Below are positions 1 to 64,000 of a DNA stretch of 64,000 bases, piece by piece. The stretch spans positions 1,544,501 through 1,608,500 of the forward strand of contig NZ_CP012154.1 of NCBI RefSeq assembly GCF_001187785.1, in the 5' to 3' direction. The stretch comes from Wenzhouxiangella marina (GTDB lineage: Bacteria > Pseudomonadota > Gammaproteobacteria > Xanthomonadales > Wenzhouxiangellaceae). The notes below the pieces were generated by a model. It was given only the letters and a program-made list of their open reading frames with translations, was not told where the DNA came from and ran no database searches. The position numbers and the translations under genes were made by a program. How positions within the stretch are numbered: the first letter of the stretch is position 1; each line of letters opens with the position of its first letter.

Positions 1-1
1 A

Positions 2-805
2 GGCAGCTTCATGATGGGTTCCCCGGACTCCGAGGCCGATCGCTTCGGCAACGAGGGTCCGCGCCATCGCGTGACCTTCGAGCGCGGTTTCGCGCTGGGC
101 CGTACGGAAGTAACGGTCGCTCAGTTCGAGGCCTTCGTCAACGCCACCGGCTACCGCACCGACGCCGAGCGGGAAGGGCAGTCGCGTATCTACGATCCGC
201 GCACCGGCCGCATGGACAGCAAGATCCGGATCACCTGGCGCAACGACTACATCGGCGAAGAAGCCGCGCCGGACCTGCCGGTGGTTCACGTGTCCTGGAA
301 CGACGCCCAGGCCTACGTCCGCTGGCTGAGCGAGGAGACCGGGCGCAACTATCGCCTGCCGTCGGAGGCGGAGTTCGAGTATGCGCTGCGCGCCGGCAGC
401 CAGTCTCCGTACTGGTGGGGTGAGGAGTCGCCTGAAGACAACACGGAAAACCTCACCGGCGACGGCGATTCCTCGCCGACCAACGCCAGCTGGAACGTGG
501 CCTTCCGTCGCTACACCGACGGTTTCTGGGGCCCGGCCCCCGTGGCCAGCCTGCGTGCCAACCCCTTCGGCCTCTATGACATGGGCGGCAACGTGATGGA
601 GTGGTTGGGCGATTGCTGGCACGACAGCTTCGTGCGCGCCCCGGACGATGGTTCGGCCTGGGTCAACCCCGGCTGCGACCGCCACGTCATCAAGGGCGGC
701 GCCTGGTCCAGCACGCCGGCCATGGCGCGCTCGGCCTTCCGCCTGTCCAGTGCCGACGAAAGCACCGACATGCGCGTCGGATTCCGGGTCGCCCGCGACC
801 TGTAA
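2..805 (+). CDS. SUMF1/FGE-fold (formylglycine-generating-enzyme-like) protein, 5' partial
   Basis: The reading frame is open from the window edge, so the true N-terminus lies outside; about 267 residues are visible. It opens with the family's GSFMMGS-type strand and has HRVTFERGFALGRTEVT, PVVHVSWNDAQAYVRWL, YRLPSEAEFEYALRAG, GLYDMGGNVMEWL and a terminal MRVGFRVAR, all hallmarks of the FGE-sulfatase fold. The C-terminal segment lacks the cysteine pair that true formylglycine-generating enzymes use (it reads GGAWSSTPAMARSAFR). A non-sulfatase-maturing role is therefore more likely, such as ligand binding or an accessory domain. A strong intrinsic terminator follows. Confidence 0.85.
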   Translation, partial: GSFMMGSPDSEADRFGNEGPRHRVTFERGFALGRTEVTVAQFEAFVNATGYRTDAEREGQSRIYDPRTGRMDSKIRITWRNDYIGEEAAPDLPVVHVSWNDAQAYVRWLSEETGRNYRLPSEAEFEYALRAGSQSPYWWGEESPEDNTENLTGDGDSSPTNASWNVAFRRYTDGFWGPAPVASLRANPFGLYDMGGNVMEWLGDCWHDSFVRAPDDGSAWVNPGCDRHVIKGGAWSSTPAMARSAFRLSSADESTDMRVGFRVARDL

Positions 806-833
806 TCACCAGCGCGACAGTCGTTTTCGAAGC

Positions 834-861
834 AGGGCGGGCCGAAAGGTCCGCCCTTTTT
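834..861 (+). terminator. Rho-independent terminator after the SUMF1-fold gene
   Basis: The arms GGGCGGGCC and GGTCCGCCC form a 9-bp stem with one G-U pair, closed by a GAAA tetraloop. An A-T pair and a run of five T follow. It sits about 30 nt after the stop codon and is the most canonical terminator in the window. Confidence 0.9.
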
Positions 862-959
862 CGTAATGAGGAGTGCGGACTTCGTTCAGCAACGCTTCAG
901 GCAGGCCCTGATACAAAGGATCCTGAAGCAGTCCACTTGACTGCCAGGAGGATGACGAA

Positions 960-2501
960 ATGCAGACTTTCAGACGCTGGATTCTTGCCCTTGGCCTGGC
1001 CACGACCCTGTTCGTGCCGGCCGTTTCCGCCCAGGAAGAGCCCTTCAGCCAGGCCGAACTGGATGCCATGCTGGCCCCGATCGCCCTGTACCCGGACAGC
1101 GTCCTGTCCCACGTGCTGATCGCGGCGACCTATCCGCTGGAAGTGGTGCAGGCGGCGAGATGGTCCCTGGAGAACCCGGACCTGTCCGGCGAAGCGGCCG
1201 TCATCGCCGTCGAGGATTTCGACTGGGATCCCAGCGTCAAGGCCCTGACGGCCTTTCCCGAGCTGCTGGCGCGCATGGATGAGGACATCGAATGGACCCA
1301 GCGTCTGGGCGATGCCTTCCTGATCCAGGAGGGTGAGGTGATCGCCGCCATCCAGGACCTGCGCGATCGAGCCTATGCCCAGGGTCATCTCCGCAGCAAC
1401 GAGCACGTGCGAGTCGTGCGCGAAGAGCGGGTGATCTACATCGAGCCGGCCCGAACCCGCACGGTCTACGTGCCGTACTACGACCCCTACGTGGTCTACG
1501 GCAGCTGGTGGTGGGATGCCTATCCGCCGGTGGTCTGGCACTACCGTCGCCCGAGCATCGGCGTGAGCTTCTACTGGGGCACGGGCTACCGCATCGCGCC
1601 GAGCTTCTACTTCAGCTCCTTCCACTGGGCGCGTCGCGAGGTCGTGGTCGTGCACCACCATCATTATCCGCGCGGGCGGCATTTCCGCTCAGGTCGCGAA
1701 GTCGCCCGCTACCGTGAAGCCCGGCACTGGCGCCACAACCCTCATCATCGCCGCGGCGTCGCCTATCACCGCCGCATCGACGAGGCCCGCTTCGTTGCGC
1801 GCGTGGAACGGGCTGAGCGCCGCGCTGAGCGGCACGCCCGTCCGGTGGGCGACCAGCGCCGCTGGGCGCAGTCCCAGCGCCGTGAGCTCAATCTGAGAGA
1901 GCGTCAGACCTCGCCGGACCGCAGTCAGCGCGTGCTGGCCGGGACCGAGCGGGTCCGCACCCAGTCCGAGCCGCGCCTGCGTGGTAACGGGCAGGCGAGT
2001 GAGCGACTGCAGGATCGCCGCGGTCGCGATGCCCGGGACGCCAGAAGCGCGACGCGGGAACGGGCCTCGGTGACACGCTCGGAATCGCGCCGAGCCCAGG
2101 TCGAGGCGCGCACCTCCTCACGTGCCGTGCAGCGCGAGCGCCGGGTGGAGCGCAGCCGATCGCCTTCGGACTTCACCGTCGAGCGCTCCCGGGCTCCCCA
2201 GGGGCTGCCGGAGCGCGGCCGCAACACGCGCTCGATGTCCCGTGACGACCGCCCGGCGGTCCGCGCCCAGACGCCACGGCGCAGCGAGCCGGCGCGCCGT
2301 CCGGCACCGAACCCCGAACGCGTCCAGCGTTCCGCGCCCCGCCGCGCCAGCGCAGCCCCCGCGCGCAGCGAAGCGCCCAGGCCCCGCGCCGAGCGTCCGG
2401 CCCGGGTGCAAAGCGAATCCCGCGCCCCCAGCCGCGCCCAGACCCGCCAGCGCGCGGAATCCCGGCGCTCGGGCCGCGACGGACGCCGCCAGGATCCTTG
2501 A
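960..2501 (+). CDS. DUF3300 family exported protein with long basic tail
   Basis: The 513-residue product starts with a Sec signal peptide (about residues 1-24, ending in VSAQ). A DUF3300 region follows (about 30-240) with the family's LDAMLAPIALYPDSVLSHVL start and aromatic repeats such as YVPYYDPYVVYGSWWW. From about residue 225 it becomes His/Arg-rich (a VVVVHHHHY stretch), then a roughly 240-residue low-complexity tail dominated by Arg, Ser, Ala, Pro and Glu. The function of DUF3300 is unknown; an envelope location is inferred from the signal peptide. The ATG has an AGGAGG ribosome site 8 nt upstream (946-951). It follows a strong terminator and so is likely transcribed alone. Confidence 0.85.
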   Translation: MQTFRRWILALGLATTLFVPAVSAQEEPFSQAELDAMLAPIALYPDSVLSHVLIAATYPLEVVQAARWSLENPDLSGEAAVIAVEDFDWDPSVKALTAFPELLARMDEDIEWTQRLGDAFLIQEGEVIAAIQDLRDRAYAQGHLRSNEHVRVVREERVIYIEPARTRTVYVPYYDPYVVYGSWWWDAYPPVVWHYRRPSIGVSFYWGTGYRIAPSFYFSSFHWARREVVVVHHHHYPRGRHFRSGREVARYREARHWRHNPHHRRGVAYHRRIDEARFVARVERAERRAERHARPVGDQRRWAQSQRRELNLRERQTSPDRSQRVLAGTERVRTQSEPRLRGNGQASERLQDRRGRDARDARSATRERASVTRSESRRAQVEARTSSRAVQRERRVERSRSPSDFTVERSRAPQGLPERGRNTRSMSRDDRPAVRAQTPRRSEPARRPAPNPERVQRSAPRRASAAPARSEAPRPRAERPARVQSESRAPSRAQTRQRAESRRSGRDGRRQDP

Positions 2502-2527
2502 GTTCAGGAGAGTAGATGATTGGGGGA

Positions 2528-2614
2528 TGGTGCCGGGGGCGGGAATCGAACCCGCACTCTGTTTCCAGAACCGGATTTTGAGTCCGGCGCGTCTACCAGT
2601 TCCGCCACCCCGGC
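2528..2614 (-). tRNA. tRNA-Leu (anticodon CAA)
   Basis: The minus strand folds as a class II tRNA. The acceptor stem GCCGGGG (2614-2608) pairs with CCCCGGC (2532-2538). The anticodon stem CCGGA/TCCGG encloses a CTCAAAA loop giving anticodon CAA (2578-2580). There is a long variable arm and a T-loop GGTTCGATTCC. Discriminator A and an encoded CCA (2528-2530) are present. It decodes UUG leucine codons. Confidence 0.97.
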
Positions 2615-2626
2615 AGGGGGAGCGCT

Positions 2627-2655
2627 ATTTTCGGCTCTGGGGCGAGCCTTGTAAA
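2627..2655 (-). promoter_or_regulatory. Sigma-70 type promoter for tRNA-Leu
   Basis: On the minus strand, TTTACA (2655-2650, 5/6 match to the -35 consensus) is separated by 17 nt from GAAAAT (2632-2627, 4/6). The predicted start near 2620 is about 6 nt before the mature tRNA 5' end. Confidence 0.6.
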
Positions 2656-2678
2656 GCCTGAATCCGGACGGCCAGGGC

Positions 2679-3251
2679 TCAGGCGGCGTCGAGGCTCAGG
2701 TGGCGGGACTGGCGCCGATACCAGTCTTCACCGGTCTGTTCGAAGATGCAGCAGCAGTCCATTTCGCCGGCGTAGATGTGCAGGGTGACGGCCGGCTGGG
2801 ACTGATCCGGATTGGCGATCGTGTGGTATTCGTGCGGCGGGATCAGGCTGCCCGCGCTGCCCACGCCGGTGCGCATGGTGGTGCGCGGCTCCAGGTGGAA
2901 TTGATCCTCGCGCTGCTCGAGCAGTTCGTACTGGACGACCTCGATCTCGCCGTGCCAGACGGCTTCTACGCACCACATGCCGGCGTGATCGTGGACCGGG
3001 GTGGACTGGCCGGGGCCCCAGGTCATGGCCAGGACCGTGTAGCCGAGCTTGTCGTCCTGGTGGAGCAGGCGGCGGCAGTAGTGGTCCGGGTGATGCTCGA
3101 ACACGCAGTCGGGCAGCTGAACCTCGGAATCCTGAACCAGATCGCACAGGACCTGGCGGAGACGATTGGTGATTTCCCGGGGGCAGTCGCGGTCGACGGC
3201 CTCGGAAATCCGCTCGATCATCTTCGATTTGCCCTTGAATTCGACGCTCAT
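2679..3251 (-). CDS. Cysteine dioxygenase family (cupin) protein
   Basis: This 190-residue protein has the cysteine dioxygenase type cupin core. TPVHDHAGMWCVEAVWHGEI supplies two iron-binding histidines and the cysteine near the active site; HEYHTIANP and LHIYAGEMD supply the C-terminal strand and third histidine. Family members oxidise L-cysteine to cysteine sulfinate with O2 and Fe(II). The start ATG overlaps the stop of the upstream metX-like gene in an ATGA (3248-3251), so the two are translationally coupled. The pairing links cysteine or sulfur assimilation to cysteine oxidation. The substrate could instead be another thiol such as mercaptopropionate. Confidence 0.85.
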   Translation of the reverse strand: MSVEFKGKSKMIERISEAVDRDCPREITNRLRQVLCDLVQDSEVQLPDCVFEHHPDHYCRRLLHQDDKLGYTVLAMTWGPGQSTPVHDHAGMWCVEAVWHGEIEVVQYELLEQREDQFHLEPRTTMRTGVGSAGSLIPPHEYHTIANPDQSQPAVTLHIYAGEMDCCCIFEQTGEDWYRRQSRHLSLDAA

Positions 3252-4333
3252 TCCAGCCACTCCCTGATCGGCGGTCCAAACCTGTCGAAGTCTACCAGAA
3301 AGGCATCGTGTCCCTGCACCGAAGGCAGGGCGTGGTAGCTCACCTCCGAGCCGCTGGCCTCCAGCGCCGCGGCGAGTTCCTGCTGCTGGTGGATGGGGAA
3401 CAGGAAATCGCTTTCCACGCCGATGACCAGGGCCTTGCCGCTGAAGCTGCGGTCGAACAGGGCCTTCAGGCTCTCGTCGGAATCGCAGGCATCGAAGCAG
3501 TCCATGGCCCGGGACAGATACAGGTAGCAGCAGGGGTCGAACTGGCCGACGAACTTGCGGGCGTGGGTTTCCAGGTAGGACTCGACCTCGAAGCGCATGC
3601 CGAACAGGGTCTGAGGGAAGTAGTCCTGGCGCTTGCGACCGAAGCGCTGCTGCCATTCGGTGGCCGAGCGGTAGGTGATCATGCCGAGCTTGCGTGCCAG
3701 GCGCATGCCGACTTCGGGCCAGTCGTCGTCCGTGTAGTGCCCGTCCTTGAAATTCCGGTCCGTTACGATGGCCTCGCGCTGCAGGGACCGGATCGAAATC
3801 GCGAAGGGCGTGGCCGAGCAGGCGGTCGAGATCAGCGCCACGTTTCGGGTGGTCTGGGGAAAGAGCTTCAGCCAGGCCATGGCGGTCAGGCCGCCCATCG
3901 ACGGGCCGAGAATGCCGTGCAGTTGCTCGATGCCGAGGTGGTCGACGACCAGCTTCGATGCGCGGGCGATGTCCTCGATGGCCAGCTCGGGAAAATGCAG
4001 GCGCCAGGGGCGCCCGGTGTCCGGGTTGATGCTGGCCGGGCCCGTCGAGCCCTTGCAGGAACCCAGCGAGTTGACGCAGAGCACGAAGAAGCGCTCGGTG
4101 TCGATCGGTCGTCCGGGGCCGATCATCGCTTCCCACCAGCCCGGCTCGGGGTCGCGCTTGCTCGACGCGGCGTGCGCGCCCGGGGACAGGCCCGTGAAGA
4201 TCAGGATGGCGTTGGAGCGATCCGCATCGAGTTCACCCCAGCTTTCCCAGGCCAGGCGCAGGCCGGGCAGCTTGTCGCCGCGGTAGAGCGTGTGGGGCTG
4301 ATCGATGTCGAGGTAGCGAGTGGCCGGACCCAT
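3248..4333 (-). CDS. metX: MetX-like homoserine/serine O-acyltransferase
   Basis: The 361-residue alpha/beta hydrolase has the MetX signatures NSLGSCKGSTGPASINP (about residues 88-104), nucleophile elbow GPSMGG (Ser145), Asp309 in GVESDF and His342 in QGHDAF. MetX enzymes acylate homoserine from acetyl-CoA for methionine synthesis. Xanthomonadales relatives are reported as serine O-succinyltransferases feeding cysteine synthesis. Overlap with a cysteine dioxygenase gene, and Ser rather than Thr after the CKG motif, make the serine enzyme plausible but unproven. No strong ribosome site precedes the ATG at 4333. Confidence 0.88.
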   Translation of the reverse strand: MGPATRYLDIDQPHTLYRGDKLPGLRLAWESWGELDADRSNAILIFTGLSPGAHAASSKRDPEPGWWEAMIGPGRPIDTERFFVLCVNSLGSCKGSTGPASINPDTGRPWRLHFPELAIEDIARASKLVVDHLGIEQLHGILGPSMGGLTAMAWLKLFPQTTRNVALISTACSATPFAISIRSLQREAIVTDRNFKDGHYTDDDWPEVGMRLARKLGMITYRSATEWQQRFGRKRQDYFPQTLFGMRFEVESYLETHARKFVGQFDPCCYLYLSRAMDCFDACDSDESLKALFDRSFSGKALVIGVESDFLFPIHQQQELAAALEASGSEVSYHALPSVQGHDAFLVDFDRFGPPIREWLE

Positions 4334-4395
4334 GCGTGATTCGCTTTTTCTGCGTCAAGGGTCGGAATTCTATACCCCTGGGACGGGGTGGGGGT

Positions 4396-4431
4396 GGAAC
4401 CCGGGCCAACGGGAGGGGTGGCCCGGGTTCC
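4396..4431 (-). terminator. Perfect 12-bp stem-loop downstream of ompW
   Basis: GGAACCCGGGCC and GGCCCGGGTTCC pair perfectly across a 12-nt loop, starting 17 nt after the ompW stop on the minus strand. There is no T tract on either side, so termination may be Rho-assisted. It separates ompW from the metX transcription unit. Confidence 0.6.
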
Positions 4432-4447
4432 GTATGCCGGGGACGTC

Positions 4448-5176
4448 TTAGAAACGCATGCCCAGCGTGGTCGAGAAGACGATCGGATCGATGTCGTGGG
4501 TAATCCGGCTCGTCAGGGTGGTGGCAAAGCCCTGACCGTCCTCGGTGCGCGTGGTCAGCTTGGCATCGGCCTCGATGTCGATCCAGCGCAGGTCGAAGTT
4601 CAGGAAGAAGGCATCGCTGATCTGCCAGTCGGCGCCGATCTGGAAGGCCAGACCGAAGCTGTCGTCGATCGACAGACTCGTGCTGCCGCCCGTGTAGTCC
4701 GTGCCCAGCAGGGCATTGGAGGTGCCGATGATGCCCTGGTGCAGGGTGTCATTGGCCTTCTCGTCGAAGAACAGCGTCCAGTTGACGCCAACGCCGGCGT
4801 AGGGGCGGAAGTTGGCGTCCGGTGCGAAGTGGTACTGCACGCTCAGGACCGGCGGCAGGTGACGGGTGGAGCCGAGCTCGCCGAGACCCCCCAGAACGTT
4901 ATCGCCTTCGATGTCATGCTTGAAGGGCGCGGCGGCCAGGACTTCCAGGCCGATGTTGTTGGTGGCCATGTAGGTGGCATTGATGACGAAACCCAGCTGG
5001 TCCTGCACGTCGATCTGGTAGCCGTCCAGACGGCTGCCTTCGAAGTTCAGGCTGTTGCTGTCACCGGTCGGATTGACCCAGCCCGCGCCAGCGCGGACGA
5101 TCCAGTCGCCCTGGGATTGGGCCATGGCACCGGTGGACAGGAGGGTGGCTGCGGCAAGCAGGCTGAGGCGTTTCAT
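4448..5176 (-). CDS. ompW: OmpW family outer-membrane beta-barrel protein
   Basis: The 242-residue product has a signal peptide (about 1-19, ending AMA) and the OmpW pattern: GDWIVRAGAGWVNP, QLGFVINATYMATNNIGLEVLAAAPFKHDI, HLPPVLSVQYHF, FRPYAGVGVNWT and the barrel-closing C-terminal F (LGMRF). OmpW proteins form 8-stranded barrels with a hydrophobic channel. The ATG at 5176 is chosen because the signal peptide starts there and a GGAG lies upstream. The longer frame to 5263 adds non-signal-like sequence. An FNR-like palindrome lies 80 bp upstream. Confidence 0.9.
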   Translation of the reverse strand: MKRLSLLAAATLLSTGAMAQSQGDWIVRAGAGWVNPTGDSNSLNFEGSRLDGYQIDVQDQLGFVINATYMATNNIGLEVLAAAPFKHDIEGDNVLGGLGELGSTRHLPPVLSVQYHFAPDANFRPYAGVGVNWTLFFDEKANDTLHQGIIGTSNALLGTDYTGGSTSLSIDDSFGLAFQIGADWQISDAFFLNFDLRWIDIEADAKLTTRTEDGQGFATTLTSRITHDIDPIVFSTTLGMRF

Positions 5177-5221
5177 TGTTCGTTCTCCAGTGTTGAGTGG
5201 TTTGGGGCAATCGATGAGTGA

Positions 5222-5263
5222 ATGGTACGAGTCGTCAGGTGAAAGAGACTTGACCGTGGTCAA
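5222..5263 (-). promoter_or_regulatory. FNR/ANR-like operator and -10 upstream of ompW
   Basis: The perfect inverted repeat TTGACCGTGGTCAA (5250-5263) fits the FNR-family spacing TTGAY-N4-RTCAA. A minus-strand -10-like TACCAT (5227-5222) would place the start near 5215. That puts the palindrome centre at -41.5, the position typical of class II FNR activation. Both half-sites carry C for T in the fifth base of the E. coli FNR consensus. The site also lies 80 bp before the divergent photolyase gene. Confidence 0.55.
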
Positions 5264-5343
5264 TTCCGGCGCCTCGTCGACATCACCCTGCCCATCCCGC
5301 TGCTAGGCTCCGCCGCTCGACTGGAATTCACGTGGAATAGGCC

Positions 5344-6870
5344 ATGGCCAAGCTGGGATTGATCTTCGGCGACCAGCTCAATCTGGATCACGCGGTCCTC
5401 GCGGCCCTGGACCCGAGCAAGGACCGCTTGCTGATGGGCGAGCTGGCCGACGAGGCCAGCTATGTCGACCATCACATCCAGAAGATCATGCTGGTCTTTT
5501 CGGCCATGCGGCATTTCGCCCGGGAGCTGAACGAGCAGGGCTGGCGGCTCGACTACCATCGCTTCGCGGCGGGCTCGGAGATCCGTTCCTTCACGGATCT
5601 GCTCAGGGCCGGCCTCGAGGGGCGCGACATCGACGAGGTGGTCGTCAGCTGGCCGGGGGAATGGCGGGTGCTCGAACAGGTCCGGGCATGGGAGCGCGAG
5701 CTGGGTGTGCCGGTGACGGTGCTGCCTGACACGCGTTTTCTCTGCCCGCTCGAGGACTTCGAAGGCTGGGCGAAGGGACGCAAGCAGCTCCGGATGGAGC
5801 TGTTCTATCGCCAGATGCGCCGCAAGACCGGCTACCTGATGGACGGCGACGAACCCGTCGACGGTCAATGGAATTTCGACAAGGACAACCGCAAGCGCTG
5901 GCCCGGGGAGCCGGCGCCGCCCGAGCCCATGCATTTCCAGCCCGATGAGGTGGTGCAGGAGGTGGTCGGCGATCTGGCCGGCGTGATCGAGGGTTTCGGC
6001 GAGGCCGAGGGCTTCGACTGGCCGGTCACTCGCGCGCAGGCCCGGCGGGCGCTGACGCACTTCATCGACAAGGCGCTGCCCCTGTTCGGGGACTATCAGG
6101 ACGCCATGCACGACGAGCAGGATTATCTGTTCCACAGCCGGATCTCGAGCAGTCTGAACCTGGGGCTGCTGTCGGTGGGCGAAGCCTGCGACGCGGCCGA
6201 ATCGGCCTGGCGCTCGGGCAGCGCGCCGATCAATGCGGTCGAAGGCTTCATCCGCCAGATCATCGGCTGGCGGGAGTACGTGCGCGGTATCTACTGGATG
6301 AAAATGCCGGACTATGCCGAGCGCAACGCCCTTGGCAACGATCAGCCGCTGCCTGGCTGGTACTGGACGGGCCGGACGCGCATGCACTGTCTGCGCTCGA
6401 CCATCGAAGCGACCCGGCGCAATGGCTACGCCCACCACATCCAGCGCTTGATGGTGACCGGCAACTTCGCCCTGCTGCTCGGGGTGATTCCGAAGGAAAT
6501 CTGCGATTGGTACCTGGCCGTGTACACGGACGCCTACGACTGGGTCGAGCTACCCAATACCCTGGGCATGGTGATGCACGCGGACGACGGTCTGCTCGCT
6601 TCCAAGCCCTATGCGGCCAGCGGCAAGTACATCGATCGCATGAGCAATTACTGCAAGGGCTGCGCCTACTCGGTCAAGGAGACGGTGGGTGAGCAGGCCT
6701 GTCCCTTCAATGCCCTGTACTGGGACTTCCTGATCCGCCATCGGGAGCGCTTCGAGGCCAACCATCGCATGCGGATGATGTATCGCAACGTCGACCGCAA
6801 GTCGTCGGAGGAAGTCGAAGCCATCCAGGCGCGGGCGCGCTGGATCAAGGGGAACATCGAGGCCGTTTGA
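5344..6870 (+). CDS. phrB: FeS-type bacterial photolyase/cryptochrome (PhrB family)
   Basis: This 508-residue protein matches the FeS-BCP group, which repairs UV photoproducts ((6-4) lesions in Agrobacterium PhrB) using FAD and blue light. It opens with the Rossmann start LGLIFGDQLNLDH and has YAHHIQRLMVTGNFALLLG and KPYAASGKYIDRMSNYC. The four [4Fe-4S] cysteines are Cys349, Cys437, Cys440 and Cys453, with spacing matching the known PhrB cluster. It is divergent from ompW and tail-to-tail with nadC. The ATG at 5344 begins directly at the conserved first strand. Confidence 0.92.
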   Translation: MAKLGLIFGDQLNLDHAVLAALDPSKDRLLMGELADEASYVDHHIQKIMLVFSAMRHFARELNEQGWRLDYHRFAAGSEIRSFTDLLRAGLEGRDIDEVVVSWPGEWRVLEQVRAWERELGVPVTVLPDTRFLCPLEDFEGWAKGRKQLRMELFYRQMRRKTGYLMDGDEPVDGQWNFDKDNRKRWPGEPAPPEPMHFQPDEVVQEVVGDLAGVIEGFGEAEGFDWPVTRAQARRALTHFIDKALPLFGDYQDAMHDEQDYLFHSRISSSLNLGLLSVGEACDAAESAWRSGSAPINAVEGFIRQIIGWREYVRGIYWMKMPDYAERNALGNDQPLPGWYWTGRTRMHCLRSTIEATRRNGYAHHIQRLMVTGNFALLLGVIPKEICDWYLAVYTDAYDWVELPNTLGMVMHADDGLLASKPYAASGKYIDRMSNYCKGCAYSVKETVGEQACPFNALYWDFLIRHRERFEANHRMRMMYRNVDRKSSEEVEAIQARARWIKGNIEAV

Positions 6871-6891
6871 TCCGGCCGACGGGGGAAGGAA

Positions 6892-7728
6892 TCAGTCGGA
6901 AAAGCGCAGCGACAGATCCAGCGGGGTGATCCGCTTGGTCAGCTCCCCGACGGAGATCTCGTCGACGCCGGTCTCGGCGATCGTCCGCACCGTATCCAGG
7001 GTGACGTTGCCGGAGGCTTCGAGGATCGCCTGGCCATTCGCCCGAGCTACGCCCTCGGCCAGGGCCTCGAGGCTGAAATTGTCGAGCATGATGCGGTCGG
7101 CGCGCGCCTGCAGGGCCTGATCGAGCTCGTCGAGGGTCTCCACCTCGACCTCCACGGCCAGGGTGGGGAACCGGTTCCGTGCCGCGGCCACGGCCGGTGC
7201 GATGCCCCCGGCGGCGGCGATGTGGTTCTCCTTCAGCATGATCAGGTCGTAGAGGCCGAGACGGTGGTTGTGACCGCCGCCGACGCGCACCGCGTACTTT
7301 TGGGCCACGCGCAGGCCCGGCAGGGTCTTGCGCGTGTCGAGAATCTTCGTGCCAGTGCCGTCCACCGCCGCGACATAGGCCGCCGTTCGGGTCGCGATGC
7401 CGGACAGCAGCTGGATGAAATTCAGGGCCGTGCGCTCGGCGGTCAGCAGGGCCCGCGCCGGGCCATCGAAGCGGGCCAGGATCCGACCGGCTTCGAGCGC
7501 GTCGCCGTCCTCGACCTCCCACCGACAATCTCCGGCATCGAGGCCGCAACGCTCGAAGGCGCGCTCGGCCCAGGCGCGGCCTGCCATCACGCCGGCATCG
7601 CGGCTGATCAGGGTGGCGCGCATGCGGGTCGCTTCCGGGATCAGCGCCGCCGACGCATCGCCGGGGCCGATGTCTTCGTCCAGCGCGAGCTGAACGTCGC
7701 GATCGATGCTCGAATCGAGGGGATTCAA
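6892..7728 (-). CDS. nadC: Nicotinate-nucleotide pyrophosphorylase (carboxylating)
   Basis: The 278-residue enzyme converts quinolinate and PRPP to nicotinate mononucleotide in de novo NAD synthesis. Diagnostic segments are LDEDIGPGDASAALIP, RTALNFIQLLSGIATRT, DTRKTLPGLRVAQKYAVRVGGGHNHRLGLYDLIMLKENHI and the phosphate-binding GVDEISVGELT near the C-terminus. Its start overlaps the stop of the upstream Trm112-like gene by 4 nt (7725-7728), so the pair is coupled. The length is normal for NadC. Confidence 0.95.
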   Translation of the reverse strand: MNPLDSSIDRDVQLALDEDIGPGDASAALIPEATRMRATLISRDAGVMAGRAWAERAFERCGLDAGDCRWEVEDGDALEAGRILARFDGPARALLTAERTALNFIQLLSGIATRTAAYVAAVDGTGTKILDTRKTLPGLRVAQKYAVRVGGGHNHRLGLYDLIMLKENHIAAAGGIAPAVAAARNRFPTLAVEVEVETLDELDQALQARADRIMLDNFSLEALAEGVARANGQAILEASGNVTLDTVRTIAETGVDEISVGELTKRITPLDLSLRFSD

Positions 7729-8003
7729 AGGGCTTCGTCGAACTGGGTAGTTCCGATGCCACGTTCGGCGAGCAGCACCGGAATGCCGTCGACGATCGGA
7801 TAGATCACCTTGTGGTTGCGAGTGATCAGCGCTGCGTTCAGAGGCTCCTTGACCGGCTGATGGTCGACGGTTTCGACCCCGCCCTGTTCGATGGCTCGAT
7901 TGAGCTTCTTCAGGCGGTCACGGGACAAGGGCAGCAGGGGCTCGTGGCTGACCGGGCAGCAGAGGATATCGAGAAGGTGGTCTGGAAGCGTCATGGGCGT
8001 CAT
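7725..8003 (-). CDS. Trm112/YcaR-like small protein
   Basis: The 92-residue protein has the family frame [17 protein letters not shown] at the N-terminus and [16 protein letters not shown] at the C-terminus. An internal insertion makes it longer than E. coli YcaR. The CPxC zinc knuckle is degenerate (CCPVS), so zinc binding is doubtful. Relatives act as methyltransferase partners (Trm112) or are of unknown role. The start at 8003 is preceded by AAGG at short spacing; an alternative ATG lies at 7994. It is coupled to nadC. Confidence 0.8.
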
Positions 8004-8094
8004 TCTACCTTGGCGGAGGTGCTCAGCGGCGTTTCGCTCGGCTGCTGGCCCTGATAATATTGAGCGTTTTCCCCGACGGGGCAAGGACGTCGAG

Positions 8095-8592
8095 ATGGAT
8101 CAAGCAGTGCAGGTGGGCATCATCATGGGTTCCCAGAGTGATTGGGACACCCTGCGGCACACGGCCGAGACCCTCGAAGCCCTGGAGATCGGCCACGAGA
8201 CGCGGGTGGTGTCGGCACATCGCACGCCCGATCGAATGTTCGAGTACGCCGAGCAGGCGGCCGAACGGGGGCTGAAAGTGATCATCGCCGGCGCTGGCGG
8301 TGCGGCGCATCTGCCGGGCATGGTCGCGTCCAAGACCGAGCTGCCGGTGATCGGCGTGCCGGTCCAGTCACGCACCCTCAACGGCGTCGATTCCCTGCTC
8401 TCGATCGTGCAGATGCCTGGCGGCGTGCCCGTCGGCACGATGGCCATCGGCAAGGCCGGCGCGATCAATGCCGCCCTGTGGACCGCCGCCATGCTGGGCA
8501 GCTTCGATCCGGCCATCCAGGCGCGCTATCGGGCCTGGCGCCGGGCCCAGACCGAGCGTGTGCTGGCCGACGATCGTCCAGGCCAGTCGTGA
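8095..8592 (+). CDS. purE: N5-carboxyaminoimidazole ribonucleotide mutase
   Basis: The 165-residue class I PurE rearranges N5-CAIR to CAIR in purine synthesis. Visible motifs are [10 protein letters not shown], the active-site histidine in [23 protein letters not shown] and PVIGVPVQS. The ATG at 8095 follows AAGGA by 7 nt; an earlier in-frame start at 7891 would run through non-homologous sequence. It overlaps purK by 4 nt, as expected because class I PurE needs PurK to supply N5-CAIR. Confidence 0.95.
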
Positions 8593-9716
8593 AGATCGGT
8601 ATCCTCGGTGGCGGCCAGCTGGCCGCGATGATGGCCCAGGCAGGCGCACCTCTGGGCATGGACTTCGTGTTCCTCGATCCGGCCGCCGATGCCTGCGCGG
8701 GCCACCATGGCCAGCTGCTGGTCGATGACTGGGCGTCCGCGCCGGAACGCACGGAACTGGCGGCCTGCGATCGCCTGACCTGTGATTTCGAAAACGTGTC
8801 GGCCGAGGTGCTCGAGGCCCTGGCCGAGCGGCAGACCGTGCGACCCGCCCCGTCGGCCTTCGCCGCGGCGCAGGATCGCCTGACCGAAAAGCAGCTGTTC
8901 GAGGAGCTCGAGATTCCGCTGGCACCCTTTGCCGCCGTGGACAGCCGGCCGGAGCTGCTCGCTGCACTCGAGCGGATCGGCTACCCAGCCGTGCTGAAGA
9001 CGCGGCGCTTCGGCTACGACGGCAAGGGCCAGGCCGTGCTGCGCGGCCCGGAGGATCTCGAGCCCGCCTGGGCGGCGCTCGGTGGGAACTCCCTCGTCCT
9101 CGAGGGCTGGGTGCCCTTCGAGCACGAATGCGCCCTGACGGCGGTGCGGTCGGCCAGCGGTGAGGTGCGTTTCTATCCGCCCAGCTGGACCTTGCATGCC
9201 GACGGCATCCTGCGCGTTACCCTGGCGCCGGGGCGACTTCCCGAACCGACCGTGACCGAGGCCCAGGCCCGTCTGAAGCGCTTGCTCGATCATCTCGACT
9301 ACGTCGGATGCCTGACCCTCGAGCTGTTTGCGGCTGACTCGGGCCTGCTGGCCAACGAATTCGCGCCGCGGGTGCACAACTCGGCGCACTGGACCATCGA
9401 GGGGGCCGAGACCTCCCAGTTCGAGAACCACCTGCGTGCCGTGGCCGATCTGCCGCTGGGCAGCACGGCAGCTCGCGGCGAGTCGATCATGCTCAACTGG
9501 ATCGGTGCGCTGCCGTCCATCGAGCGCCTGCTCGAGGTGCCGGGCCTGAGCTGGCACGATTACCGAAAGCAGGCGCGCCCGGGTCGCAAGGTCGGTCACG
9601 CGACGATCGTGGCCGCGGACCGTGATCAGCTGATCGAACGAGTCGAGACGGTCAAGTCCCGCCTGGATCGTCAGTGGGCGCCGTGGCTCGACAGGGCGCT
9701 GGGTGCGCTGGGCTGA
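8589..9716 (+). CDS. purK: N5-carboxyaminoimidazole ribonucleotide synthase
   Basis: This 375-residue ATP-grasp enzyme carboxylates AIR with bicarbonate and ATP. It starts with GTG inside the purE stop (GTGA, 8589-8592) and reads [19 protein letters not shown]. Other family motifs are [45 protein letters not shown] and SQFENHLRA. The last 46 nt overlap, tail to tail, the 3' end of the convergent ABC ATPase gene. Confidence 0.95.
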
Positions 9717-10741
9717 TCGGCGGGAAACAGCACCAGGTGCTGGGCGTCGAGCTCGACGCCGATCGCCGAATTGACTTCGAAATCGTCATGGCTGGGGAAC
9801 AGGGCGCTGACTTCCTCGCCACTGTCCAGTCGCAGGCGATAGAGAATGTCCGCCCCCTGAAACTGTCGCGCCACGACCCGGGCATGGGTGCCGCCGGGAT
9901 CGGGGCGGATGTCGTCGGGCCGGATCAGCAGCGCCACTTCCTCGCCGGGCGGCCGCTCGTCCGGTAGCTCCGAATCTCCCAGCGCATGCACCAGGCGATC
10001 GCCTTCGATATGCGCCTTCAGATAGCTCCCGCGGCCGGTGAAGGCGGCGACGTAGCGTGAGGCCGGACGGTGATAGAGCTGGTAGGGCGAATCCCACTGC
10101 AGCATGCGGCCGTCCTTGAGCAGGCCGATCCGGTCGGCCAGGGCGAAGGCTTCCTGCTGGTCATGGGTGACGAGCAGGGTGGTCGTGCCGCGGGCCTTGA
10201 GCATGCCGCGAATCTCTTCACCCATGCGCCGCCGAAGCCGCGTGTCCAGGTTCGAGAAGGGTTCGTCCATCAGCAGCACGGAAGGCTCGGGTGCCAGTGC
10301 CCGGGCCAGGGCGACGCGCTGCTGCTGTCCGCCGGAGAGTTCGTGCGGGTAGCGACGGTCCAGGCCCGTCAGGCCGGTCAGGTCGAGCAGCTGACGGATA
10401 CGCCGCTCGCGCTCGGCACTGGCCAGGCGGCGGAGGCCGAAGGCGATGTTGCCGGCCACGTCGAGGTGCGGAAACAGGGCATTGTCCTGGAAGACCATGC
10501 CGACGTTGCGCTTTTCGGGGGCCACGCGCTTGTTCGGCGAGCTGACCAGCTTGCCGCCGACGTGGATTTCGCCCTCGGTGATGGCTTCGAAGCCGGCGAT
10601 GGCGCGCAGGGCGGTGGTCTTGCCACAGCCCGAGGCGCCGAGCAGGCAGCCGATTTCACCTTCGGCGAGATGGAAGCTCAGTCCGCGGATGACCGGGGTG
10701 TTCTCGTAGCCCAGGACGATGTCGCGAACGTCGAGCGTCAT
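9671..10741 (-). CDS. ABC transporter ATP-binding protein, FbpC/PotA-like
   Basis: The 356-residue ATPase has Walker A GASGCGKT (35-42), Q-loop VFQDNALFPHL, signature LSGGQQQR, Walker B LLMDEPFSNLD and switch VTHDQQEA. A C-terminal TOBE-type regulatory domain follows (about 240-345). It resembles the energising subunit of iron(III), polyamine or sulfate/thiosulfate importers. No permease or binding protein gene is nearby. It overlaps the stop of argD by 4 nt, so it is translated with an aminotransferase rather than with transporter partners. Substrate unknown. Confidence 0.88.
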   Translation of the reverse strand: MTLDVRDIVLGYENTPVIRGLSFHLAEGEIGCLLGASGCGKTTALRAIAGFEAITEGEIHVGGKLVSSPNKRVAPEKRNVGMVFQDNALFPHLDVAGNIAFGLRRLASAERERRIRQLLDLTGLTGLDRRYPHELSGGQQQRVALARALAPEPSVLLMDEPFSNLDTRLRRRMGEEIRGMLKARGTTTLLVTHDQQEAFALADRIGLLKDGRMLQWDSPYQLYHRPASRYVAAFTGRGSYLKAHIEGDRLVHALGDSELPDERPPGEEVALLIRPDDIRPDPGGTHARVVARQFQGADILYRLRLDSGEEVSALFPSHDDFEVNSAIGVELDAQHLVLFPADQPSAPSALSSHGAH

Positions 10742-11913
10742 GCCGGGAAGCGCTCCCGGATCAACTCGATGACCGTGTCGGCGATCTGATCGACCTGGGC
10801 TTCGTCGACGATCAGGGGCGGCAGCAGGCGGATCGTATTGCCCTGGGTGACGTTGATGATCAGGCCGCGTTCCATGGCCCGGTCCTTCAGTTCCGGCACG
10901 TTCTCGCTCAGCTCGACGCCGACCATCAGCCCCTGGCCGCGCACCTCGACCACGTTCGGGTGCGAGTTAAGAGCGTCATGCAGGCGCTTCATCAACTGCT
11001 CGCCGCGGGCAGCGGCCCGAGCCGGCAGATCGAGTTCGCGCATCACGGAGATCACTTCCAGCGCTGCTCGGCAGGCCAGGGGATTGCCGCCGAAGGTCGT
11101 GCCATGGGCGCCCGGTGCGAGCAGGGCAGCGACTTCCTCCCGCGCCAGGCAGGCACCGATGGGCACGCCATTGCCCAGGGCCTTGGCCACAGTGACGACG
11201 TCGGGCCGGACGTCCGGATCGTGCTGGAACGCGAACCATCGGCCGGTGCGCGCCATGCCCGACTGGATCTCGTCGAGCATCAGCAGGGCATCGTGCTCCT
11301 TGCACAGTTTGCCGAGGCCGGCCAGGTAGCCTTCCGGCGCGGGTCGCACCCCGCCTTCGCCCTGCACGGGTTCGACCAGGGCGGCGACCAGTTCCGGGTG
11401 GTCCTCGAAGGCCTGACGGGCGGCGTCGAGGTCACCGAAGGGGACGCGGATGAAGCCGCCGACCAGGGGGCCGAAGCCGGCCTGGATGGCGGCATTGCCG
11501 GAAGCGCTGAGCGCGGCCAGGGTGCGGCCGTGGAAGCTGTGACTGGCGACCAGCACGGCCGGTTGGTCGACGCCGCGTTCGGTGGCGTGACGGCGGGCCA
11601 GCTTCAGCGCGCATTCGACCACTTCGGCACCGGAGTTGGCGATGAAGGCGCGGTCCATGCCGCTGATCTCGGCCAGCGCGTCGGCCAGGGCTTCCTGCTG
11701 GGGAATATGGACGATATTGGCCGTGTGGATCAGGGTGCGTGCCTGATCGGCGATCGCCTCGGCGATGCGCGGGTGCGCATGGCCGAGGCTGCACACGGCG
11801 ATGCCGCTCAAGGCATCGAGATAGCGGCGACCCTGGTCATCGTACAGCCAGGCGCCTTCGCCGCGAACCAGGGAGACCGGCATGCGGGCATAGGTATTGA
11901 ACAGATGCGACAT
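10738..11913 (-). CDS. argD: Acetylornithine/succinyldiaminopimelate-type aminotransferase
   Basis: The 391-residue class III PLP aminotransferase has YLDALSGIAVCSLGHAHP, NSGAEVVECALKLAR, SHSFHGRT, LDEIQSGMARTG, the PLP lysine Lys244 in TVAKALGNG and GTTFGGNPLACRAAL. ArgD forms N-acetylornithine in arginine synthesis and often also serves lysine synthesis. The ATG at 11913 is preferred because the conserved N-terminus (HLFNTYAR) starts there and AGGGAG precedes it. It lies 35 nt after sodB and overlaps the ABC ATPase. Confidence 0.9.
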   Translation of the reverse strand: MSHLFNTYARMPVSLVRGEGAWLYDDQGRRYLDALSGIAVCSLGHAHPRIAEAIADQARTLIHTANIVHIPQQEALADALAEISGMDRAFIANSGAEVVECALKLARRHATERGVDQPAVLVASHSFHGRTLAALSASGNAAIQAGFGPLVGGFIRVPFGDLDAARQAFEDHPELVAALVEPVQGEGGVRPAPEGYLAGLGKLCKEHDALLMLDEIQSGMARTGRWFAFQHDPDVRPDVVTVAKALGNGVPIGACLAREEVAALLAPGAHGTTFGGNPLACRAALEVISVMRELDLPARAAARGEQLMKRLHDALNSHPNVVEVRGQGLMVGVELSENVPELKDRAMERGLIINVTQGNTIRLLPPLIVDEAQVDQIADTVIELIRERFPA

Positions 11914-11948
11914 GCCGGGTGGCTCCCTTGGCTCGCGTGCTTGGCCGA

Positions 11949-12527
11949 TCAGCTCAGCTGGGCGGCGACGTGGTCCCAATTGACCAGATTCCAGAACGCG
12001 TCCATGTACTTCGGACGGGCGTTGCGGTAGTCGATGTAGTAGGCGTGCTCCCAGACATCGCAGGTCAGCAGCGGCTTGGCGCTGCCGGTCAGCGGGGTCT
12101 CGGCGTTGCTGGTCGAGGTGATGGCCAGCTTGCCGTCCGGGTTCTGCACCAGCCAGGCCCAGCCGGAGCCGAAGGTGTTGATCGCGGTCTGCGTGAACTG
12201 CTCCTTGAATGCGGCGAAGCTGCCGAAGTCACGGTCGATCAGTTCGGCCAGCGCGCCACCCGGCTCGCCGCCACCGTTCGGGGCCAGGCAGTGCCAGTAG
12301 AAGGTGTGGTTCCAGACCTGGGCGGCGTTGTTGAACAGGCCACCGGAGGAGGAACGAATGATGTCTTCCAGCGACTTGTCCGCGTCGGCGGTGCCTTCGA
12401 CCAGGCCGTTGAGCTTGTCCACGTAGGTCTGGTGGTGCTTGCCGTAGTGGTACTCGAGGGTTTCGGCCGAGATGTGCGGCTCGAGGGCGTCCTTGGCGTA
12501 GGGCAGTTCGGGAAGGGTAAAAGCCAT
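11949..12527 (-). CDS. sodB: Superoxide dismutase, Fe type
   Basis: The 192-residue enzyme dismutates superoxide in the cytoplasm. Metal ligands sit at the standard positions: His27, His74, Asp157 and His161. [13 protein letters not shown] and [13 protein letters not shown] are characteristic of the Fe-type group. The length matches E. coli SodB. A 16-bp inverted repeat and a -10-like CATAAT lie just upstream. It is first in a probable sodB-argD-ABC ATPase run. Confidence 0.95.
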
Positions 12528-12572
12528 GGTGTTCGACTCCTTGCAGGCTTGAATGAATGAAACTGGGCCGCT

Positions 12573-12598
12573 TGAGCACCAGTGCTCACGGCATTATG
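12573..12598 (-). promoter_or_regulatory. Inverted repeat and -10-like element upstream of sodB
   Basis: TGAGCAC-CA-GTGCTCA (12573-12588) has two 7-bp complementary arms. On the minus strand CATAAT (12598-12593) lies immediately upstream, so the repeat would cover the start of transcription. It may be an operator or a short mRNA hairpin. No recognisable -35 was found. Confidence 0.4.
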
Positions 12599-12657
12599 CA
12601 ACATGGTTGTGGAACGGAACGTGTTCAAGTCGATCTCGGTTCCGGTTCCGGTCTTGT

Positions 12658-13281
12658 CTATTCCAGCTCCTGCAGATGCCGCCATCGGTTGACGATGGTG
12701 CAGAACAGGCTGGCCGTGCGCTCCGTGTCGTAGGCCGCCGAGTGCGCCTGGCTGCTGTCCCAGTCCAGGCCGGCAGCATCGACGGCGCGGGCCAGCACCG
12801 TCTGACCATAGGCCAGGCCGCCGAGGGTGGCGGTGTCGAAGCAGCTGAAGGGGTGGAAGGGGTTGCGCTTGTAGCCGACCCGTTCGATCGCGGCGTTGAG
12901 GAAGCTCAGATCGAAGTGCGCGTTGTGCCCGACCAGGACCGCGCGCTTGCAGTCCGTGTCGCGCAAGGCCTGGCGAACCGGCTTGAGCAGGCTGCGGAGT
13001 CCTTCCTCTTCACTGATCGAGGGGCGCAATGGATGGTCGGGGCGGATGCCGTTGAACTCCAGCGCGGCCTGCTCGATATTGGCGCCTTCGAAGGGCGCGA
13101 GGTGGCGCACCTTGACTTCACCCGGGTGAAGCCAGCCGTCCTCGTCCATCTCGATGATGCACATGGCCAGCTCGAGCAGGGCGTCGGTGGCCGGGTTGAA
13201 ACCGCCGGTCTCGACGTCGACGACGACCGGAAGAAAACCTCTGAAACGTTGCGAAATCTGCATGATCGGGCGCGCGCCCAT
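12658..13281 (-). CDS. rnt: Ribonuclease T
   Basis: This 207-residue DEDDh 3'-5' exoribonuclease trims the 3' ends of tRNAs and other stable RNAs. It has Exo [26 protein letters not shown], Exo [29 protein letters not shown] and Exo [16 protein letters not shown], closely following E. coli RNase T. A second in-frame ATG at 13263 ([10 protein letters not shown]) is also possible. It is followed by a separate sodB unit. Confidence 0.95.
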
Positions 13282-13393
13282 CCCGTGATTGATTCAAGGG
13301 CGCCATGATACCGGCTGGGACGTGTCGAGCGTGCAGTCTCGCCGGTTACCAATGCTTCTGGTTGCACTGGGATGGCCCGAGATCCGGACGCGA

Positions 13394-14146
13394 TCAGGCG
13401 CGTCGCAGGAGACCTCGACGGGCCAGGGTGGCCAGCAGGTCCCGGCTGGCCTCCAGCAGTTCGTCGACCGGGCGCTCCAGTTCTTCGGCCAGGCGTTCGA
13501 GTGCCCGGGCGGCCGTGGCCTGCTCATCGCCCCGCAGCAGCTGCAGCAGGCGGGCCGTGATCGGATTGACCTGCATGAAGGCCACCCGGTCATTGCCCTG
13601 GCGATAGACCGCCAGCAGGGTCGCTTCGCCTTGCTCCGGGCGGAATTCGGGACCGATCCGGTGCACGGGCCATCGGTATTCGGCCAGACACAGGGTCGGA
13701 TTGACCTGGACCCGATCGTCGGCTTCCAGGGACTCCAGCCAGCCGTCCGGGGCGACCTCGGCCTCGTCCAGGCGCACGCAGGTCTCGAGGAACTCCCAGT
13801 GGGCCAGCTCGGCCAGCCAGGGCGCCTGCTCGGGATCGGACTCGCCGCGGCGCTCCAGGAAATCCACGAATTCACGGCCGATCTCGGTGAACATCGGCGT
13901 GTGGGATCGATGTTCCGCCAGGAATTCCCGGATAAGGGCCTGCCAGTCGGCGTCTTCGTGGAGGCGGCGAATGACCGGGAAATTGCGCGCGAAGAGGTTG
14001 CTGAGGTTGTTGAAGAACAGGCGCCGGTAGATCGCCAGGCGCCGCTCTTCGATGCCTTCCGGCGCCGGCGCATGCTCCGGGTCTCGCAGGTGGGCCGCGA
14101 AGCGGCGCTGCAACTCCAGCAGTCGCTCGGGGGGCTGCTTGCTCAT
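13394..14146 (-). CDS. HvfC/BufC-like (DUF2063) protein, orphan
   Basis: The 250-residue protein begins ELQRRFAAHLRDP and continues ERRLAIYRRLFFNNLSNLFARNFPVIRRL and DFLERR, then LAELAHWEFLETCVRL. These are the DUF2063 landmarks of HvfC/BufC partners. Such proteins normally assist the DUF692 iron enzyme HvfB/BufB in modifying cysteines of small ribosomal peptides. No DUF692 or precursor peptide gene is visible in the window. It follows an SQR-like flavoprotein by 88 nt. Confidence 0.8.
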   Translation of the reverse strand: MSKQPPERLLELQRRFAAHLRDPEHAPAPEGIEERRLAIYRRLFFNNLSNLFARNFPVIRRLHEDADWQALIREFLAEHRSHTPMFTEIGREFVDFLERRGESDPEQAPWLAELAHWEFLETCVRLDEAEVAPDGWLESLEADDRVQVNPTLCLAEYRWPVHRIGPEFRPEQGEATLLAVYRQGNDRVAFMQVNPITARLLQLLRGDEQATAARALERLAEELERPVDELLEASRDLLATLARRGLLRRA

Positions 14147-14234
14147 GCGTGTGACTCCTGCGCTTTGCCGGGGAAGGGGACGGGGCTTCGATGGATCAGA
14201 CCGTCCCGGGAGCGATTTTCTTGCAGGCCGCCGA

Positions 14235-15365
14235 TCATTTCCGGTACTGGGCCAGGTAGCGGCGCTCGAAGGCGCGCTTGGCCCAGTGCAGGGGTCGCAT
14301 GGCGGGCAGGGCGAGGCCGCGCTTGCGGCTGCGCGTGACCAGGGCGCCGCGGTCGTACATGTCGATGATGCACATCAGTTCGGTCTCGAAGCGGTGGCGG
14401 GTGTCGCGGCCGGCCAGGGCTTCGAGGAGATTGCGGGCGGCGCACTCGGCCTGCAGGTCGGCCATATGGGCCTGTTTCGGCGTCCAGTCCGGTCCCGGGA
14501 AGGAGCCCGCGTCACCCGCCACGAAGACCCGCTCGACACCGGGCACGCGGCAGTCCTCGCCGGCCTGGATCAGGCCGCCGGGTGAGCGCGGCAGGGCAGT
14601 GGCGTCGAACCAGGGGTTGCCGGTCATCCCCGGCATGAACATCGTCAGATCGGACTCGATGAAGTCCTCACCGATCTCGATGCCCGATTCGCTGATGCGC
14701 TTCGGCTTCTGGCCCAGGTGGGTCTGGATGCCACGCCGCTGCATTTCCTTCAGCAGCCGCTCGACGGCCTTCGGGCCGAGGCGTTGTCCCGGGCGCTCGG
14801 CGGGGCTGAAGAAGCTCAGTTCGAAGCGATCGCGCCGGCCGTTTCGACGCAGCCATTGATCGATGCCGAACAGGAATTCGAACACGGGGCCACCGCGCAT
14901 GGCGGCGGGTTCGGCCGGGTTGCCGGCAAAGCCGAAGGCCAGACGGCCGCCGTCGAGGGCCAGCAGGCGGTCCCGGTAGCGAGCGATGGCTTCCGGGCCG
15001 CCGCAGGGCAGGGTGCTGTGCTCCAGGCCGGGCAGCTTGTCCAGAAAACCGCCGCCCGAGGCGATGATCAGGGCGTCGTTTTCGATCTCGCCCCGGTCGG
15101 TCTGCAGACGTCGGCCATCCTCGCTCAGGCCCGTGGCACGGGCCGGATGGTGGCGGACCCGCATGCGGTCCAGGAAGGCCTCCAGCGGCACGATGAGGTC
15201 CTCGGTCTGGCGCTTGCCCGTGGGGATCCAGATCGTGCCGGGGTAGTAGACGAAGCGCGCCTCCGGCGCGATCAGATCGATTTCGATCCCGGGCTCGGCG
15301 GCGCGCAGGCTGCGGATGGCGGTGAGGGCCGCGAAGCCGGCACCGACGATGCTCACTCTCGACAT
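14235..15365 (-). CDS. SQR-like FAD-dependent oxidoreductase
   Basis: The 376-residue flavoprotein has an N-terminal dinucleotide fold (VSIVGAGFAAL, residues 4-14), an SQR-like FVYYPGTIW segment and a second FAD signature VFVAGDAGSFPGP (about 280-292). A C-terminal positively charged region may bind membrane. It resembles sulfide:quinone oxidoreductase, but only Cys121 aligns with a catalytic position. The middle SQR cysteine region reads AGNPAEPAAMRGG, without Cys. It is probably a related quinone or sulfur oxidoreductase, not a canonical SQR. Confidence 0.75.
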   Translation of the reverse strand: MSRVSIVGAGFAALTAIRSLRAAEPGIEIDLIAPEARFVYYPGTIWIPTGKRQTEDLIVPLEAFLDRMRVRHHPARATGLSEDGRRLQTDRGEIENDALIIASGGGFLDKLPGLEHSTLPCGGPEAIARYRDRLLALDGGRLAFGFAGNPAEPAAMRGGPVFEFLFGIDQWLRRNGRRDRFELSFFSPAERPGQRLGPKAVERLLKEMQRRGIQTHLGQKPKRISESGIEIGEDFIESDLTMFMPGMTGNPWFDATALPRSPGGLIQAGEDCRVPGVERVFVAGDAGSFPGPDWTPKQAHMADLQAECAARNLLEALAGRDTRHRFETELMCIIDMYDRGALVTRSRKRGLALPAMRPLHWAKRAFERRYLAQYRK

Positions 15366-15448
15366 GATCTGCCTCGATGACTATTTGATGAGCACATTCT
15401 AATGGACTTGGTGCTCCGTTCCCGCATGCCGATCCTTCGTCCGCGGAT

Positions 15449-16111
15449 TCAGGGCGATGGGGGCTCGGCCTGGGCCAGGTATTTCTTCTTCTGCCGCCAG
15501 CGGCACAGGTCGACGACCGGGCATTCGGCGCACTTCGGGTTGCGGGCGCGACAGGTGTAGCGACCGTGCAGGATCAGCCAGTGATGCGCATCGAGTAGAT
15601 AGGCCTCGGGGACGCGCTTGAGCAGGGCCCTTTCAACCGCCAGCGGGGTCTTGCCCGGCGCCAGGCCGGTCCGGTTGCTGACCCGGAAGATGTGCGTATC
15701 GACGGCCATGGTGGCCTGGCCAAAGGCGGTGTTGAGGACCACGTTGGCGGTCTTGCGGCCCACCCCGGGCAGCGCCTCGAGCTCCGCGCGGGTTTCCGGG
15801 ACCTGGCCACCATGCTTCTCGATCAGCATCTGGCAGGCGGCGATGATGTTCTTCGCCTTGCTGTTGAACAGGCCGAGGGTGCGGATATGCTGCTTCAGCC
15901 CCTCCTCGCCCAGGGCCAGGATCGCTTCGGGCGTATTGGCCACCTTGAACAGGCGGTCCGTGGCCTTGTTCACGCCCACATCGGTCGATTGGGCGGACAG
16001 GGTGACGGCCACCAGCAACTCGAAGGGGCTGGAGTAGTTCAGTTCCGTGACCGGCTTCGGGTTGATCTCGGCCAGGCGGCGGAAGAATTCTTCGCGTTGA
16101 GCGGCATTCAT
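15449..16111 (-). CDS. nth: Endonuclease III
   Basis: The 220-residue bifunctional glycosylase/AP lyase removes oxidised pyrimidines. The helix-hairpin-helix LPGVGRKTANVV carries catalytic Lys120 and VDTH carries Asp138, the E. coli numbering. The C-terminal [4Fe-4S] loop has Cys187, Cys194, Cys197 and Cys203. It starts inside the 3' end of rnfE (ATGA, 16108-16111), keeping the classic rnfE-nth coupling. Confidence 0.96.
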   Translation of the reverse strand: MNAAQREEFFRRLAEINPKPVTELNYSSPFELLVAVTLSAQSTDVGVNKATDRLFKVANTPEAILALGEEGLKQHIRTLGLFNSKAKNIIAACQMLIEKHGGQVPETRAELEALPGVGRKTANVVLNTAFGQATMAVDTHIFRVSNRTGLAPGKTPLAVERALLKRVPEAYLLDAHHWLILHGRYTCRARNPKCAECPVVDLCRWRQKKKYLAQAEPPSP

Positions 16112-16791
16112 GGTTCAGCGGCGGTAATGGCGGGTGTGGGTGATGAGGCCTGGGCGGCCGTGGATGTCGATCGAATCAGACGCTGGCGTACGGCCACCAT
16201 CAGACCCAGGCCGATGAACGCGCCGGGCGGAAGAATGGCCAGCAGCAAGCCCCACTCGCCGGGCAGCAGCTGCACGCTCAGTCCTTCCGCCCAGGGGCCG
16301 AGCAGCAGCTCCGCGTCGGCCATCAGGGTGCCCTGGCCAAGCAACTCGCGTAGCGCCCCTAGGACGATCAGCACCAGTGCGAAACCGATGCCCTGGGCGA
16401 GGCCGTCGACCAGGGCGCGACCGACGGGCTGTCTCGAGGCGAAGGCTTCGGCGCGTGCCAGCAGGGTGCAGTTGGTGACGATCAGGGCGACGAAGATGCC
16501 CAGACTCTGGCTGAGCGCGCTGAACCAGGCCTGCAGGATCAGATCGATGGCCGTGACCAGGCTGGCGATGATCAGAACGAAGGCCGGAATCCGGATTTCG
16601 GGGGCGAGAAAGCCTCGAATCGTCGAGACGATCAGATTGGAGGCCGTGAGCACCAGCAGGGTGGCCAGTCCCAGGCCGAGTCCGTTGATGGTCGTGTTGG
16701 TGACCGCCAGCAGCGGGCAGAGCCCGAGCAGCTGCACCAGCCCCGGGTTGTTGCGCCACAGGCCGTCGAGCCAGATGTCGCGGGCCGTCAT
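16108..16791 (-). CDS. rnfE: Rnf electron-transport complex subunit E
   Basis: The 227-residue membrane subunit has about six hydrophobic helices and family motifs LWRNNPGLVQLLGLCPLLAVT, FVALIVTNCTLLARAEAFA and PPGAFIGLGL. RnfA and RnfE together form the intramembrane iron-binding core. The ATG at 16791 matches the family start; the frame stays open to 16998 but that extension is low-complexity and non-homologous. A 213-nt gap (16792-17004) separates it from rnfG, containing one small stem-loop (GTCCCG/CGGGAC, 16858-16874) and no gene. Confidence 0.93.
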   Translation of the reverse strand: MTARDIWLDGLWRNNPGLVQLLGLCPLLAVTNTTINGLGLGLATLLVLTASNLIVSTIRGFLAPEIRIPAFVLIIASLVTAIDLILQAWFSALSQSLGIFVALIVTNCTLLARAEAFASRQPVGRALVDGLAQGIGFALVLIVLGALRELLGQGTLMADAELLLGPWAEGLSVQLLPGEWGLLLAILPPGAFIGLGLMVAVRQRLIRSTSTAAQASSPTPAITAAEP

Positions 16792-17004
16792 GCCAGCAAC
16801 CCCTCGACATGGGACCGACGAATGCGCGCCAGCCCGACCGTCCGTGCCGGCCGACGCGTCCCGATTTCCGGGACCGGCTTGATCAGGCGGCAGGCCAGAA
16901 CGCGGCCGGCCCGGGATCGGTGAGAGCTCGTTTTCAAGGCAGCCAGTGCTTCGCGTCGGTTCCATCGTGGAGCATAGCGACCCGGGTAGTGAATGCAATC
17001 CCCT

Positions 17005-17640
17005 TCATCGATTGGCCGATGGCGCCTCGCCTTCGGCGGCCCAGATGCGCTCGCGGGCGTGGCGGTAGGCTTCGAGGCTGGTCGCCACGGCATCGATCAC
17101 GGCGGTGCTCGTGATGGTCGCGCTGGTGAGGGTGTCGAAGGCGCCGCCGCGCTGATCGCTGGCCCAGGCCTCCCTCGGGGGCTGATCGATCGAACGGCCT
17201 GCGAACTGATCGATCCAATCGCTCCTGCGGGCCTCGACGCGGTCGCCCAGTCCCGGTGTTTCCCGGTGCTCGACCACGCGCACGCTGATCACCTCGGCCT
17301 CCGGCGTGATGGCGATGAGCAGACGGATGTCGCCGCTGTAGCCTCGTGGTGTGCTCATGTCGATGACCGCGGCGCTGGGCTCGCCCTGCAGATACGCTCG
17401 ATGGACGCGCGCTGAAGGATCCAGCGCCCCGACCGCGATGTCGACCCGGTCCCTGGCCAGGTCGTTGTCGTAGCGCGACGGCGCGAGAACCTGGTTCAGG
17501 ACGCGCAAAGCCCGTTGCTCCCGGGCCTCGCGGATCGGCGCTTCGGTGACGCGGTTCAGTCCCGCGAGCAGGACCGCCGCCGCGATGGCCAGCAGGGCCA
17601 GGGCCAGGGCCGGGCGCCAGGGGAAGGCGGGCTCGCTCAT
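17005..17640 (-). CDS. rnfG: Rnf electron-transport complex subunit G (FMN protein)
   Basis: The 211-residue subunit has one N-terminal membrane helix (about 9-28) and an external FMN-binding domain. The covalent flavin site is Thr175 in the LTSATIT motif (172-175), matching the S/T-x-A-T flavinylation consensus. HRETPGLGDRVE is also conserved in RnfG. The start ATG overlaps the rnfD stop by 4 nt (17637-17640). Confidence 0.93.
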   Translation of the reverse strand: MSEPAFPWRPALALALLAIAAAVLLAGLNRVTEAPIREAREQRALRVLNQVLAPSRYDNDLARDRVDIAVGALDPSARVHRAYLQGEPSAAVIDMSTPRGYSGDIRLLIAITPEAEVISVRVVEHRETPGLGDRVEARRSDWIDQFAGRSIDQPPREAWASDQRGGAFDTLTSATITSTAVIDAVATSLEAYRHARERIWAAEGEAPSANR

Positions 17641-18680
17641 TTCGGATGTCCGTAGGCGCGCGGTCGCGTGTAGCGATCGATCAGTGGAACCAGCATGTTC
17701 ATCAACAACACGGCAAAGGCCACACCATCGGGAAAGGCACCGAAGCGCCGGATCGCCAGGGTGAGCAGGGCGATGCCGGCACCGAAGACGAGCTTGCCGC
17801 GCAGGCTGGCCGGGCCGGAGACCGGATCGGTGGCGATGAAGAAGGCGCACAGCACCAGGGCGCCGGAGAAGACGTGCTGCAGTGGTGAGGGATTGGTGTC
17901 CGGGCCGAACAGCCAGACCGGGGTCGCGACGAGGATGACCGTGGCGAGCACCGCCACGGGGACGTGCCAGGAAATGATGCGTCGATAGAGAAGCCACAGG
18001 CCCCCGACCGCGTACCAGTTGGCGATCCACTCCCAGCCCAGACCGCCGAAGTCGCCGAAGATGGCCGAGTCGCGAATCTCGGGGATCCGCAGGCCCTCCT
18101 GGACTCCGGTGCGCAATGCATCCAGGGGCGTGGCCTGGGTGACCGCATCCCAACCGGCGGCCACGGGGGGCTGGCCCAGGAAAATGGCGCGCAGGCTATC
18201 GAGCAGTCCGGGCACCTCGTTGGCCAGACTGCGCGGGGTGAGCCAGTGGCTCATCTCGATCGGGAAGGCGATGATCACGGCCGCGAAACCGACCATCGCT
18301 GGATTGAACAGGTTGAAACCCAGGCCGCCATAGAGCTGCTTGGCCAGCACGATGGCAAACAGCATGCCCGTCGCGGCCACCCACCAGGGCGCGAGTGGCG
18401 GCAGGCAGAGCGCCAGCAGCACGCCGGTGACCACGGCACTCCAGTCGCTCAGGAACAGGGCCAGCGGCCGCTGGCGGAGGCGCAGCAGGACGGCCTCGAA
18501 GGCCAGTCCGAATCCGCAGCAGAGCAGGATCTGAACGAAAATGCCCGGGCCGAAGTACCAGGCATGGGCCAGGATGCCGGGCACCAGGGCCAGCAGCACC
18601 TGGCGCATCACCCCGGCGACGGTGGTCGATGGCGGCAGATGCGGCGCGCCGGCCGCCTCGAAGTGGCGGCCTTCGGTCAC
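17637..18680 (-). CDS. rnfD: Rnf electron-transport complex subunit D
   Basis: This 347-residue integral membrane subunit carries covalent FMN. The flavin-attachment threonine is Thr184 in TQATPLDAL. Other RnfD/NqrB features are LYGGLGFNLFNPAMVGFA, QHVFSGALVLCAFFIATDP and FPDGVAFAVLLMN. It starts with the ATG that overlaps the stop of the PH-domain protein gene (18677-18680). Confidence 0.94.
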   Translation of the reverse strand: MTEGRHFEAAGAPHLPPSTTVAGVMRQVLLALVPGILAHAWYFGPGIFVQILLCCGFGLAFEAVLLRLRQRPLALFLSDWSAVVTGVLLALCLPPLAPWWVAATGMLFAIVLAKQLYGGLGFNLFNPAMVGFAAVIIAFPIEMSHWLTPRSLANEVPGLLDSLRAIFLGQPPVAAGWDAVTQATPLDALRTGVQEGLRIPEIRDSAIFGDFGGLGWEWIANWYAVGGLWLLYRRIISWHVPVAVLATVILVATPVWLFGPDTNPSPLQHVFSGALVLCAFFIATDPVSGPASLRGKLVFGAGIALLTLAIRRFGAFPDGVAFAVLLMNMLVPLIDRYTRPRAYGHPK

Positions 18681-19240
18681 CCGGTCGGTCCCTTGTCCTT
18701 CGTCAGGCCCGCTTCGATGCGCTGCAGGCTGTCGCGAATGCTGATCAGGATGTCGCGCGTGTCGCTGCCCAGTTCGGCCGCGGCCGCCGTGCTCGGCCTG
18801 GCCGGGGCCTCATCGTCGTCGCTGATTCGATCGCGTTGTTCGAGCACGGCATCGCGAAAGGCGTCGACGTCGCGGATGCCGACGACGCTGACCAGGGCGC
18901 CGGTCGAGGACTGGCCAGCGGTTTCCACGCGCATGCCCTTGATGTCGAACAGGCGCATCAGAGGACCCTGGTACAGGGCCAGATCGGTGATCTTCTCCAG
19001 CGGGATCGTCTTCTCCTCGCGATTGAAGATGCCGCGACGCACGAGCAGATCGCGACGGGTCAGCACGACTTCCAGGCGGTCGTAGTATCGGCGCATCGCC
19101 CAGGCGGCCAGGGGCAGGGTGATGGGCAGCAGGGGAATGGCGAAAATCATGCAGATGGACAGAATCGCCACGCCCCAGAGGTGGTAGCGCACCACGCCGG
19201 GGAGGATTTCGGCTTCCATCAGGATCTTGGTCTTTCGCAT
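18677..19240 (-). CDS. PH-domain (bPH2/YdbS-like) membrane protein inside the rnf operon
   Basis: The 187-residue protein has a hydrophobic hairpin (about 18-50), then a bacterial PH-like domain: RRYYDRLEVVLTRRDLLVRRG, EKTIPLEKITDLALYQGPLMRLF and GMRVETAG. An acidic linker and a C-terminal helix (DTRDILISIRDSLQRIEAGL) follow. The function is unknown. It sits 46 nt after rnfC and overlaps rnfD, so it is co-translated with Rnf subunits; an Rnf assembly or anchoring role is inference only. The usual rnfC-rnfD junction lacks such a gene. Confidence 0.85.
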   Translation of the reverse strand: MRKTKILMEAEILPGVVRYHLWGVAILSICMIFAIPLLPITLPLAAWAMRRYYDRLEVVLTRRDLLVRRGIFNREEKTIPLEKITDLALYQGPLMRLFDIKGMRVETAGQSSTGALVSVVGIRDVDAFRDAVLEQRDRISDDDEAPARPSTAAAAELGSDTRDILISIRDSLQRIEAGLTKDKGPTG

Positions 19241-19286
19241 GTTCGGTGTCCTAGGTAGAGGTGATGGGGGGGGCGTTCGCGGCGAA

Positions 19287-20822
19287 TCAGTCGGCGCCGC
19301 GCTTGCGGGCTCGGGCCCGTTCGATGGCGGCCTGGATTTCATTCCTGGCCTGATCGCCCTGGGCAAGCTTCTGGCGCCGGCGCTCGCGTCGTGCTTCGCG
19401 TTCGGCTTCCTCGATGGCCAGGCGCTTCTCGCGCGCTTCGTGCCGGCGGCGCGCCAGGGCCGCGCGGCGCTGGTCGAGGAGCTGGATGCGTCGTTCGGCC
19501 TTGCCGTGACGATACCAGTCGACCAGGGGAATCTGGCTCGGGCAGACCTGGGCACAGCAGCCGCATTCGATGCAGTCGAACAGATCGAGTTCGGCGGCGG
19601 CTTCCAGGCGCTCGCCCTCGATCAGGCGGTAGAGCTGCTGGGGCAGCAGGCGCGCCGGGCAGACGCGGACGCATTCGCCGCAGTTGATGCAGGGCATGAC
19701 GGGCCGGCGTGGCTGAAGCTCGGCCTCGGTCAGGGCGAGCAGGCAGTTCGTGCCTTTCGTGACCGGGATCCGGTCCGACACCAGCGCCGTGCCGGACATG
19801 GGCCCGCCCAGGATCAGCCGCGTGCAATCGTCGCTCAGGCCGCCGGCCGTCTCGAGCAGGTGAGCGATCGGCGTGCCGATCCGGGCGATCAGATTGCAGG
19901 GGCTCGCGATGCCGGGACCGGTCACCGTGACGATGCGTTCGGTCAAGGGCAGCCCGAGTACCACGGCATCGTGTGCAGCCGCCGCCGTGGCCACGTTGTG
20001 CACCAGCACGCCCAGGTCCTGGGGCAGGCCATCGAAGGGGACTTCGCGGCCGGTCAGAACCTGGATCAGCTGGCGTTCGCCGCCCTCGGGGTAGAGGCTG
20101 GGCACTTTGACCAGGCGCATGGGCAGACCGGCCTCGACCCCCGCCATCGCCCGGTGCAGCCGCGATTCGGTCTCTCTCAGCGGGTCCTCGATGGCCAGGA
20201 TCAGTTCCCTGGCACCGCAGGCGCGAGCGAGAATCTGCCCGCCCAGCACGATGGCCTCGGCGCGGCTTCTCATCAGGGCTTCGTCGCAGGCGATCCAGGG
20301 CTCGCATTCGGCGCCATTGAGGATCAGGGTGTCGAGCGAGTCCCAGTCGCCGCGCAGCTTGGCCGCCGTCGGGAAGGCCGCCCCACCCAGCCCGGCCAGA
20401 CCCGCGTCGCGCAGCTGGTCCACCAGGCGATCCCGATCGAGGCTTTGCCAGTCATCGAGGGGGCGAGGCTCGGCGGCGCGATCTTCGCCGTCGGCGATCA
20501 GGCTCAGGCAGGGTAGTTCATGGCCGGGTGGCCAGACAGCCGGCCTGAACTCGACCGGCCCGATCCGTCCCGAGGTCGGGGCATGGGTGGTCAGCTCGAA
20601 ATCGCTGCTCGCCTGGATCAGGACCTCGCCGCGAGCGACTCGATCCCCTTCCCTGACGCAGGCCTCGACGGGCTGACCCCGTCGGTCGACCAGGGGCAGG
20701 TACAGGCGCTCGGGCAAGGGTGCTCTTGCCGGTGGTGATTCACAGGCGGCCGTCTTGTGGTGGTCCAGACGGAGCCCGCCGGGAAAGGCATGCAGCGGCG
20801 CGTCGAGGATCGAGTCGCTCAT
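19287..20822 (-). CDS. rnfC: Rnf electron-transport complex subunit C
   Basis: The 511-residue peripheral subunit contains the NuoF-like NADH/FMN region ([41 protein letters not shown]). Two [4Fe-4S] motifs follow, [13 protein letters not shown] and [15 protein letters not shown]-terminal Arg/Glu-rich coiled-coil tail spans about 440-511. RnfC is the NADH site of the Rnf complex. Its ATG overlaps the rnfB stop (20819-20822). Confidence 0.95.
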
Positions 20823-21370
20823 GCCAGGCTCATGGGAATGCGTCGATCAGCGCCCGGGCGGGGCGGACGGTAGGCCTGGGATTTCGGCAGCAGGTCGATG
20901 CAATCGACGGGGCAGGGTGGCAGGCAGAGTTCGCAGCCGGTGCACTCGGCCTCGATCACCGTGTGCATCTGGCGAGCCGCACCGAAGATCGCGTCCACGG
21001 GGCAGGCCTGGATGCAGAGCGTGCAACCGATGCAGCGGTCTTCGTCGATGCGAGCGATCACCGGCGCCTTGTGTTCTCCGCGGCTCTCGTCGAGGGGCTT
21101 GGGGTCGACCTGGAGCAGTTCGGCCAGGGCCTGGATGCCGGCTTCGCCACCGGGCGGGCACTGGTTGATCTCGGCCTCGCCGTCGGCGATCGCCTGGGCG
21201 TAGGGGCGGCAGCCCGGGTAGCCGCATTGGGCGCACTGGGTCTGCGGCAGGATCCGGTTGATCTCCTCGACCAGGTCCCCTTCATCCGGCCGCAGCCGAC
21301 GGCCCAGCCAGAGCAGCAGGACACCCACCAGGGTCACCAGGGCAGTCAGGGTCAGCAGCGGGGACAGCAT
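20819..21370 (-). CDS. rnfB: Rnf electron-transport complex subunit B (ferredoxin)
   Basis: The 183-residue subunit has an N-terminal membrane helix (1-24), then the four-cysteine 4Fe4S domain (CAQCGYPGC plus a later CPPGG). Two ferredoxin clusters follow, [12 protein letters not shown] and [12 protein letters not shown]. It shuttles electrons between ferredoxin and the membrane core. Instead of following rnfA directly, it is preceded by a 145-nt spacer and a foreign-looking 2.5-kb segment. A minus-strand TATCAT (21415-21410) may serve as its own -10 box. Confidence 0.94.
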
Positions 21371-21515
21371 CGAGCGGGCATCCGTGAGCGCGCGCAGAAC
21401 ATGAGGCGCATGATACCCCCGGCGCCCGGTGCAGCGGTCGACGTGGTCCGAATCGAGTTCGCCGTGGCCGAGGGTGACAGCGATGGGCCGTCATCGCTCG
21501 AGTTCCAGGTCGAAC

Positions 21516-22487
21516 TCAGCGCCCGAGTCGGCTCAATCGGGACCGCAGATAATTGTGAAAGACCAGATACCAATCGTAATGAATGGGACTCGTCGTCTGG
21601 CGGATGGCATCGGCAAGCGATGTCGGCGAGTTGCACAATTGCCCGAACTGGAACTTCTGCAAACAGTAGCGGATGACGATCGGATGGTATTCGCCGACAC
21701 AGCCGTCGGTTTCCGAGCAGATCAGGGTCAAAGCGACATCGCTGATGATGTGCGGGGCAATGAATCTGAACTCTGGAGCGCTCAGCCTCTCCGAATCAAT
21801 AAGCCCTCTGTCTGCAATCACCCCAAGAAGGTTTGCAACGCCTCCTTCATCCAGGCGGTCCAGGGACGAACGCAACAAGCGGATGGACCCGTCCACCAGG
21901 GCCTCCGAGACGCCGAACTCGTCGACCTCGGAAGCAAGCTGACTTCTTTCATCTTCAGGGTTCCAGTCGTCGCTCAAAGACTGCTCGAGGGCATCCAACG
22001 TCGCCAGACTCGCTTCCAGATCGACATTGCCGCAGAACTGGGCCAGCCTAAGGGTTCCATTGGCGAACTCGGAGTTCAATCCAAGGCTGGCCAGTTGCTC
22101 GCCAGGAACACGGCTCATCGACCGGGCCTGTTGGCAGGGAGCCGACCACAGGATCACGTTCTCCCTGAATTGCCTTTCGGTCCAGCCGAAGTGCTTCGCT
22201 GCGTCGCGAAGGAATTGCGTCGCGGTCGGAGCGGATGAAAGGGCCGGGCGACCGGGCTCCGGAGTCCTGGTGGCAGGCTCCGGCAGGTCGTCCCTTTTCC
22301 CTGCGGGCTCGCCGAAGGAACCGGAATCGGCCGGATGAGCTTCATCAGCGCCGCTGGCTTCCGCGAGCGGGGCTCGAGCACCGCCCCTCGGATCCGATAA
22401 CTGCCAATCCCGGGTCTTCCAGCCGTGGAAAAGAGTAACGGCCAGAACGATCATGGCGACGATGCTCAGAGTCATGAATCGCTTCAT
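21516..22487 (-). CDS. Unrecognised membrane-anchored/exported protein between rnfA and rnfB
   Basis: The 323-residue product starts with an uncleaved-looking membrane segment (about 4-20). A Pro/Ala/Glu-rich linker runs to about residue 85, and an alpha-helical C-terminal region with several cysteines follows (SAPCQQAR, LAQFCGNVDLEASL, LICSETDGC, YCLQKFQFGQLCNS). I recognise no family. Base composition is somewhat lower in GC than the neighbours. It starts at ATG 22487 (the 22550 alternative lacks the membrane start). It lies within the Rnf locus on the same strand, but a functional link is not shown. Confidence 0.7.
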   Translation of the reverse strand: MKRFMTLSIVAMIVLAVTLFHGWKTRDWQLSDPRGGARAPLAEASGADEAHPADSGSFGEPAGKRDDLPEPATRTPEPGRPALSSAPTATQFLRDAAKHFGWTERQFRENVILWSAPCQQARSMSRVPGEQLASLGLNSEFANGTLRLAQFCGNVDLEASLATLDALEQSLSDDWNPEDERSQLASEVDEFGVSEALVDGSIRLLRSSLDRLDEGGVANLLGVIADRGLIDSERLSAPEFRFIAPHIISDVALTLICSETDGCVGEYHPIVIRYCLQKFQFGQLCNSPTSLADAIRQTTSPIHYDWYLVFHNYLRSRLSRLGR

Positions 22488-22771
22488 GGGAAGTTGCTTC
22501 TCGCCGTTCGAGTGGGCTGGGTCGTGCTGCGCCTGCGCTTGACCTGGCACCGCAGGCAGCCCGGTTCTTTGGAGAGCGCCAGGAGCTGGTCGACAGTGTA
22601 CGGTGTGCCGGTGCTCCTGGGGCCCCAGGTTCGGCTCGGCCGCCGGGCAGGGTGCAGGGCGCGTATCATTGATCGGTATTCAGGCGACGGCACGGGCCTC
22701 GGCACTGGGCCGCTCCGGGCTCGTGAGCCTGCCCGCTCCGGCGACCTGGCTCCTGGAAGAAGGAGGAATGC

Positions 22772-23404
22772 ATGCAGAGGAAATTCGTCTGGATCGTGGT
22801 GATCGCCGCCGCCCTCTGGCTGACCTGGCCCGCCCGATTCGAAGCCGGCTACAGCGAGACCCTGGCCAGCCTCGGCTTGCCGGCGCCCCGACCGGGCGCC
22901 GGGCCGAGCATCGAGGAGCCGCCTTTGCAGCGACTGTTCGAGAGTCCCCAGGCCTTCCGGGCCGAGGATCTCGAAATCCGCCTTCGGGCCGAGTTCCAGG
23001 TGGCGGCCCGCATTCTGTCCAGGCGTGATTACCGCGGCGACAACTGGGCATCGCTGGCGCCGATCGATCTGGCGCTCGGCTGGGGGCCGATGTCCGATCC
23101 CGAGGTGCTCGAGCAGATCGAGATCAGCCAGCGAGGCCGCTTCTATTTCTGGCGTGTGGACCAGTTTCCCATTCCGCGGGCACAGATCGAGCAGTCGTCG
23201 GCGAACATGCATCTGATTCCGGGCAGCCCCGAACTGTTCGAACGGCTCAAGACCGTGGAAGCGAGTGATCGAATCCTGCTGCGCGGATTTCTCGTCGATA
23301 TCGACCGTGACGATGGCTACTACTGGCGCACCTCGACGCGTCGCACGGACACGGGAAATGGCGCCTGCGAGTTGCTGCTGGTGACTGATTTCGAGCCGCT
23401 CTAG
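22772..23404 (+). CDS. Conserved-looking exported protein of unknown function
   Basis: The 210-residue protein has an N-terminal hydrophobic segment (about 4-20) and a compact domain with RDYRGDNWASLAPIDLALGWGPMSD, ISQRGRFYFWR, SSANMHLIP and a strand-rich end (RILLRGFLVDIDRDDGYYWRTS). It looks like a small beta-rich (possibly OB-type) periplasmic domain, but I assign no function. A perfect AGGAGG (22761-22766) lies 5 nt before ATG 22772. It is divergent from the unknown gene at 21516 and convergent with rnfA. Confidence 0.75.
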   Translation: MQRKFVWIVVIAAALWLTWPARFEAGYSETLASLGLPAPRPGAGPSIEEPPLQRLFESPQAFRAEDLEIRLRAEFQVAARILSRRDYRGDNWASLAPIDLALGWGPMSDPEVLEQIEISQRGRFYFWRVDQFPIPRAQIEQSSANMHLIPGSPELFERLKTVEASDRILLRGFLVDIDRDDGYYWRTSTRRTDTGNGACELLLVTDFEPL

Positions 23405-23430
23405 CCCTCGTTGGTCATGAGCAATGAGGG
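23405..23430 (+). terminator. Stem-loop directly after the 22772 gene
   Basis: CCCTCGTTG (23405-23413) and CAATGAGGG (23422-23430) form a 9-bp stem with one G-T pair and an 8-nt loop, beginning one base after the stop codon. Its downstream flank is TTAG, into which the mobile element inserted, so the original T-rich tail may have been disrupted. Confidence 0.65.
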
Positions 23431-23434
23431 TTAG

Positions 23435-23459
23435 GGAACCTCTGAACAAGTCTACGCGG
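23435..23459 (+). repeat. Left terminal inverted repeat of the MITE
   Basis: Twenty-five bases identical to the reverse complement of 23820-23844; begins GGAACCTCTG and ends CTACGCGG. Confidence 0.95.
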
Positions 23460-23819
23460 GCGCGACGGCGCCTTTGCGGGAGGCTCCGGCTTGGCTTGGG
23501 CGAGCGCCGTTTCGTGCCAGGTGCGGTTTGCCGAAGGCAAGAAGCGCCTGGTGACGAAACGATCAGCGCGTGTGGTTTGGTCATTCCAAATGAGCGAACC
23601 CAAACGAGACGGAGGCCCCGCAAAGGCCCGTCCCGTATGGGTTTCGCCGGAGAAGCCGCATCTCGAACGTTGCGCCACTCGGCCGTAACGCGCTGATCGT
23701 TCTTCCGGCAGGCACTTCTTGCCCTACGGGCAAACCGTACCTGCCTGCAGAACGGCGCTACGGCTACTGTCACTCGTGTCGCACCGCACGATCTGCGGCT
23801 TCTCCGACTGAAACGCGCT

Positions 23820-23844
23820 CCGCGTAGACTTGTTCAGAGGTTCC
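23820..23844 (-). repeat. Right terminal inverted repeat of the MITE
   Basis: Perfect inverted copy of 23435-23459; followed immediately by the right TTAG target duplication. Confidence 0.95.
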
Positions 23845-24423
23845 TTAGAGCTTGGCGAAGCCGGTGAAGCCCATGAAGGCCAGGGCCATCAGGCCGGCGG
23901 TGATCAGGCCGATCGGCGCGCCACGGAAGCTCTCGGGGACGTCGGCCAGGGCCAGGCGTTCGCGGGCGGCGGCCAGGGCCACCAGCACGGCTCCGAAACC
24001 GAGCGCCGCGCCGAAGCCGTAGACGGCCGATTCGACCAGATCGTGCTGTTCGCGCAGATTGAGCAGGGCCACGCCGAGCACGGCGCAGTTGCTGGTGATC
24101 AGGGGCAGGTAGATGCCGAGCACCCGATGCAGCAGGGGCGCGGAATGGCGCAGGACGAGTTCGGTGAGCTGGACCAGGGCCGCGATGACGACGATGAAGG
24201 CCACCGTGGACAGATAGTTCAGGCCCAGCGGCTCGAGCACCCACTGGGAAAGAAGGTAACTGGCCACCGAGGACAGCGTCAGCACGAAGGCGGTGGCCAC
24301 GGCCATGCCCGCCGCCGATTCGACGCTGCCCGAAACGCCGAGGAAGGGGCACAGGCCGAGGAACTGGATCAGTACGAAGTTGTTGACCAGGGCCGCCGAG
24401 ACGATGATCAGGAGCAGGTCCAT
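23845..24423 (-). CDS. rnfA: Rnf electron-transport complex subunit A
   Basis: The 192-residue six-helix subunit has [46 protein letters not shown] and the C-terminal GFTGFAKL. The conserved cysteines of LGLCPF and TSNCAVLG bind the intramembrane cluster shared with RnfE. It follows metG by 24 nt and is probably co-transcribed with it. Its stop codon is formed by the target-site duplication of the adjacent MITE, and rnfB lies about 2.5 kb further on. Confidence 0.95.
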
Positions 24424-24447
24424 GCGTCGATGCGCCGGGCGGCGGAC

Positions 24448-26478
24448 TCAGCTCACCTTCATGCCCGGCGTGGCACCGCTGTCCGGGCTGAGGAGATAGG
24501 GCTTGCCGCCGCCCTCGCTGGCGGCCAGCACCATGCCCTCGGACACCCCGAAGCGCATCTTGCGCGGCGCCAGGTTGGCCACCATGACGGTCAGGCGGCC
24601 TTCCAGCTCCGCCGGGTCGTAGTGCCCGCGGATGCCGGCGAAGACCTGGCGGGTCTCGTTACCCAGGTCCAGCTCCAGGCGCAGCAACTTGTCGGCGCCT
24701 TCGACCAGTTCGGCCCGGGCGATCCGCGCCACGCGCAGATCCACCTTGGCGAAGTCCGGGAATTCGATCATGTCCGTTTCCTCCTTCTCGTCTTCAGGCG
24801 CGGATGCTGCCGGCTCGGAGGCCGCTGCGGCCAGCGATTCCCTGCTGGCCTCGAGGACCCGTTCGATCTGCTCCGCCTCGATTCGCTTCATCAGTGGCTT
24901 GAACTTGTTGATCGGATGATCCAGCAGTGGCTGGCAGGCCGAGTCGAAGTCGTTCAGTGGGGTCCCGAGGAACTCCGCGGCTTCGGCGGCGGTGGCCGGG
25001 ATGACCGGCTGCAGCCAGATCATCATCGTCCGGAACAGGTTGAGGCCCTGGGTGCAGATGGCCAGCACTTCGGCTTCGCGACCGTCTTCCTTGGCCAGCA
25101 CCCAGGGCTTGTGCTCGTCGATGTAGCGATTGGCCTCGTCGGCGAGAGCCATGATGCGGCGGATGCCCATCTGGAAATTGCGCGATTCGAACTCGGCGGC
25201 AATGGACTCATGGGCATCGACGAAGCGCTGGAAGAGCTCGGGCTCGGGCAATTCGGCCGCCAGGCGGCCGCCACCGAACTTGTGGACGAAGCCGGCCGAG
25301 CGCGACGCGATGTTGACCAGCTTGCCGACCAGATCGGCATTGACCCGAGCGCGGAAGTCCTCCAGGTTCAGGTCGATGTCGGCCAGTCCGGGTCCGAGCT
25401 TCGCCGCGAAGTAGTAGCGCAGCGTGTCGGCGTTGATGTGGTCCAGCCAGGTCCGGGCCTTGATGAAGGTGCCGCGGGACTTGGACATCTTGGCGCCATT
25501 GACGGTCAGGAAGCCATGGGCATGCACGGCGGTGGGGCGGCGCATTCCGGCGCCCTCGAGCATGGCGGGCCAGAACAGGCAGTGGAAATAGACGATGTCC
25601 TTGCCGATGAAATGGTGCATTTCCGTGCCGCTGTCGGGCCGTGTCCATTCATCGAAGTCCAGGCCTTCGCGCTCGCAGATTTCCTTGAAACTGGCGAGGT
25701 AGCCCACCGGCGCGTCCATCCAGACGTAGAAATACTTGTCGGACTGGCCAGGGATCGGAAAGCCGAAATAGGGCGCGTCGCGGGTCACGTCCCAGTCGCG
25801 CAGCGGCTCATCGAGCCACTCGTTGAGCTTGTTGGCCACTTCGTCCTGCAGGGCGCCCGAGCGGACCCAGGTCTTCAGGCTGGCCCGGAACTGCTCGAGG
25901 GAGACGAAGAAGTGTTCGGTCTGCTTCAGGACCGGGGTGGCGCCGGAGAGCACCGAGCGTGGGTCGACCAGTTCGGTCGGATCGTAGGTGGCGCCGCAGG
26001 CCTCGCAGGAGTCGCCGTACTGATCGTCGGCGCCGCACTTGGGGCACTGGCCACGGATGAAGCGATCCGGCAGGAACATGTTGCGCTCCGGATCATGGAA
26101 CTGCTCGATGCTGCGTGAGGTGACGGCGCCGGCCGCGTCCAGCGCCTGCCAGATGCGCTCGACCAGGGCCTGATTGGTCGGGGTATGGGTCGACGAGAAA
26201 TTGTCCTGGGACAGTCCGAAATCGGCGAAGTCGCGCTGATGCTCGGCGCTCATCTCCTCGATCAGGGCTTCCGGGCTGATGCCGCGCTTCTCGGCGTGCA
26301 GCATGATCGGGGTGCCGTGGGCATCGTCGGCCCAGGCGAACCAGACCTCATGGCCTCGCGCACGCTGGAAGCGCGTCCAGATGTCGGTCTGGATGTACTC
26401 GAGCATGTGGCCGAGATGGATCGAACCATTGGCGTAGGGCAGGGCGGCGGTGATCAGCAGGCGACGCTTGTCGGTCAT
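24448..26478 (-). CDS. metG: Methionyl-tRNA synthetase
   Basis: The 676-residue class I synthetase has its HIGH-type motif HLGH (residues 21-24), zinc knuckles Cys145/148/158/161, KMSKS in [12 protein letters not shown] and a C-terminal EMAPII-like tRNA-binding domain (about 575-676, from [12 protein letters not shown]). An Ala/Pro/Glu-rich linker joins the two parts. It is divergent from apbC and upstream of rnfA, an order seen in Xanthomonadales. Confidence 0.97.
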
Positions 26479-26600
26479 GGCGTAGGGCTTGGCTTCGGGC
26501 CGAATTCTGGAGCAGGCCGAATTATCGCACGGGTGTCGACTGGAACCAGCACCTCAATCGGTACAATGCCGGCTTCGATTCATTCCGATCCGGTGCCCGC

Positions 26601-27680
26601 ATGTCCGACGCGCTTCAATCCGAACTCCAGGCCCGCCTCAGTGCCCTGGTCGACCCTCACACGGGTCAGCCCTTCGCGGAGCAGATCCGCCTCAGTCTGC
26701 GCGGTGACCGCGCCGCTGTCCGGGTGCAGTTGTCCTACCCGGCCGCGGGCTGGCATGCGGCGCTGGTCGAGATGATCGAGGGCGCGCTCTGCCATGACGG
26801 CCAGGTGTCCGCCGTGACCGTCGAGATCGATACGGAGCTCGTCGCCCACGCGGTTCAGGATGGGCTCAGTCCCCTGCCGGGTGTCGGCAACGTCATCGCC
26901 GTGGCCTCGGGCAAGGGCGGAGTGGGCAAGTCGACGGTGGCCGCCAACCTCGCCCTCGCGCTGCAGGCAGAGGGGGCGCGGGTCGGCGTGCTGGATGCCG
27001 ACATCTACGGCCCCAGCCAGCCCCGCATGCTGGGCCTGGAAGGCAAGCCGCAGACCACGCCCGACCGGCGCATCCTGCCGATGCGTGCCCATGGCCTCCA
27101 GGTCATGTCGATCGGCGTGCTGGTCCAGGTCGATCAGGCGATGATCTGGCGCGGGCCGATGGCGACCCAGGCCCTGCAGCAGATGGTGTCCGAGACCCAG
27201 TGGAGCGATCTGGACTACCTGATCGTCGATCTCCCGCCGGGCACCGGTGACATTCAGCTGACCCTGGCCCAGCGCATTCCGGTGGCGGGGGCGGTGACCG
27301 TCACCACACCCCAGGACGTGGCCGTCGACGATGTGCGACGCTCGGTGGCGATGTTCAACAAGGTGCGCGTGCCCGTGCTGGGCCTGATCGAGAACATGAG
27401 CACCCACGTCTGCTCGAACTGCGGGCATGAAGAGGCGATCTTCGGTCGCGGCGGCGGTCAGCGCATGGCCGAAGAGGCGGGCCTGAGCCTGCTCGGCGAA
27501 ATCCCCCTGGATGCTGGCCTCGGTCGCTCGACCGACACCGGCGCGCCGATCGTGGCCGCGGACCCGGAGCACCCGGTGGCGCAACGATTCCGGGACATTG
27601 CCCGCCGGGTCGGCGCGCGTCTGTCCCTGCAGGCCCGCAACCAGACCATTCGCATGCCGAAGATCCGCATCGTCGAATGA
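26601..27680 (+). CDS. apbC: Mrp/ApbC Fe-S cluster carrier ATPase
   Basis: This 359-residue P-loop protein has an N-terminal MIP18/DUF59-type domain and deviant Walker A ASGKGGVGKST (about 103-113). DADIYGPSQP, LIVDLPPGTGD and the cluster-binding CxxC in HVCSNCGH follow. It is a scaffold or carrier that delivers Fe-S clusters to apo-proteins. A TACAAT -10-like box (26562-26567) lies in the 122-nt divergent spacer with metG. dcd follows on the same strand. Confidence 0.93.
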   Translation: MSDALQSELQARLSALVDPHTGQPFAEQIRLSLRGDRAAVRVQLSYPAAGWHAALVEMIEGALCHDGQVSAVTVEIDTELVAHAVQDGLSPLPGVGNVIAVASGKGGVGKSTVAANLALALQAEGARVGVLDADIYGPSQPRMLGLEGKPQTTPDRRILPMRAHGLQVMSIGVLVQVDQAMIWRGPMATQALQQMVSETQWSDLDYLIVDLPPGTGDIQLTLAQRIPVAGAVTVTTPQDVAVDDVRRSVAMFNKVRVPVLGLIENMSTHVCSNCGHEEAIFGRGGGQRMAEEAGLSLLGEIPLDAGLGRSTDTGAPIVAADPEHPVAQRFRDIARRVGARLSLQARNQTIRMPKIRIVE

Positions 27681-27759
27681 AGCGGCCGGTTCCTGACCCC
27701 CGGCCTTCCGGTAGAATGCGGGTCCGCCAATCAACCGTCCAGGACACAGGGAGTCAACG

Positions 27760-28329
27760 GTGAGCATCAAGTCCGACCGCTGGATTCGGCACATGGCCGA
27801 AACCCATGGGATGATCGAACCCTTCGAGCCCGGCCAGGTGCGCTCGGCCGAGGACGGTCGGCGCGTGGTCTCCTACGGCACCTCCAGCTACGGCTACGAT
27901 GGCCGTTGCGCCGATGAGTTCAAGATCTTCACGAACATCAACTCGGCGGTGGTGGACCCGAAGGAGTTCGACGAGTCGAGCTTCGTCGATTTCAAGGGCG
28001 ACACCTGCATCATTCCCCCGAACTCCTTCGCCCTGGCGCGCACCGTCGAATACTTCCGGATCCCGCGCAACGTGCTGACGATCTGCCTGGGCAAGTCGAC
28101 CTATGCGCGCTGCGGGATCATCGTCAACGTGACACCGCTCGAGCCCGAATGGGAAGGTCACGTGACCCTGGAATTCTCCAACACCACGCCCTTGCCGGCG
28201 CGCATTCACGCCAACGAAGGCGTGGCCCAGTTCCTGTTCCTCGAATCCGACGAGGCCTGCGAGACCTCGTATGCCGACCGGGCGGGCAAGTACCAGGGCC
28301 AGCGGGGCGTGACCCTGCCCAAGGCCTGA
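27760..28329 (+). CDS. dcd: dCTP deaminase
   Basis: The 189-residue enzyme deaminates dCTP to dUTP for thymidylate synthesis. Landmarks are [63 protein letters not shown] and [13 protein letters not shown]. It starts with GTG at 27760, preceded by AGGGAG; the family N-terminus SIKSDRWI begins there. It is convergent with the DegS-like gene. Confidence 0.96.
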
Positions 28330-28347
28330 ATCGCCGGCGCGGCCCGT

Positions 28348-29448
28348 TCAGCGAGTGCCGAGCGGCGGTTGCTGGATGACGTCGACGCTGGTGGTGAAGA
28401 GCTGGCGCCCCCGAACGACCTCGAATTCGATGCTGCTGCCGGGGGTTCGCTGGGAAATCAGCAGGGTCAGCTCCCTGGCGCTCGAGACCGCATCGCCATC
28501 GGCGCTGATCAGGATGTCACCGGGACGCAGACCCGCCTCCCAGGCCGGACTGCCGGCCGCCGCTCGCGCGACGCGGGCGCCGGTGACCGTCCGCTCACCG
28601 AGCTGCAGGGCCAGCGAGAGGTCCATGAGATCCACGCCGATCCAGCCGCGCTGGACCTGACCGTACTCGACGATCTGGGTCATGATCTGGCTGGCCAGCG
28701 GTGCAGGGATGGCGAAGCTGATGCCCTGGGCGCCGATCGACTGACTGAGGGAGGCGGAGTTGATGCCGACGACCTGGCCCGCGGGGTTGACCAGGGCGCC
28801 GCCGCTGTTGCCCGCGTTGATCGCCGCATCGGTCTGGATGAAGTCCTCGAAGGTGGTCAGGTTGAGCTGGCCACGACCCGTGGCGCTGACGATGCCCATC
28901 GTGACCGTGTGACTCAGGCCGAAGGCGTTGCCGATGGCCAGCACGACGTCGCCGGTTCGCAGATTGGCGTCCGTGGCCAGGCTGGCCGCCGGCAGGTTGT
29001 CCATCTCGATCTTGAGCACGGCCAGATCCGTGCCCGGATCGCTGCCGACCACGCGAGCCTCGGCGATGCGTCCGTCGAACAGGGCGACGACGATGTTGTC
29101 GACGTCGGAGATGACGTGGCGAGTGGTCAGGATCAAACCGTCGGGCGACACGATCACCCCCGACCCCAGGCCTCGTCGGGGCAGGGTGACGGTACGCTCC
29201 TGGTAGAGCGCCCGGTACAGGGGGTCCGAGAGATTCTCGAACAGGGGCTGGGTCACCAGGGTCCGGGTGTAGATGCTGACCACCGAGGGCGCCGTGGCGT
29301 TGACCGCGTTGGCATAGCTATGGGGCGCCGAGGGCGCAGCCGCCGGTTCGAGGGCAGGCAGCAGATCCGGTCGCAGGTAGACGGCGACGAATGCGACGGC
29401 CAGGCCCAGCACGATGAACTGCGCGATGAATTGGAAGATCTTGATCAA
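28348..29448 (-). CDS. degS: DegS/AlgW-type periplasmic serine protease
   Basis: This HtrA-family protease (366 residues from the preferred start) has one N-terminal membrane helix, a trypsin-like domain and a single PDZ domain (about 265-350), the DegS layout. The catalytic triad is His in LTTRHVI, Asp in GTDLAVLKI and Ser in NAGNSGGALV. DegS cleaves the anti-sigma factor RseA on envelope stress. I prefer TTG at 29448, where the DegS-like start IKIFQFIAQF begins and GGGGA lies upstream. A GTG at 29535 would add 29 atypical residues. Confidence 0.85.
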   Translation of the reverse strand: MIKIFQFIAQFIVLGLAVAFVAVYLRPDLLPALEPAAAPSAPHSYANAVNATAPSVVSIYTRTLVTQPLFENLSDPLYRALYQERTVTLPRRGLGSGVIVSPDGLILTTRHVISDVDNIVVALFDGRIAEARVVGSDPGTDLAVLKIEMDNLPAASLATDANLRTGDVVLAIGNAFGLSHTVTMGIVSATGRGQLNLTTFEDFIQTDAAINAGNSGGALVNPAGQVVGINSASLSQSIGAQGISFAIPAPLASQIMTQIVEYGQVQRGWIGVDLMDLSLALQLGERTVTGARVARAAAGSPAWEAGLRPGDILISADGDAVSSARELTLLISQRTPGSSIEFEVVRGRQLFTTSVDVIQQPPLGTR

Positions 29449-29560
29449 ATCGGTGGCGTCCCCAGGGGCGCGAGGGTTTCGGGCTCCGCTGCAGGCGCCG
29501 GATCGACGACCCTCGATGAGCCGCAAAGCGGTCACCAGCGCTTACAGAAGGCCAGTATAA

Positions 29561-29590
29561 TTGTGATAACCCTTAATTTTTCGCTAAAAT
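29561..29590 (+). promoter_or_regulatory. Sigma-70 promoter for petABC
   Basis: TTGTGA (29561-29566) and TAAAAT (29585-29590) are spaced by 18 nt in an AT-rich island inside GC-rich DNA. This is the best-matching promoter in the degS/petA divergent region (29449-29748), which otherwise holds no gene I can support. The implied petA leader is about 150 nt. Confidence 0.55.
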
Positions 29591-29748
29591 AACGGATTGA
29601 GTTCTCGTAGTGTCCGGCCGCGGGTGCGATATCGACCATCGCAGCCTCCCTGTTTCGAGGGTCCGAGCCGGGCTCGTGGATTGCAATGTTCGTCAGGCGC
29701 GGCAGGACATGCCGACCTGACCCAGACTCGTTAGCTCGGGAGTATTTC

Positions 29749-30375
29749 ATGTCCGAAACCGATTCACCTGATTCCATCCAGCCGCAGACCGACCAGTCGC
29801 GTCGCCGCCTGCTGCTGGCCGGCACCGGCATCGTCGGCGCCGTGGGTGCAGGCCTGGCAGCCTGGCCGTTCGTCGCCTCCTGGAAGCCGAGCGCCAAGGC
29901 GCGCATGGTCGGCGCTCCGGTCGAAGTCTTCATCGGCGACCTCGAGCCGGGCCAGATGACCCGCGTCCAGTGGCGCGGCCAGGCCATCGGCATCATGCGC
30001 CGCACCGAGCGGATGCTCGCCGAGCTCGAGGGCCTGGGCGATCGCCTGCGTGATCCGGGTTCCGACGTGACCGGCCAGCAGCCCGAGTACGCGAAGAACA
30101 CCTACCGGTCGATTCGCCCTGAAATCCTCGTGCTGAACATCCACTGCACGCACCTGGGCTGCGTGCCCGAGCTGCGTCCCGAGATCGAGGCCCAGCCCTT
30201 CGACCAGAACTGGAAGGGTGGGTTCTACTGCCCCTGCCACAAGTCGACCTTCGACCTGGCCGGTCGCGTGTTCCGTGGCGTGCCGGCGCAGCTGAACCTG
30301 CTCGTGCCGCCCTATCACTTCATCGATGAGGATCGCATCGTCGTCGGTGTCGATCCGGAACAAGGAGTTGCCTGA
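29749..30375 (+). CDS. petA: Ubiquinol-cytochrome c reductase iron-sulfur (Rieske) subunit
   Basis: The 208-residue protein has a twin-arginine-like N-terminal anchor (SRRRLLLAG, then a hydrophobic stretch to about 44). The Rieske [2Fe-2S] site uses Cys133, His135, Cys161 and His164, with the disulfide pair Cys138/Cys163 (CTHLGC and CPCHKS). It carries electrons from ubiquinol to cytochrome c1. ATG 29749 is chosen because GGGAG precedes it; the in-frame start at 29686 extends into the leader. Confidence 0.95.
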   Translation: MSETDSPDSIQPQTDQSRRRLLLAGTGIVGAVGAGLAAWPFVASWKPSAKARMVGAPVEVFIGDLEPGQMTRVQWRGQAIGIMRRTERMLAELEGLGDRLRDPGSDVTGQQPEYAKNTYRSIRPEILVLNIHCTHLGCVPELRPEIEAQPFDQNWKGGFYCPCHKSTFDLAGRVFRGVPAQLNLLVPPYHFIDEDRIVVGVDPEQGVA

Positions 30376-30376
30376 C

Positions 30377-31621
30377 ATGGCCAAGCCCGCCAGTACCCTG
30401 AGCAAGAGCGTCGACTCTCTCTACCAGTGGGTCGATCAGCGACTGCCGGTCACCGATTTCTGGAAATCGCACGTCAGCGAGTACTACGCGCCGAAGAACT
30501 TCAATGTGATGTACTTCTTCGGTTCGCTGGCCCTGCTGGTCCTGGTCAACCAGATCCTGACCGGGATCTTCCTGACCATGCACTACAAGCCCGACGCCGC
30601 CCTGGCCTTCGGTTCGGTCGAATACATCATGCGCGACGTCGAGTGGGGGTGGCTGATCCGCTACATGCACTCCACCGGCGCCTCGGCCTTCTTCGTGGTC
30701 GTCTACCTGCACATGTTCAGAGCCCTGATGTACGGCTCCTACCAGAAGCCGCGCGAACTGGTCTGGATCCTGGGCATGCTGATCTACCTGGTGCTGATGG
30801 CCGAGGCCTTCATGGGCTACGTGCTGCCCTGGGGCCAGATGTCCTACTGGGGTGCCCAGGTGATCGTGTCCCTGTTCGGTGCCATTCCCGTGGTCGGGGA
30901 CGCCCTGGTCGAGTGGATCCGTGGGGACTACTACATCGCCGACGCCACCCTGAACCGCTTCTTCGCCCTGCACGTGATCGCGCTGCCGCTGGCGCTGCTG
31001 ATGCTGGTGGTGCTCCACCTGGCCGCGCTGCACGAGGTCGGCTCGAACAATCCGGACGGCGTCGACATCAAGAAGAACAAGGATGAAGCCGGCCGCCCGC
31101 GTGACGGCATTCCGTTCCACCCGTACTACACGGTGAAGGACATCTTCGGGGCCGGCATGTTCCTGCTGCTGTTCGCCTTCATCATCTTCTATGCACCGGA
31201 GATGGGTGGCCTGTTCCTGGAGCCGGACAACTTCGCGCCGTCGAACCCGCTGGTGACGCCTCAGCACATCGTGCCGGTCTGGTACTTCACGCCCTACTAC
31301 GCCATTCTGCGCGCCGTGCCGGACAAGCTGCTGGGCGTGGTCCTGATGGGCGCGGCCATCGCGGTGCTGTTCCTGCTGCCGTGGCTCGATCGATCCAAAG
31401 TCCGCTCGATCCGCTACAAGGGCTGGGGCAGCAAGATCCTGCTGGCCGTGTTCGCCATCGGCTTCGTGCGTCTCGGCATGCTGGGCATGGGTTCCGGCAC
31501 GCCGATCGAGACGCTCGAGTCGCGCATCTGGACCTTCGTCTACTTCGCCTTCTTCATCCTGTTGCCGGTGGTGACATCGATGGAGAAAACCAAACCGGTA
31601 CCGGAACGGGTGACGAAATAA
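30377..31621 (+). CDS. petB: Cytochrome b of the bc1 complex
   Basis: The 414-residue membrane protein has eight or so helices and paired haem histidines (RYMHSTGASAFFVVVYLHMFR and RFFALHVIALPLALLMLVVLHLAALH). It also has the Qo-site motif (PVWYFTPYYAILR) and the cd-helix (GYVLPWGQMSYWGA). ATG 30377 has AAGGAG 9 nt upstream and starts one base after the petA stop. It oxidises ubiquinol together with PetA. Confidence 0.96.
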   Translation: MAKPASTLSKSVDSLYQWVDQRLPVTDFWKSHVSEYYAPKNFNVMYFFGSLALLVLVNQILTGIFLTMHYKPDAALAFGSVEYIMRDVEWGWLIRYMHSTGASAFFVVVYLHMFRALMYGSYQKPRELVWILGMLIYLVLMAEAFMGYVLPWGQMSYWGAQVIVSLFGAIPVVGDALVEWIRGDYYIADATLNRFFALHVIALPLALLMLVVLHLAALHEVGSNNPDGVDIKKNKDEAGRPRDGIPFHPYYTVKDIFGAGMFLLLFAFIIFYAPEMGGLFLEPDNFAPSNPLVTPQHIVPVWYFTPYYAILRAVPDKLLGVVLMGAAIAVLFLLPWLDRSKVRSIRYKGWGSKILLAVFAIGFVRLGMLGMGSGTPIETLESRIWTFVYFAFFILLPVVTSMEKTKPVPERVTK

Positions 31622-32358
31622 TGAAACTTTCCAAGAGCTTCGTCGGCCTGCTGGCCGGCATGTTGGGGCTGACGGCCCAGGCGGCGGGCGGCGGTGACTA
31701 TGACCACGCCAACGTCAACGTGCACGACATCGCCTCGCTGCAGCGCGGCGCGGCCATGTTCGTGAACTACTGCATGGGCTGCCACTCCGCCCAGTACATG
31801 CGCTACCAGCGCCTCAGCGAGGACCTCGAGCTGAGCGAGGAGGAGATCGAGCAGTTCCTGATCCTCGGCGACCAGGAAATCGGCGACTACATGAAGACCT
31901 CGATGCCCTACGAGCAGGCCACGGCCTGGTTCGGCAAGGCGCCGCCCGACCTGACCCTGACCGCCCGCTCGCGTGGTGAGGACTGGATCTACACCTTCCT
32001 GCGCAGCTACTACCTGTCCGACGAGGGCTGGAACAACACGGTGCTGGCGAACGCGGCCATGCCGAACGTGCTGTGGGAGCTGCAGGGCGTGCAGCGTCCG
32101 ATCACCGAAACGGTGGTCGACGAGGCCGGCACGCCACACACGCAGGTCGTGTCCCTGGAGCTCGATCAACCGGGCATGATGAGCGAAGAGGAATTCGACG
32201 CGGCCGTTCGCGATCTCGTGGCCTTCATGAGCTACATGGCCGAGCCGGCCGTGCTCAAGCGCGAGCGCATGGGCGCCTGGGTGTTGCTGTTCCTCTCCCT
32301 GTTCACCTTCCTCTCCTACCTGCTCTATCAGGAATACTGGAAGGACGTGAAGAAGTGA
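31621..32358 (+). CDS. petC: Cytochrome c1 of the bc1 complex
   Basis: The 245-residue subunit has a cleavable signal (about 1-21), the haem c site CMGCH (51-55), the axial Met in NAAMPNVLW and a C-terminal anchor helix (about 222-240). Its ATG shares one base with the petB stop (TAATG). It passes electrons to soluble cytochromes c, for which the paired small cytochromes at 62.5 kb are possible partners. Confidence 0.95.
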   Translation: MKLSKSFVGLLAGMLGLTAQAAGGGDYDHANVNVHDIASLQRGAAMFVNYCMGCHSAQYMRYQRLSEDLELSEEEIEQFLILGDQEIGDYMKTSMPYEQATAWFGKAPPDLTLTARSRGEDWIYTFLRSYYLSDEGWNNTVLANAAMPNVLWELQGVQRPITETVVDEAGTPHTQVVSLELDQPGMMSEEEFDAAVRDLVAFMSYMAEPAVLKRERMGAWVLLFLSLFTFLSYLLYQEYWKDVKK

Positions 32359-32401
32359 GGCGGCGTCTCGTCCAGCTCACCGTAACAAGAGGGTCTTGAA
32401 C

Positions 32402-33016
32402 ATGATGGCGCTGTACTCTTCGGAGAATTGCCTGAACTGCCACCGGGTGCGTTTCGTGCTGGCGGAGAAGGGCATCAACGTGGAGATCATCCACGTCGAG
32501 CAGGATCGGGCGGCCACGGCCGACCTGGCCGAGCTCAACCCCTACGGTGAGACGCCGACTCTGGTCGATCGCGACATGGTGCTCTACGGCACCTGGGTGG
32601 TCACCGAGTACCTGGACGAACGCTACCCGCATCCGCCCTTGATGCCGGTGGATCCGGTGTCACGGTCCCGGCTGCGTCTGGCCATGTACCGGATGCACCG
32701 GGACTGGATCGAGGCCGGTCAGATCATCGAGACCTCCGGCGGCGAGAAGAAGGTGGCAGCGGCCAAGAAGCAGCTGCGTGACAGTCTGATCGCCGCCGAC
32801 GATTTCTTCGGTCTGACCCCCTTCATCCTGAACGAAGAGCTGTCGCTGGCCGATTGCGCCCTGGTGCCGTTGCTGTGGCGTCTTCCGGCCTACGACATCA
32901 ACCTGACGGTCAAGCAGGCTCCCAAGCTGAACCAGTACATGGAGCGCATGTTCCGTCGGGATTCCTTCCAGCGTAGCCTGACCGAGGCCGAGCGCCTGAT
33001 GCGCGAGTCGGAATGA
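32402..33016 (+). CDS. sspA: Stringent starvation protein A
   Basis: This 204-residue glutathione-transferase-fold protein binds RNA polymerase and affects stationary-phase and acid-stress transcription. It shows YSSENCLNCHRVRFVLAEKGI, LAELNPYGETPTLVDRDMVLY, YLDERYPHPPLMPVDP and a C-terminal helical domain. ATG 32402 is preferred over a TTG at 32396 because AGAGGG sits 8 nt upstream. It is 43 nt after petC and coupled to sspB. Confidence 0.94.
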   Translation: MMALYSSENCLNCHRVRFVLAEKGINVEIIHVEQDRAATADLAELNPYGETPTLVDRDMVLYGTWVVTEYLDERYPHPPLMPVDPVSRSRLRLAMYRMHRDWIEAGQIIETSGGEKKVAAAKKQLRDSLIAADDFFGLTPFILNEELSLADCALVPLLWRLPAYDINLTVKQAPKLNQYMERMFRRDSFQRSLTEAERLMRESE

Positions 33017-33438
33017 GTGAGGCCCCGATGCTGCCCAGTCGCCCGTACCTGTTGCGGGCGATGCACGAATGGATCGTCGATTCCGGATTGACTCCGCACC
33101 TGCTGATCAATGCCGACGACCCGGGGCTCCGGGTGCCGGACGCCGCTCGCCAGGACGATCGAGTCGTGCTGAACATCTCCCCCACGGCCGTTCGTGACCT
33201 GCTCATGGATGCCGATCTGGTGACCTTCGTGGCCCGTTTCGGCGGGGTGTCGCAGGCGGTGAGCGTGCCGATGGCGGCAGTCGAGGGAATCTATGCGCGC
33301 GAGAATGGACGCGGCATGATGTTTCCCGACGAAGAGGGGCTGGACAGCTCGCCGGAGTCGGACGGACGGTCGGAGGCCGAAGGCGACGACGGCCCGGAGC
33401 GCCCTCGCTCCCGGCCATCGCTGAAGGTCGTCAAGTAG
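33013..33438 (+). CDS. sspB: ClpXP adaptor SspB
   Basis: The 141-residue adaptor delivers ssrA-tagged proteins to ClpXP. The folded domain (SRPYLLRAMHEWIVDSGLTPHLLINAD, LNISPTAVRDL, FGGVSQAVSVPMAAVEGIYARENGRGM) is followed by an acidic flexible linker. The ClpX-docking tail RPSLKVVK is at the very C-terminus. The start overlaps the sspA stop in ATGA (33013-33016). Confidence 0.95.
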   Translation: MSEAPMLPSRPYLLRAMHEWIVDSGLTPHLLINADDPGLRVPDAARQDDRVVLNISPTAVRDLLMDADLVTFVARFGGVSQAVSVPMAAVEGIYARENGRGMMFPDEEGLDSSPESDGRSEAEGDDGPERPRSRPSLKVVK

Positions 33439-33441
33439 CTC

Positions 33442-33463
33442 AGGGCCCGCCAACGCGGGCCCT
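33442..33463. terminator. Stem-loop between convergent sspB and DUF3301 genes
   Basis: AGGGCCCGC and GCGGGCCCT form a perfect 9-bp stem with a CAAC loop, starting 4 nt after the sspB stop and touching the stop of the convergent gene. No T tract follows in either direction; it is probably shared by both genes. Confidence 0.65.
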
Positions 33464-33783
33464 CATTCCACCAGGTGCCCGCCGTCCTCGAGTTCGCCGC
33501 GCAGCGCGGCCAGGCGGTCTCCGAGCATCAGAACCTCACCGCGTCGCCGGCCGCCGCCATCGGGGCTGAATTCGAAGCGGTAGAGCCTGCGCCATTCCCA
33601 TCGGCCGGACGCACGAGTCGGGCGCATGAAGGCCAGGGCCACGGTCTGGTCCAGCAATTGCCATTCCTGCTTCTGACAGAAGCGACGGGCGTGCTCCCGG
33701 GCCTGCTCGCGGGCGCGGTTGGCCGAGTACCACCAGAGACTGACGGCGGCGAGCAGTAGCAGGGCGGCAAAGGCGCTGTCCAT
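33463..33783 (-). CDS. DUF3301 family small membrane protein
   Basis: The 106-residue protein has an N-terminal membrane helix (about 3-18), then ANRAREQAREHARRFCQKQEWQLLDQTVAL and RLYRFEFSPDGGGRRRGEVLMLGDRL, which fit DUF3301. The function is unknown. It follows the Smr-domain gene by 3 nt, so the two are likely co-expressed. Confidence 0.82.
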   Translation of the reverse strand: MDSAFAALLLLAAVSLWWYSANRAREQAREHARRFCQKQEWQLLDQTVALAFMRPTRASGRWEWRRLYRFEFSPDGGGRRRGEVLMLGDRLAALRGELEDGGHLVE

Positions 33784-33786
33784 CGT

Positions 33787-34320
33787 TCAGGCCACCTGGC
33801 GTAGCAGTACGTACACGGCGCCCGTGCCCCCGTCATGGGGGGGTGCGGAGGCGAAGGCGACCACGCGGTCGTGGCGGGCGAGGAGGCGGGCCGTGATCTG
33901 CTTGATCCGGGGCCCATCCGGGCCCGAACGCAGGCCCTTGCCATGGATGATCTTCACGCAGCTCAGACCGTCCCGGATCGCTTCCTTCAGGAACGCCCGA
34001 ATCGTTGCCGCGGCGGCCTGGGTGTTCATCTGATGGAGGTCGATCTCGTCCTGGACGCGCCAGTGACCTCGGCGCAGACGATTGACCAGTCGGGGGCGCA
34101 TGCCCGGACGGACCCATTGGAGCTCCTCGCCCGTCTCGACCGAGCTGAAGTCGAAATGGCCCGTGGCGAGCTCGTCCATGACCGCCGCCTCGTCGAGGCG
34201 ACGCTGGGCCGGGACGGGGGAGGGTGGCGTGCCGCGTTGCGCGACGCGCTCATGGCGCACGCGGCGTACCTCGCCGACGGCGGAGCGGAACAGCTCGCGG
34301 TCTTCGTCATCGATGGCCAT
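33787..34320 (-). CDS. Smr-domain endonuclease-like protein
   Basis: The 177-residue protein has a charged N-terminal region and a C-terminal Smr domain. [31 protein letters not shown] and [10 protein letters not shown] carry the D-L-H and H-G-x-G signatures. Stand-alone Smr proteins nick or cleave nucleic acid; SmrB acts on mRNA at collided ribosomes. Whether this one corresponds to SmrA or SmrB is not clear from sequence alone. It is divergent from surE. Confidence 0.88.
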
Positions 34321-34394
34321 GCAAGCTCCTTTCGGACGTGCCGCTCATGCCGGGATTCCTTTATAGTTACGTCTTGATTCCAGCCAATTCAAGC

Positions 34395-35174
34395 ATGCAT
34401 ATTCTCATTTCCAATGACGACGGGCTGTATGCGCCCGGAATTCGCCTGTTGTCCGAGGGTCTGGCCAAGCACTGCGACCGCGTGACCGTCGTCGCGCCGG
34501 ATCGCGATCGCTCCGGCGCCAGCAACTCTCTGACACTCGATCAGCCCATTCGCGTCGAACGCCAGGGCGAGGGCGTCTACAAGGTCTACGGCACGCCGAC
34601 CGACTGTGTCCACGTGGCCATCACCGGGGTGCTCGAAGCCGAGCCCGATATGGTGGTGTCCGGGATCAACGCCGGCGCCAACATGGGTGACGACGTGCTG
34701 TATTCCGGCACCGTGGCAGCCGCGATGGAAGGTCGTTTCCTGGGGCTGCCGGCCATGGCGGTCTCCCTGTCCTACGGGCGGGAAGGTCCGCGCCATTACG
34801 AAAGCGCGGCTCGGGCGGCCACCATATTGATGCGTCGTCTGGTCGCCGAGCCGCTGCCCGCGGACACGATCCTGAATGTGAACGTGCCGGACCTGCCCTG
34901 GGAGGAGATCAAGGGCTTCGAGACCACCCGTCTGGGCCACCGTCACCGATCGGAAAACGTCATTCCCCTCGAAGATCCGCGCGGTCGACCGTTCTACTGG
35001 ATCGGCCCGCCGGGTGGCGAGCAGGACAACGGGCCCGGCACGGACTTCAATGCGGTGCGCAAGGGCTATGTGTCCGTGACGCCGATTCACGTCGATCTGA
35101 CCCGTTACCAGGCGCTCGATCAGGTCAGTCACTGGATCGAGGCCCTGAACGGCGAAGGTGCCGGCGAAGAATGA
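34395..35174 (+). CDS. surE: 5'/3'-nucleotidase SurE
   Basis: The 259-residue metal-dependent nucleotidase begins [15 protein letters not shown] with the Asp pair of the metal site. It continues [28 protein letters not shown] and [31 protein letters not shown], all SurE signatures. ATG 34395 is fixed by the conserved N-terminus. It overlaps pcm by 4 nt (35171-35174); surE-pcm-nlpD is a well-known stationary-phase order. Confidence 0.96.
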
Positions 35175-35833
35175 TCGCCGATCCCATCCAGCGTGGCATC
35201 GGGATGACCTCGGAGAAGACGCGTCAGCGTCTCGTGACCAGGCTCCGCGACAAGGGTATTCGGGACGAAGCCGTGCTCGAGGCGATCGCCGCGACGCCGC
35301 GTCATCTGTTCGTGGATGAAGCCCTGTCATCGCGAGCCTACGAGGACACGGCCCTGCCGATCGGGCGTGGGCAGACCATTTCCCAGCCCTACGTCGTGGC
35401 CCTGATGACCGCCGCCATCCATGGCGAGCGACCGCTGCGCAAGGTGCTCGAAGTCGGCACCGGGTCGGGTTATCAGGCCGCCATCCTCGCCCGTCTGTGC
35501 GATCGGGTCTTCACCACCGAGCGGATCGGCGAACTGGTGCGGACCGCCCGACAGCGCTTCCATCGTCTCGGCCTCCACAACATCCTGACCCGGCATGCCG
35601 ATGGTCTGGAGGGTTGGCCGACGCAGGCGCCCTTCGATGCCATCGTGGTGACGGCCGGGGGCGAGGTGCCGGATGCGCTCCTCGAGCAACTCGACGAGGG
35701 CGGTGTGCTGGTCGCGCCGATGAACGATGGGCAGGGCCAGCGTCTGACCCGCGTCACCCGCACGGCGACGGGCTTCGAGCGGGAGGACCTCGGCCCGGTC
35801 ATCTTCGTGCCGCTGCTCAGCGGTCTGGAGTAG
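35171..35833 (+). CDS. pcm: Protein-L-isoaspartate O-methyltransferase
   Basis: The 220-residue SAM-dependent enzyme repairs isoaspartyl damage. Motifs are [40 protein letters not shown], the SAM loop [16 protein letters not shown] and [20 protein letters not shown]. It is coupled to surE upstream and followed closely by the YqaA-like gene. Confidence 0.95.
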
Positions 35834-35842
35834 GGCGGGCAT

Positions 35843-36418
35843 ATGTTCAGGGCCCTGTATGATCGTGCCTTGCACTGGTCCCGCCATCGTTACGCCGAGC
35901 GCTACCTGGCGGCACTGTCCCTGGCCGAGGCCACGGTCTTTCCGATCCCCCCGGATGTGATGCTGGCACCCATGGTGCTGGCGCGGCGGGACCGTGCCTG
36001 GCGTCTTGCGCTGCTGACGACGCTGACCTCGGTGCTCGGGGGGCTGATCGGCTACCTGATCGGCCACCTGGCCCTGGACGCGATCTACCCATTCATCGAG
36101 CGTGTGGGCTATGCCCATCACTACGAGCGTGCCGTGGACGCCTTCAGGGACTACGGCATCTGGTTCGTGATCATCGCCGGGTTCACGCCGATCCCCTTCA
36201 AGATCATCACCATCGCGGGTGGCGCCCTGGGCATGCCCCTGCTTGGCTTCGTGGCCGGCAGCCTGATCGGCCGGGGTGCTCGATTCTATCTGGTGGCCGG
36301 CCTGGTCTGGGCCGGTGGTGCTCGGGCCGAGGAGCGACTGCGCGAATGGGTGGATCTGATCGGTTGGTCGGTCCTGATCATCGCGGCCGTGGCTGGCCTG
36401 GTGTGGTGGTGGCTGTAG
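35843..36418 (+). CDS. YqaA family (DedA/VTT-like) membrane protein
   Basis: The 191-residue protein has about five hydrophobic segments and the family's SLAEATVFPIPPDVMLAPMVLA, GGLIGYLIGHLA and AGFTPIPFKIITIAGGALGMP motifs. Members belong to the SNARE-associated/VTT fold linked to lipid carrier transport and membrane integrity; the substrate is unknown. It sits between pcm and nlpD and overlaps the likely nlpD start. Confidence 0.88.
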   Translation: MFRALYDRALHWSRHRYAERYLAALSLAEATVFPIPPDVMLAPMVLARRDRAWRLALLTTLTSVLGGLIGYLIGHLALDAIYPFIERVGYAHHYERAVDAFRDYGIWFVIIAGFTPIPFKIITIAGGALGMPLLGFVAGSLIGRGARFYLVAGLVWAGGARAEERLREWVDLIGWSVLIIAAVAGLVWWWL

Positions 36419-37239
36419 GGCGTCTCCTCTCCGGCCTTTTCGCCACGCTGCTGATCGCGGGCGGGCTGACCGCCTGCGCGCCCTGGCAACCGGCACCCGT
36501 CGAAGATCGTCGTGAACAGCCGCCGCCTCGGGCGAGCCGACCCGCACCCGGTCCGGCGCCCGCCGTCTACGAGATCAGGCGCGGTGACACCCTGTACTCC
36601 ATTGCCTTTCGCTACGGCCTCGATTGGCGATCGGTGGCCAGCTGGAACGGCATGAGTGCGCCTTACACCATCCGGCCCGGGCAGGAAATCCGTCTGACCG
36701 CGCCGCCCGTCGCCCGCGAGGTCCGCCCGCCCGCTCCCGAACCGGCGCCTCCTCGCTCTGTGCCCCCGGCCAGCACGCAGCCGGCGGTTCGACCCTCCGC
36801 GCCGGCCGAATCCTCGCCATCGTCACCCCAGCCTGCCCCGAGCTCGGGAGCAAGTCGCCGGGTGGCCGGTGTCGACTGGCGCTGGCCGACGGCCGGTGCC
36901 GTCGCCCGGGCCTTCGACGCCTCGGCGGCGCGCCGTGGCATCGGCATCCGGGGGCAGGCAGGTCAGACCGTGGTGGCAGCGGCCGATGGGGAAGTCGTCT
37001 ACAGCGGCACGGCGCTGATCGGCTACGGGGAGCTGATCATCATCAAGCATTCGGCCACGATGCTGTCGGCCTATGGGCACAATCGCCGTCGTCTGGTTGC
37101 CGAGGGCGCTCGTGTCCGGGCCGGTCAGCCGATCGGAGAAATGGGCCTGGACGAGACCGACCAGGCCGTGCTGCACTTCGAGATCCGGCGCAACGGCGAA
37201 CCCGAGAATCCCCTGGAGTTTCTTCCGCCGCGAGACTAG
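36409..37239 (+). CDS. nlpD: NlpD-like lipoprotein: LysM plus degenerate LytM domain
   Basis: About 276 residues: a lipoprotein signal with lipobox LTAC, a LysM domain (YEIRRGDTLYSIAFRYGLDW... IRPGQEIRL), a Pro/Ala/Ser-rich linker and a C-terminal M23 domain. That domain has GIGIRGQAGQTVVAAADGEVVYSG and LHFEIRRNGEPENPLEFLP. The first zinc-binding segment is degenerate, as in E. coli NlpD, so it is an amidase activator rather than an enzyme. AmiC nearby is the natural partner. The start is uncertain: three consecutive GTG codons (36403-36411) lie inside the yqaA end. Confidence 0.9.
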   Translation: MAVGRLLSGLFATLLIAGGLTACAPWQPAPVEDRREQPPPRASRPAPGPAPAVYEIRRGDTLYSIAFRYGLDWRSVASWNGMSAPYTIRPGQEIRLTAPPVAREVRPPAPEPAPPRSVPPASTQPAVRPSAPAESSPSSPQPAPSSGASRRVAGVDWRWPTAGAVARAFDASAARRGIGIRGQAGQTVVAAADGEVVYSGTALIGYGELIIIKHSATMLSAYGHNRRRLVAEGARVRAGQPIGEMGLDETDQAVLHFEIRRNGEPENPLEFLPPRD

Positions 37240-37294
37240 TGACGGTCCGTGACCGAGCGCAACCACAAAAACGCGACATCCGCTTTACTACGAT

Positions 37295-37355
37295 CCCGAC
37301 AACCCATTACTCTCGAGGCTCGCCCTTTGATGAGGGCGTTGGCGATGTCGGGACA
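37295..37355 (+). other. Nested inverted repeats upstream of the nsrR-like gene
   Basis: CCCGACA and TGTCGGG form an outer pair enclosing CGCCCT-TTGATG-AGGGCG (37321-37338). The structure ends about 25 nt before the regulator's ATG. It could be an nlpD terminator, an mRNA leader structure or an operator; no T tract is present. Confidence 0.35.
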
Positions 37356-37379
37356 AGCTGGAGCATTCAGGGGCGCGTC

Positions 37380-37829
37380 ATGCGGGTTACACGCTATACG
37401 GACTATTCACTGCGGATGCTGATCTACCTGGCGGTTCAGGGGGAGCGTCGCAGCACGATCGGCGAGATCTCCGATGCCTACGGAATCTCGAAGAACCACT
37501 TGATGAAGGTGGCGCAGCAGCTGGCGGCCGACGGCTTCGTGGATTCCGCCCGCGGCGTCAATGGCGGGGTGAAGCTGGCCCGGCCCGCCGAAGACATCAA
37601 TATCGGCGAGGTGGTGCGCCTGATGGAGCCGGATCTGGGCTTGGTCGAGTGCATGCGTGCCGACAACGAGTGCGTGATCACGCCGGCCTGTCGCCTGCGC
37701 TCCGTCCTGCATCGGGCGAAGAGCCAGTTCATCGACTGCCTTGACCGGGTCAGCCTGTCCGAAGTGGTTCCCGAGAGCAAGGCGCCGGAACTCAGAACCC
37801 TGCTTCGCATCAAGCTCGCCATGGACTGA
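37380..37829 (+). CDS. nsrR: Rrf2 family regulator, NsrR-like
   Basis: This 149-residue winged-helix repressor has MRVTRYTDYSLRMLIYLAV, the recognition segment ISKNHLMKVAQQLAADGFV and GVNGGVKLARPAEDINIGEVVRLMEP. Cluster ligands are Cys91, Cys98 and Cys104, with Asp8 at the position that completes the cluster in NsrR. NsrR senses nitric oxide through an Fe-S cluster. ATG 37380 starts the conserved DNA-binding domain; longer frames run into nlpD. No obvious target site was found nearby. Confidence 0.85.
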   Translation: MRVTRYTDYSLRMLIYLAVQGERRSTIGEISDAYGISKNHLMKVAQQLAADGFVDSARGVNGGVKLARPAEDINIGEVVRLMEPDLGLVECMRADNECVITPACRLRSVLHRAKSQFIDCLDRVSLSEVVPESKAPELRTLLRIKLAMD

Positions 37830-37923
37830 ACCAACCGGACTTCCGGGCTCATGGGCGGCTTTCTGCAGAAGAAGCCTTCAGTTGTTCTTGTATCTTGCCG
37901 TTTTGACTTGAAAAAGTTCGAGA

Positions 37924-39282
37924 ATGGGGGCAAGATTGCAGATAGAGTCCTGCTCGGGAAGCTTCGTGACTGGAACGCTGTGCAGAATCGGACTGGTGGT
38001 GTTGGCCTTGACGGGTAGCGCCCTCGTCTTCGCTTCGGAGGTCCGCAACCTGCGCGTCTGGGCGGGTCCGGACAGCACGCGAGCCGTGCTCGATCTCGAC
38101 GGCCGCGTCGACTACCGCCTCTTCACCCTGGATGATCCCGCACGCGTCGTCGTCGATATCGATGGCACGTCGATCGAGCACCAGCTGTCCATCGACCCGG
38201 AGCGCAGCGGCGTCATCGAAGCCGTTCGCCATGGCGTTCGCAACGGCAGCGATCTGCGGGTGGTCTTCGATCTCGAGGAAAACGCCAAGCCGCAGAGCTT
38301 CCTGCTGGATCCTGCCGGTGAGTACGGACATCGCCTGGTCATCGACCTGACCCCTGAGAACGCACAGACCGCTACCGAACGCGTGCGAGAGGTGGTCCGG
38401 GCAGCGACCACCGGTGAGCGTGAAATGATCGTTGCGATCGACGCCGGTCATGGCGGTGAGGATCCCGGGGCCATCGGGCCGAGCGGTGTGTTCGAAAAGA
38501 CCGTCACGCTGGCCATTGCCCGGGCGCTCGAGGAGCGCATCAACGCGATGCCCGGCATGCGCGGCGTGCTGATTCGCACCGATGATTACTTCGTTCCCCT
38601 GCAGGAGCGCTACGGGCGCGCTCGGAATGCCGAGGCGGACCTGTTCATTTCCATCCACGCCGATGCCTTTCGTGATTTCCGGGTGCGCGGCAGTTCGGTC
38701 TACATCCTCTCTCGACGGGGCGCCTCCAGCGAGGCCGCCCGCCTGCTCGCCCAGAGCGAGAACCAGTCGGACCTGATCGGCGGCGTTCGCCTCGACCGAG
38801 GTGACGACATGCTCAGTTCGGTGCTGCTGGATCTGTCGCAGAGTGCATCCCTCGAGTACAGTTCCCGCGCTGCGGAATCCGTGCTCACCCAGCTCGACAC
38901 GGTCGGCCGCCGCCATCGCTCTCAGGTCGAGCGCGCGAATTTCGTCGTGCTGCGCTCGCCGGATGTGCCCAGCATCCTCGTGGAAGTGGGCTTCATCAGC
39001 AATCCGCAGGACGAAAACAACCTGAACAATCCCCAGCATCGGGAGCGGATTGCCGCCGCGATCGCCCGGGGCGTGGATGAGCACTTCCGTCAGACGGCAC
39101 CGCAGGGGACCTGGTTTGCCAACAACCGGACGCGTGGCCGACACGTGGTCGAACGCGGCGACACCCTGGGCGTCATCGCGCGTCGTTATCAGGTCAATGT
39201 CAATCGCCTGCGTGAGGCCAATGGTCTCGACGACGATGTGATCCATCCTGGGGCAGTGCTGGTGATCCCGACCGGCAGCTGA
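37924..39282 (+). CDS. amiC: N-acetylmuramoyl-L-alanine amidase, AmiC-like
   Basis: The 452-residue periplasmic enzyme has a signal peptide (about 15-38), an AMIN domain (about 40-145) and an Amidase_3 catalytic domain with zinc ligands in AIDAGHGGEDPGA, FEKTV and FISIHADAF, and the catalytic Glu in LVEVGFISN. A C-terminal LysM domain follows (RHVVERGDTLGVIARRYQVN). It splits septal peptidoglycan during division, activated by NlpD-type proteins such as the one 0.7 kb upstream. A nearer in-frame start closer to the signal is possible. Confidence 0.93.
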   Translation: MGARLQIESCSGSFVTGTLCRIGLVVLALTGSALVFASEVRNLRVWAGPDSTRAVLDLDGRVDYRLFTLDDPARVVVDIDGTSIEHQLSIDPERSGVIEAVRHGVRNGSDLRVVFDLEENAKPQSFLLDPAGEYGHRLVIDLTPENAQTATERVREVVRAATTGEREMIVAIDAGHGGEDPGAIGPSGVFEKTVTLAIARALEERINAMPGMRGVLIRTDDYFVPLQERYGRARNAEADLFISIHADAFRDFRVRGSSVYILSRRGASSEAARLLAQSENQSDLIGGVRLDRGDDMLSSVLLDLSQSASLEYSSRAAESVLTQLDTVGRRHRSQVERANFVVLRSPDVPSILVEVGFISNPQDENNLNNPQHRERIAAAIARGVDEHFRQTAPQGTWFANNRTRGRHVVERGDTLGVIARRYQVNVNRLREANGLDDDVIHPGAVLVIPTGS

Positions 39283-39341
39283 GTCGTTCCCCCGTCTCGA
39301 TCGTCCAATCCTGAAGGCCGCATGTCGCTAAACTGAGCGGC

Positions 39342-41120
39342 ATGCCGATTCGACAACTTTCTACGCATCTCATCAACCAGATCGCTGCCGGCGAGGTCGT
39401 CGAGCGGCCGGCCTCGGTGGTCAAGGAACTGATCGAGAACAGTCTGGATTCCGGCGCGGATCGTATCCGCGTCGATGTGGAGCAGGGCGGCACTCGCCGC
39501 ATTCGCGTCACCGATAACGGGGCCGGGATCGAGGCCGATCAGCTGCATTTGGCCCTGGCGCCACATGCCACCAGCAAGATCGCCGATCTGGACGATCTCG
39601 AAGCCGTGGCCAGCTTCGGTTTCCGAGGCGAGGCCCTGGCCTCCATCGCCTCCGTGTCCCGACTTCGCCTGGCTTCTCGACCCGCCGACGCCCAGAGCGG
39701 GCAGGCGATCGAAGCCGAAGGCGGTACCCTGTCCGAACCACAGCCGGCCGGCATGCCCACGGGCACCGTGATCGATGTTCGTGATCTCTTCTACAACGTG
39801 CCGGCGCGGCGCAAGTTCGTCCGGACCGAGCGCACCGAGTTCGGCCATATCGATGAGCTCGTCCGCCGCCTGGCGCTGGCCAATATGGAGGTGGGTTTCG
39901 AACTCTTCCACGACGGCCGTGCCGTGCGGCGTCTGGCGCCCGTGGCCGATCAGGCCGGCTGGCTCAGGCGGGTCTCGGATGTCTGCGGGCAGGGCTTCGT
40001 CGAGCAGGCCCTCGAACTCGAGCGCGATCATGCGGGCTTGCGTCTGTCGGGTTGGGTGGCGCGGCCGGCCTATTCGCGCAGTCAGGCCGATCAGCAGTTC
40101 TTCTTCGTCAACGGACGCCTGGTTCGCGATCGGCTGGTCGCGCACGCGATTCGCCAGGCCTATCGGGACGTCCTTTTTCACGGCAGGCATCCGGCCTTCG
40201 TGCTGCGACTGGACCTCGATCCGAGGCGCGTGGACGTCAACGTCCACCCACAGAAGACCGAGGTGCGGTTTCGCGACGGCCGCCTGGTGCATGATTTTCT
40301 CTTCTCGACCATCAATCAGGCCCTGGCCGAGACGAGACCGGGGCAGGGCGTGGCGGCCTCGTCCGGTGCGCGTCCCGAGTTTTTCGGCTTCACGGGCCGG
40401 GCGAGCGTCGAGCGCTCCCCGTCCCAGTCCGGTCTGGGGCTCGCGGTGGGTGATGCGGTGTCGAGCTACGCTCGCCTCGTCCAGGCCGAAGGCGGGTCCG
40501 GATCCGACCGGATCGAAGCGGTGGATGCCGGCGACATGCCGCCCCTGGGCTTCGCGGTCGCGCAGATCCATGGTGTGTTCGTGCTCGCCGAAAATGCCCA
40601 GGGCCTGGTCGTGGTCGACATGCATGCCGCACACGAGCGGATCGTCTACGAGCAGCTCAAGCGCAGCTGGGGAGAGGATCGGGTTCGTTCCCAGCGTTTG
40701 CTGGTGCCCGAGAAGCTGGCCGTGTCACGACGTGAGGTGCAGGCTCTGGAGACCCATGGGCAGGACCTCGGCCGGCTGGGCTTCGAGCTCGATCTGGCCG
40801 GTCCGGAGAGCGTGATCGTGCGCGCCGTGCCGAGCCTGCTGGCGACCTCCGATCCCCTGGGTCTGGTCCGGGACCTGCTGGCGGATCTGGCCGAGCTGGG
40901 CCGCAGCGAACGCGTCGAGACTGCGATCGACGAGCTGCTCTCGACCATGGCCTGCCATGGCTCGGTGCGCGCCAATCGGCGCCTGAACATCGACGAGATG
41001 AACCGCTTGTTGCGCGACATGGAGCGAACCGAGCGCAGTGATCAATGCAATCACGGCCGGCCGACCTGGGTGCAGCTGGACATGAAATCCCTCGACCGGC
41101 TCTTCCTGCGTGGTCAGTGA
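39342..41120 (+). CDS. mutL: DNA mismatch repair protein MutL
   Basis: The 592-residue protein has the GHKL ATPase N-terminus (ELIENSLDSGA, DNGAGIEAD, SFGFRGEALASI) and a C-terminal dimerisation domain. The C-terminus contains the DMHAAHERIVYE endonuclease motif, plus ACHGS and CNHGRP metal-site motifs. It therefore looks like a nicking MutL of a bacterium without MutH. It overlaps miaA by 11 nt. Confidence 0.95.
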   Translation: MPIRQLSTHLINQIAAGEVVERPASVVKELIENSLDSGADRIRVDVEQGGTRRIRVTDNGAGIEADQLHLALAPHATSKIADLDDLEAVASFGFRGEALASIASVSRLRLASRPADAQSGQAIEAEGGTLSEPQPAGMPTGTVIDVRDLFYNVPARRKFVRTERTEFGHIDELVRRLALANMEVGFELFHDGRAVRRLAPVADQAGWLRRVSDVCGQGFVEQALELERDHAGLRLSGWVARPAYSRSQADQQFFFVNGRLVRDRLVAHAIRQAYRDVLFHGRHPAFVLRLDLDPRRVDVNVHPQKTEVRFRDGRLVHDFLFSTINQALAETRPGQGVAASSGARPEFFGFTGRASVERSPSQSGLGLAVGDAVSSYARLVQAEGGSGSDRIEAVDAGDMPPLGFAVAQIHGVFVLAENAQGLVVVDMHAAHERIVYEQLKRSWGEDRVRSQRLLVPEKLAVSRREVQALETHGQDLGRLGFELDLAGPESVIVRAVPSLLATSDPLGLVRDLLADLAELGRSERVETAIDELLSTMACHGSVRANRRLNIDEMNRLLRDMERTERSDQCNHGRPTWVQLDMKSLDRLFLRGQ

Positions 41121-42114
41121 CCCGCGATCGGGTGCCGATCTGCCGCCCGCGGTCATCCTGACCGGCCCGACGGCGGCGGGGAAGACCGATGTGGCCATGG
41201 CGCTGGCCGATCGCTTCGACGTGGCCTTGATCAGCGTGGATTCGGCCCAGGTCTACCGTGGCCTCGACATCGGTGCAGCCAAGCCCGATGCGGTAACCCT
41301 GGCTCGCTACCCCCATGCCCTGATCGATATCCGGGATCCCGCCGAGGCCTACTCCGCCGCGGACTTCGTCAAGGATTGCGAAGCGGCCATGCGGGAGGCT
41401 CGGGCCGCGCGCCGTCTGCCCGTCTTGGTGGGAGGCACCACGCTCTATCTTCGCGCGCTCATCTACGGCCTCGATCCACTGCCGCCGGCCGATCCGAGCC
41501 TGCGAGAGCAGCTCGCGACCGAACTTGCCGAAGACGGCGGTCGCGGTCTGCACGCCGAGCTCGCTTCGGCGGACTCGGCAGCTGCCGCCAGGATCCGCCC
41601 GAATGACCCGCAGCGCCTGCTCCGCGCCGTCGAGATCCTTCGTCTGACCGGCAAGGGCCCAAGCCATTGGCAGACCGGTAATCGCCTGGCCCGTCTCGAC
41701 ACTCTGCGCCTGGTGATCACGCCCTCCGATCGCAAGGTGCTGCACGATCGCATCGCCCTGCGCTTCGAACGGATGGTGGCCGAGGGCTTTCTCGACGAGG
41801 TGGCTGCGCTGCGCAAGCGGGGTGATCTGGGGCCGGATCTGCCCGCGATCCGAAGCGTCGGCTATCGTCAGGCCTGGGATTTCCTCGCCGGCCGTTTCGA
41901 CCAGGAGAGCTTTCTGCAGCGGGCGCGAGCGGCGACCCGGCAGCTGGCCAAGCGTCAGTTGACGGCCCTGCGCCAGATGCGCGCGGCTCTCTGGTATGAT
42001 TCACAGAAAGGCGCTGCAATTGATAGTATTTTCAGGCAGGTACAGGGGTTTTCCAAACAGCTCGATGAGGCGGCGGAATTGACAGAGCACCGCTCGGGCC
42101 CATCACTGGATTGA
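41110..42114 (+). CDS. miaA: tRNA dimethylallyltransferase
   Basis: The 334-residue enzyme adds the isopentenyl group to A37 of tRNAs reading UNN codons. Motifs are P-loop ILTGPTAAGKT, ISVDSAQVYRGLDIGAAKP, YPHALIDIRDPAEAYSAADF, PVLVGGTTLYLRAL, and RSVGYRQAW near the C-terminus. The GTG start at 41110 lies inside mutL. miaA-hfq-hflX order is conserved in gammaproteobacteria. Confidence 0.95.
   Translation: MVSDPRSGADLPPAVILTGPTAAGKTDVAMALADRFDVALISVDSAQVYRGLDIGAAKPDAVTLARYPHALIDIRDPAEAYSAADFVKDCEAAMREARAARRLPVLVGGTTLYLRALIYGLDPLPPADPSLREQLATELAEDGGRGLHAELASADSAAAARIRPNDPQRLLRAVEILRLTGKGPSHWQTGNRLARLDTLRLVITPSDRKVLHDRIALRFERMVAEGFLDEVAALRKRGDLGPDLPAIRSVGYRQAWDFLAGRFDQESFLQRARAATRQLAKRQLTALRQMRAALWYDSQKGAAIDSIFRQVQGFSKQLDEAAELTEHRSGPSLD
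41992..42000 (+). promoter_or_regulatory. Extended -10 promoter candidate for hfq within miaA
   Basis: TGGTATGAT contains an extended -10 TG-n element and TATGAT (5/6). No good -35 is present, as is usual for extended -10 promoters. hfq in other gammaproteobacteria also has promoters inside miaA. Confidence 0.4.
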
Positions 42115-42166
42115 AGACAGTCGACCCACGAATTCAACGAAAAGACGCATACCAAGGAGTCAATAA

Positions 42167-42406
42167 ATGTCCAAGGGTCAATCGCTGCAAGATCCATTTC
42201 TGAATGCGCTCCGGCGCGAGCATGTGCCGGTGTCGATCTATCTGGTCAATGGCATCAAGCTTCAGGGGCAGATCGAATCCTTCGATAACTTCGTGATTTT
42301 GCTGAAGAACTCCGTCAGTCAGATGATCTACAAGCACGCGATTTCTACCGTGGTCCCGGCGCGCAATGTGCGCATGAGCGAGCACGGGGAGGCGCAGGAC
42401 TCCTGA
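42167..42406 (+). CDS. hfq: RNA chaperone Hfq
   Basis: The 79-residue Sm-fold protein is nearly canonical: [58 protein letters not shown] (Sm2 motif YKHAI). The flexible C-terminal tail is short. AAGGAG lies 8-10 nt upstream of ATG. It mediates sRNA-mRNA pairing. Its stop TGA overlaps the proposed CTG start of hflX. Confidence 0.98.
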
Positions 42407-43722
42407 TCGAGGTCGGCACCGCAGACGTCGAAGCCCGCGCCTCCGGGGCGCCGGCACGGACGATACTGCTTCATCCGGTCATCGAGCGTTCCGACGACCA
42501 GGACTCGCGCGAGGAATTCCGGCGTCTGGCCGAATCGGCGGGCCTGGAGATCGTCGGCGAGCTGCAGGCGCCACGCTCGCGTCCTGACCCCAAGTACCTG
42601 GTCGGTTCCGGCAAGGTCGACGAGCTGGCCGAACGCGTGGCCGAACTCTCGGCGGAGCTGGTTCTCGTCAACGGGCGTCTGTCACCCATCCAGGAGCGAA
42701 ACCTGGTGCGACGCCTGGGCGTCAACGTGCTCGACCGGACCACGCTGATTCTTGACATCTTCGCCCAGCGGGCACGCTCGCACGAGGGCAAACTGCAGGT
42801 CGAGCTGGCCCAGCTCAAGCACCTGTCCACGCGGCTGGTGCGTGGCTGGACCCACCTCGAGCGACAGCGAGGTGGGATCGGCATGCGCGGGCCCGGCGAA
42901 ACCCAGCTCGAAACCGACCGTCGTCTGCTGGCCAATCGCATCCGGGCCCTGACCGCACGCCTCGACAAGGTCGAGCAGCGCCGCGCCGAGGGACGCCGCG
43001 CCCGCGAGCGGGGCGAAACCCCGTTGATCGCGCTGGTCGGCTACACCAACGCCGGCAAGAGCACCCTGTTCAATCGACTGACCGAATCGGCTGTGATGGC
43101 CAGGGATCAATTGTTCGCCACCCTCGATCCCACGGTGCGCCGCATCGAGAGCCTGGCCGGCAGCCCGGTACTGCTCAGCGATACCGTGGGTTTCATCCGC
43201 GATCTGCCGCACGAGCTGGTGGCCGCCTTCCGTGCCACCCTGGAAGAAACCCTGGGGGCAAGCCTGGTGGTGCACGTCATCGACGCGGCCGATCCGGACC
43301 GGGCGCGGCATCAGGCCGTGGTCGAAGAAGTGCTCGACGACATCGGGGCGGCGGATCTGCCCCTGCTTCGGGTCTACAACAAGGCCGATCTGACCGATCA
43401 TGCGCCGGGGCTCGAGCGTGACGAGGGCGGCGAAATCCGCGCCGTCTGGGTGTCGGCGGCGACCGGCGAGGGCATGGACGCGCTCAAACGGGCCCTGAGC
43501 GAGCGGGTCGGTGAGGGTCGGATCCACCGCTGGATCGATCTGGGCCCCGACCATGCCCGCCTCCGCTCGCGGCTGTTCGCGCTCGGCGTGGTCCAGCAGG
43601 AGCGAATCGACGAGGAGGGCATCTGCCATCTCGAGGTGGAACTCGACCGTCGCGATGCCCGCTTGTTGACGCGCCTTGGCGGGGCCGATGGCAAACTGGT
43701 CGAGGAAGTCCTGTTAAACTAA
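42403..43722 (+). CDS. hflX: Ribosome-associated GTPase HflX, non-AUG start
   Basis: The frame encodes about 439 residues of HflX: N-terminal domain ([31 protein letters not shown]), [46 protein letters not shown], then the G domain ([35 protein letters not shown]). HflX splits stalled ribosomes. No ATG, GTG or TTG occurs in frame between the upstream stop (42286) and GTG 42637, which would delete the N-terminal domain. I place the start at CTG 42403, overlapping the hfq stop, with GGGGAGG 10 nt upstream. Confidence 0.88.
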
Positions 43723-43823
43723 TCGGCTTGGCGTCGGCCACTCAGCGCTGACCCGTTCCGCTCCCGCGGGACCGGTCGAGCGGGACCGATGCGCGGGCCC
43801 AGCGAAGATCAACGGAGACAGCA

Positions 43824-44978
43824 ATGCCCTGGAATGAACCCGGCCGTGGAAGCGGTGGTGGTGATGATCGCGATCCCTGGAAGGGAGGCAACGGACAGCA
43901 GCCGCCCGATCTCGATGAGGTGTTCGCCAACGTGCAACGTCGCCTGAAGAAGATCATGGGCGGTGGCGACGATGGCGAGCGTGGCAGTGGTTCGGCCGGA
44001 GGTCCGTCCTTCGGGGGCATTCTGCTGCTCGTCGCCTTGCTGCTGGTGATCTGGGTCGCCTTCACTTCGATCCACATCATCGACGAATCCGAGCGAGGGG
44101 TCGTGCTGCGCTTCGGTGAGCACGCGCGCAACCTGAACCCCGGCCTGAACTTCACCCTGCCGACGCCGGTGGAAGAAGTCATCAAGGTCAACGTCTCCCG
44201 GGTCAGCTCCCTGGAGAACCAGAGCCGCATGCTGACCGGCGACGAGAACCTGATCGACCTGGCCTACGCGATCCAGTACCGGATCGTCGAGCCCGAGTCC
44301 TTCCTGTTCAACGTTCAGGACCCGATCGATTCCCTGTCCCAGGCCGCCGACAGCTCGATTCGCGAAATCATCGGCACCAACGACATGGACTACATCCTGG
44401 AAGTCGGGCGAAACCAGATTGCCCTGGACAGCCAGATGCTGCTCGAGGAAGTGATCAGCCGCTATCAGCCGGGCATAGAGATCACCTCGTTCAACTTGCA
44501 GGAAGTACGCCCGCCCTCCCAGGTGCGCCAGGCCTTCGACGATGTGGTCCGGGCACGTGAGGACCAGATCCGTTTTGCCAACGAGGCTCAGGCCTACGCC
44601 AACCAGGAAGTGCCCGAGGCGCGTGGTCGCGCGGCTCGCATCCTGGAAGAGGCACGCGGCTATCAGGAGTCGGTGATCGCTCGGGCCACCGGTGAGGCCG
44701 ATCGTTTCATTTCCATCTACACGGAATATGCGCAGGCGCCGGAAGTCACCCGCGAGCGGCTCTATCTCGAAACCCTCGAGCGCGTCTACGGTCGCTCCTC
44801 CAAGATCCTGATGGACGTCGATGGGTCCAACAACATGTTCTATCTGCCCCTGGATCGACTGGGCGGAAATGCCTCGGCCACCGCGCCACCCCCCCCGCTG
44901 ATGCTCCCCAGCGATCAGCAGCGTGGCCGCGAGTCCACCACCGACCCGAGAGCCCGTAGCGGCCGGGAGGGACGTTGA
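43824..44978 (+). CDS. hflK: FtsH regulator HflK
   Basis: The 384-residue protein has the HflK N-terminus (PWNEPGRGSGGGDDRDPWKG), a Gly-rich cytoplasmic stretch, one membrane helix (about 70-90) and an SPFH/band-7 domain (ESERGVVLRFGEHARNLNPGLNF to about 320). With HflC it forms a large periplasmic cage around the FtsH protease. It is followed 1 nt later by hflC. Confidence 0.95.
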   Translation: MPWNEPGRGSGGGDDRDPWKGGNGQQPPDLDEVFANVQRRLKKIMGGGDDGERGSGSAGGPSFGGILLLVALLLVIWVAFTSIHIIDESERGVVLRFGEHARNLNPGLNFTLPTPVEEVIKVNVSRVSSLENQSRMLTGDENLIDLAYAIQYRIVEPESFLFNVQDPIDSLSQAADSSIREIIGTNDMDYILEVGRNQIALDSQMLLEEVISRYQPGIEITSFNLQEVRPPSQVRQAFDDVVRAREDQIRFANEAQAYANQEVPEARGRAARILEEARGYQESVIARATGEADRFISIYTEYAQAPEVTRERLYLETLERVYGRSSKILMDVDGSNNMFYLPLDRLGGNASATAPPPPLMLPSDQQRGRESTTDPRARSGREGR

Positions 44979-44979
44979 T

Positions 44980-47153
<2,174 letters not shown>

Positions 47154-47166
47154 TTCCACGAACTGA

Positions 47167-48474
<1,308 letters not shown>

Positions 48475-48515
48475 GTCGACCTTCCGGCCCGTGCGCTGCG
48501 ATCGGAGTTCCTGAC

Positions 48516-49586
48516 ATGAAGCGCCACAATTTTTCGGCCGGTCCGGCGATGCTGCCGGTGGAGGTGCGCCAGCGCCTCGCCGAGGCCCTGGCCCCGTCTG
48601 CCGACGGCAGCCCGTCGATCGCCGAAGTCTCCCACCGGGGGCCGCGCTTCGCCGCACTCGCCGAAGAACTGGAGCATCGTCTGCGGGCGCTGATGGGCCT
48701 GGGCGACAGCCATGCTCTGCTCCTTCTCCAGGGCGGTGCCAATCTGCAGTTTGCCTGGCTGCCGATGAATCTGGCCGTGGGGCGGACACCCGCCTACCTG
48801 ATCAGCGGTCACTGGGGCCTCAAGGCCCTGGCCGAAGCCCGTCGCCTCGGGCCGGCCGAAGTGGTGGGAAGCAGCGAGCGCGACGGCTTTCGGGATGTGC
48901 CCGAGGTGGGGCATCTGCCCGAGCACTGCGCCTATCTTCACTACACGGGTAACGAGACGATCCACGGCGTCCAGTTCGAGCAGCCGCCGACGGTGGCCGT
49001 GCCGCTGGCGGCCGACCTGAGCTCGGAGTTCCTTTCGCGCCCATACCCTTACGCCGATCTGGCCTTTGCCTACGCCGGCGCGCAGAAGAACCTGGGCATC
49101 GCCGGGCTGACGGTGGTGAGCATCCGTCGCGATCTGCTCGCGCGGATTCCGGACGGTCTGCCTCGCTATCTCGACTATCGAAGCTGGGTCGAGTCGGACT
49201 CCATGTACAACACGCCAGTGACCCTGAGCTGGTATGTGGCGCTGGAGGTCTGTCGATGGATCGAGGAGTCACGTGGCGGTTTGACCGCCCTGGCCGAACG
49301 CAACCGACTGCGGGCAGAGCGCCTTTACCGATGCATCGATGAGAGCGGCTTCTGGTCCAATCCCGTGGCGCCACAAGCGCGTTCGGTCATGAACGTACCG
49401 TTCTTTCCGGCGAGCGAGGATCACGTCGGGCGATTCCTCGAGGCTGCCGAAGCCGCGGGTCTGATGGGCCTCAAGGGTCACCGTGCCCTCGGCGGCCTGC
49501 GCGCCAGCCTGTACAATGCCCTGGACGATGATTCGGTGGAGACCCTGATTGACTTCCTCGGAGACTACGAACGCCGATTCGGCTGA
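48516..49586 (+). CDS. serC: Phosphoserine aminotransferase
   Basis: The 356-residue PLP enzyme of serine (and pyridoxal) synthesis has HNFSAGPAMLPVEV, EVSHRGPRF, LLLQGGANLQFAWLPMNL, the PLP lysine in AYAGAQKNLGIAG and TPVTLSWYVALEV. The 3' end overlaps the TTG start of pheA by 38 nt, as in the serC-pheA-aroA supraoperon of other gammaproteobacteria. Confidence 0.96.
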   Translation: MKRHNFSAGPAMLPVEVRQRLAEALAPSADGSPSIAEVSHRGPRFAALAEELEHRLRALMGLGDSHALLLLQGGANLQFAWLPMNLAVGRTPAYLISGHWGLKALAEARRLGPAEVVGSSERDGFRDVPEVGHLPEHCAYLHYTGNETIHGVQFEQPPTVAVPLAADLSSEFLSRPYPYADLAFAYAGAQKNLGIAGLTVVSIRRDLLARIPDGLPRYLDYRSWVESDSMYNTPVTLSWYVALEVCRWIEESRGGLTALAERNRLRAERLYRCIDESGFWSNPVAPQARSVMNVPFFPASEDHVGRFLEAAEAAGLMGLKGHRALGGLRASLYNALDDDSVETLIDFLGDYERRFG

Positions 49587-50700
49587 GCGCGGCCTGGCCG
49601 AGGTGCGTCGCAAGATCGATACCCTCGACGAACAGATCCAGGCCCTGATTTCCGAACGGGCCCGTCTGGCGGCCGCCGTGCGCGAAGCGAAAGGCGACCT
49701 GGGTTCCGGCTCGGCCTACTATCGACCCGATCGAGAAGCTCAGGTCCTGCGCCGAGTGATCGAGCGCAATGAAGGACCGTTGAGTGACGCGGCCATCCTG
49801 CGGCTGTTCCGCGAGATCATGTCCGCCTGTCTGGCTCAGCAGGAGCCGATGCGGATCGCCTACCTGGGCCCGGAAGGCACCTTCACCCAGCAGGCGGTCT
49901 ATCGGCAGTTCGGTCATTCGGTCAATGCCATCGCCCAGCCGAGCATCGAAGACGTGTTTCTGAGCGTGCAGGGCGGCGAGGCCGACTTCGGCGTCGTGCC
50001 GGTGGAGAATTCCACCCAGGGCGTGGTCAGCCATACGCTGGATCTGTTCATGCACTCCGATCTCAAGATCGCCGCCGAGGTGGAGTTGCGCATCCATCAA
50101 CACCTGCTGACCCAGGCTCGGCGCCTCGATCAGATCGAGCGGGTCTACGCCCATCAGCAGTCGCTGGCGCAGTGCAAGCACTGGCTGGCCGCGCATCTGG
50201 ACCATGCCGAATTGATCGCCGTGTCGAGCAACGCCGAGGCGGCCAGGCGAGTGCGGAACGCCCCGGATTCGGCGGCGATCGCCGGCCGCCACGCGGCGGA
50301 GGTCTACGGCCTGCCGGTGCTGTTCGCCAACATCGAGGATCATGTCGACAATACGACGCGCTTCCTGGTGCTGGGCAAGTCCCTGCTGCCGTCCTCGGGC
50401 GAGGACAAGACGACGCTGATGGTTGCCGGCCACGATGGTCCCGGGGCCCTGTTCGGCCTGCTCGAGCCACTGGCGCGCCATCACGTCAACATGAACCGCA
50501 TCGAATCCCGACCCTCCCGCCAGGGCCGTTGGGATTATGTGTTCTTCATCGATGTCGACGGCCACGTCGACGACCCGAGCCTGGCCTCGGCGATGGAGGA
50601 GCTCGCCGAATCGGCCCGCCTGGTCAAGGTGCTCGGCTCCTATCCGAGGGCCGTGCTGGGGCGCCTGCCGGACTCGGCTGCCACCGAAACCCAATCCTGA
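49549..50700 (+). CDS. pheA: Bifunctional chorismate mutase/prephenate dehydratase
   Basis: The 383-residue P-protein has an AroQ chorismate mutase domain (about 15-95: VRRKIDTLDEQIQALISERARLA), prephenate dehydratase (about 100-280: AYLGPEGTFTQQA, VVPVENSTQGVV, NTTRFLVLG) and a C-terminal ACT domain with the Phe-binding ESRPSRQGRWDYVFF. It makes phenylpyruvate from chorismate and is feedback-controlled. The TTG at 49549 has GGTGGAG upstream within serC; GTG 49603 is a shorter alternative that trims the start. Confidence 0.94.
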   Translation: MTSSETTNADSAERGLAEVRRKIDTLDEQIQALISERARLAAAVREAKGDLGSGSAYYRPDREAQVLRRVIERNEGPLSDAAILRLFREIMSACLAQQEPMRIAYLGPEGTFTQQAVYRQFGHSVNAIAQPSIEDVFLSVQGGEADFGVVPVENSTQGVVSHTLDLFMHSDLKIAAEVELRIHQHLLTQARRLDQIERVYAHQQSLAQCKHWLAAHLDHAELIAVSSNAEAARRVRNAPDSAAIAGRHAAEVYGLPVLFANIEDHVDNTTRFLVLGKSLLPSSGEDKTTLMVAGHDGPGALFGLLEPLARHHVNMNRIESRPSRQGRWDYVFFIDVDGHVDDPSLASAMEELAESARLVKVLGSYPRAVLGRLPDSAATETQS

Positions 50701-50722
50701 ACACGACGACAAGCATCGACCC

Positions 50723-51844
50723 ATGAAGACACTGAATTTCGACGACCTGGCCGTGCCCGGCGTCCGCGAGCTGATGCCCTACACGCCGGGCAAGCCGATT
50801 TCCGAGCTGGAGCGGGAGTACGGCGTGACCGATTCGATCAAGCTGGCCTCCAACGAGAACCCGCTCGGGGCCAGTCCTCGAGCCCTCGAAGCGATCCGCG
50901 GCGAGCTGGATGATCTCTGGCTCTACCCGGACGCCAACGGTTTCGAGCTCAAGCAGGCACTGGCCCGGAAGCACTCGGTCGATCCGAGCTGCATCACCCT
51001 GGGCAACGGTTCCAACGACGTGCTGGTCTTTCTTGCCCAGGTGTTTCTGCAGCCCGGTCTGGAAGCGGTGTTCTCGCAGTACTGCTTCGCCGTCTACCCG
51101 ATCGCGACGCAGATGGTCGGGGCGACGGCCCGGGTGGCACCGGCGCTCCAGGCCGACCACCCGATGGCACTGGGTCATGATCTGCGCGCCCTCTACGAGC
51201 GGGTCGGGCCGGACACGCGCCTGGTCTTCGTCGCCAATCCCAACAACCCGACCGGGACCTGGCTCGATGGCGCGCGCCTGAAGGACTTCGTGGCCTCGCT
51301 GCCGCCGCACGTGATCTGCGTCGTCGACGAGGCCTACACCGAGTACGCGGAATCCGATCGCCTGGGCGACGCGTCGACCTGGCTCGAGGAATGCCCGAAC
51401 CTGGTCGTGACCCGGACCTTTTCCAAGGCCTACGGCCTGGCAGGCCTGCGCGTGGGCTATGCCTTGAGCAATCCCGGCGTGGCCGATCTGCTCAACCGCG
51501 TGCGACCGGCCTTCAACGTCAACTCCCTGGCGCTGACGGCCGCGCGAGCGGCTCTGGAAGACCAGGACTTCATCGATCGCTCCCGCCGCCTCAACAGCGC
51601 CGGTCTGATCCAGTTGGGCGAGGGCCTGCGCGAACTGGGCGCCACCACCATTCCGTCGGCGGCGAATTTCATTCTGGCCGGCTTCGAGCGTTCGGGTGCA
51701 GCGCTCAATGAAGCCCTGCTACGCGAGGGTGTGATCGTCCGTCCCGTCGGCAATTACGGGCTCGACAATTATCTGCGCATCACCATCGGCACCGAGGCGC
51801 AGAACCAGCGCGTACTGGCCGCCCTGAAGCGGATTCTGGGCTGA
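50723..51844 (+). CDS. hisC: Histidinol-phosphate/aromatic aminotransferase
   Basis: The 373-residue class I PLP aminotransferase shows IKLASNENPLGASPRALEAI, LWLYPDANGFELKQAL, FVANPNNPTGTW, VDEAYTEYA and the PLP lysine in TRTFSKAYGLAGLRVGYAL. It is HisC by sequence, but its place between pheA and aroA, as for HisC2 of pseudomonads, suggests it also or mainly transaminates phenylpyruvate/arogenate-pathway acids. ATG 50723 begins the family start. Confidence 0.92.
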   Translation: MKTLNFDDLAVPGVRELMPYTPGKPISELEREYGVTDSIKLASNENPLGASPRALEAIRGELDDLWLYPDANGFELKQALARKHSVDPSCITLGNGSNDVLVFLAQVFLQPGLEAVFSQYCFAVYPIATQMVGATARVAPALQADHPMALGHDLRALYERVGPDTRLVFVANPNNPTGTWLDGARLKDFVASLPPHVICVVDEAYTEYAESDRLGDASTWLEECPNLVVTRTFSKAYGLAGLRVGYALSNPGVADLLNRVRPAFNVNSLALTAARAALEDQDFIDRSRRLNSAGLIQLGEGLRELGATTIPSAANFILAGFERSGAALNEALLREGVIVRPVGNYGLDNYLRITIGTEAQNQRVLAALKRILG

Positions 51845-51849
51845 ATCGG

Positions 51850-53157
51850 ATGCGCCTCAGGATTCAAGCGACCTCGAAGCCGCTGGCGGGGCGCTATTGC
51901 CCGCCCGGGGACAAGTCGATTTCCCACCGCGTCGCCATCCTCGGCGGTCTTGCCCGAGGGACGAGTGTGATCGAGGGCTTCCTGGAGGCGGCCGACACGC
52001 GTGCGACGCTCGCTGCCATGGCGAGCCTGGGTGCCGAAGTAACCGAATCCGAGGGCCGGATCCGGATCACGGGTGGTCGACTGGAGGCGGGGAACCGGAC
52101 GCTCGACCTGGGCAATTCCGGGACCGGGATGCGGCTGCTGGCCGGCATGCTGTCGGGGCGGCCCGAGCTGATCGGGCATACCCTGACCCTGATCGGTGAC
52201 GAGTCCCTGTCCGCCCGGCCCATGGATCGGATCATTCGCCCCCTGAGCGAGATGGGCGCCCGGATCGGGTCACGGGAGGGTCGGGCACCTCTGTCGATCG
52301 AACCGCAGGCGCTGCATGGCATCCGCTACGCGATGCCGGTGGCCAGTGCCCAGGTCAAATCGGCGCTGTTGCTGGCCGGTCTGGTCGCCGATGGAGCGAC
52401 CGTGGTCGTCGAGCCGGGCCCGAGCCGGGACCATACGGAGCGCCTGTTGCCCGCCTTCGGCGTCGATCTCCTCGACGGTGCACCCGGTGTGGGGGTGCGG
52501 GGTGGAGCCGAGCTGCGCGCGACCGAGCTTCGTGTGCCCGGGGATCTGAGTTCGGCCAGCTTCGTGATGGCGGCCGCCTTGATGGTGCCCGGCTCCCGGG
52601 TCGAGGTGGACAACGTCGGACTCAATCCGACGCGCGACGGCGTGCTCCGCATCATCGATGCGATGGGTGGTCGGGTCGAGCGCCTGAGCGACGAGACCGT
52701 GGGTCTCGAGCCCGTCGGGCGCCTTGCGGTGCACGGCGAGGGATTGCGTGGGCTGGAGATCCCGCCGGCCTGGGTGCCCCTGGCGATCGACGAATTTCCG
52801 ATCGTCATGGCGATGGCCGCCGCCGCCGAGGGCGAGACCGTGATTCGGGGTGCCCGGGAGCTCCGGGTGAAGGAGTCCGATCGTCTCGCCGTCATGTGCG
52901 AAGCGCTGGCAGCGGTCGGCGTGGACGTGACCGAAACGCCGGACGGCGCCGTGATACGGGGTGGCCGGGTGCGGGGTGGGCGGGTCGATAGCCACGGTGA
53001 TCATCGCATCGCCATGAGCATGGCCGTGCTCGGGCTGGTGTCGGAGGGCGACATCGTGGTCGAGCGCGCGCAGTGGATCGAGACCAGCTACCCGGGCTTC
53101 GTCGACGACATGGTGGCGCTGGGTGCCGACATGCAATGGGAGGCTGACGATGACTGA
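51850..53157 (+). CDS. aroA: 3-phosphoshikimate 1-carboxyvinyltransferase (EPSP synthase)
   Basis: The 435-residue shikimate-pathway enzyme has CPPGDKSISHRVAILGGLA, LDLGNSGTGMRLLAGML, GDESLSARPMDRII, ASAQVKSALLLAGL-type residues, LRVKESDRLAVM and HGDHRIAMSMAVLGL. The loop GNSGTGMR is of the typical EPSPS kind. Its stop overlaps the cmk start by 8 nt. Confidence 0.97.
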   Translation: MRLRIQATSKPLAGRYCPPGDKSISHRVAILGGLARGTSVIEGFLEAADTRATLAAMASLGAEVTESEGRIRITGGRLEAGNRTLDLGNSGTGMRLLAGMLSGRPELIGHTLTLIGDESLSARPMDRIIRPLSEMGARIGSREGRAPLSIEPQALHGIRYAMPVASAQVKSALLLAGLVADGATVVVEPGPSRDHTERLLPAFGVDLLDGAPGVGVRGGAELRATELRVPGDLSSASFVMAAALMVPGSRVEVDNVGLNPTRDGVLRIIDAMGGRVERLSDETVGLEPVGRLAVHGEGLRGLEIPPAWVPLAIDEFPIVMAMAAAAEGETVIRGARELRVKESDRLAVMCEALAAVGVDVTETPDGAVIRGGRVRGGRVDSHGDHRIAMSMAVLGLVSEGDIVVERAQWIETSYPGFVDDMVALGADMQWEADDD

Positions 53158-53833
53158 GCTGGCACCGATTCTGACCATCGATGGCCCGTCCGGCGCCGGC
53201 AAGGGCGCGGTCTCGGCGCGCTGTGCTCGAGCCCTGGGCTGGAACGTGCTCGATTCGGGGGCAGTCTACCGAAGCGTGGCGGCGGCGGCTCTCGAGCGCT
53301 CGATCGCCGCGGATGATGTGGCGGGCCTGGTCTCCCTGTGCGGCGATCTGGACCTGGTGTTCGAGCCGGGCCCGGACGGCATCCTGGTTCGCCTGGACGG
53401 GCGGGCCGTCGATGAGCGCCTGCGCAGCGAGGAGGTCAGCGTCATGAGCTCGCGCGTGGCGGTCCAGCCCGAAGTGCGCGCGGCCTTGCTGGCGCTGCAG
53501 CGCAGCCATCGGCGCCCACCCGGTCTGGTGGCCGATGGGCGGGACATGGGCACGATCGTTTTCCCGGATGCGCCGATCAAGGTCTTTCTCGACGCCAGCG
53601 TTCGCGAGCGTGCGAACCGGCGCTATAAACAGTTGAAAGACAAGGGGGAAAATGTTATATTCTCGCGTCTTTTTCGCGACCTTGAAGAACGGGACCGGAG
53701 AGATCGGGAACGTGCGGTGGCGCCGACGGTGCCAGCGGACGACGCGGTCGTGGTCGACTCGACACGGCTCAACCTCGATCAGGTGGTCGAGCGAGTCCTC
53801 GCCATCGTCCGAGATCGGCTTCCAGATCGTTAG
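53150..53833 (+). CDS. cmk: Cytidylate kinase
   Basis: The 227-residue kinase phosphorylates CMP/dCMP. It has TIDGPSGAGKGAVSARCARALGW, LDSGAVYRSVAAAAL, VADGRDMGTIVFPDA and ERANRRYKQLKDKGENV. The ATG at 53150 lies within aroA and begins the conserved P-loop strand. The 3' third contains an AT-rich stretch with a near-consensus promoter for rpsA. Confidence 0.96.
   Translation: MTELAPILTIDGPSGAGKGAVSARCARALGWNVLDSGAVYRSVAAAALERSIAADDVAGLVSLCGDLDLVFEPGPDGILVRLDGRAVDERLRSEEVSVMSSRVAVQPEVRAALLALQRSHRRPPGLVADGRDMGTIVFPDAPIKVFLDASVRERANRRYKQLKDKGENVIFSRLFRDLEERDRRDRERAVAPTVPADDAVVVDSTRLNLDQVVERVLAIVRDRLPDR
53633..53661 (+). promoter_or_regulatory. Near-consensus sigma-70 promoter inside cmk, for rpsA
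   Basis: TTGAAA (53633-53638, 5/6) and TATATT (53656-53661, 5/6) are exactly 17 nt apart. The predicted start near 53668 gives an rpsA leader of about 355 nt. The region is strikingly AT-rich for this genome, and the E. coli rpsA operon likewise has its own promoters near cmk. Confidence 0.65.
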
Positions 53834-54022
53834 AAGAAGAGACCGTCGACTTTCTCGAAAGTCACCCCAAGAGCTGGCTGGAACCTGCACTGGCAGGCCC
53901 GGCCTTTTGTCGTAAACGAGTGCCTGAACAAGTTCCGGGTGGTCCGGAACGGCACGGAAGAACCAGCGCGCAGGGCACGGCATGATGCCGCGGCCGGCAG
54001 CTGGCAGGAAACCCTTAACGTA

Positions 54023-55696
54023 ATGACCGAATCATTTGCTGAACTGTTTGAACAGAGCCTGACCGAAGCCGACCTTCGCCCGGGCGCCATTGTCATGGGC
54101 CGTGTGGTCGAGATCCGTGATGACGCCGTCGTCATCAACGCGGGTCTGAAGTCCGAAGGCATCGTCCCCATCCACCAGTTCGAGAAGCCCGATGGCGAGC
54201 TCGAAGTGGCCGTGGGTGACGAAGTCGAAGTCTCCCTCGATGCCGTCGAAGACGGTTTCGGCGAGACCCGCCTGTCGCGCGAAAAAGCCAAGCGCTCCCG
54301 CGTCTGGACGTCTCTGGAGAAGTCCTTCGACGCCGAAGAAAATGTCATTGGCCAGATCTCCGGCAAGGTCAAGGGCGGTTTCACCGTCAACATCGACGGC
54401 ATCCGCGCCTTCCTGCCCGGTTCCCTGGTCGATGTGCGCCCCGTGCGCGACCCGGCCTACCTCGAAGGCAAGGACCTGGAATTCAAGATCATCAAGCTGG
54501 ACCGTCGCCGCAACAACCTGGTGGTCAGCCGCCGGGCGGTGGTCGAGCACGAGTACGCTGCAGAGCGTGACGATCTGATCGATCGCCTGACCGAAGGCGC
54601 CGTCGTGAAGGGTGTGGTGAAGAACCTGACCGACTACGGTGCCTTCCTTGACCTGGGCGGTATCGATGGTCTGCTGCACATCACCGACATGGCGTGGAAG
54701 CGCGTTCGTCATCCGTCGGAAGTCGTCGAAGTGGGCGATGAACTGGAAGTTCGCGTCCTGCGCTTCGACCGCGAGCGCATGCGCGTTTCGCTGGGCCTGA
54801 AGCAGCTGGGCGACGACCCGTGGGACAACATCGACCGTCGCTACCCGCCGACCACCCGTCTGTTCGGCAAGGTCACGAACATCACCGATTACGGCTGCTT
54901 CGTCGAGATCGAAGATGGCGTGGAAGGTCTGGTTCACGTCTCCGAAATGGACTGGACGAACAAGAACGTCAATCCGGCCAAGGTGGTTCATGTTGGTCAG
55001 GAAGTCGAAGTCATGGTGCTGGATGTCGACGAAGAGCGTCGCCGCATCTCCCTGGGCATGAAGCAGTGCACGCCGAACCCCTGGGAAGCCTTTGCCGCCA
55101 CCCACAACAAGAACGACAAGGTGTCGGGCGCGATCAAGTCGATCACGGACTTCGGTATCTTCATCGGCCTGGACGGTGGCATCGACGGTCTGGTTCACCT
55201 GTCCGACATCTCCTGGATGACGCCGGGTGAGGACGCGATCCGCAACTTCCGCAAGGGCGAAGAGCTCGAGGCGGTGGTGCTGGCCGTCGATCCGGAGCGT
55301 GAGCGCATTTCCCTGGGCATCAAGCAGCTCGAGCAGGATCCGTTCGCCACCTATATGGCCGAGCATCCGCGCGGTTCGATCGTGACCGGTAAGGTCAAGT
55401 CGGTCGATCCGAAGGGTGCCGTGGTCGAGCTGGCCGATGGCGTCGATGGCTACATCAAGGCCAGCGATCTGGCCAAGGAACGCGTCGAAGACGCGACCAA
55501 GGTGCTGTCGGAAGGCGATGAGATCGAAGCCAAGTTCGTGGCCCTGGACCGGAAGACGCGTAACCTGACGCTGTCGATCCGTGCCAAGGACGATGATGAG
55601 CTGGCTGATGCGCTTGATCAGTACCAGTCCCGCTCCGGCGGTTCCGGTACGTCCCTGGGCGATCTGCTCAAAGAGCAGCTCGGCAACAAGGACTGA
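54023..55696 (+). CDS. rpsA: 30S ribosomal protein S1
   Basis: The 557-residue protein consists of six S1 RNA-binding repeats (roughly residues 20-90, 105-170, 190-260, 275-350, 360-435, 450-520). Motifs include [43 protein letters not shown] and [23 protein letters not shown]. It binds mRNA on the 30S subunit. ATG 54023 has only a distant AGGA and no strong ribosome site, in line with the autoregulated, structured S1 leaders of other bacteria. A longer frame to 53939 is not homologous. Confidence 0.97.
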
Positions 55697-55715
55697 TCAG
55701 ACCTTGGCAATCTCC

Positions 55716-55741
55716 CTGGCGGCCGCTCGTTCGGCCGCCAG
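55716..55741 (+). terminator. Perfect 10-bp stem-loop between rpsA and ihfB
   Basis: CTGGCGGCCG and CGGCCGCCAG pair perfectly around a CTCGTT loop, 20 nt after the rpsA stop. No T run follows, so it may be a partial terminator or an RNA-processing/stabilising hairpin that tunes ihfB relative to rpsA. Confidence 0.5.
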
Positions 55742-55766
55742 TGGACCGCAGGAGGGAAGGGGCTGA

Positions 55767-56060
55767 ATGACCAAATCCGAATTGATCGAGAAACTGGCCG
55801 CGGATCAGACGCACCTGAGTCAGGCCGACGTGGAGCTGGCTGTTCGCTGTATTCTTGACCAGCTCAGCCGAGCCCTGGCGGATGGCGAGCGGATCGAAAT
55901 TCGCGGTTTCGGCAGCTTTTCCCTGCATTTCCGCCCGCCTCGCATGGGCCGGAACCCGAAAACCGGTGAGCCAGTCGCGCTGCCGGGCAAGTACGTGCCG
56001 CATTTCAAACCCGGCAAGGCGCTGCGCGAACGAGTCAACGAGGGCGCCCAGGAGGGCTGA
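55767..56060 (+). CDS. ihfB: Integration host factor beta subunit
   Basis: The 97-residue DNA-bending protein begins [22 protein letters not shown] and has the HU/IHF signature [29 protein letters not shown], with the DNA-intercalating Pro in that beta arm. It pairs with IhfA (not in the window). The rpsA-ihfB-lapA-lapB order is conserved. Confidence 0.97.
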
Positions 56061-56072
56061 ATGCTTTCGTTT

Positions 56073-56098
56073 CCGCTCTGCCAGTCGGCAGAGAGCGG
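56073..56098 (+). other. Stem-loop between ihfB and lapA
   Basis: CCGCTCTGCC (56073-56082) pairs with GGCAGAGAGCGG (56087-56098) with a 2-nt bulge and an AGTC loop. It lies 26 nt upstream of the lapA start and lacks a T tract; probably an mRNA structure or weak attenuator. Confidence 0.4.
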
Positions 56099-56124
56099 GC
56101 GCTGATACGACCACGGGAGTCACG

Positions 56125-56391
56125 ATGTTTCGCTGGATCGTCATACTGTCCTGTCTTCTGGCCGCTCTGATCGGCCTGGCCCTCGGGGTGATGAACCCAA
56201 ATCCCGTCACCGTCAGCCTCCCCGGCTGGGCATTCGAGATGCCACTGGGCAGTCTGCTGATGCTCACTTTCGCGTTGGGCCTGGTCTGTGGCCTGGTGCT
56301 CTACCTTCTGTTCTTCCGTCTGCCCGCCCGCCTGGGCCGACGGCGCGCCGGGCCGGCTGACCAGGGTCGCCTGCCTGAGCGCCATGGCTGA
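56125..56391 (+). CDS. lapA: LPS assembly protein A domain protein
   Basis: The 88-residue protein has two membrane helices (about 5-22 and 42-65) and the LapA core VMNPNPVTVSLPGWAFEMPLGSLLMLTFALGLVCG. In E. coli LapA works with LapB to control LpxC turnover and LPS levels. GGGAG precedes ATG 56125. It overlaps lapB by 8 nt. Confidence 0.9.
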   Translation: MFRWIVILSCLLAALIGLALGVMNPNPVTVSLPGWAFEMPLGSLLMLTFALGLVCGLVLYLLFFRLPARLGRRRAGPADQGRLPERHG

Positions 56392-57547
56392 ACTTGCACT
56401 CCTCTTCCTGCTTCTCCCCGTCGCTGCAGCGACCGGTTGGTGGGTGGCTAGGCGAGGTGAACGCGCCCGACGCAGCCGCAGTTCGGCACTGTCCTCGAGC
56501 TATTTCCGTGGGCTGAACTACCTGCTCAACGAACAGCCGGACAAGGCCATCGAGGTCTTCCTGGAGCTGGCCGATATCAATCCCGACACGGTCGAAACCC
56601 ACCTGGCGCTGGGGAACCTGTTTCGCCGCCGGGGAGAGATGGACAAGGCGATTCGCTTTCACAAGCACATCATGACCCGGCCCAACCTCAGCGATGAGCA
56701 GCGCGCCCTGGCGCTCTACGAACTCGGTGAGGACTACATGCAGGCTGGCCTCCTGGATCGCGCGGAACGGCTGTTCCGGGAGCTGGCAGAGCATGACTCG
56801 AACAACGTCGTCCCGACGCGGCAGCTACTGTCGATCTATCAGCAGGAAAAGGACTGGGAACAGGCGATCGAAATGGCTCGCACGCTGCGCGAGGACGGCC
56901 CCGAGCGCGGCGAGTTGATCGCCCAGTTCCAGTGCGAGATCGCGGCTCAGGCTCTGAACGACAATGACACGGAGCGGGCGCGCCAGGCGCTGCGGCAGGC
57001 CCGTCGTTACGACCCGCGCAATCCCAGGGCGAGGTTGCTCGAGGGCGACCTCGCCTGGTCCATGGAGGACTGGTCCCGGGCCGCCGACCATTATCGGGCG
57101 GCCTGCGATCTGGATGCCGATTGCCTGATCCAGGTGCTCGAACGCATCATCGAATGCCATCGAAGGGTCGATGACCCCGATGCCCTCGATGACTGGTTGC
57201 AGACCGTGGTCGAGCGCAGCCCCATGACCACCCCGCTGATCGCCCTGGCCCAGCGTCGGGCGGCGAATGACCCGCAGGGGGCAGCGGATCTGGTGCTCGA
57301 TCGCATGGCTCGGCGTCCGACCGTACGGGGACTGAAGTACCTGATGAGTCTGCTGGTCAGCGAGGGCGCTCGCCTCGATCGGATCGACCCGGCGCTGGTC
57401 GGCGACCTGCTCGATCGCCTGCTCAGCGATCAGCCCCTGTATCGCTGCCAGCACTGCGGCTTCAGCGGCACGTCCTACCATTGGCTCTGTCCGAGCTGCC
57501 GTCGCTGGAATACCACACGAGCCATCCGAGGCATTCTCGGCGAGTGA
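56384..57547 (+). CDS. lapB: LPS assembly protein B (TPR and rubredoxin-like)
   Basis: The 387-residue protein has an N-terminal membrane anchor, a chain of TPR repeats (from YFRGLNYLLNEQPDKAIEVFLEL) and a C-terminal rubredoxin-type metal knuckle (CQHCGFSG and CPSCRRW). LapB directs FtsH to LpxC, coordinating LPS synthesis; HflKC, which govern FtsH, are encoded 11 kb upstream. It overlaps the next gene by GTGA. Confidence 0.93.
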   Translation: MAELALLFLLLPVAAATGWWVARRGERARRSRSSALSSSYFRGLNYLLNEQPDKAIEVFLELADINPDTVETHLALGNLFRRRGEMDKAIRFHKHIMTRPNLSDEQRALALYELGEDYMQAGLLDRAERLFRELAEHDSNNVVPTRQLLSIYQQEKDWEQAIEMARTLREDGPERGELIAQFQCEIAAQALNDNDTERARQALRQARRYDPRNPRARLLEGDLAWSMEDWSRAADHYRAACDLDADCLIQVLERIIECHRRVDDPDALDDWLQTVVERSPMTTPLIALAQRRAANDPQGAADLVLDRMARRPTVRGLKYLMSLLVSEGARLDRIDPALVGDLLDRLLSDQPLYRCQHCGFSGTSYHWLCPSCRRWNTTRAIRGILGE

Positions 57548-58572
57548 ACACGACCGCTTTGCTGCTGCCGGTCCTGACGGCGTTTCTGGTGCCGGCCCTG
57601 TCAAGTCCCTGGCTGGCCTCGTTGCTTCGTCGGCGCGGTGTGGTCGATCGTCCCGGCGAGCGTCGGAGTCATGCTCGGATCACGCCTCGCGGCGGTGGTC
57701 TGGGTCTCGGACTCGGGATCGTGCTCGGACTGCTGCTGATGCGATTCTCAGGAAGCGTCCCGGCGACGGAGTTCTGGGTCGTGCTGCTGCTGGTTCTGTC
57801 CTTGAGCGGTCTCGGCGCCATGGATGACTTTCTCGAGCTGGGTGTCGGCGTGCGCATGCTGGGTCAGGCGCTGATTGCCGCCGCGCTGCTGCTGTGGTCC
57901 GGCTGGGTCGATGAGCTTCGCCTTGGCGCGACTCTGGTGGTCTCGATGCCGTGGCTGTTCACGGCCCTGGCCTGGGTGGCGATCCTTTGGTTGATCAATC
58001 TCCACAACTTCATGGACGGTTCGGATGGCCTGGCCAGTATGCAGGCCGTTTGGACCGGTGCGGCCTACGCCATGCTGTTCTGGTTCGAAGGGCATGGGGT
58101 TCCGGCCCTGGTCGCGCTGTTGCTGACCGCCGCCTCAGCGGGCTTTCTCATCTGGAATCGGCCGGTGGCGCGAATCTTTCTCGGGGATTCCGGGTCCCTG
58201 CTGATCGGGGGTCTGGTCGCCTGGCTGGCGCTACAGGCACTGTTGGCGACATCCATCAGTCTGATGCTCTGCATTCTGGTCAGTTCCTTGTTCGTGGTCG
58301 ACGCCACGCTGACCTTGCTGGCAAGGGCGGCTCGGGGGGAGCGATGGTATACTCCGCACCGGACGCACGCATACCAGACCCTGCTCAGGCTGGGTTGGTC
58401 TCACGCACAGGTGCTGTGGGCCTATCTGGGTGTCAATCTTCTCGTCGTGCTGCCTGCGACGCTTGCGGCCCAGCGCTGGCCGTCTCTGGACTTCGTCCTG
58501 GGCCTGGGAGTCGTCGGATTGTTGGCAGCCGGCTGGTGGAGCATTCAGTCTGCTGCAAACGGAGAACGATAA
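57544..58572 (+). CDS. WbpL/WecA-like polyprenyl-phosphate glycosyl-1-phosphate transferase
   Basis: The 342-residue polytopic protein (about 10 helices) is of the MraY/WecA superfamily, with ERRSHARITPRGGGLG, GAMDDFLELG (DD pair), NLHNFMDGSDGLASMQA and RIFLGDSGSLLIGG. Such enzymes start O-antigen or capsule synthesis by adding sugar-phosphate to undecaprenyl phosphate. It starts with GTG inside the lapB stop. Next to a WbpM-like gene it best fits WbpL. Confidence 0.88.
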   Translation: MNTTALLLPVLTAFLVPALSSPWLASLLRRRGVVDRPGERRSHARITPRGGGLGLGLGIVLGLLLMRFSGSVPATEFWVVLLLVLSLSGLGAMDDFLELGVGVRMLGQALIAAALLLWSGWVDELRLGATLVVSMPWLFTALAWVAILWLINLHNFMDGSDGLASMQAVWTGAAYAMLFWFEGHGVPALVALLLTAASAGFLIWNRPVARIFLGDSGSLLIGGLVAWLALQALLATSISLMLCILVSSLFVVDATLTLLARAARGERWYTPHRTHAYQTLLRLGWSHAQVLWAYLGVNLLVVLPATLAAQRWPSLDFVLGLGVVGLLAAGWWSIQSAANGER

Positions 58573-58576
58573 TCGC

Positions 58577-60463
58577 ATGACTGAACGAGTAGGACGACGA
58601 CCTGCGCTGCTGAATCTGCGAGCGCTGGTCGTGGTGCACGATCTGGTCATGATCGCCGTCGCCTGGTGCGCCGCCCGCCTCGGCACGCTCTGGTTGCTGG
58701 GCGAAGACTCCATTGGCTGGCAGCAGCTGGCCCTCGAGGTGAACCTGGTGCTGCTGGCCCAGGGCTTCCTGCAGTGGCGCGCCGGTCTCTACCGCGGTGT
58801 GTGGCGTTTTGCCAGCCTCCCGGACCTGGCCAATCTTCTGCGTTCCTCACTGCTCGGAGCAGTGGCCTGTGCCGCCGTACTGCTCGTGCTCGATTCGCCG
58901 GTCGAACTGATCGTCATCATGGTCTGGTCCTTCCCGGCCCTGCTGTTGTTGCTGCTCGGTGTGCCTCGCCTGACTTACCGGGTGTTCAAGGACATGCGCC
59001 TGGAAGTGCACCGCCGGCGGGTGACGCAGCGCACCCTGATTCTGGGCGCAGGCCGTTCGGGGCGCTTGCTGCTGCCCGAACTCAAGCGCCGTGGTGGCTT
59101 CGACGTTGTCGGGTTTCTCGATGACAGCCGGCGCCTGCGCAACACTGAAATCGAAGGAGTGCCGGTGCTCGGCAGCATCGATCGGCTGCCACGCGTGGTT
59201 CGTGAGGCCGCCATCGATCTGGTCGTGATCGCCATTCCATCGGCCACCAATCAGCAGATGCAGCGGGTCGTGGAGATCTGTGAGCGTGCGGAGGTGGAGT
59301 TCAAGACTCTGCCCACGCTGAAGGAGCTCGGCACCAGTTTCACGCGCTTCGACGACCTGAAGCCGGTGGCCATCGATGACCTGCTGGGACGGGATCCCGT
59401 GTCCCTGGACTGGAACCTGATCCGCTCTGGACTGGCCGGCAAGCGCGTGCTCGTGACCGGTGGTGGTGGCTCGATCGGGGCGGAACTCTGTCGTCAGATC
59501 GCCCGGCTCGATCCGGCCGGTCTGGTGGTGCTCGACAACAGCGAGTACAACCTCTACCGGGTCGATTATCGTTTGCGTAGCGAGTTTCGAGATCTTGCGG
59601 TCGAGACCATCCTCGGCGATGTCTGCGATTCAGCCACGGTCACCAACGTGATGGAGCGCTCCCGGCCCCAGGTGGTCTTCCATGCGGCCGCCTACAAGCA
59701 TCTTCCGATGCTGCAGAACCAGGTGCGGGAAGCCTTCCGGAACAATGTGCTGGGCACCCGTCGGGTCGCCGATGCGGCCTCGGAGTACGGGGTGGAGACC
59801 TTCGTGCTGATCTCCACGGACAAGGCGGTCAATCCGAGCAACGTCATGGGCGCGACCAAGCGAGTCGCCGAGTTGTACTGCCAGCATCTCAATCGTGAAT
59901 CCCGGACGCGCTACATTACGGTCCGCTTCGGCAACGTCCTCAATTCCACCGGTTCGGTCGTGCCGTTGTTCAACGAGCAGATCCGCCGCGGCGGCCCGGT
60001 GACCGTGACCCACCCCGAAATCACGCGCTATTTCATGACCATCGCCGAAGCGGGGCAGCTGATCCTGCAGGCCGGCGTGCTCGGCGAGGGCGGAGAGGTC
60101 TTCGTTCTCGACATGGGTGAGCCGGTCCGGATCAGCTATCTCGCCGAGCAGTTGATTCGCCTGGCCGGCAAGGAGCCGGGCCGCGACATCGAGATCGTCT
60201 ACACGGGCCTGCGCCCCGGCGAGAAGCTGTTCGAGGAACTGTTTCACGAGCACGAGTCCTACGCCAATACGGCGCACGAGAAGATCTTTCTGACCCGATC
60301 GACCGATGTCGACCTGAACTGGATGATCGATCGGCTGCAGCAGGCCGAGCTGGCGGTGCGTCAATACGATAGTGCAGGCCTTCGTCGCATTCTTCTCGAA
60401 CTGGTGCCCGAGCTCGGCAAGGTGCCGCAGAAGCAGCGCAACGTCGTGCCGCTGGCTGGCTGA
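58577..60463 (+). CDS. WbpM/CapD-like nucleotide-sugar 4,6-dehydratase, membrane type
   Basis: The 628-residue protein has four N-terminal membrane helices, a CoA-binding-like domain (RTLILGAGRSGRLLLPEL) and a C-terminal SDR domain with GGGGSIGAELCRQI and DVCDSATV. The catalytic STDKAVNPSNVMGATKR has Met in place of the usual Tyr, as in WbpM/FlaA1-type enzymes. It likely converts UDP-GlcNAc to a 4-keto-6-deoxy sugar for surface glycan. It starts 4 nt after the WbpL-like gene. Confidence 0.9.
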   Translation: MTERVGRRPALLNLRALVVVHDLVMIAVAWCAARLGTLWLLGEDSIGWQQLALEVNLVLLAQGFLQWRAGLYRGVWRFASLPDLANLLRSSLLGAVACAAVLLVLDSPVELIVIMVWSFPALLLLLLGVPRLTYRVFKDMRLEVHRRRVTQRTLILGAGRSGRLLLPELKRRGGFDVVGFLDDSRRLRNTEIEGVPVLGSIDRLPRVVREAAIDLVVIAIPSATNQQMQRVVEICERAEVEFKTLPTLKELGTSFTRFDDLKPVAIDDLLGRDPVSLDWNLIRSGLAGKRVLVTGGGGSIGAELCRQIARLDPAGLVVLDNSEYNLYRVDYRLRSEFRDLAVETILGDVCDSATVTNVMERSRPQVVFHAAAYKHLPMLQNQVREAFRNNVLGTRRVADAASEYGVETFVLISTDKAVNPSNVMGATKRVAELYCQHLNRESRTRYITVRFGNVLNSTGSVVPLFNEQIRRGGPVTVTHPEITRYFMTIAEAGQLILQAGVLGEGGEVFVLDMGEPVRISYLAEQLIRLAGKEPGRDIEIVYTGLRPGEKLFEELFHEHESYANTAHEKIFLTRSTDVDLNWMIDRLQQAELAVRQYDSAGLRRILLELVPELGKVPQKQRNVVPLAG

Positions 60464-60474
60464 TGCGCTGAGAG

Positions 60475-61518
60475 ATGCCGCTTCGTCCTGCCGCGCCCCG
60501 TCGAACCGGCCGTCTGAGCTGGCTGGAGCTCGACTCCGTTCGACTCGAGGGCAATCCCCTGGGTGATTCCCATCGCCGCGTCCACCCCGTCTACCTTCCG
60601 GCAGGCTACGACGAGTCGGACCGGCGCTATCCGGTGCTGTTCTGCCTGGCCGCCTACACCAGTGCCGGCCCGGCCCAGGTCAACTGGAGGAACCAGGGCG
60701 AGAACGTTCCTGCTCGACTGGATCGCCTCATCGACGAGGGGCGCATGCCTCCGGTGATCGTGGTCTTCCCCGATTGCTACACCTCCCTGGGGGGCAATCA
60801 GTACGTCAACAGTCCGGCGATCGGGGCCTACGCCGATCACCTGGTCGACGAGCTCCTTCCTGAAGTGGATCGAAATTTCCGCACCATTCCCGAACCCGCC
60901 GCCCGCGGGGTGTTCGGCAAGTCGTCCGGTGGTTTCGGTGCCCTGCATCTGGCGATGTCGCACCCAGGACATTTCGCCGCGGTTGCGAGTCATGCGGGGG
61001 ATTGCGGCTTTGACCGTGTGTATCTGCGGGACTTCCCCGTCGCCGCCGGTGTGTTCGCGCGCTACAACCGGGATCTGGAGGCCTTCGTAAGAAGCTTCTG
61101 GCGCGCCAAGCGGCCTGGAGGCGCTGATTTCCACGCCCTGATGGTGCTCTGTCTGGCGGCGAGCTATTCGCCCTCGAACGATCAACCGCTGGGCCTGAGT
61201 CTGCCCTTCGATCTTCGTACCTGCGCGCTGGATGAAGAGGTCTGGGCGCGCTGGTTGAGCTTCGATCCCCTGGTTCGCATCGAGCAGGATCACGCGCATC
61301 TTCGCGAGCTGAGCGGTCTCTGGGTCGACGTCGGCAGTCGTGATCAGTACTTCATCCAGTACGGGACTCGCGCCTTTATCGACCGTCTGGAGGCGCTGGG
61401 CGTGGAGCACGTCTACGAGGAGTTCGATGGCACCCACTCGGGCATCGACTGGCGCCTGGACCATTCCCTGCCTTGGTTGGTGGCGCGCTTGAAAGCCGCG
61501 TCCGGCGACAGCATCTAG
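60475..61518 (+). CDS. Alpha/beta-hydrolase esterase-like protein
   Basis: The 347-residue putative cytoplasmic hydrolase resembles the esterase D/enterochelin esterase group. It has HPVYLPAGYDESDRRYPVLFCLAAYT, PPVIVVFPDCYTSLGGNQYVNS, a nucleophile elbow GKSSGG, Asp in GSRDQYF and His in DGTHSGIDWR. No signal peptide is seen. The substrate is unknown. It starts 12 nt after the WbpM-like gene, which may reflect a role in the same unit. Confidence 0.82.
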   Translation: MPLRPAAPRRTGRLSWLELDSVRLEGNPLGDSHRRVHPVYLPAGYDESDRRYPVLFCLAAYTSAGPAQVNWRNQGENVPARLDRLIDEGRMPPVIVVFPDCYTSLGGNQYVNSPAIGAYADHLVDELLPEVDRNFRTIPEPAARGVFGKSSGGFGALHLAMSHPGHFAAVASHAGDCGFDRVYLRDFPVAAGVFARYNRDLEAFVRSFWRAKRPGGADFHALMVLCLAASYSPSNDQPLGLSLPFDLRTCALDEEVWARWLSFDPLVRIEQDHAHLRELSGLWVDVGSRDQYFIQYGTRAFIDRLEALGVEHVYEEFDGTHSGIDWRLDHSLPWLVARLKAASGDSI

Positions 61519-61545
61519 TCTGGGAATCCAGGCACATATCCTTTC

Positions 61546-62121
61546 ATGCTGACCATCACTCCCGCTGCCCGTGACTACTTCGTCAAGCTGCTCGAACAGC
61601 AGCCCGACGGCACCCAGCTGCGCCTCAAGACCATCAATCCCGGCACCCCCTCGGCCGACGTCGAGCTGACCTTCTGCGCGCCGGGGCAGAACGAGCCCGG
61701 TGACGTGGACCTGAACTGTCAGCGCTTCGTTCTGTATGTCGATGCGCCGAGCGCTCGCAGTCTGGACGGGGCGATGATCGATTTCGAGTCCAATGCCATG
61801 GGGGGCGAATTGTCCATCCGTGCGCCGGGCCTCAAAGGGCAACGACCGGCCGAGGATGCGCCGCTACGGGAGCGCGTGGCCTGGGTGCTGGAGTCCAGGA
61901 TCAATCCGATGGTGGCCTCGCACGGTGGTCGCGTGGCCCTGGTCGAAGTGACCGAAGAAAAGGACGTGCTGTTGCAGTTCGGGGGCGGCTGTCATGGCTG
62001 CGGCATGGTCGATGTGACCCTGAAGCAGGGCATCGAAACGACCATGAAGCGTGAAATTCCGGAGTTGCGAAGCGTGATTGACGCCACCGATCACAGCAAC
62101 GGAAGCAACCCCTACTACTGA
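61546..62121 (+). CDS. nfuA: Fe-S biogenesis protein NfuA
   Basis: The 191-residue carrier has a degenerate A-type N-terminal domain (about 1-95, without its cysteine set) and a C-terminal Nfu domain with the cluster-binding CxxC in GGGCHGCGMVDVTLKQGIE. It receives and delivers [4Fe-4S] clusters under stress. It is convergent with the cytochrome pair. Confidence 0.95.
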   Translation: MLTITPAARDYFVKLLEQQPDGTQLRLKTINPGTPSADVELTFCAPGQNEPGDVDLNCQRFVLYVDAPSARSLDGAMIDFESNAMGGELSIRAPGLKGQRPAEDAPLRERVAWVLESRINPMVASHGGRVALVEVTEEKDVLLQFGGGCHGCGMVDVTLKQGIETTMKREIPELRSVIDATDHSNGSNPYY

Positions 62122-62136
62122 ACCGAGCGGGGTGGA

Positions 62137-62157
62137 GCGGTCCGGTGTCCGAACCGC
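62137..62157. terminator. Stem-loop between convergent nfuA and cytochrome genes
   Basis: GCGGT-CGG and CCG-ACCGC pair with one mismatch around a TGT loop, 16 nt after the nfuA stop and 16 nt before the end of the convergent gene. No T tract; a weak or shared terminator. Confidence 0.4.
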
Positions 62158-62172
62158 CCCCGAGAAACCGGA

Positions 62173-62508
62173 TCAGTCGACTTCGAGTTCGACCAGGCCG
62201 TCCTGACGCGAGAACCAGGCGGCCAGATCTTCGATGTCCTGGTCGCTGAGGTTCTGGGCGAAGGAGGCCATGATGGCGTTGTTGCGGGCGCCGGAGCGGT
62301 AGGCCTTGAGCGCAACGACCAGATAGTCACGATGCTGACCGGCCAGACGCGGATACTCGGGTGAGAGCACCGTGTTGCCGTCGATGCCATGGCAGCTCTG
62401 GCAGACCTGTCCGGCCAGTTCCTGACCACGGCTGGGGTTGCCGGAAGCCCAGGCCGCGTTGGCAAGCAGCAGCGACGCGAAGACCGTAGCGAGCGTCATT
62501 CGAATCAT
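62173..62508 (-). CDS. Monohaem class I cytochrome c, second of a pair
   Basis: The 111-residue periplasmic protein has a signal peptide (about 1-22) and haem site CQSCH (36-40). The distal region ALKAYRSGARNNAIMASFAQNLSDQDIEDLAAWF carries the axial Met. It resembles one half of a dihaem cytochrome c4. Its start overlaps the stop of its paralogue by 4 nt (62505-62508). Confidence 0.9.
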   Translation of the reverse strand: MIRMTLATVFASLLLANAAWASGNPSRGQELAGQVCQSCHGIDGNTVLSPEYPRLAGQHRDYLVVALKAYRSGARNNAIMASFAQNLSDQDIEDLAAWFSRQDGLVELEVD

Positions 62509-62834
62509 TCCGAATCCTCCGTCAGGCTGACGAAATAGGCAGCGATGTCGGCGATGTCCTGATCAGACAGGGTATTGGCCTGCGCCTGCATGGTGGCATG
62601 CTGGCGCTCACCCGAGCGGTAGGCCTTGAGCGAGGCGACGATGTAGCCCTCGGTCTGGCCACCGATGCGTGGCACGGAGTAGCTCGGGTAGACATTCTTC
62701 TGATAGGGGATGCCGTGGCAGCCCGTGCAGGTGTAGGCCAGGATCCGGCCTCGCTCGGCGTCGCCCGATTGGGCGACGGCGGGCATGGCCAGTCCGGCGC
62801 ACAGTGCCAGCATGAGGAACAAACGATTCAGCAT
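62505..62834 (-). CDS. Monohaem class I cytochrome c, first of a pair
   Basis: The 109-residue protein has a signal peptide (about 1-21), haem site CTGCH at residues 36-40 and LKAYRSGERQHATMQAQANTLSDQDIADIAAYF. It is clearly paralogous to the downstream cytochrome. ATG 62834 is chosen because it starts the signal peptide; the frame open to 62987 is not signal-like. A TATAAT lies about 37 nt upstream. Confidence 0.88.
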   Translation of the reverse strand: MLNRLFLMLALCAGLAMPAVAQSGDAERGRILAYTCTGCHGIPYQKNVYPSYSVPRIGGQTEGYIVASLKAYRSGERQHATMQAQANTLSDQDIADIAAYFVSLTEDSE

Positions 62835-62870
62835 GAAAATCGGCCAGTCAATGTGGAGGTCAAGCCTCGC

Positions 62871-62876
62871 ATTATA
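62871..62876 (-). promoter_or_regulatory. Consensus -10 box for the cytochrome c pair
   Basis: The minus strand reads TATAAT at 62876-62871, a perfect -10 in GC-rich DNA, with only a weak -35. The predicted start near 62864 gives a 30-nt leader. Confidence 0.5.
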
Positions 62877-62922
62877 ACGCTCGAAGGCCTCGCCGTGGAA
62901 GCATCGAATGCGGCTGATTTCA

Positions 62923-62951
62923 TTCTCAGCGCATCGGAAATCCACTAAACT
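62923..62951 (+). promoter_or_regulatory. Candidate sigma-70 promoter for the acyl-CoA dehydrogenase gene
   Basis: TTCTCA (62923-62928) and TAAACT (62946-62951) are 17 nt apart, each 4/6 to consensus, about 30 nt before the ATG. Confidence 0.4.
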
Positions 62952-62980
62952 ACCGGGTTTATCCGACGGCAAGGACTTCC

Positions 62981-64000
62981 ATGGCATCCCTCGATCCGCT
63001 CGATCTTTTCGATATCCAGTCCCAGCTCAGCGAAGAAGAGCAGATGATCCGCGACAGCGTGGCGCGCTTCGTTGACGAAAAAGCACTGCCGCTGATGGCG
63101 GAATGCTTCGATCAGGGCCGGTTTCCGAAGGAACTCATCCCCGAAATCGCTGACCTGGGCCTGCTCGGCTCGAGCCTCGAAGGCTATGGCTGTGCCGGCC
63201 TGAACGGCGTCAGCTACGGTCTGATCTGTCAGGAACTCGAGCGCGGTGATTCGGGCCTGCGCAGCTTCGTGTCCGTGCAGTCCTCGCTGTGCATGTATCC
63301 CATTCATGCCTTTGGCTCCGAGGAGCAGAAGCAGCGCTGGTTGCCCGACATGGCCGCCGGCCAGGTCATCGGTTGTTTCGGCCTGACGGAGCCTCACGGC
63401 GGTTCGGACCCGGCCAACATGAAGACCCATGCCAAGCGCGATGGCGACGACTGGATCCTGAACGGTGCCAAGATGTGGATCACCAACGGGACGCTGGCCG
63501 ATATCGCGATCGTCTGGGCGCGGACCGAAGAGGGCATCCAGGGATTCATCGTCGAGAAGGACTTCCCGGGCTTCGAGGCCCGTGACATCCGCTCCAAGAT
63601 GTCCCTGCGGGCATCGGTCACCTCCGAACTCTATTTCGACAATGTCCGGGTGCCGGACGCCAACCGTCTTCCGGGCGTCGTGGGTCTGAAGGGGCCCTTG
63701 TCCTGCCTCAGCCAGGCCCGCTACGGCATCACCTGGGGGCCCATCGGCGCGGCCATCGCCTGCTTGAAGGAGGCCTTGGACTACACGGCCGATCGTGAGC
63801 TCTTCAAGCGCCCGCTGTCGTCCAACCAGGCCGTCCAGATCCGCCTGGCCGATCATGCTCGCCGCATCACCCTGGCGCAGTTGATGAGTCTGCGCCTGGG
63901 GCGCCTGAAGGATGCGGGCAAGGTGCATCCGACCCAGATCTCGATGGCGAAGTGGAACAACGTACGCATGGCCATCGATATCGCCCGCGACTGCCGTGAC
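62981..64000 (+). CDS. Glutaryl-CoA dehydrogenase-like acyl-CoA dehydrogenase, 3' partial
   Basis: The first 340 residues are visible; the gene runs off the window. Features match glutaryl-CoA dehydrogenase: DLFDIQSQLSEEEQMIRD, the substrate-binding Arg region GDSGLRSFVSVQSSLCMYPIHAFG, FGLTEPHGGSDPANMKT, KMWITNG and RYGITWGPIGAA. The enzyme oxidises and decarboxylates glutaryl-CoA to crotonyl-CoA in lysine/tryptophan breakdown, passing electrons via FAD and ETF. AAGGA lies 5 nt before ATG 62981. The catalytic Glu lies beyond the window edge. Confidence 0.9.
   Translation, partial: MASLDPLDLFDIQSQLSEEEQMIRDSVARFVDEKALPLMAECFDQGRFPKELIPEIADLGLLGSSLEGYGCAGLNGVSYGLICQELERGDSGLRSFVSVQSSLCMYPIHAFGSEEQKQRWLPDMAAGQVIGCFGLTEPHGGSDPANMKTHAKRDGDDWILNGAKMWITNGTLADIAIVWARTEEGIQGFIVEKDFPGFEARDIRSKMSLRASVTSELYFDNVRVPDANRLPGVVGLKGPLSCLSQARYGITWGPIGAAIACLKEALDYTADRELFKRPLSSNQAVQIRLADHARRITLAQLMSLRLGRLKDAGKVHPTQISMAKWNNVRMAIDIARDCRD

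Follow-up and report, generated by a model that had tools for sequence, protein, structure and literature searches.

A hairpin module nested in a putative IS5-group MITE at the end of rnfA in Wenzhouxiangella marina

The 410-bp element that adjoins the rnfA stop codon of Wenzhouxiangella marina is, in all likelihood, an IS5-group MITE, each arm of which was later invaded by a hairpin unit that appears to enter after AGC and was probably moved by an HUH enzyme. It lies in the window, which here means the whole 64,000-nt stretch of DNA analysed (NZ_CP012154.1, positions 1,544,501 to 1,608,500). We propose two steps in the following. First, an IS5-type DDE transposase acting in trans would have inserted the MITE at the 3' end of rnfA, in a TTAG. 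Because YTAR contains a stop triplet, TAA or TAG, and insertion duplicates the target, RnfA kept its stop. Second, each arm of the MITE would have been entered by a 66-69-nt hairpin unit. This unit appears to insert after AGC, in either orientation and with no target duplication, and it most likely travels as folded single-stranded DNA, moved by an HUH (Y1) enzyme for which the resident RAYT is a candidate.

Of the two elements, the nested mobile hairpin holds more interest. The MITE adds a member to an ordinary, already known kind and occupies a harmless site. Two apparently unrelated transposition chemistries would be stacked within one natural 410-bp element, and before/after pairs suggest by which rule the inner one inserts. 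The spread of REP-like hairpins is described as poorly understood in the account given in PMC8266576; filled and empty MITE pairs make a rule for it directly testable. In the literature searched, we found no published description of the MITE or of the module, which is not proof of absence.

The element at rnfA and its family

The initial annotation described a 410-bp element with perfect 25-bp ends and a TTAG on either side, and the coordinates read exactly as claimed (Table 1). On direct reading, the 25-bp arms are exactly complementary; when three flanking bases are counted, the inverted repeat extends to 28 nt at 96%. In the window, the 16-nt end is present twice, where shuffles predict 0.01 occurrences. 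The interior had been read as one long palindrome without a gene. The lack of a gene holds, since ORFs located in or almost wholly in the element reach at most 90 aa, and two longer frames (429 and 762 aa) enter it only as antisense of neighbouring genes. The strong fold also holds, being far better than that of shuffled sequences (z -12.8 for 23431-23848 as RNA; z -14.4 for 23435-23844 as DNA). The single long hairpin does not, as the fold is three-armed and includes two foreign hairpins. Similarly, a hairpin does abut the left end of the element as described, but the name terminator does not suit it: it has no T-run, and the terminator scan did not report it.

Table 1. Features at the 3' end of rnfA, in window coordinates
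Feature	Coordinates	Strand	Basis or remark
Convergent ORF, 210 aa	22772..23404	+	no Pfam match
Short hairpin abutting the MITE	23405..23430 (approx.)	.	sequence reading; terminator scan
TTAG target duplication, left copy	23431..23434	.	direct sequence reading
Putative IS5-group MITE, long form with two nested hairpin modules	23435..23844	.	410 bp
Left terminal inverted repeat, 25 bp	23435..23459	+	sequence reading and repeat search
Left nested module, 66-nt unit (GCCGTT...GCGT), after AGC 23503-23505	23506..23571	+	covariance model 23503-23572, 72.5 bits
Right nested module, 69-nt unit, after AGC (23757-23759 on minus)	23688..23756	-	covariance model 23687-23759, 68.7 bits
Right terminal inverted repeat, 25 bp	23820..23844	-	sequence reading and repeat search
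TTAG target duplication, right copy	23845..23848	.	includes rnfA stop, 23845-23847 (TAA on minus)
rnfA (RsxA), intact, 192 aa	23845..24423	-	Pfam PF02508 (Rnf-Nqr), 6e-58

The element belongs to a family. The genome of W. marina (G000, a single contig of 3,675,202 bp) contains 13 further copies, one of which is truncated (L046). Among the 13 two-ended copies, that of the window included, 11 retain an intact 4-bp duplication (nine CTAG, one TTAG and one CAAG) and two do not; an intact YTAR duplication, as had been anticipated for such a MITE, therefore flanks 10 of the 13. Matches at E <= 0.001 are present in 39 of 101 genomes, including 33 of the 43 genomes of the same family (W. marina among them); the six matches at order level are weak, with E between 1e-5 and 1e-3. 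A plasmid search with the element returned no match, and at eight loci Rfam had no match at gathering score for the MITE or the module, its lone sub-threshold hit (E 0.17) lying outside the MITE.

A full-length partner was sought through its transposase domains. Searches of the W. marina genome for PF01609 (DDE_Tnp_1) and PF05598 (DUF772) gave zero matches. PF05598 is present in 13 of 61 genomes, and 30 of its loci were examined for paired MITE-like ends. The congener G018 has an IS of 1160 bp with the ends GGAGCCTCTGAATAAG and a CTAA/CTAA duplication, and the congener G019 has three IS of 1156-1157 bp with the ends GGAAACTCTGAATAAC and YTAR duplications; both such ends were found at one of five DUF772 loci of G018 in the sequence examined and at all three of G019. 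The ORF of these four IS is 316 aa long in three and 248 aa in the fourth (L127), and the two transposases scanned, one from each genome, contain both DUF772 and DDE_Tnp_1. When the ends alone are compared, the IS and the MITE agree along some 15-18 bp, apart from one or two differing positions. The matching IS5-group element called for by the initial annotation is thus found in congeners and was not found in the genome of W. marina itself. As these congener elements have near-identical ends and YTAR duplications, the first reading stands: sequence comparison supports the rnfA element as a non-autonomous IS5-group MITE, and we infer that an enzyme of this group mobilised it.

Similar ends were also seen elsewhere. 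BLAST of two MITE copies against the contigs L150-L278 gave no match, so those contigs and the MITE probably have just their ends in common. Solo MITE-like ends at L054, L055 and L056 have CTAA/CTAG-type neighbours and no second end nearby. A Thiotrichaceae MAG has paired MITE-like elements of about 160 bp (L171, 1809-2132; L219, 941-1265), arranged head to tail with one TTAA in common, and elements of 150-280 bp with such ends also occur on Clostridia, Oceanospirillales and Xanthomonas contigs.

Core fold and placement at stop codons

Module-free copies of the MITE are 272-275 bp long and fold into an outer stem that bears two long arms, with a small hairpin in the middle. An alignment of 38 short copies combines 7 from W. 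marina with 31 from relatives, whose identity averages 87% and is never below 79%. Its consensus comprises 104 pairs; 97.9% of cells are paired, both partners have changed in 32 of the pairs, and the structure comes from the same alignment. Such covariation alone is no proof of RNA function, because template-directed correction can also match the arms of a palindrome.

At rnfA, the insertion was said to have spared the protein, and this is confirmed: besides the stop codon within the right TTAG, the RnfA C-terminus (FTGFAKL) terminates like that of relatives at the rnfA loci compared, which indicates that the protein is intact. The survey covered 26 same-family loci beside that of W. marina; one of them (L109) stops inside the gene, leaving 25 that are readable. 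None of the 25 has a MITE within 127 nt after the stop. Nor does any of them provide an exact empty site downstream of rnfA, as the sequence that follows the gene differs in all and is kept in no relative searched. In the window, rnfB (20819-21370) and rnfC (19287-20822) lie about 2.5 kb from rnfA, with the convergent ORF in between (window 19287-24423); by eye, rnfB-like sequence appears directly after rnfA in several relatives. In another species (L105, G011), a solo MITE-like end, GGGAGTCTCTGAACAAC, lies about 10 nt past the rnfA stop and may be a remnant.

Eight of the 13 two-ended W. marina copies are located at stop codons. Seven come from a codon-model gene caller and the eighth is rnfA, which this caller missed in the short flanks yet calls in the window; a lenient ORF test gives nine of 13. 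With the codon-model caller, the background at stops is 17 of 87 CTAG sites and 36 of 239 YTAR sites, against which seven of 13 has P values of 0.006 and 0.001, respectively (0.014 and 0.002 when in-gene sites are excluded). A poorer gene caller, discarded because it misses rnfA, counts five of 13, with a P value of 0.06 that rises to 0.26 once in-gene sites are excluded. Among relatives, 40 loci were taken, four of which were dropped for having no paired ends; 8 of the remaining 36 copies lie at stops, compared with 26 of 201 background YTAR sites. These counts give no strong rule, and stop-codon homing as a special mechanism was rejected. Considering that placement at stops is common in W. 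marina and weak in relatives, it probably reflects the YTAR target together with selection.

Another explanation takes the MITE for a conserved regulatory RNA located at gene 3' ends, which would make its placement at stops functional and the element itself not selfish. This fits the three-armed fold, conserved across species with compensatory changes, as well as the share of W. marina copies at stop codons. However, the counts in relatives against their background, the lack of a MITE at all 25 readable rnfA loci, and the possibility that palindrome correction co-varies the arms without any RNA selection all weigh against it, and we regard this explanation as improbable.

The nested hairpin module and its insertion

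The window copy measures 410 bp instead of 272-275 bp because each arm holds a 66-69-nt hairpin, the two being in opposite orientations; both modules are missing from the short copies. Both are present in three W. marina copies (the window copy and those at 3182553 and 3221910), the left alone in three (3448569, 38656 and the truncated 2080246), and the right alone in one (2748997). At the right site, the unit has opposite orientations in 3182553 and 3221910 on the one hand and in the window and 2748997 on the other. Among relatives, the left insertion of the window recurs in G019 (two copies) and G030 (partial), and the right one in G016 and G026, with the stem paired differently in G026; modules sit elsewhere in MITE copies of G016 and G017. 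With a caret marking the junction, the context is GAGC^ on the left and TAGC^ on the right in both orientations. Folding of the short copies places the right site within the hairpin loop that tips the right arm in 37 of 38, and the left site at a stem/internal-loop edge in all 38.

It could be argued that the long form is ancestral and that precise loss of both hairpins produced the short MITE, with no insertion at all. Long hairpins tend to be deleted in bacteria, and in the congener G016 a 411-bp MITE carries the right module at this same position. However, the other module of that copy is placed differently from the left module of the window, and the short copies of 272-275 bp are distributed across many genomes. 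Furthermore, left-only, right-only and double forms exist, the right module occupies one site in either orientation, and the ends of the unit are identical in unrelated hosts, including an IS91-type sequence with an empty homologue. We therefore consider the deletion scenario highly improbable and retain insertion.

Filled and empty sequences suggest that the module inserts directly after AGC and duplicates no target sequence. In the MITE, three events fit the form AGC^unit, with the unit ending in GCGT and no duplication. Outside the MITE, a filled and an empty IS91-type transposase sequence (L309 and L349) show the same fit, with no mismatch at AGC and no duplication; close to the L349 stretch is a reading frame that encodes a Zn_Tnp_IS91 domain, and the translated flanks read as though the module interrupts the same transposase gene. 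Two further comparisons (L313/L317 with L345, and L367/L368 with L349) differ by one base at the A of AGC (-3), and the filled/empty pair at L355 breaks the AGC rule. These fits were read from a minority of the alignments, most others giving no clear junction. Decayed IS91-type transposase sequence in three genomes also has modules, within it or next to it and at several different positions (L309, L312/L349, L327 and L355).

An alignment of 21 chosen copies of the module, 20 of them from 48 distinct contexts plus the right module of the window, supports three helices with 24 pairs, 96.2% of 502 cells being paired and 15 pairs changed on both sides. None of 500 shuffles scored as high on any of five measures, and slid controls reached at most 52.1% paired. 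The structure was taken from single folds, and RNAalifold yields an identical one. The internal loops, including a GG/AA loop, are conserved; a GNA triloop caps 39 of 49 three-nucleotide tips, and the tip pattern is seen in 54 of 89 distinct copies. The covariance model was built from the same 21 copies, among which were both modules of the window.

The module is a dispersed repeat of the genus. At least 46 copies are present in the W. marina genome (50 candidates scored), and 34 of 101 genomes have matches, including nine from outside the family (50 candidates per genome scored, under stricter filters). Apart from the MITE, it is found within REP hairpins, other palindromes and tandem arrays (period 64 or 67 nt), and beside RAYT genes. 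At 2.795-2.875 Mb of the W. marina genome (L360, L363), a REP-rich island consists of 462-bp tandem repeats of GTAG-REPs with the module, and the only Y1_Tnp gene found in the genome is nearby. The 462-bp spacing of modules near 2.8135 Mb had the look of an attC array, and integron cassettes were considered and rejected, since by eye the region is a tandem REP-rich repeat. In a genome from another family of the order (G081), at least 46 model matches were found; the copy that was read (L354) has a lower GC and the ends AGG...CCGTG, and it may represent a divergent module family.

The surroundings of the module bring in a further alternative, namely that the modules are the upper part of long, RAYT-moved GTAG-REPs and that the MITE obtained its copies via template switching or gene conversion between palindromes. 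In 66 copies chosen from model hits, together with two earlier ones and omitting the MITE modules, the repeats of one array and weak hits, GTAG lies within 18 nt upstream of 27, and the flanks could form at least six pairs around 56, a count made without a shuffle control. Of 49 short REPs counted in the W. marina sequence examined, none has AGC in its loop, so that in REPs the module is not readable as a simple insertion after AGC. Quasi-palindromes can recombine through template switching, and a member of another MITE subfamily (L041) has the same left module, which suggests conversion. Conversely, the ends of the unit are identical in hosts lacking GTAG, the insertion in the IS91-type sequence is free of duplication, and at least three separate MITE events took place at AGC sites. 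On balance, we find conversion from REPs unlikely, while giving it more weight than deletion or a regulatory RNA.

It is conceivable that the module forms a distinct class of single-strand mobile hairpin which specialises in other palindromes, whether REPs, MITEs or other repeats, at their loops and arms, and which would be recognised by its structure: the covarying stems, the GG/AA loop and the GNA triloop. It would then act as a hyperparasite using both its own HUH-type movement and the DDE-mobilised MITE. We put this forward tentatively, as a possibility that falls somewhat short of probable.

The candidate mover and comparison with known systems

The W. marina genome has one Y1_Tnp match (PF01797), a 169-aa RAYT gene at 2854943-2855449, located 298 nt from a module. 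Seven orthologous RAYT loci were compared, that of W. marina included, the others being at least 51% identical. Modules lie on both sides of the gene in G028 and G019 and on one side in W. marina, and G011 has a weak match; none was found beside the RAYT of G016, G023 and G027 within the sequence examined. Within the genus, the nine genomes that have a RAYT hit, two with fragments, hold more modules than the 21 that lack one (p 0.0005, uncorrected for phylogeny and assembly completeness), and several module-rich genomes have no RAYT hit (for example G006, 23 modules; G014, 17). GTAG (or GTGG) is absent at the foot of the left MITE module; at the right site the module-free copies read GTAGC, thus the GTAG there is the MITE's own. 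The E. coli RAYT needs GTAG, while other RAYTs tolerate changes, as far as described in PMC8266576. Taken together, we infer that the RAYT is the leading candidate for the mover, and the likeliest reading of the module is a REP-like hairpin that moves as a single strand and is carried by a DDE-mobilised MITE.

The outer element resembles IS5-group MITEs (IS5 family, YTAR) in its ends (GGRRCCTCTGAAYAA...), its 4-bp YTAR duplication, the lack of a transposase, its many copies and the presence, here in congeners, of IS with near-identical ends. It differs from them in a conserved three-armed interior of 272-275 bp and in the hairpin modules nested in some copies. As for the inner element, IS200/IS605-type elements insert 3' of a short target without target duplication and have a hairpin. 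As such elements are outlined in PMC6006769, the module is alike in its hairpin and its tandem unit-unit junctions and appears to be alike in its manner of insertion; unlike them, it has no internal transposase and consists of a single hairpin, with the RAYT as candidate mover.

A palindrome nested in a palindrome has a precedent in REP dimers located in long palindromes, GTAG-15 of Anabaena variabilis and CGTC-1 of Halothiobacillus neapolitanus (PMC3733652); in the passages of that paper cited here, their host palindromes are not called DDE-type MITEs and are presented without filled/empty pairs. There is also a likeness to REP/REPIN sequences and their RAYT (TnpAREP), which share with the module short, dispersed, imperfect hairpins with mismatched internal loops and a RAYT gene nearby; many copies of the module also sit within GTAG-headed hairpins. 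In contrast, the module is about 66-69 nt long with three helices, brings no GTAG to the MITE, and appears to have its junction after AGC, whereas the RAYTs described in PMC8266576 cleave mainly at CT or CA. For prediction, PMC6006769 defines a REP by a loop of 2-5 nt or one further bulge-joined stem, and by that definition, as worded there, the module is close to, yet outside, the REPs.
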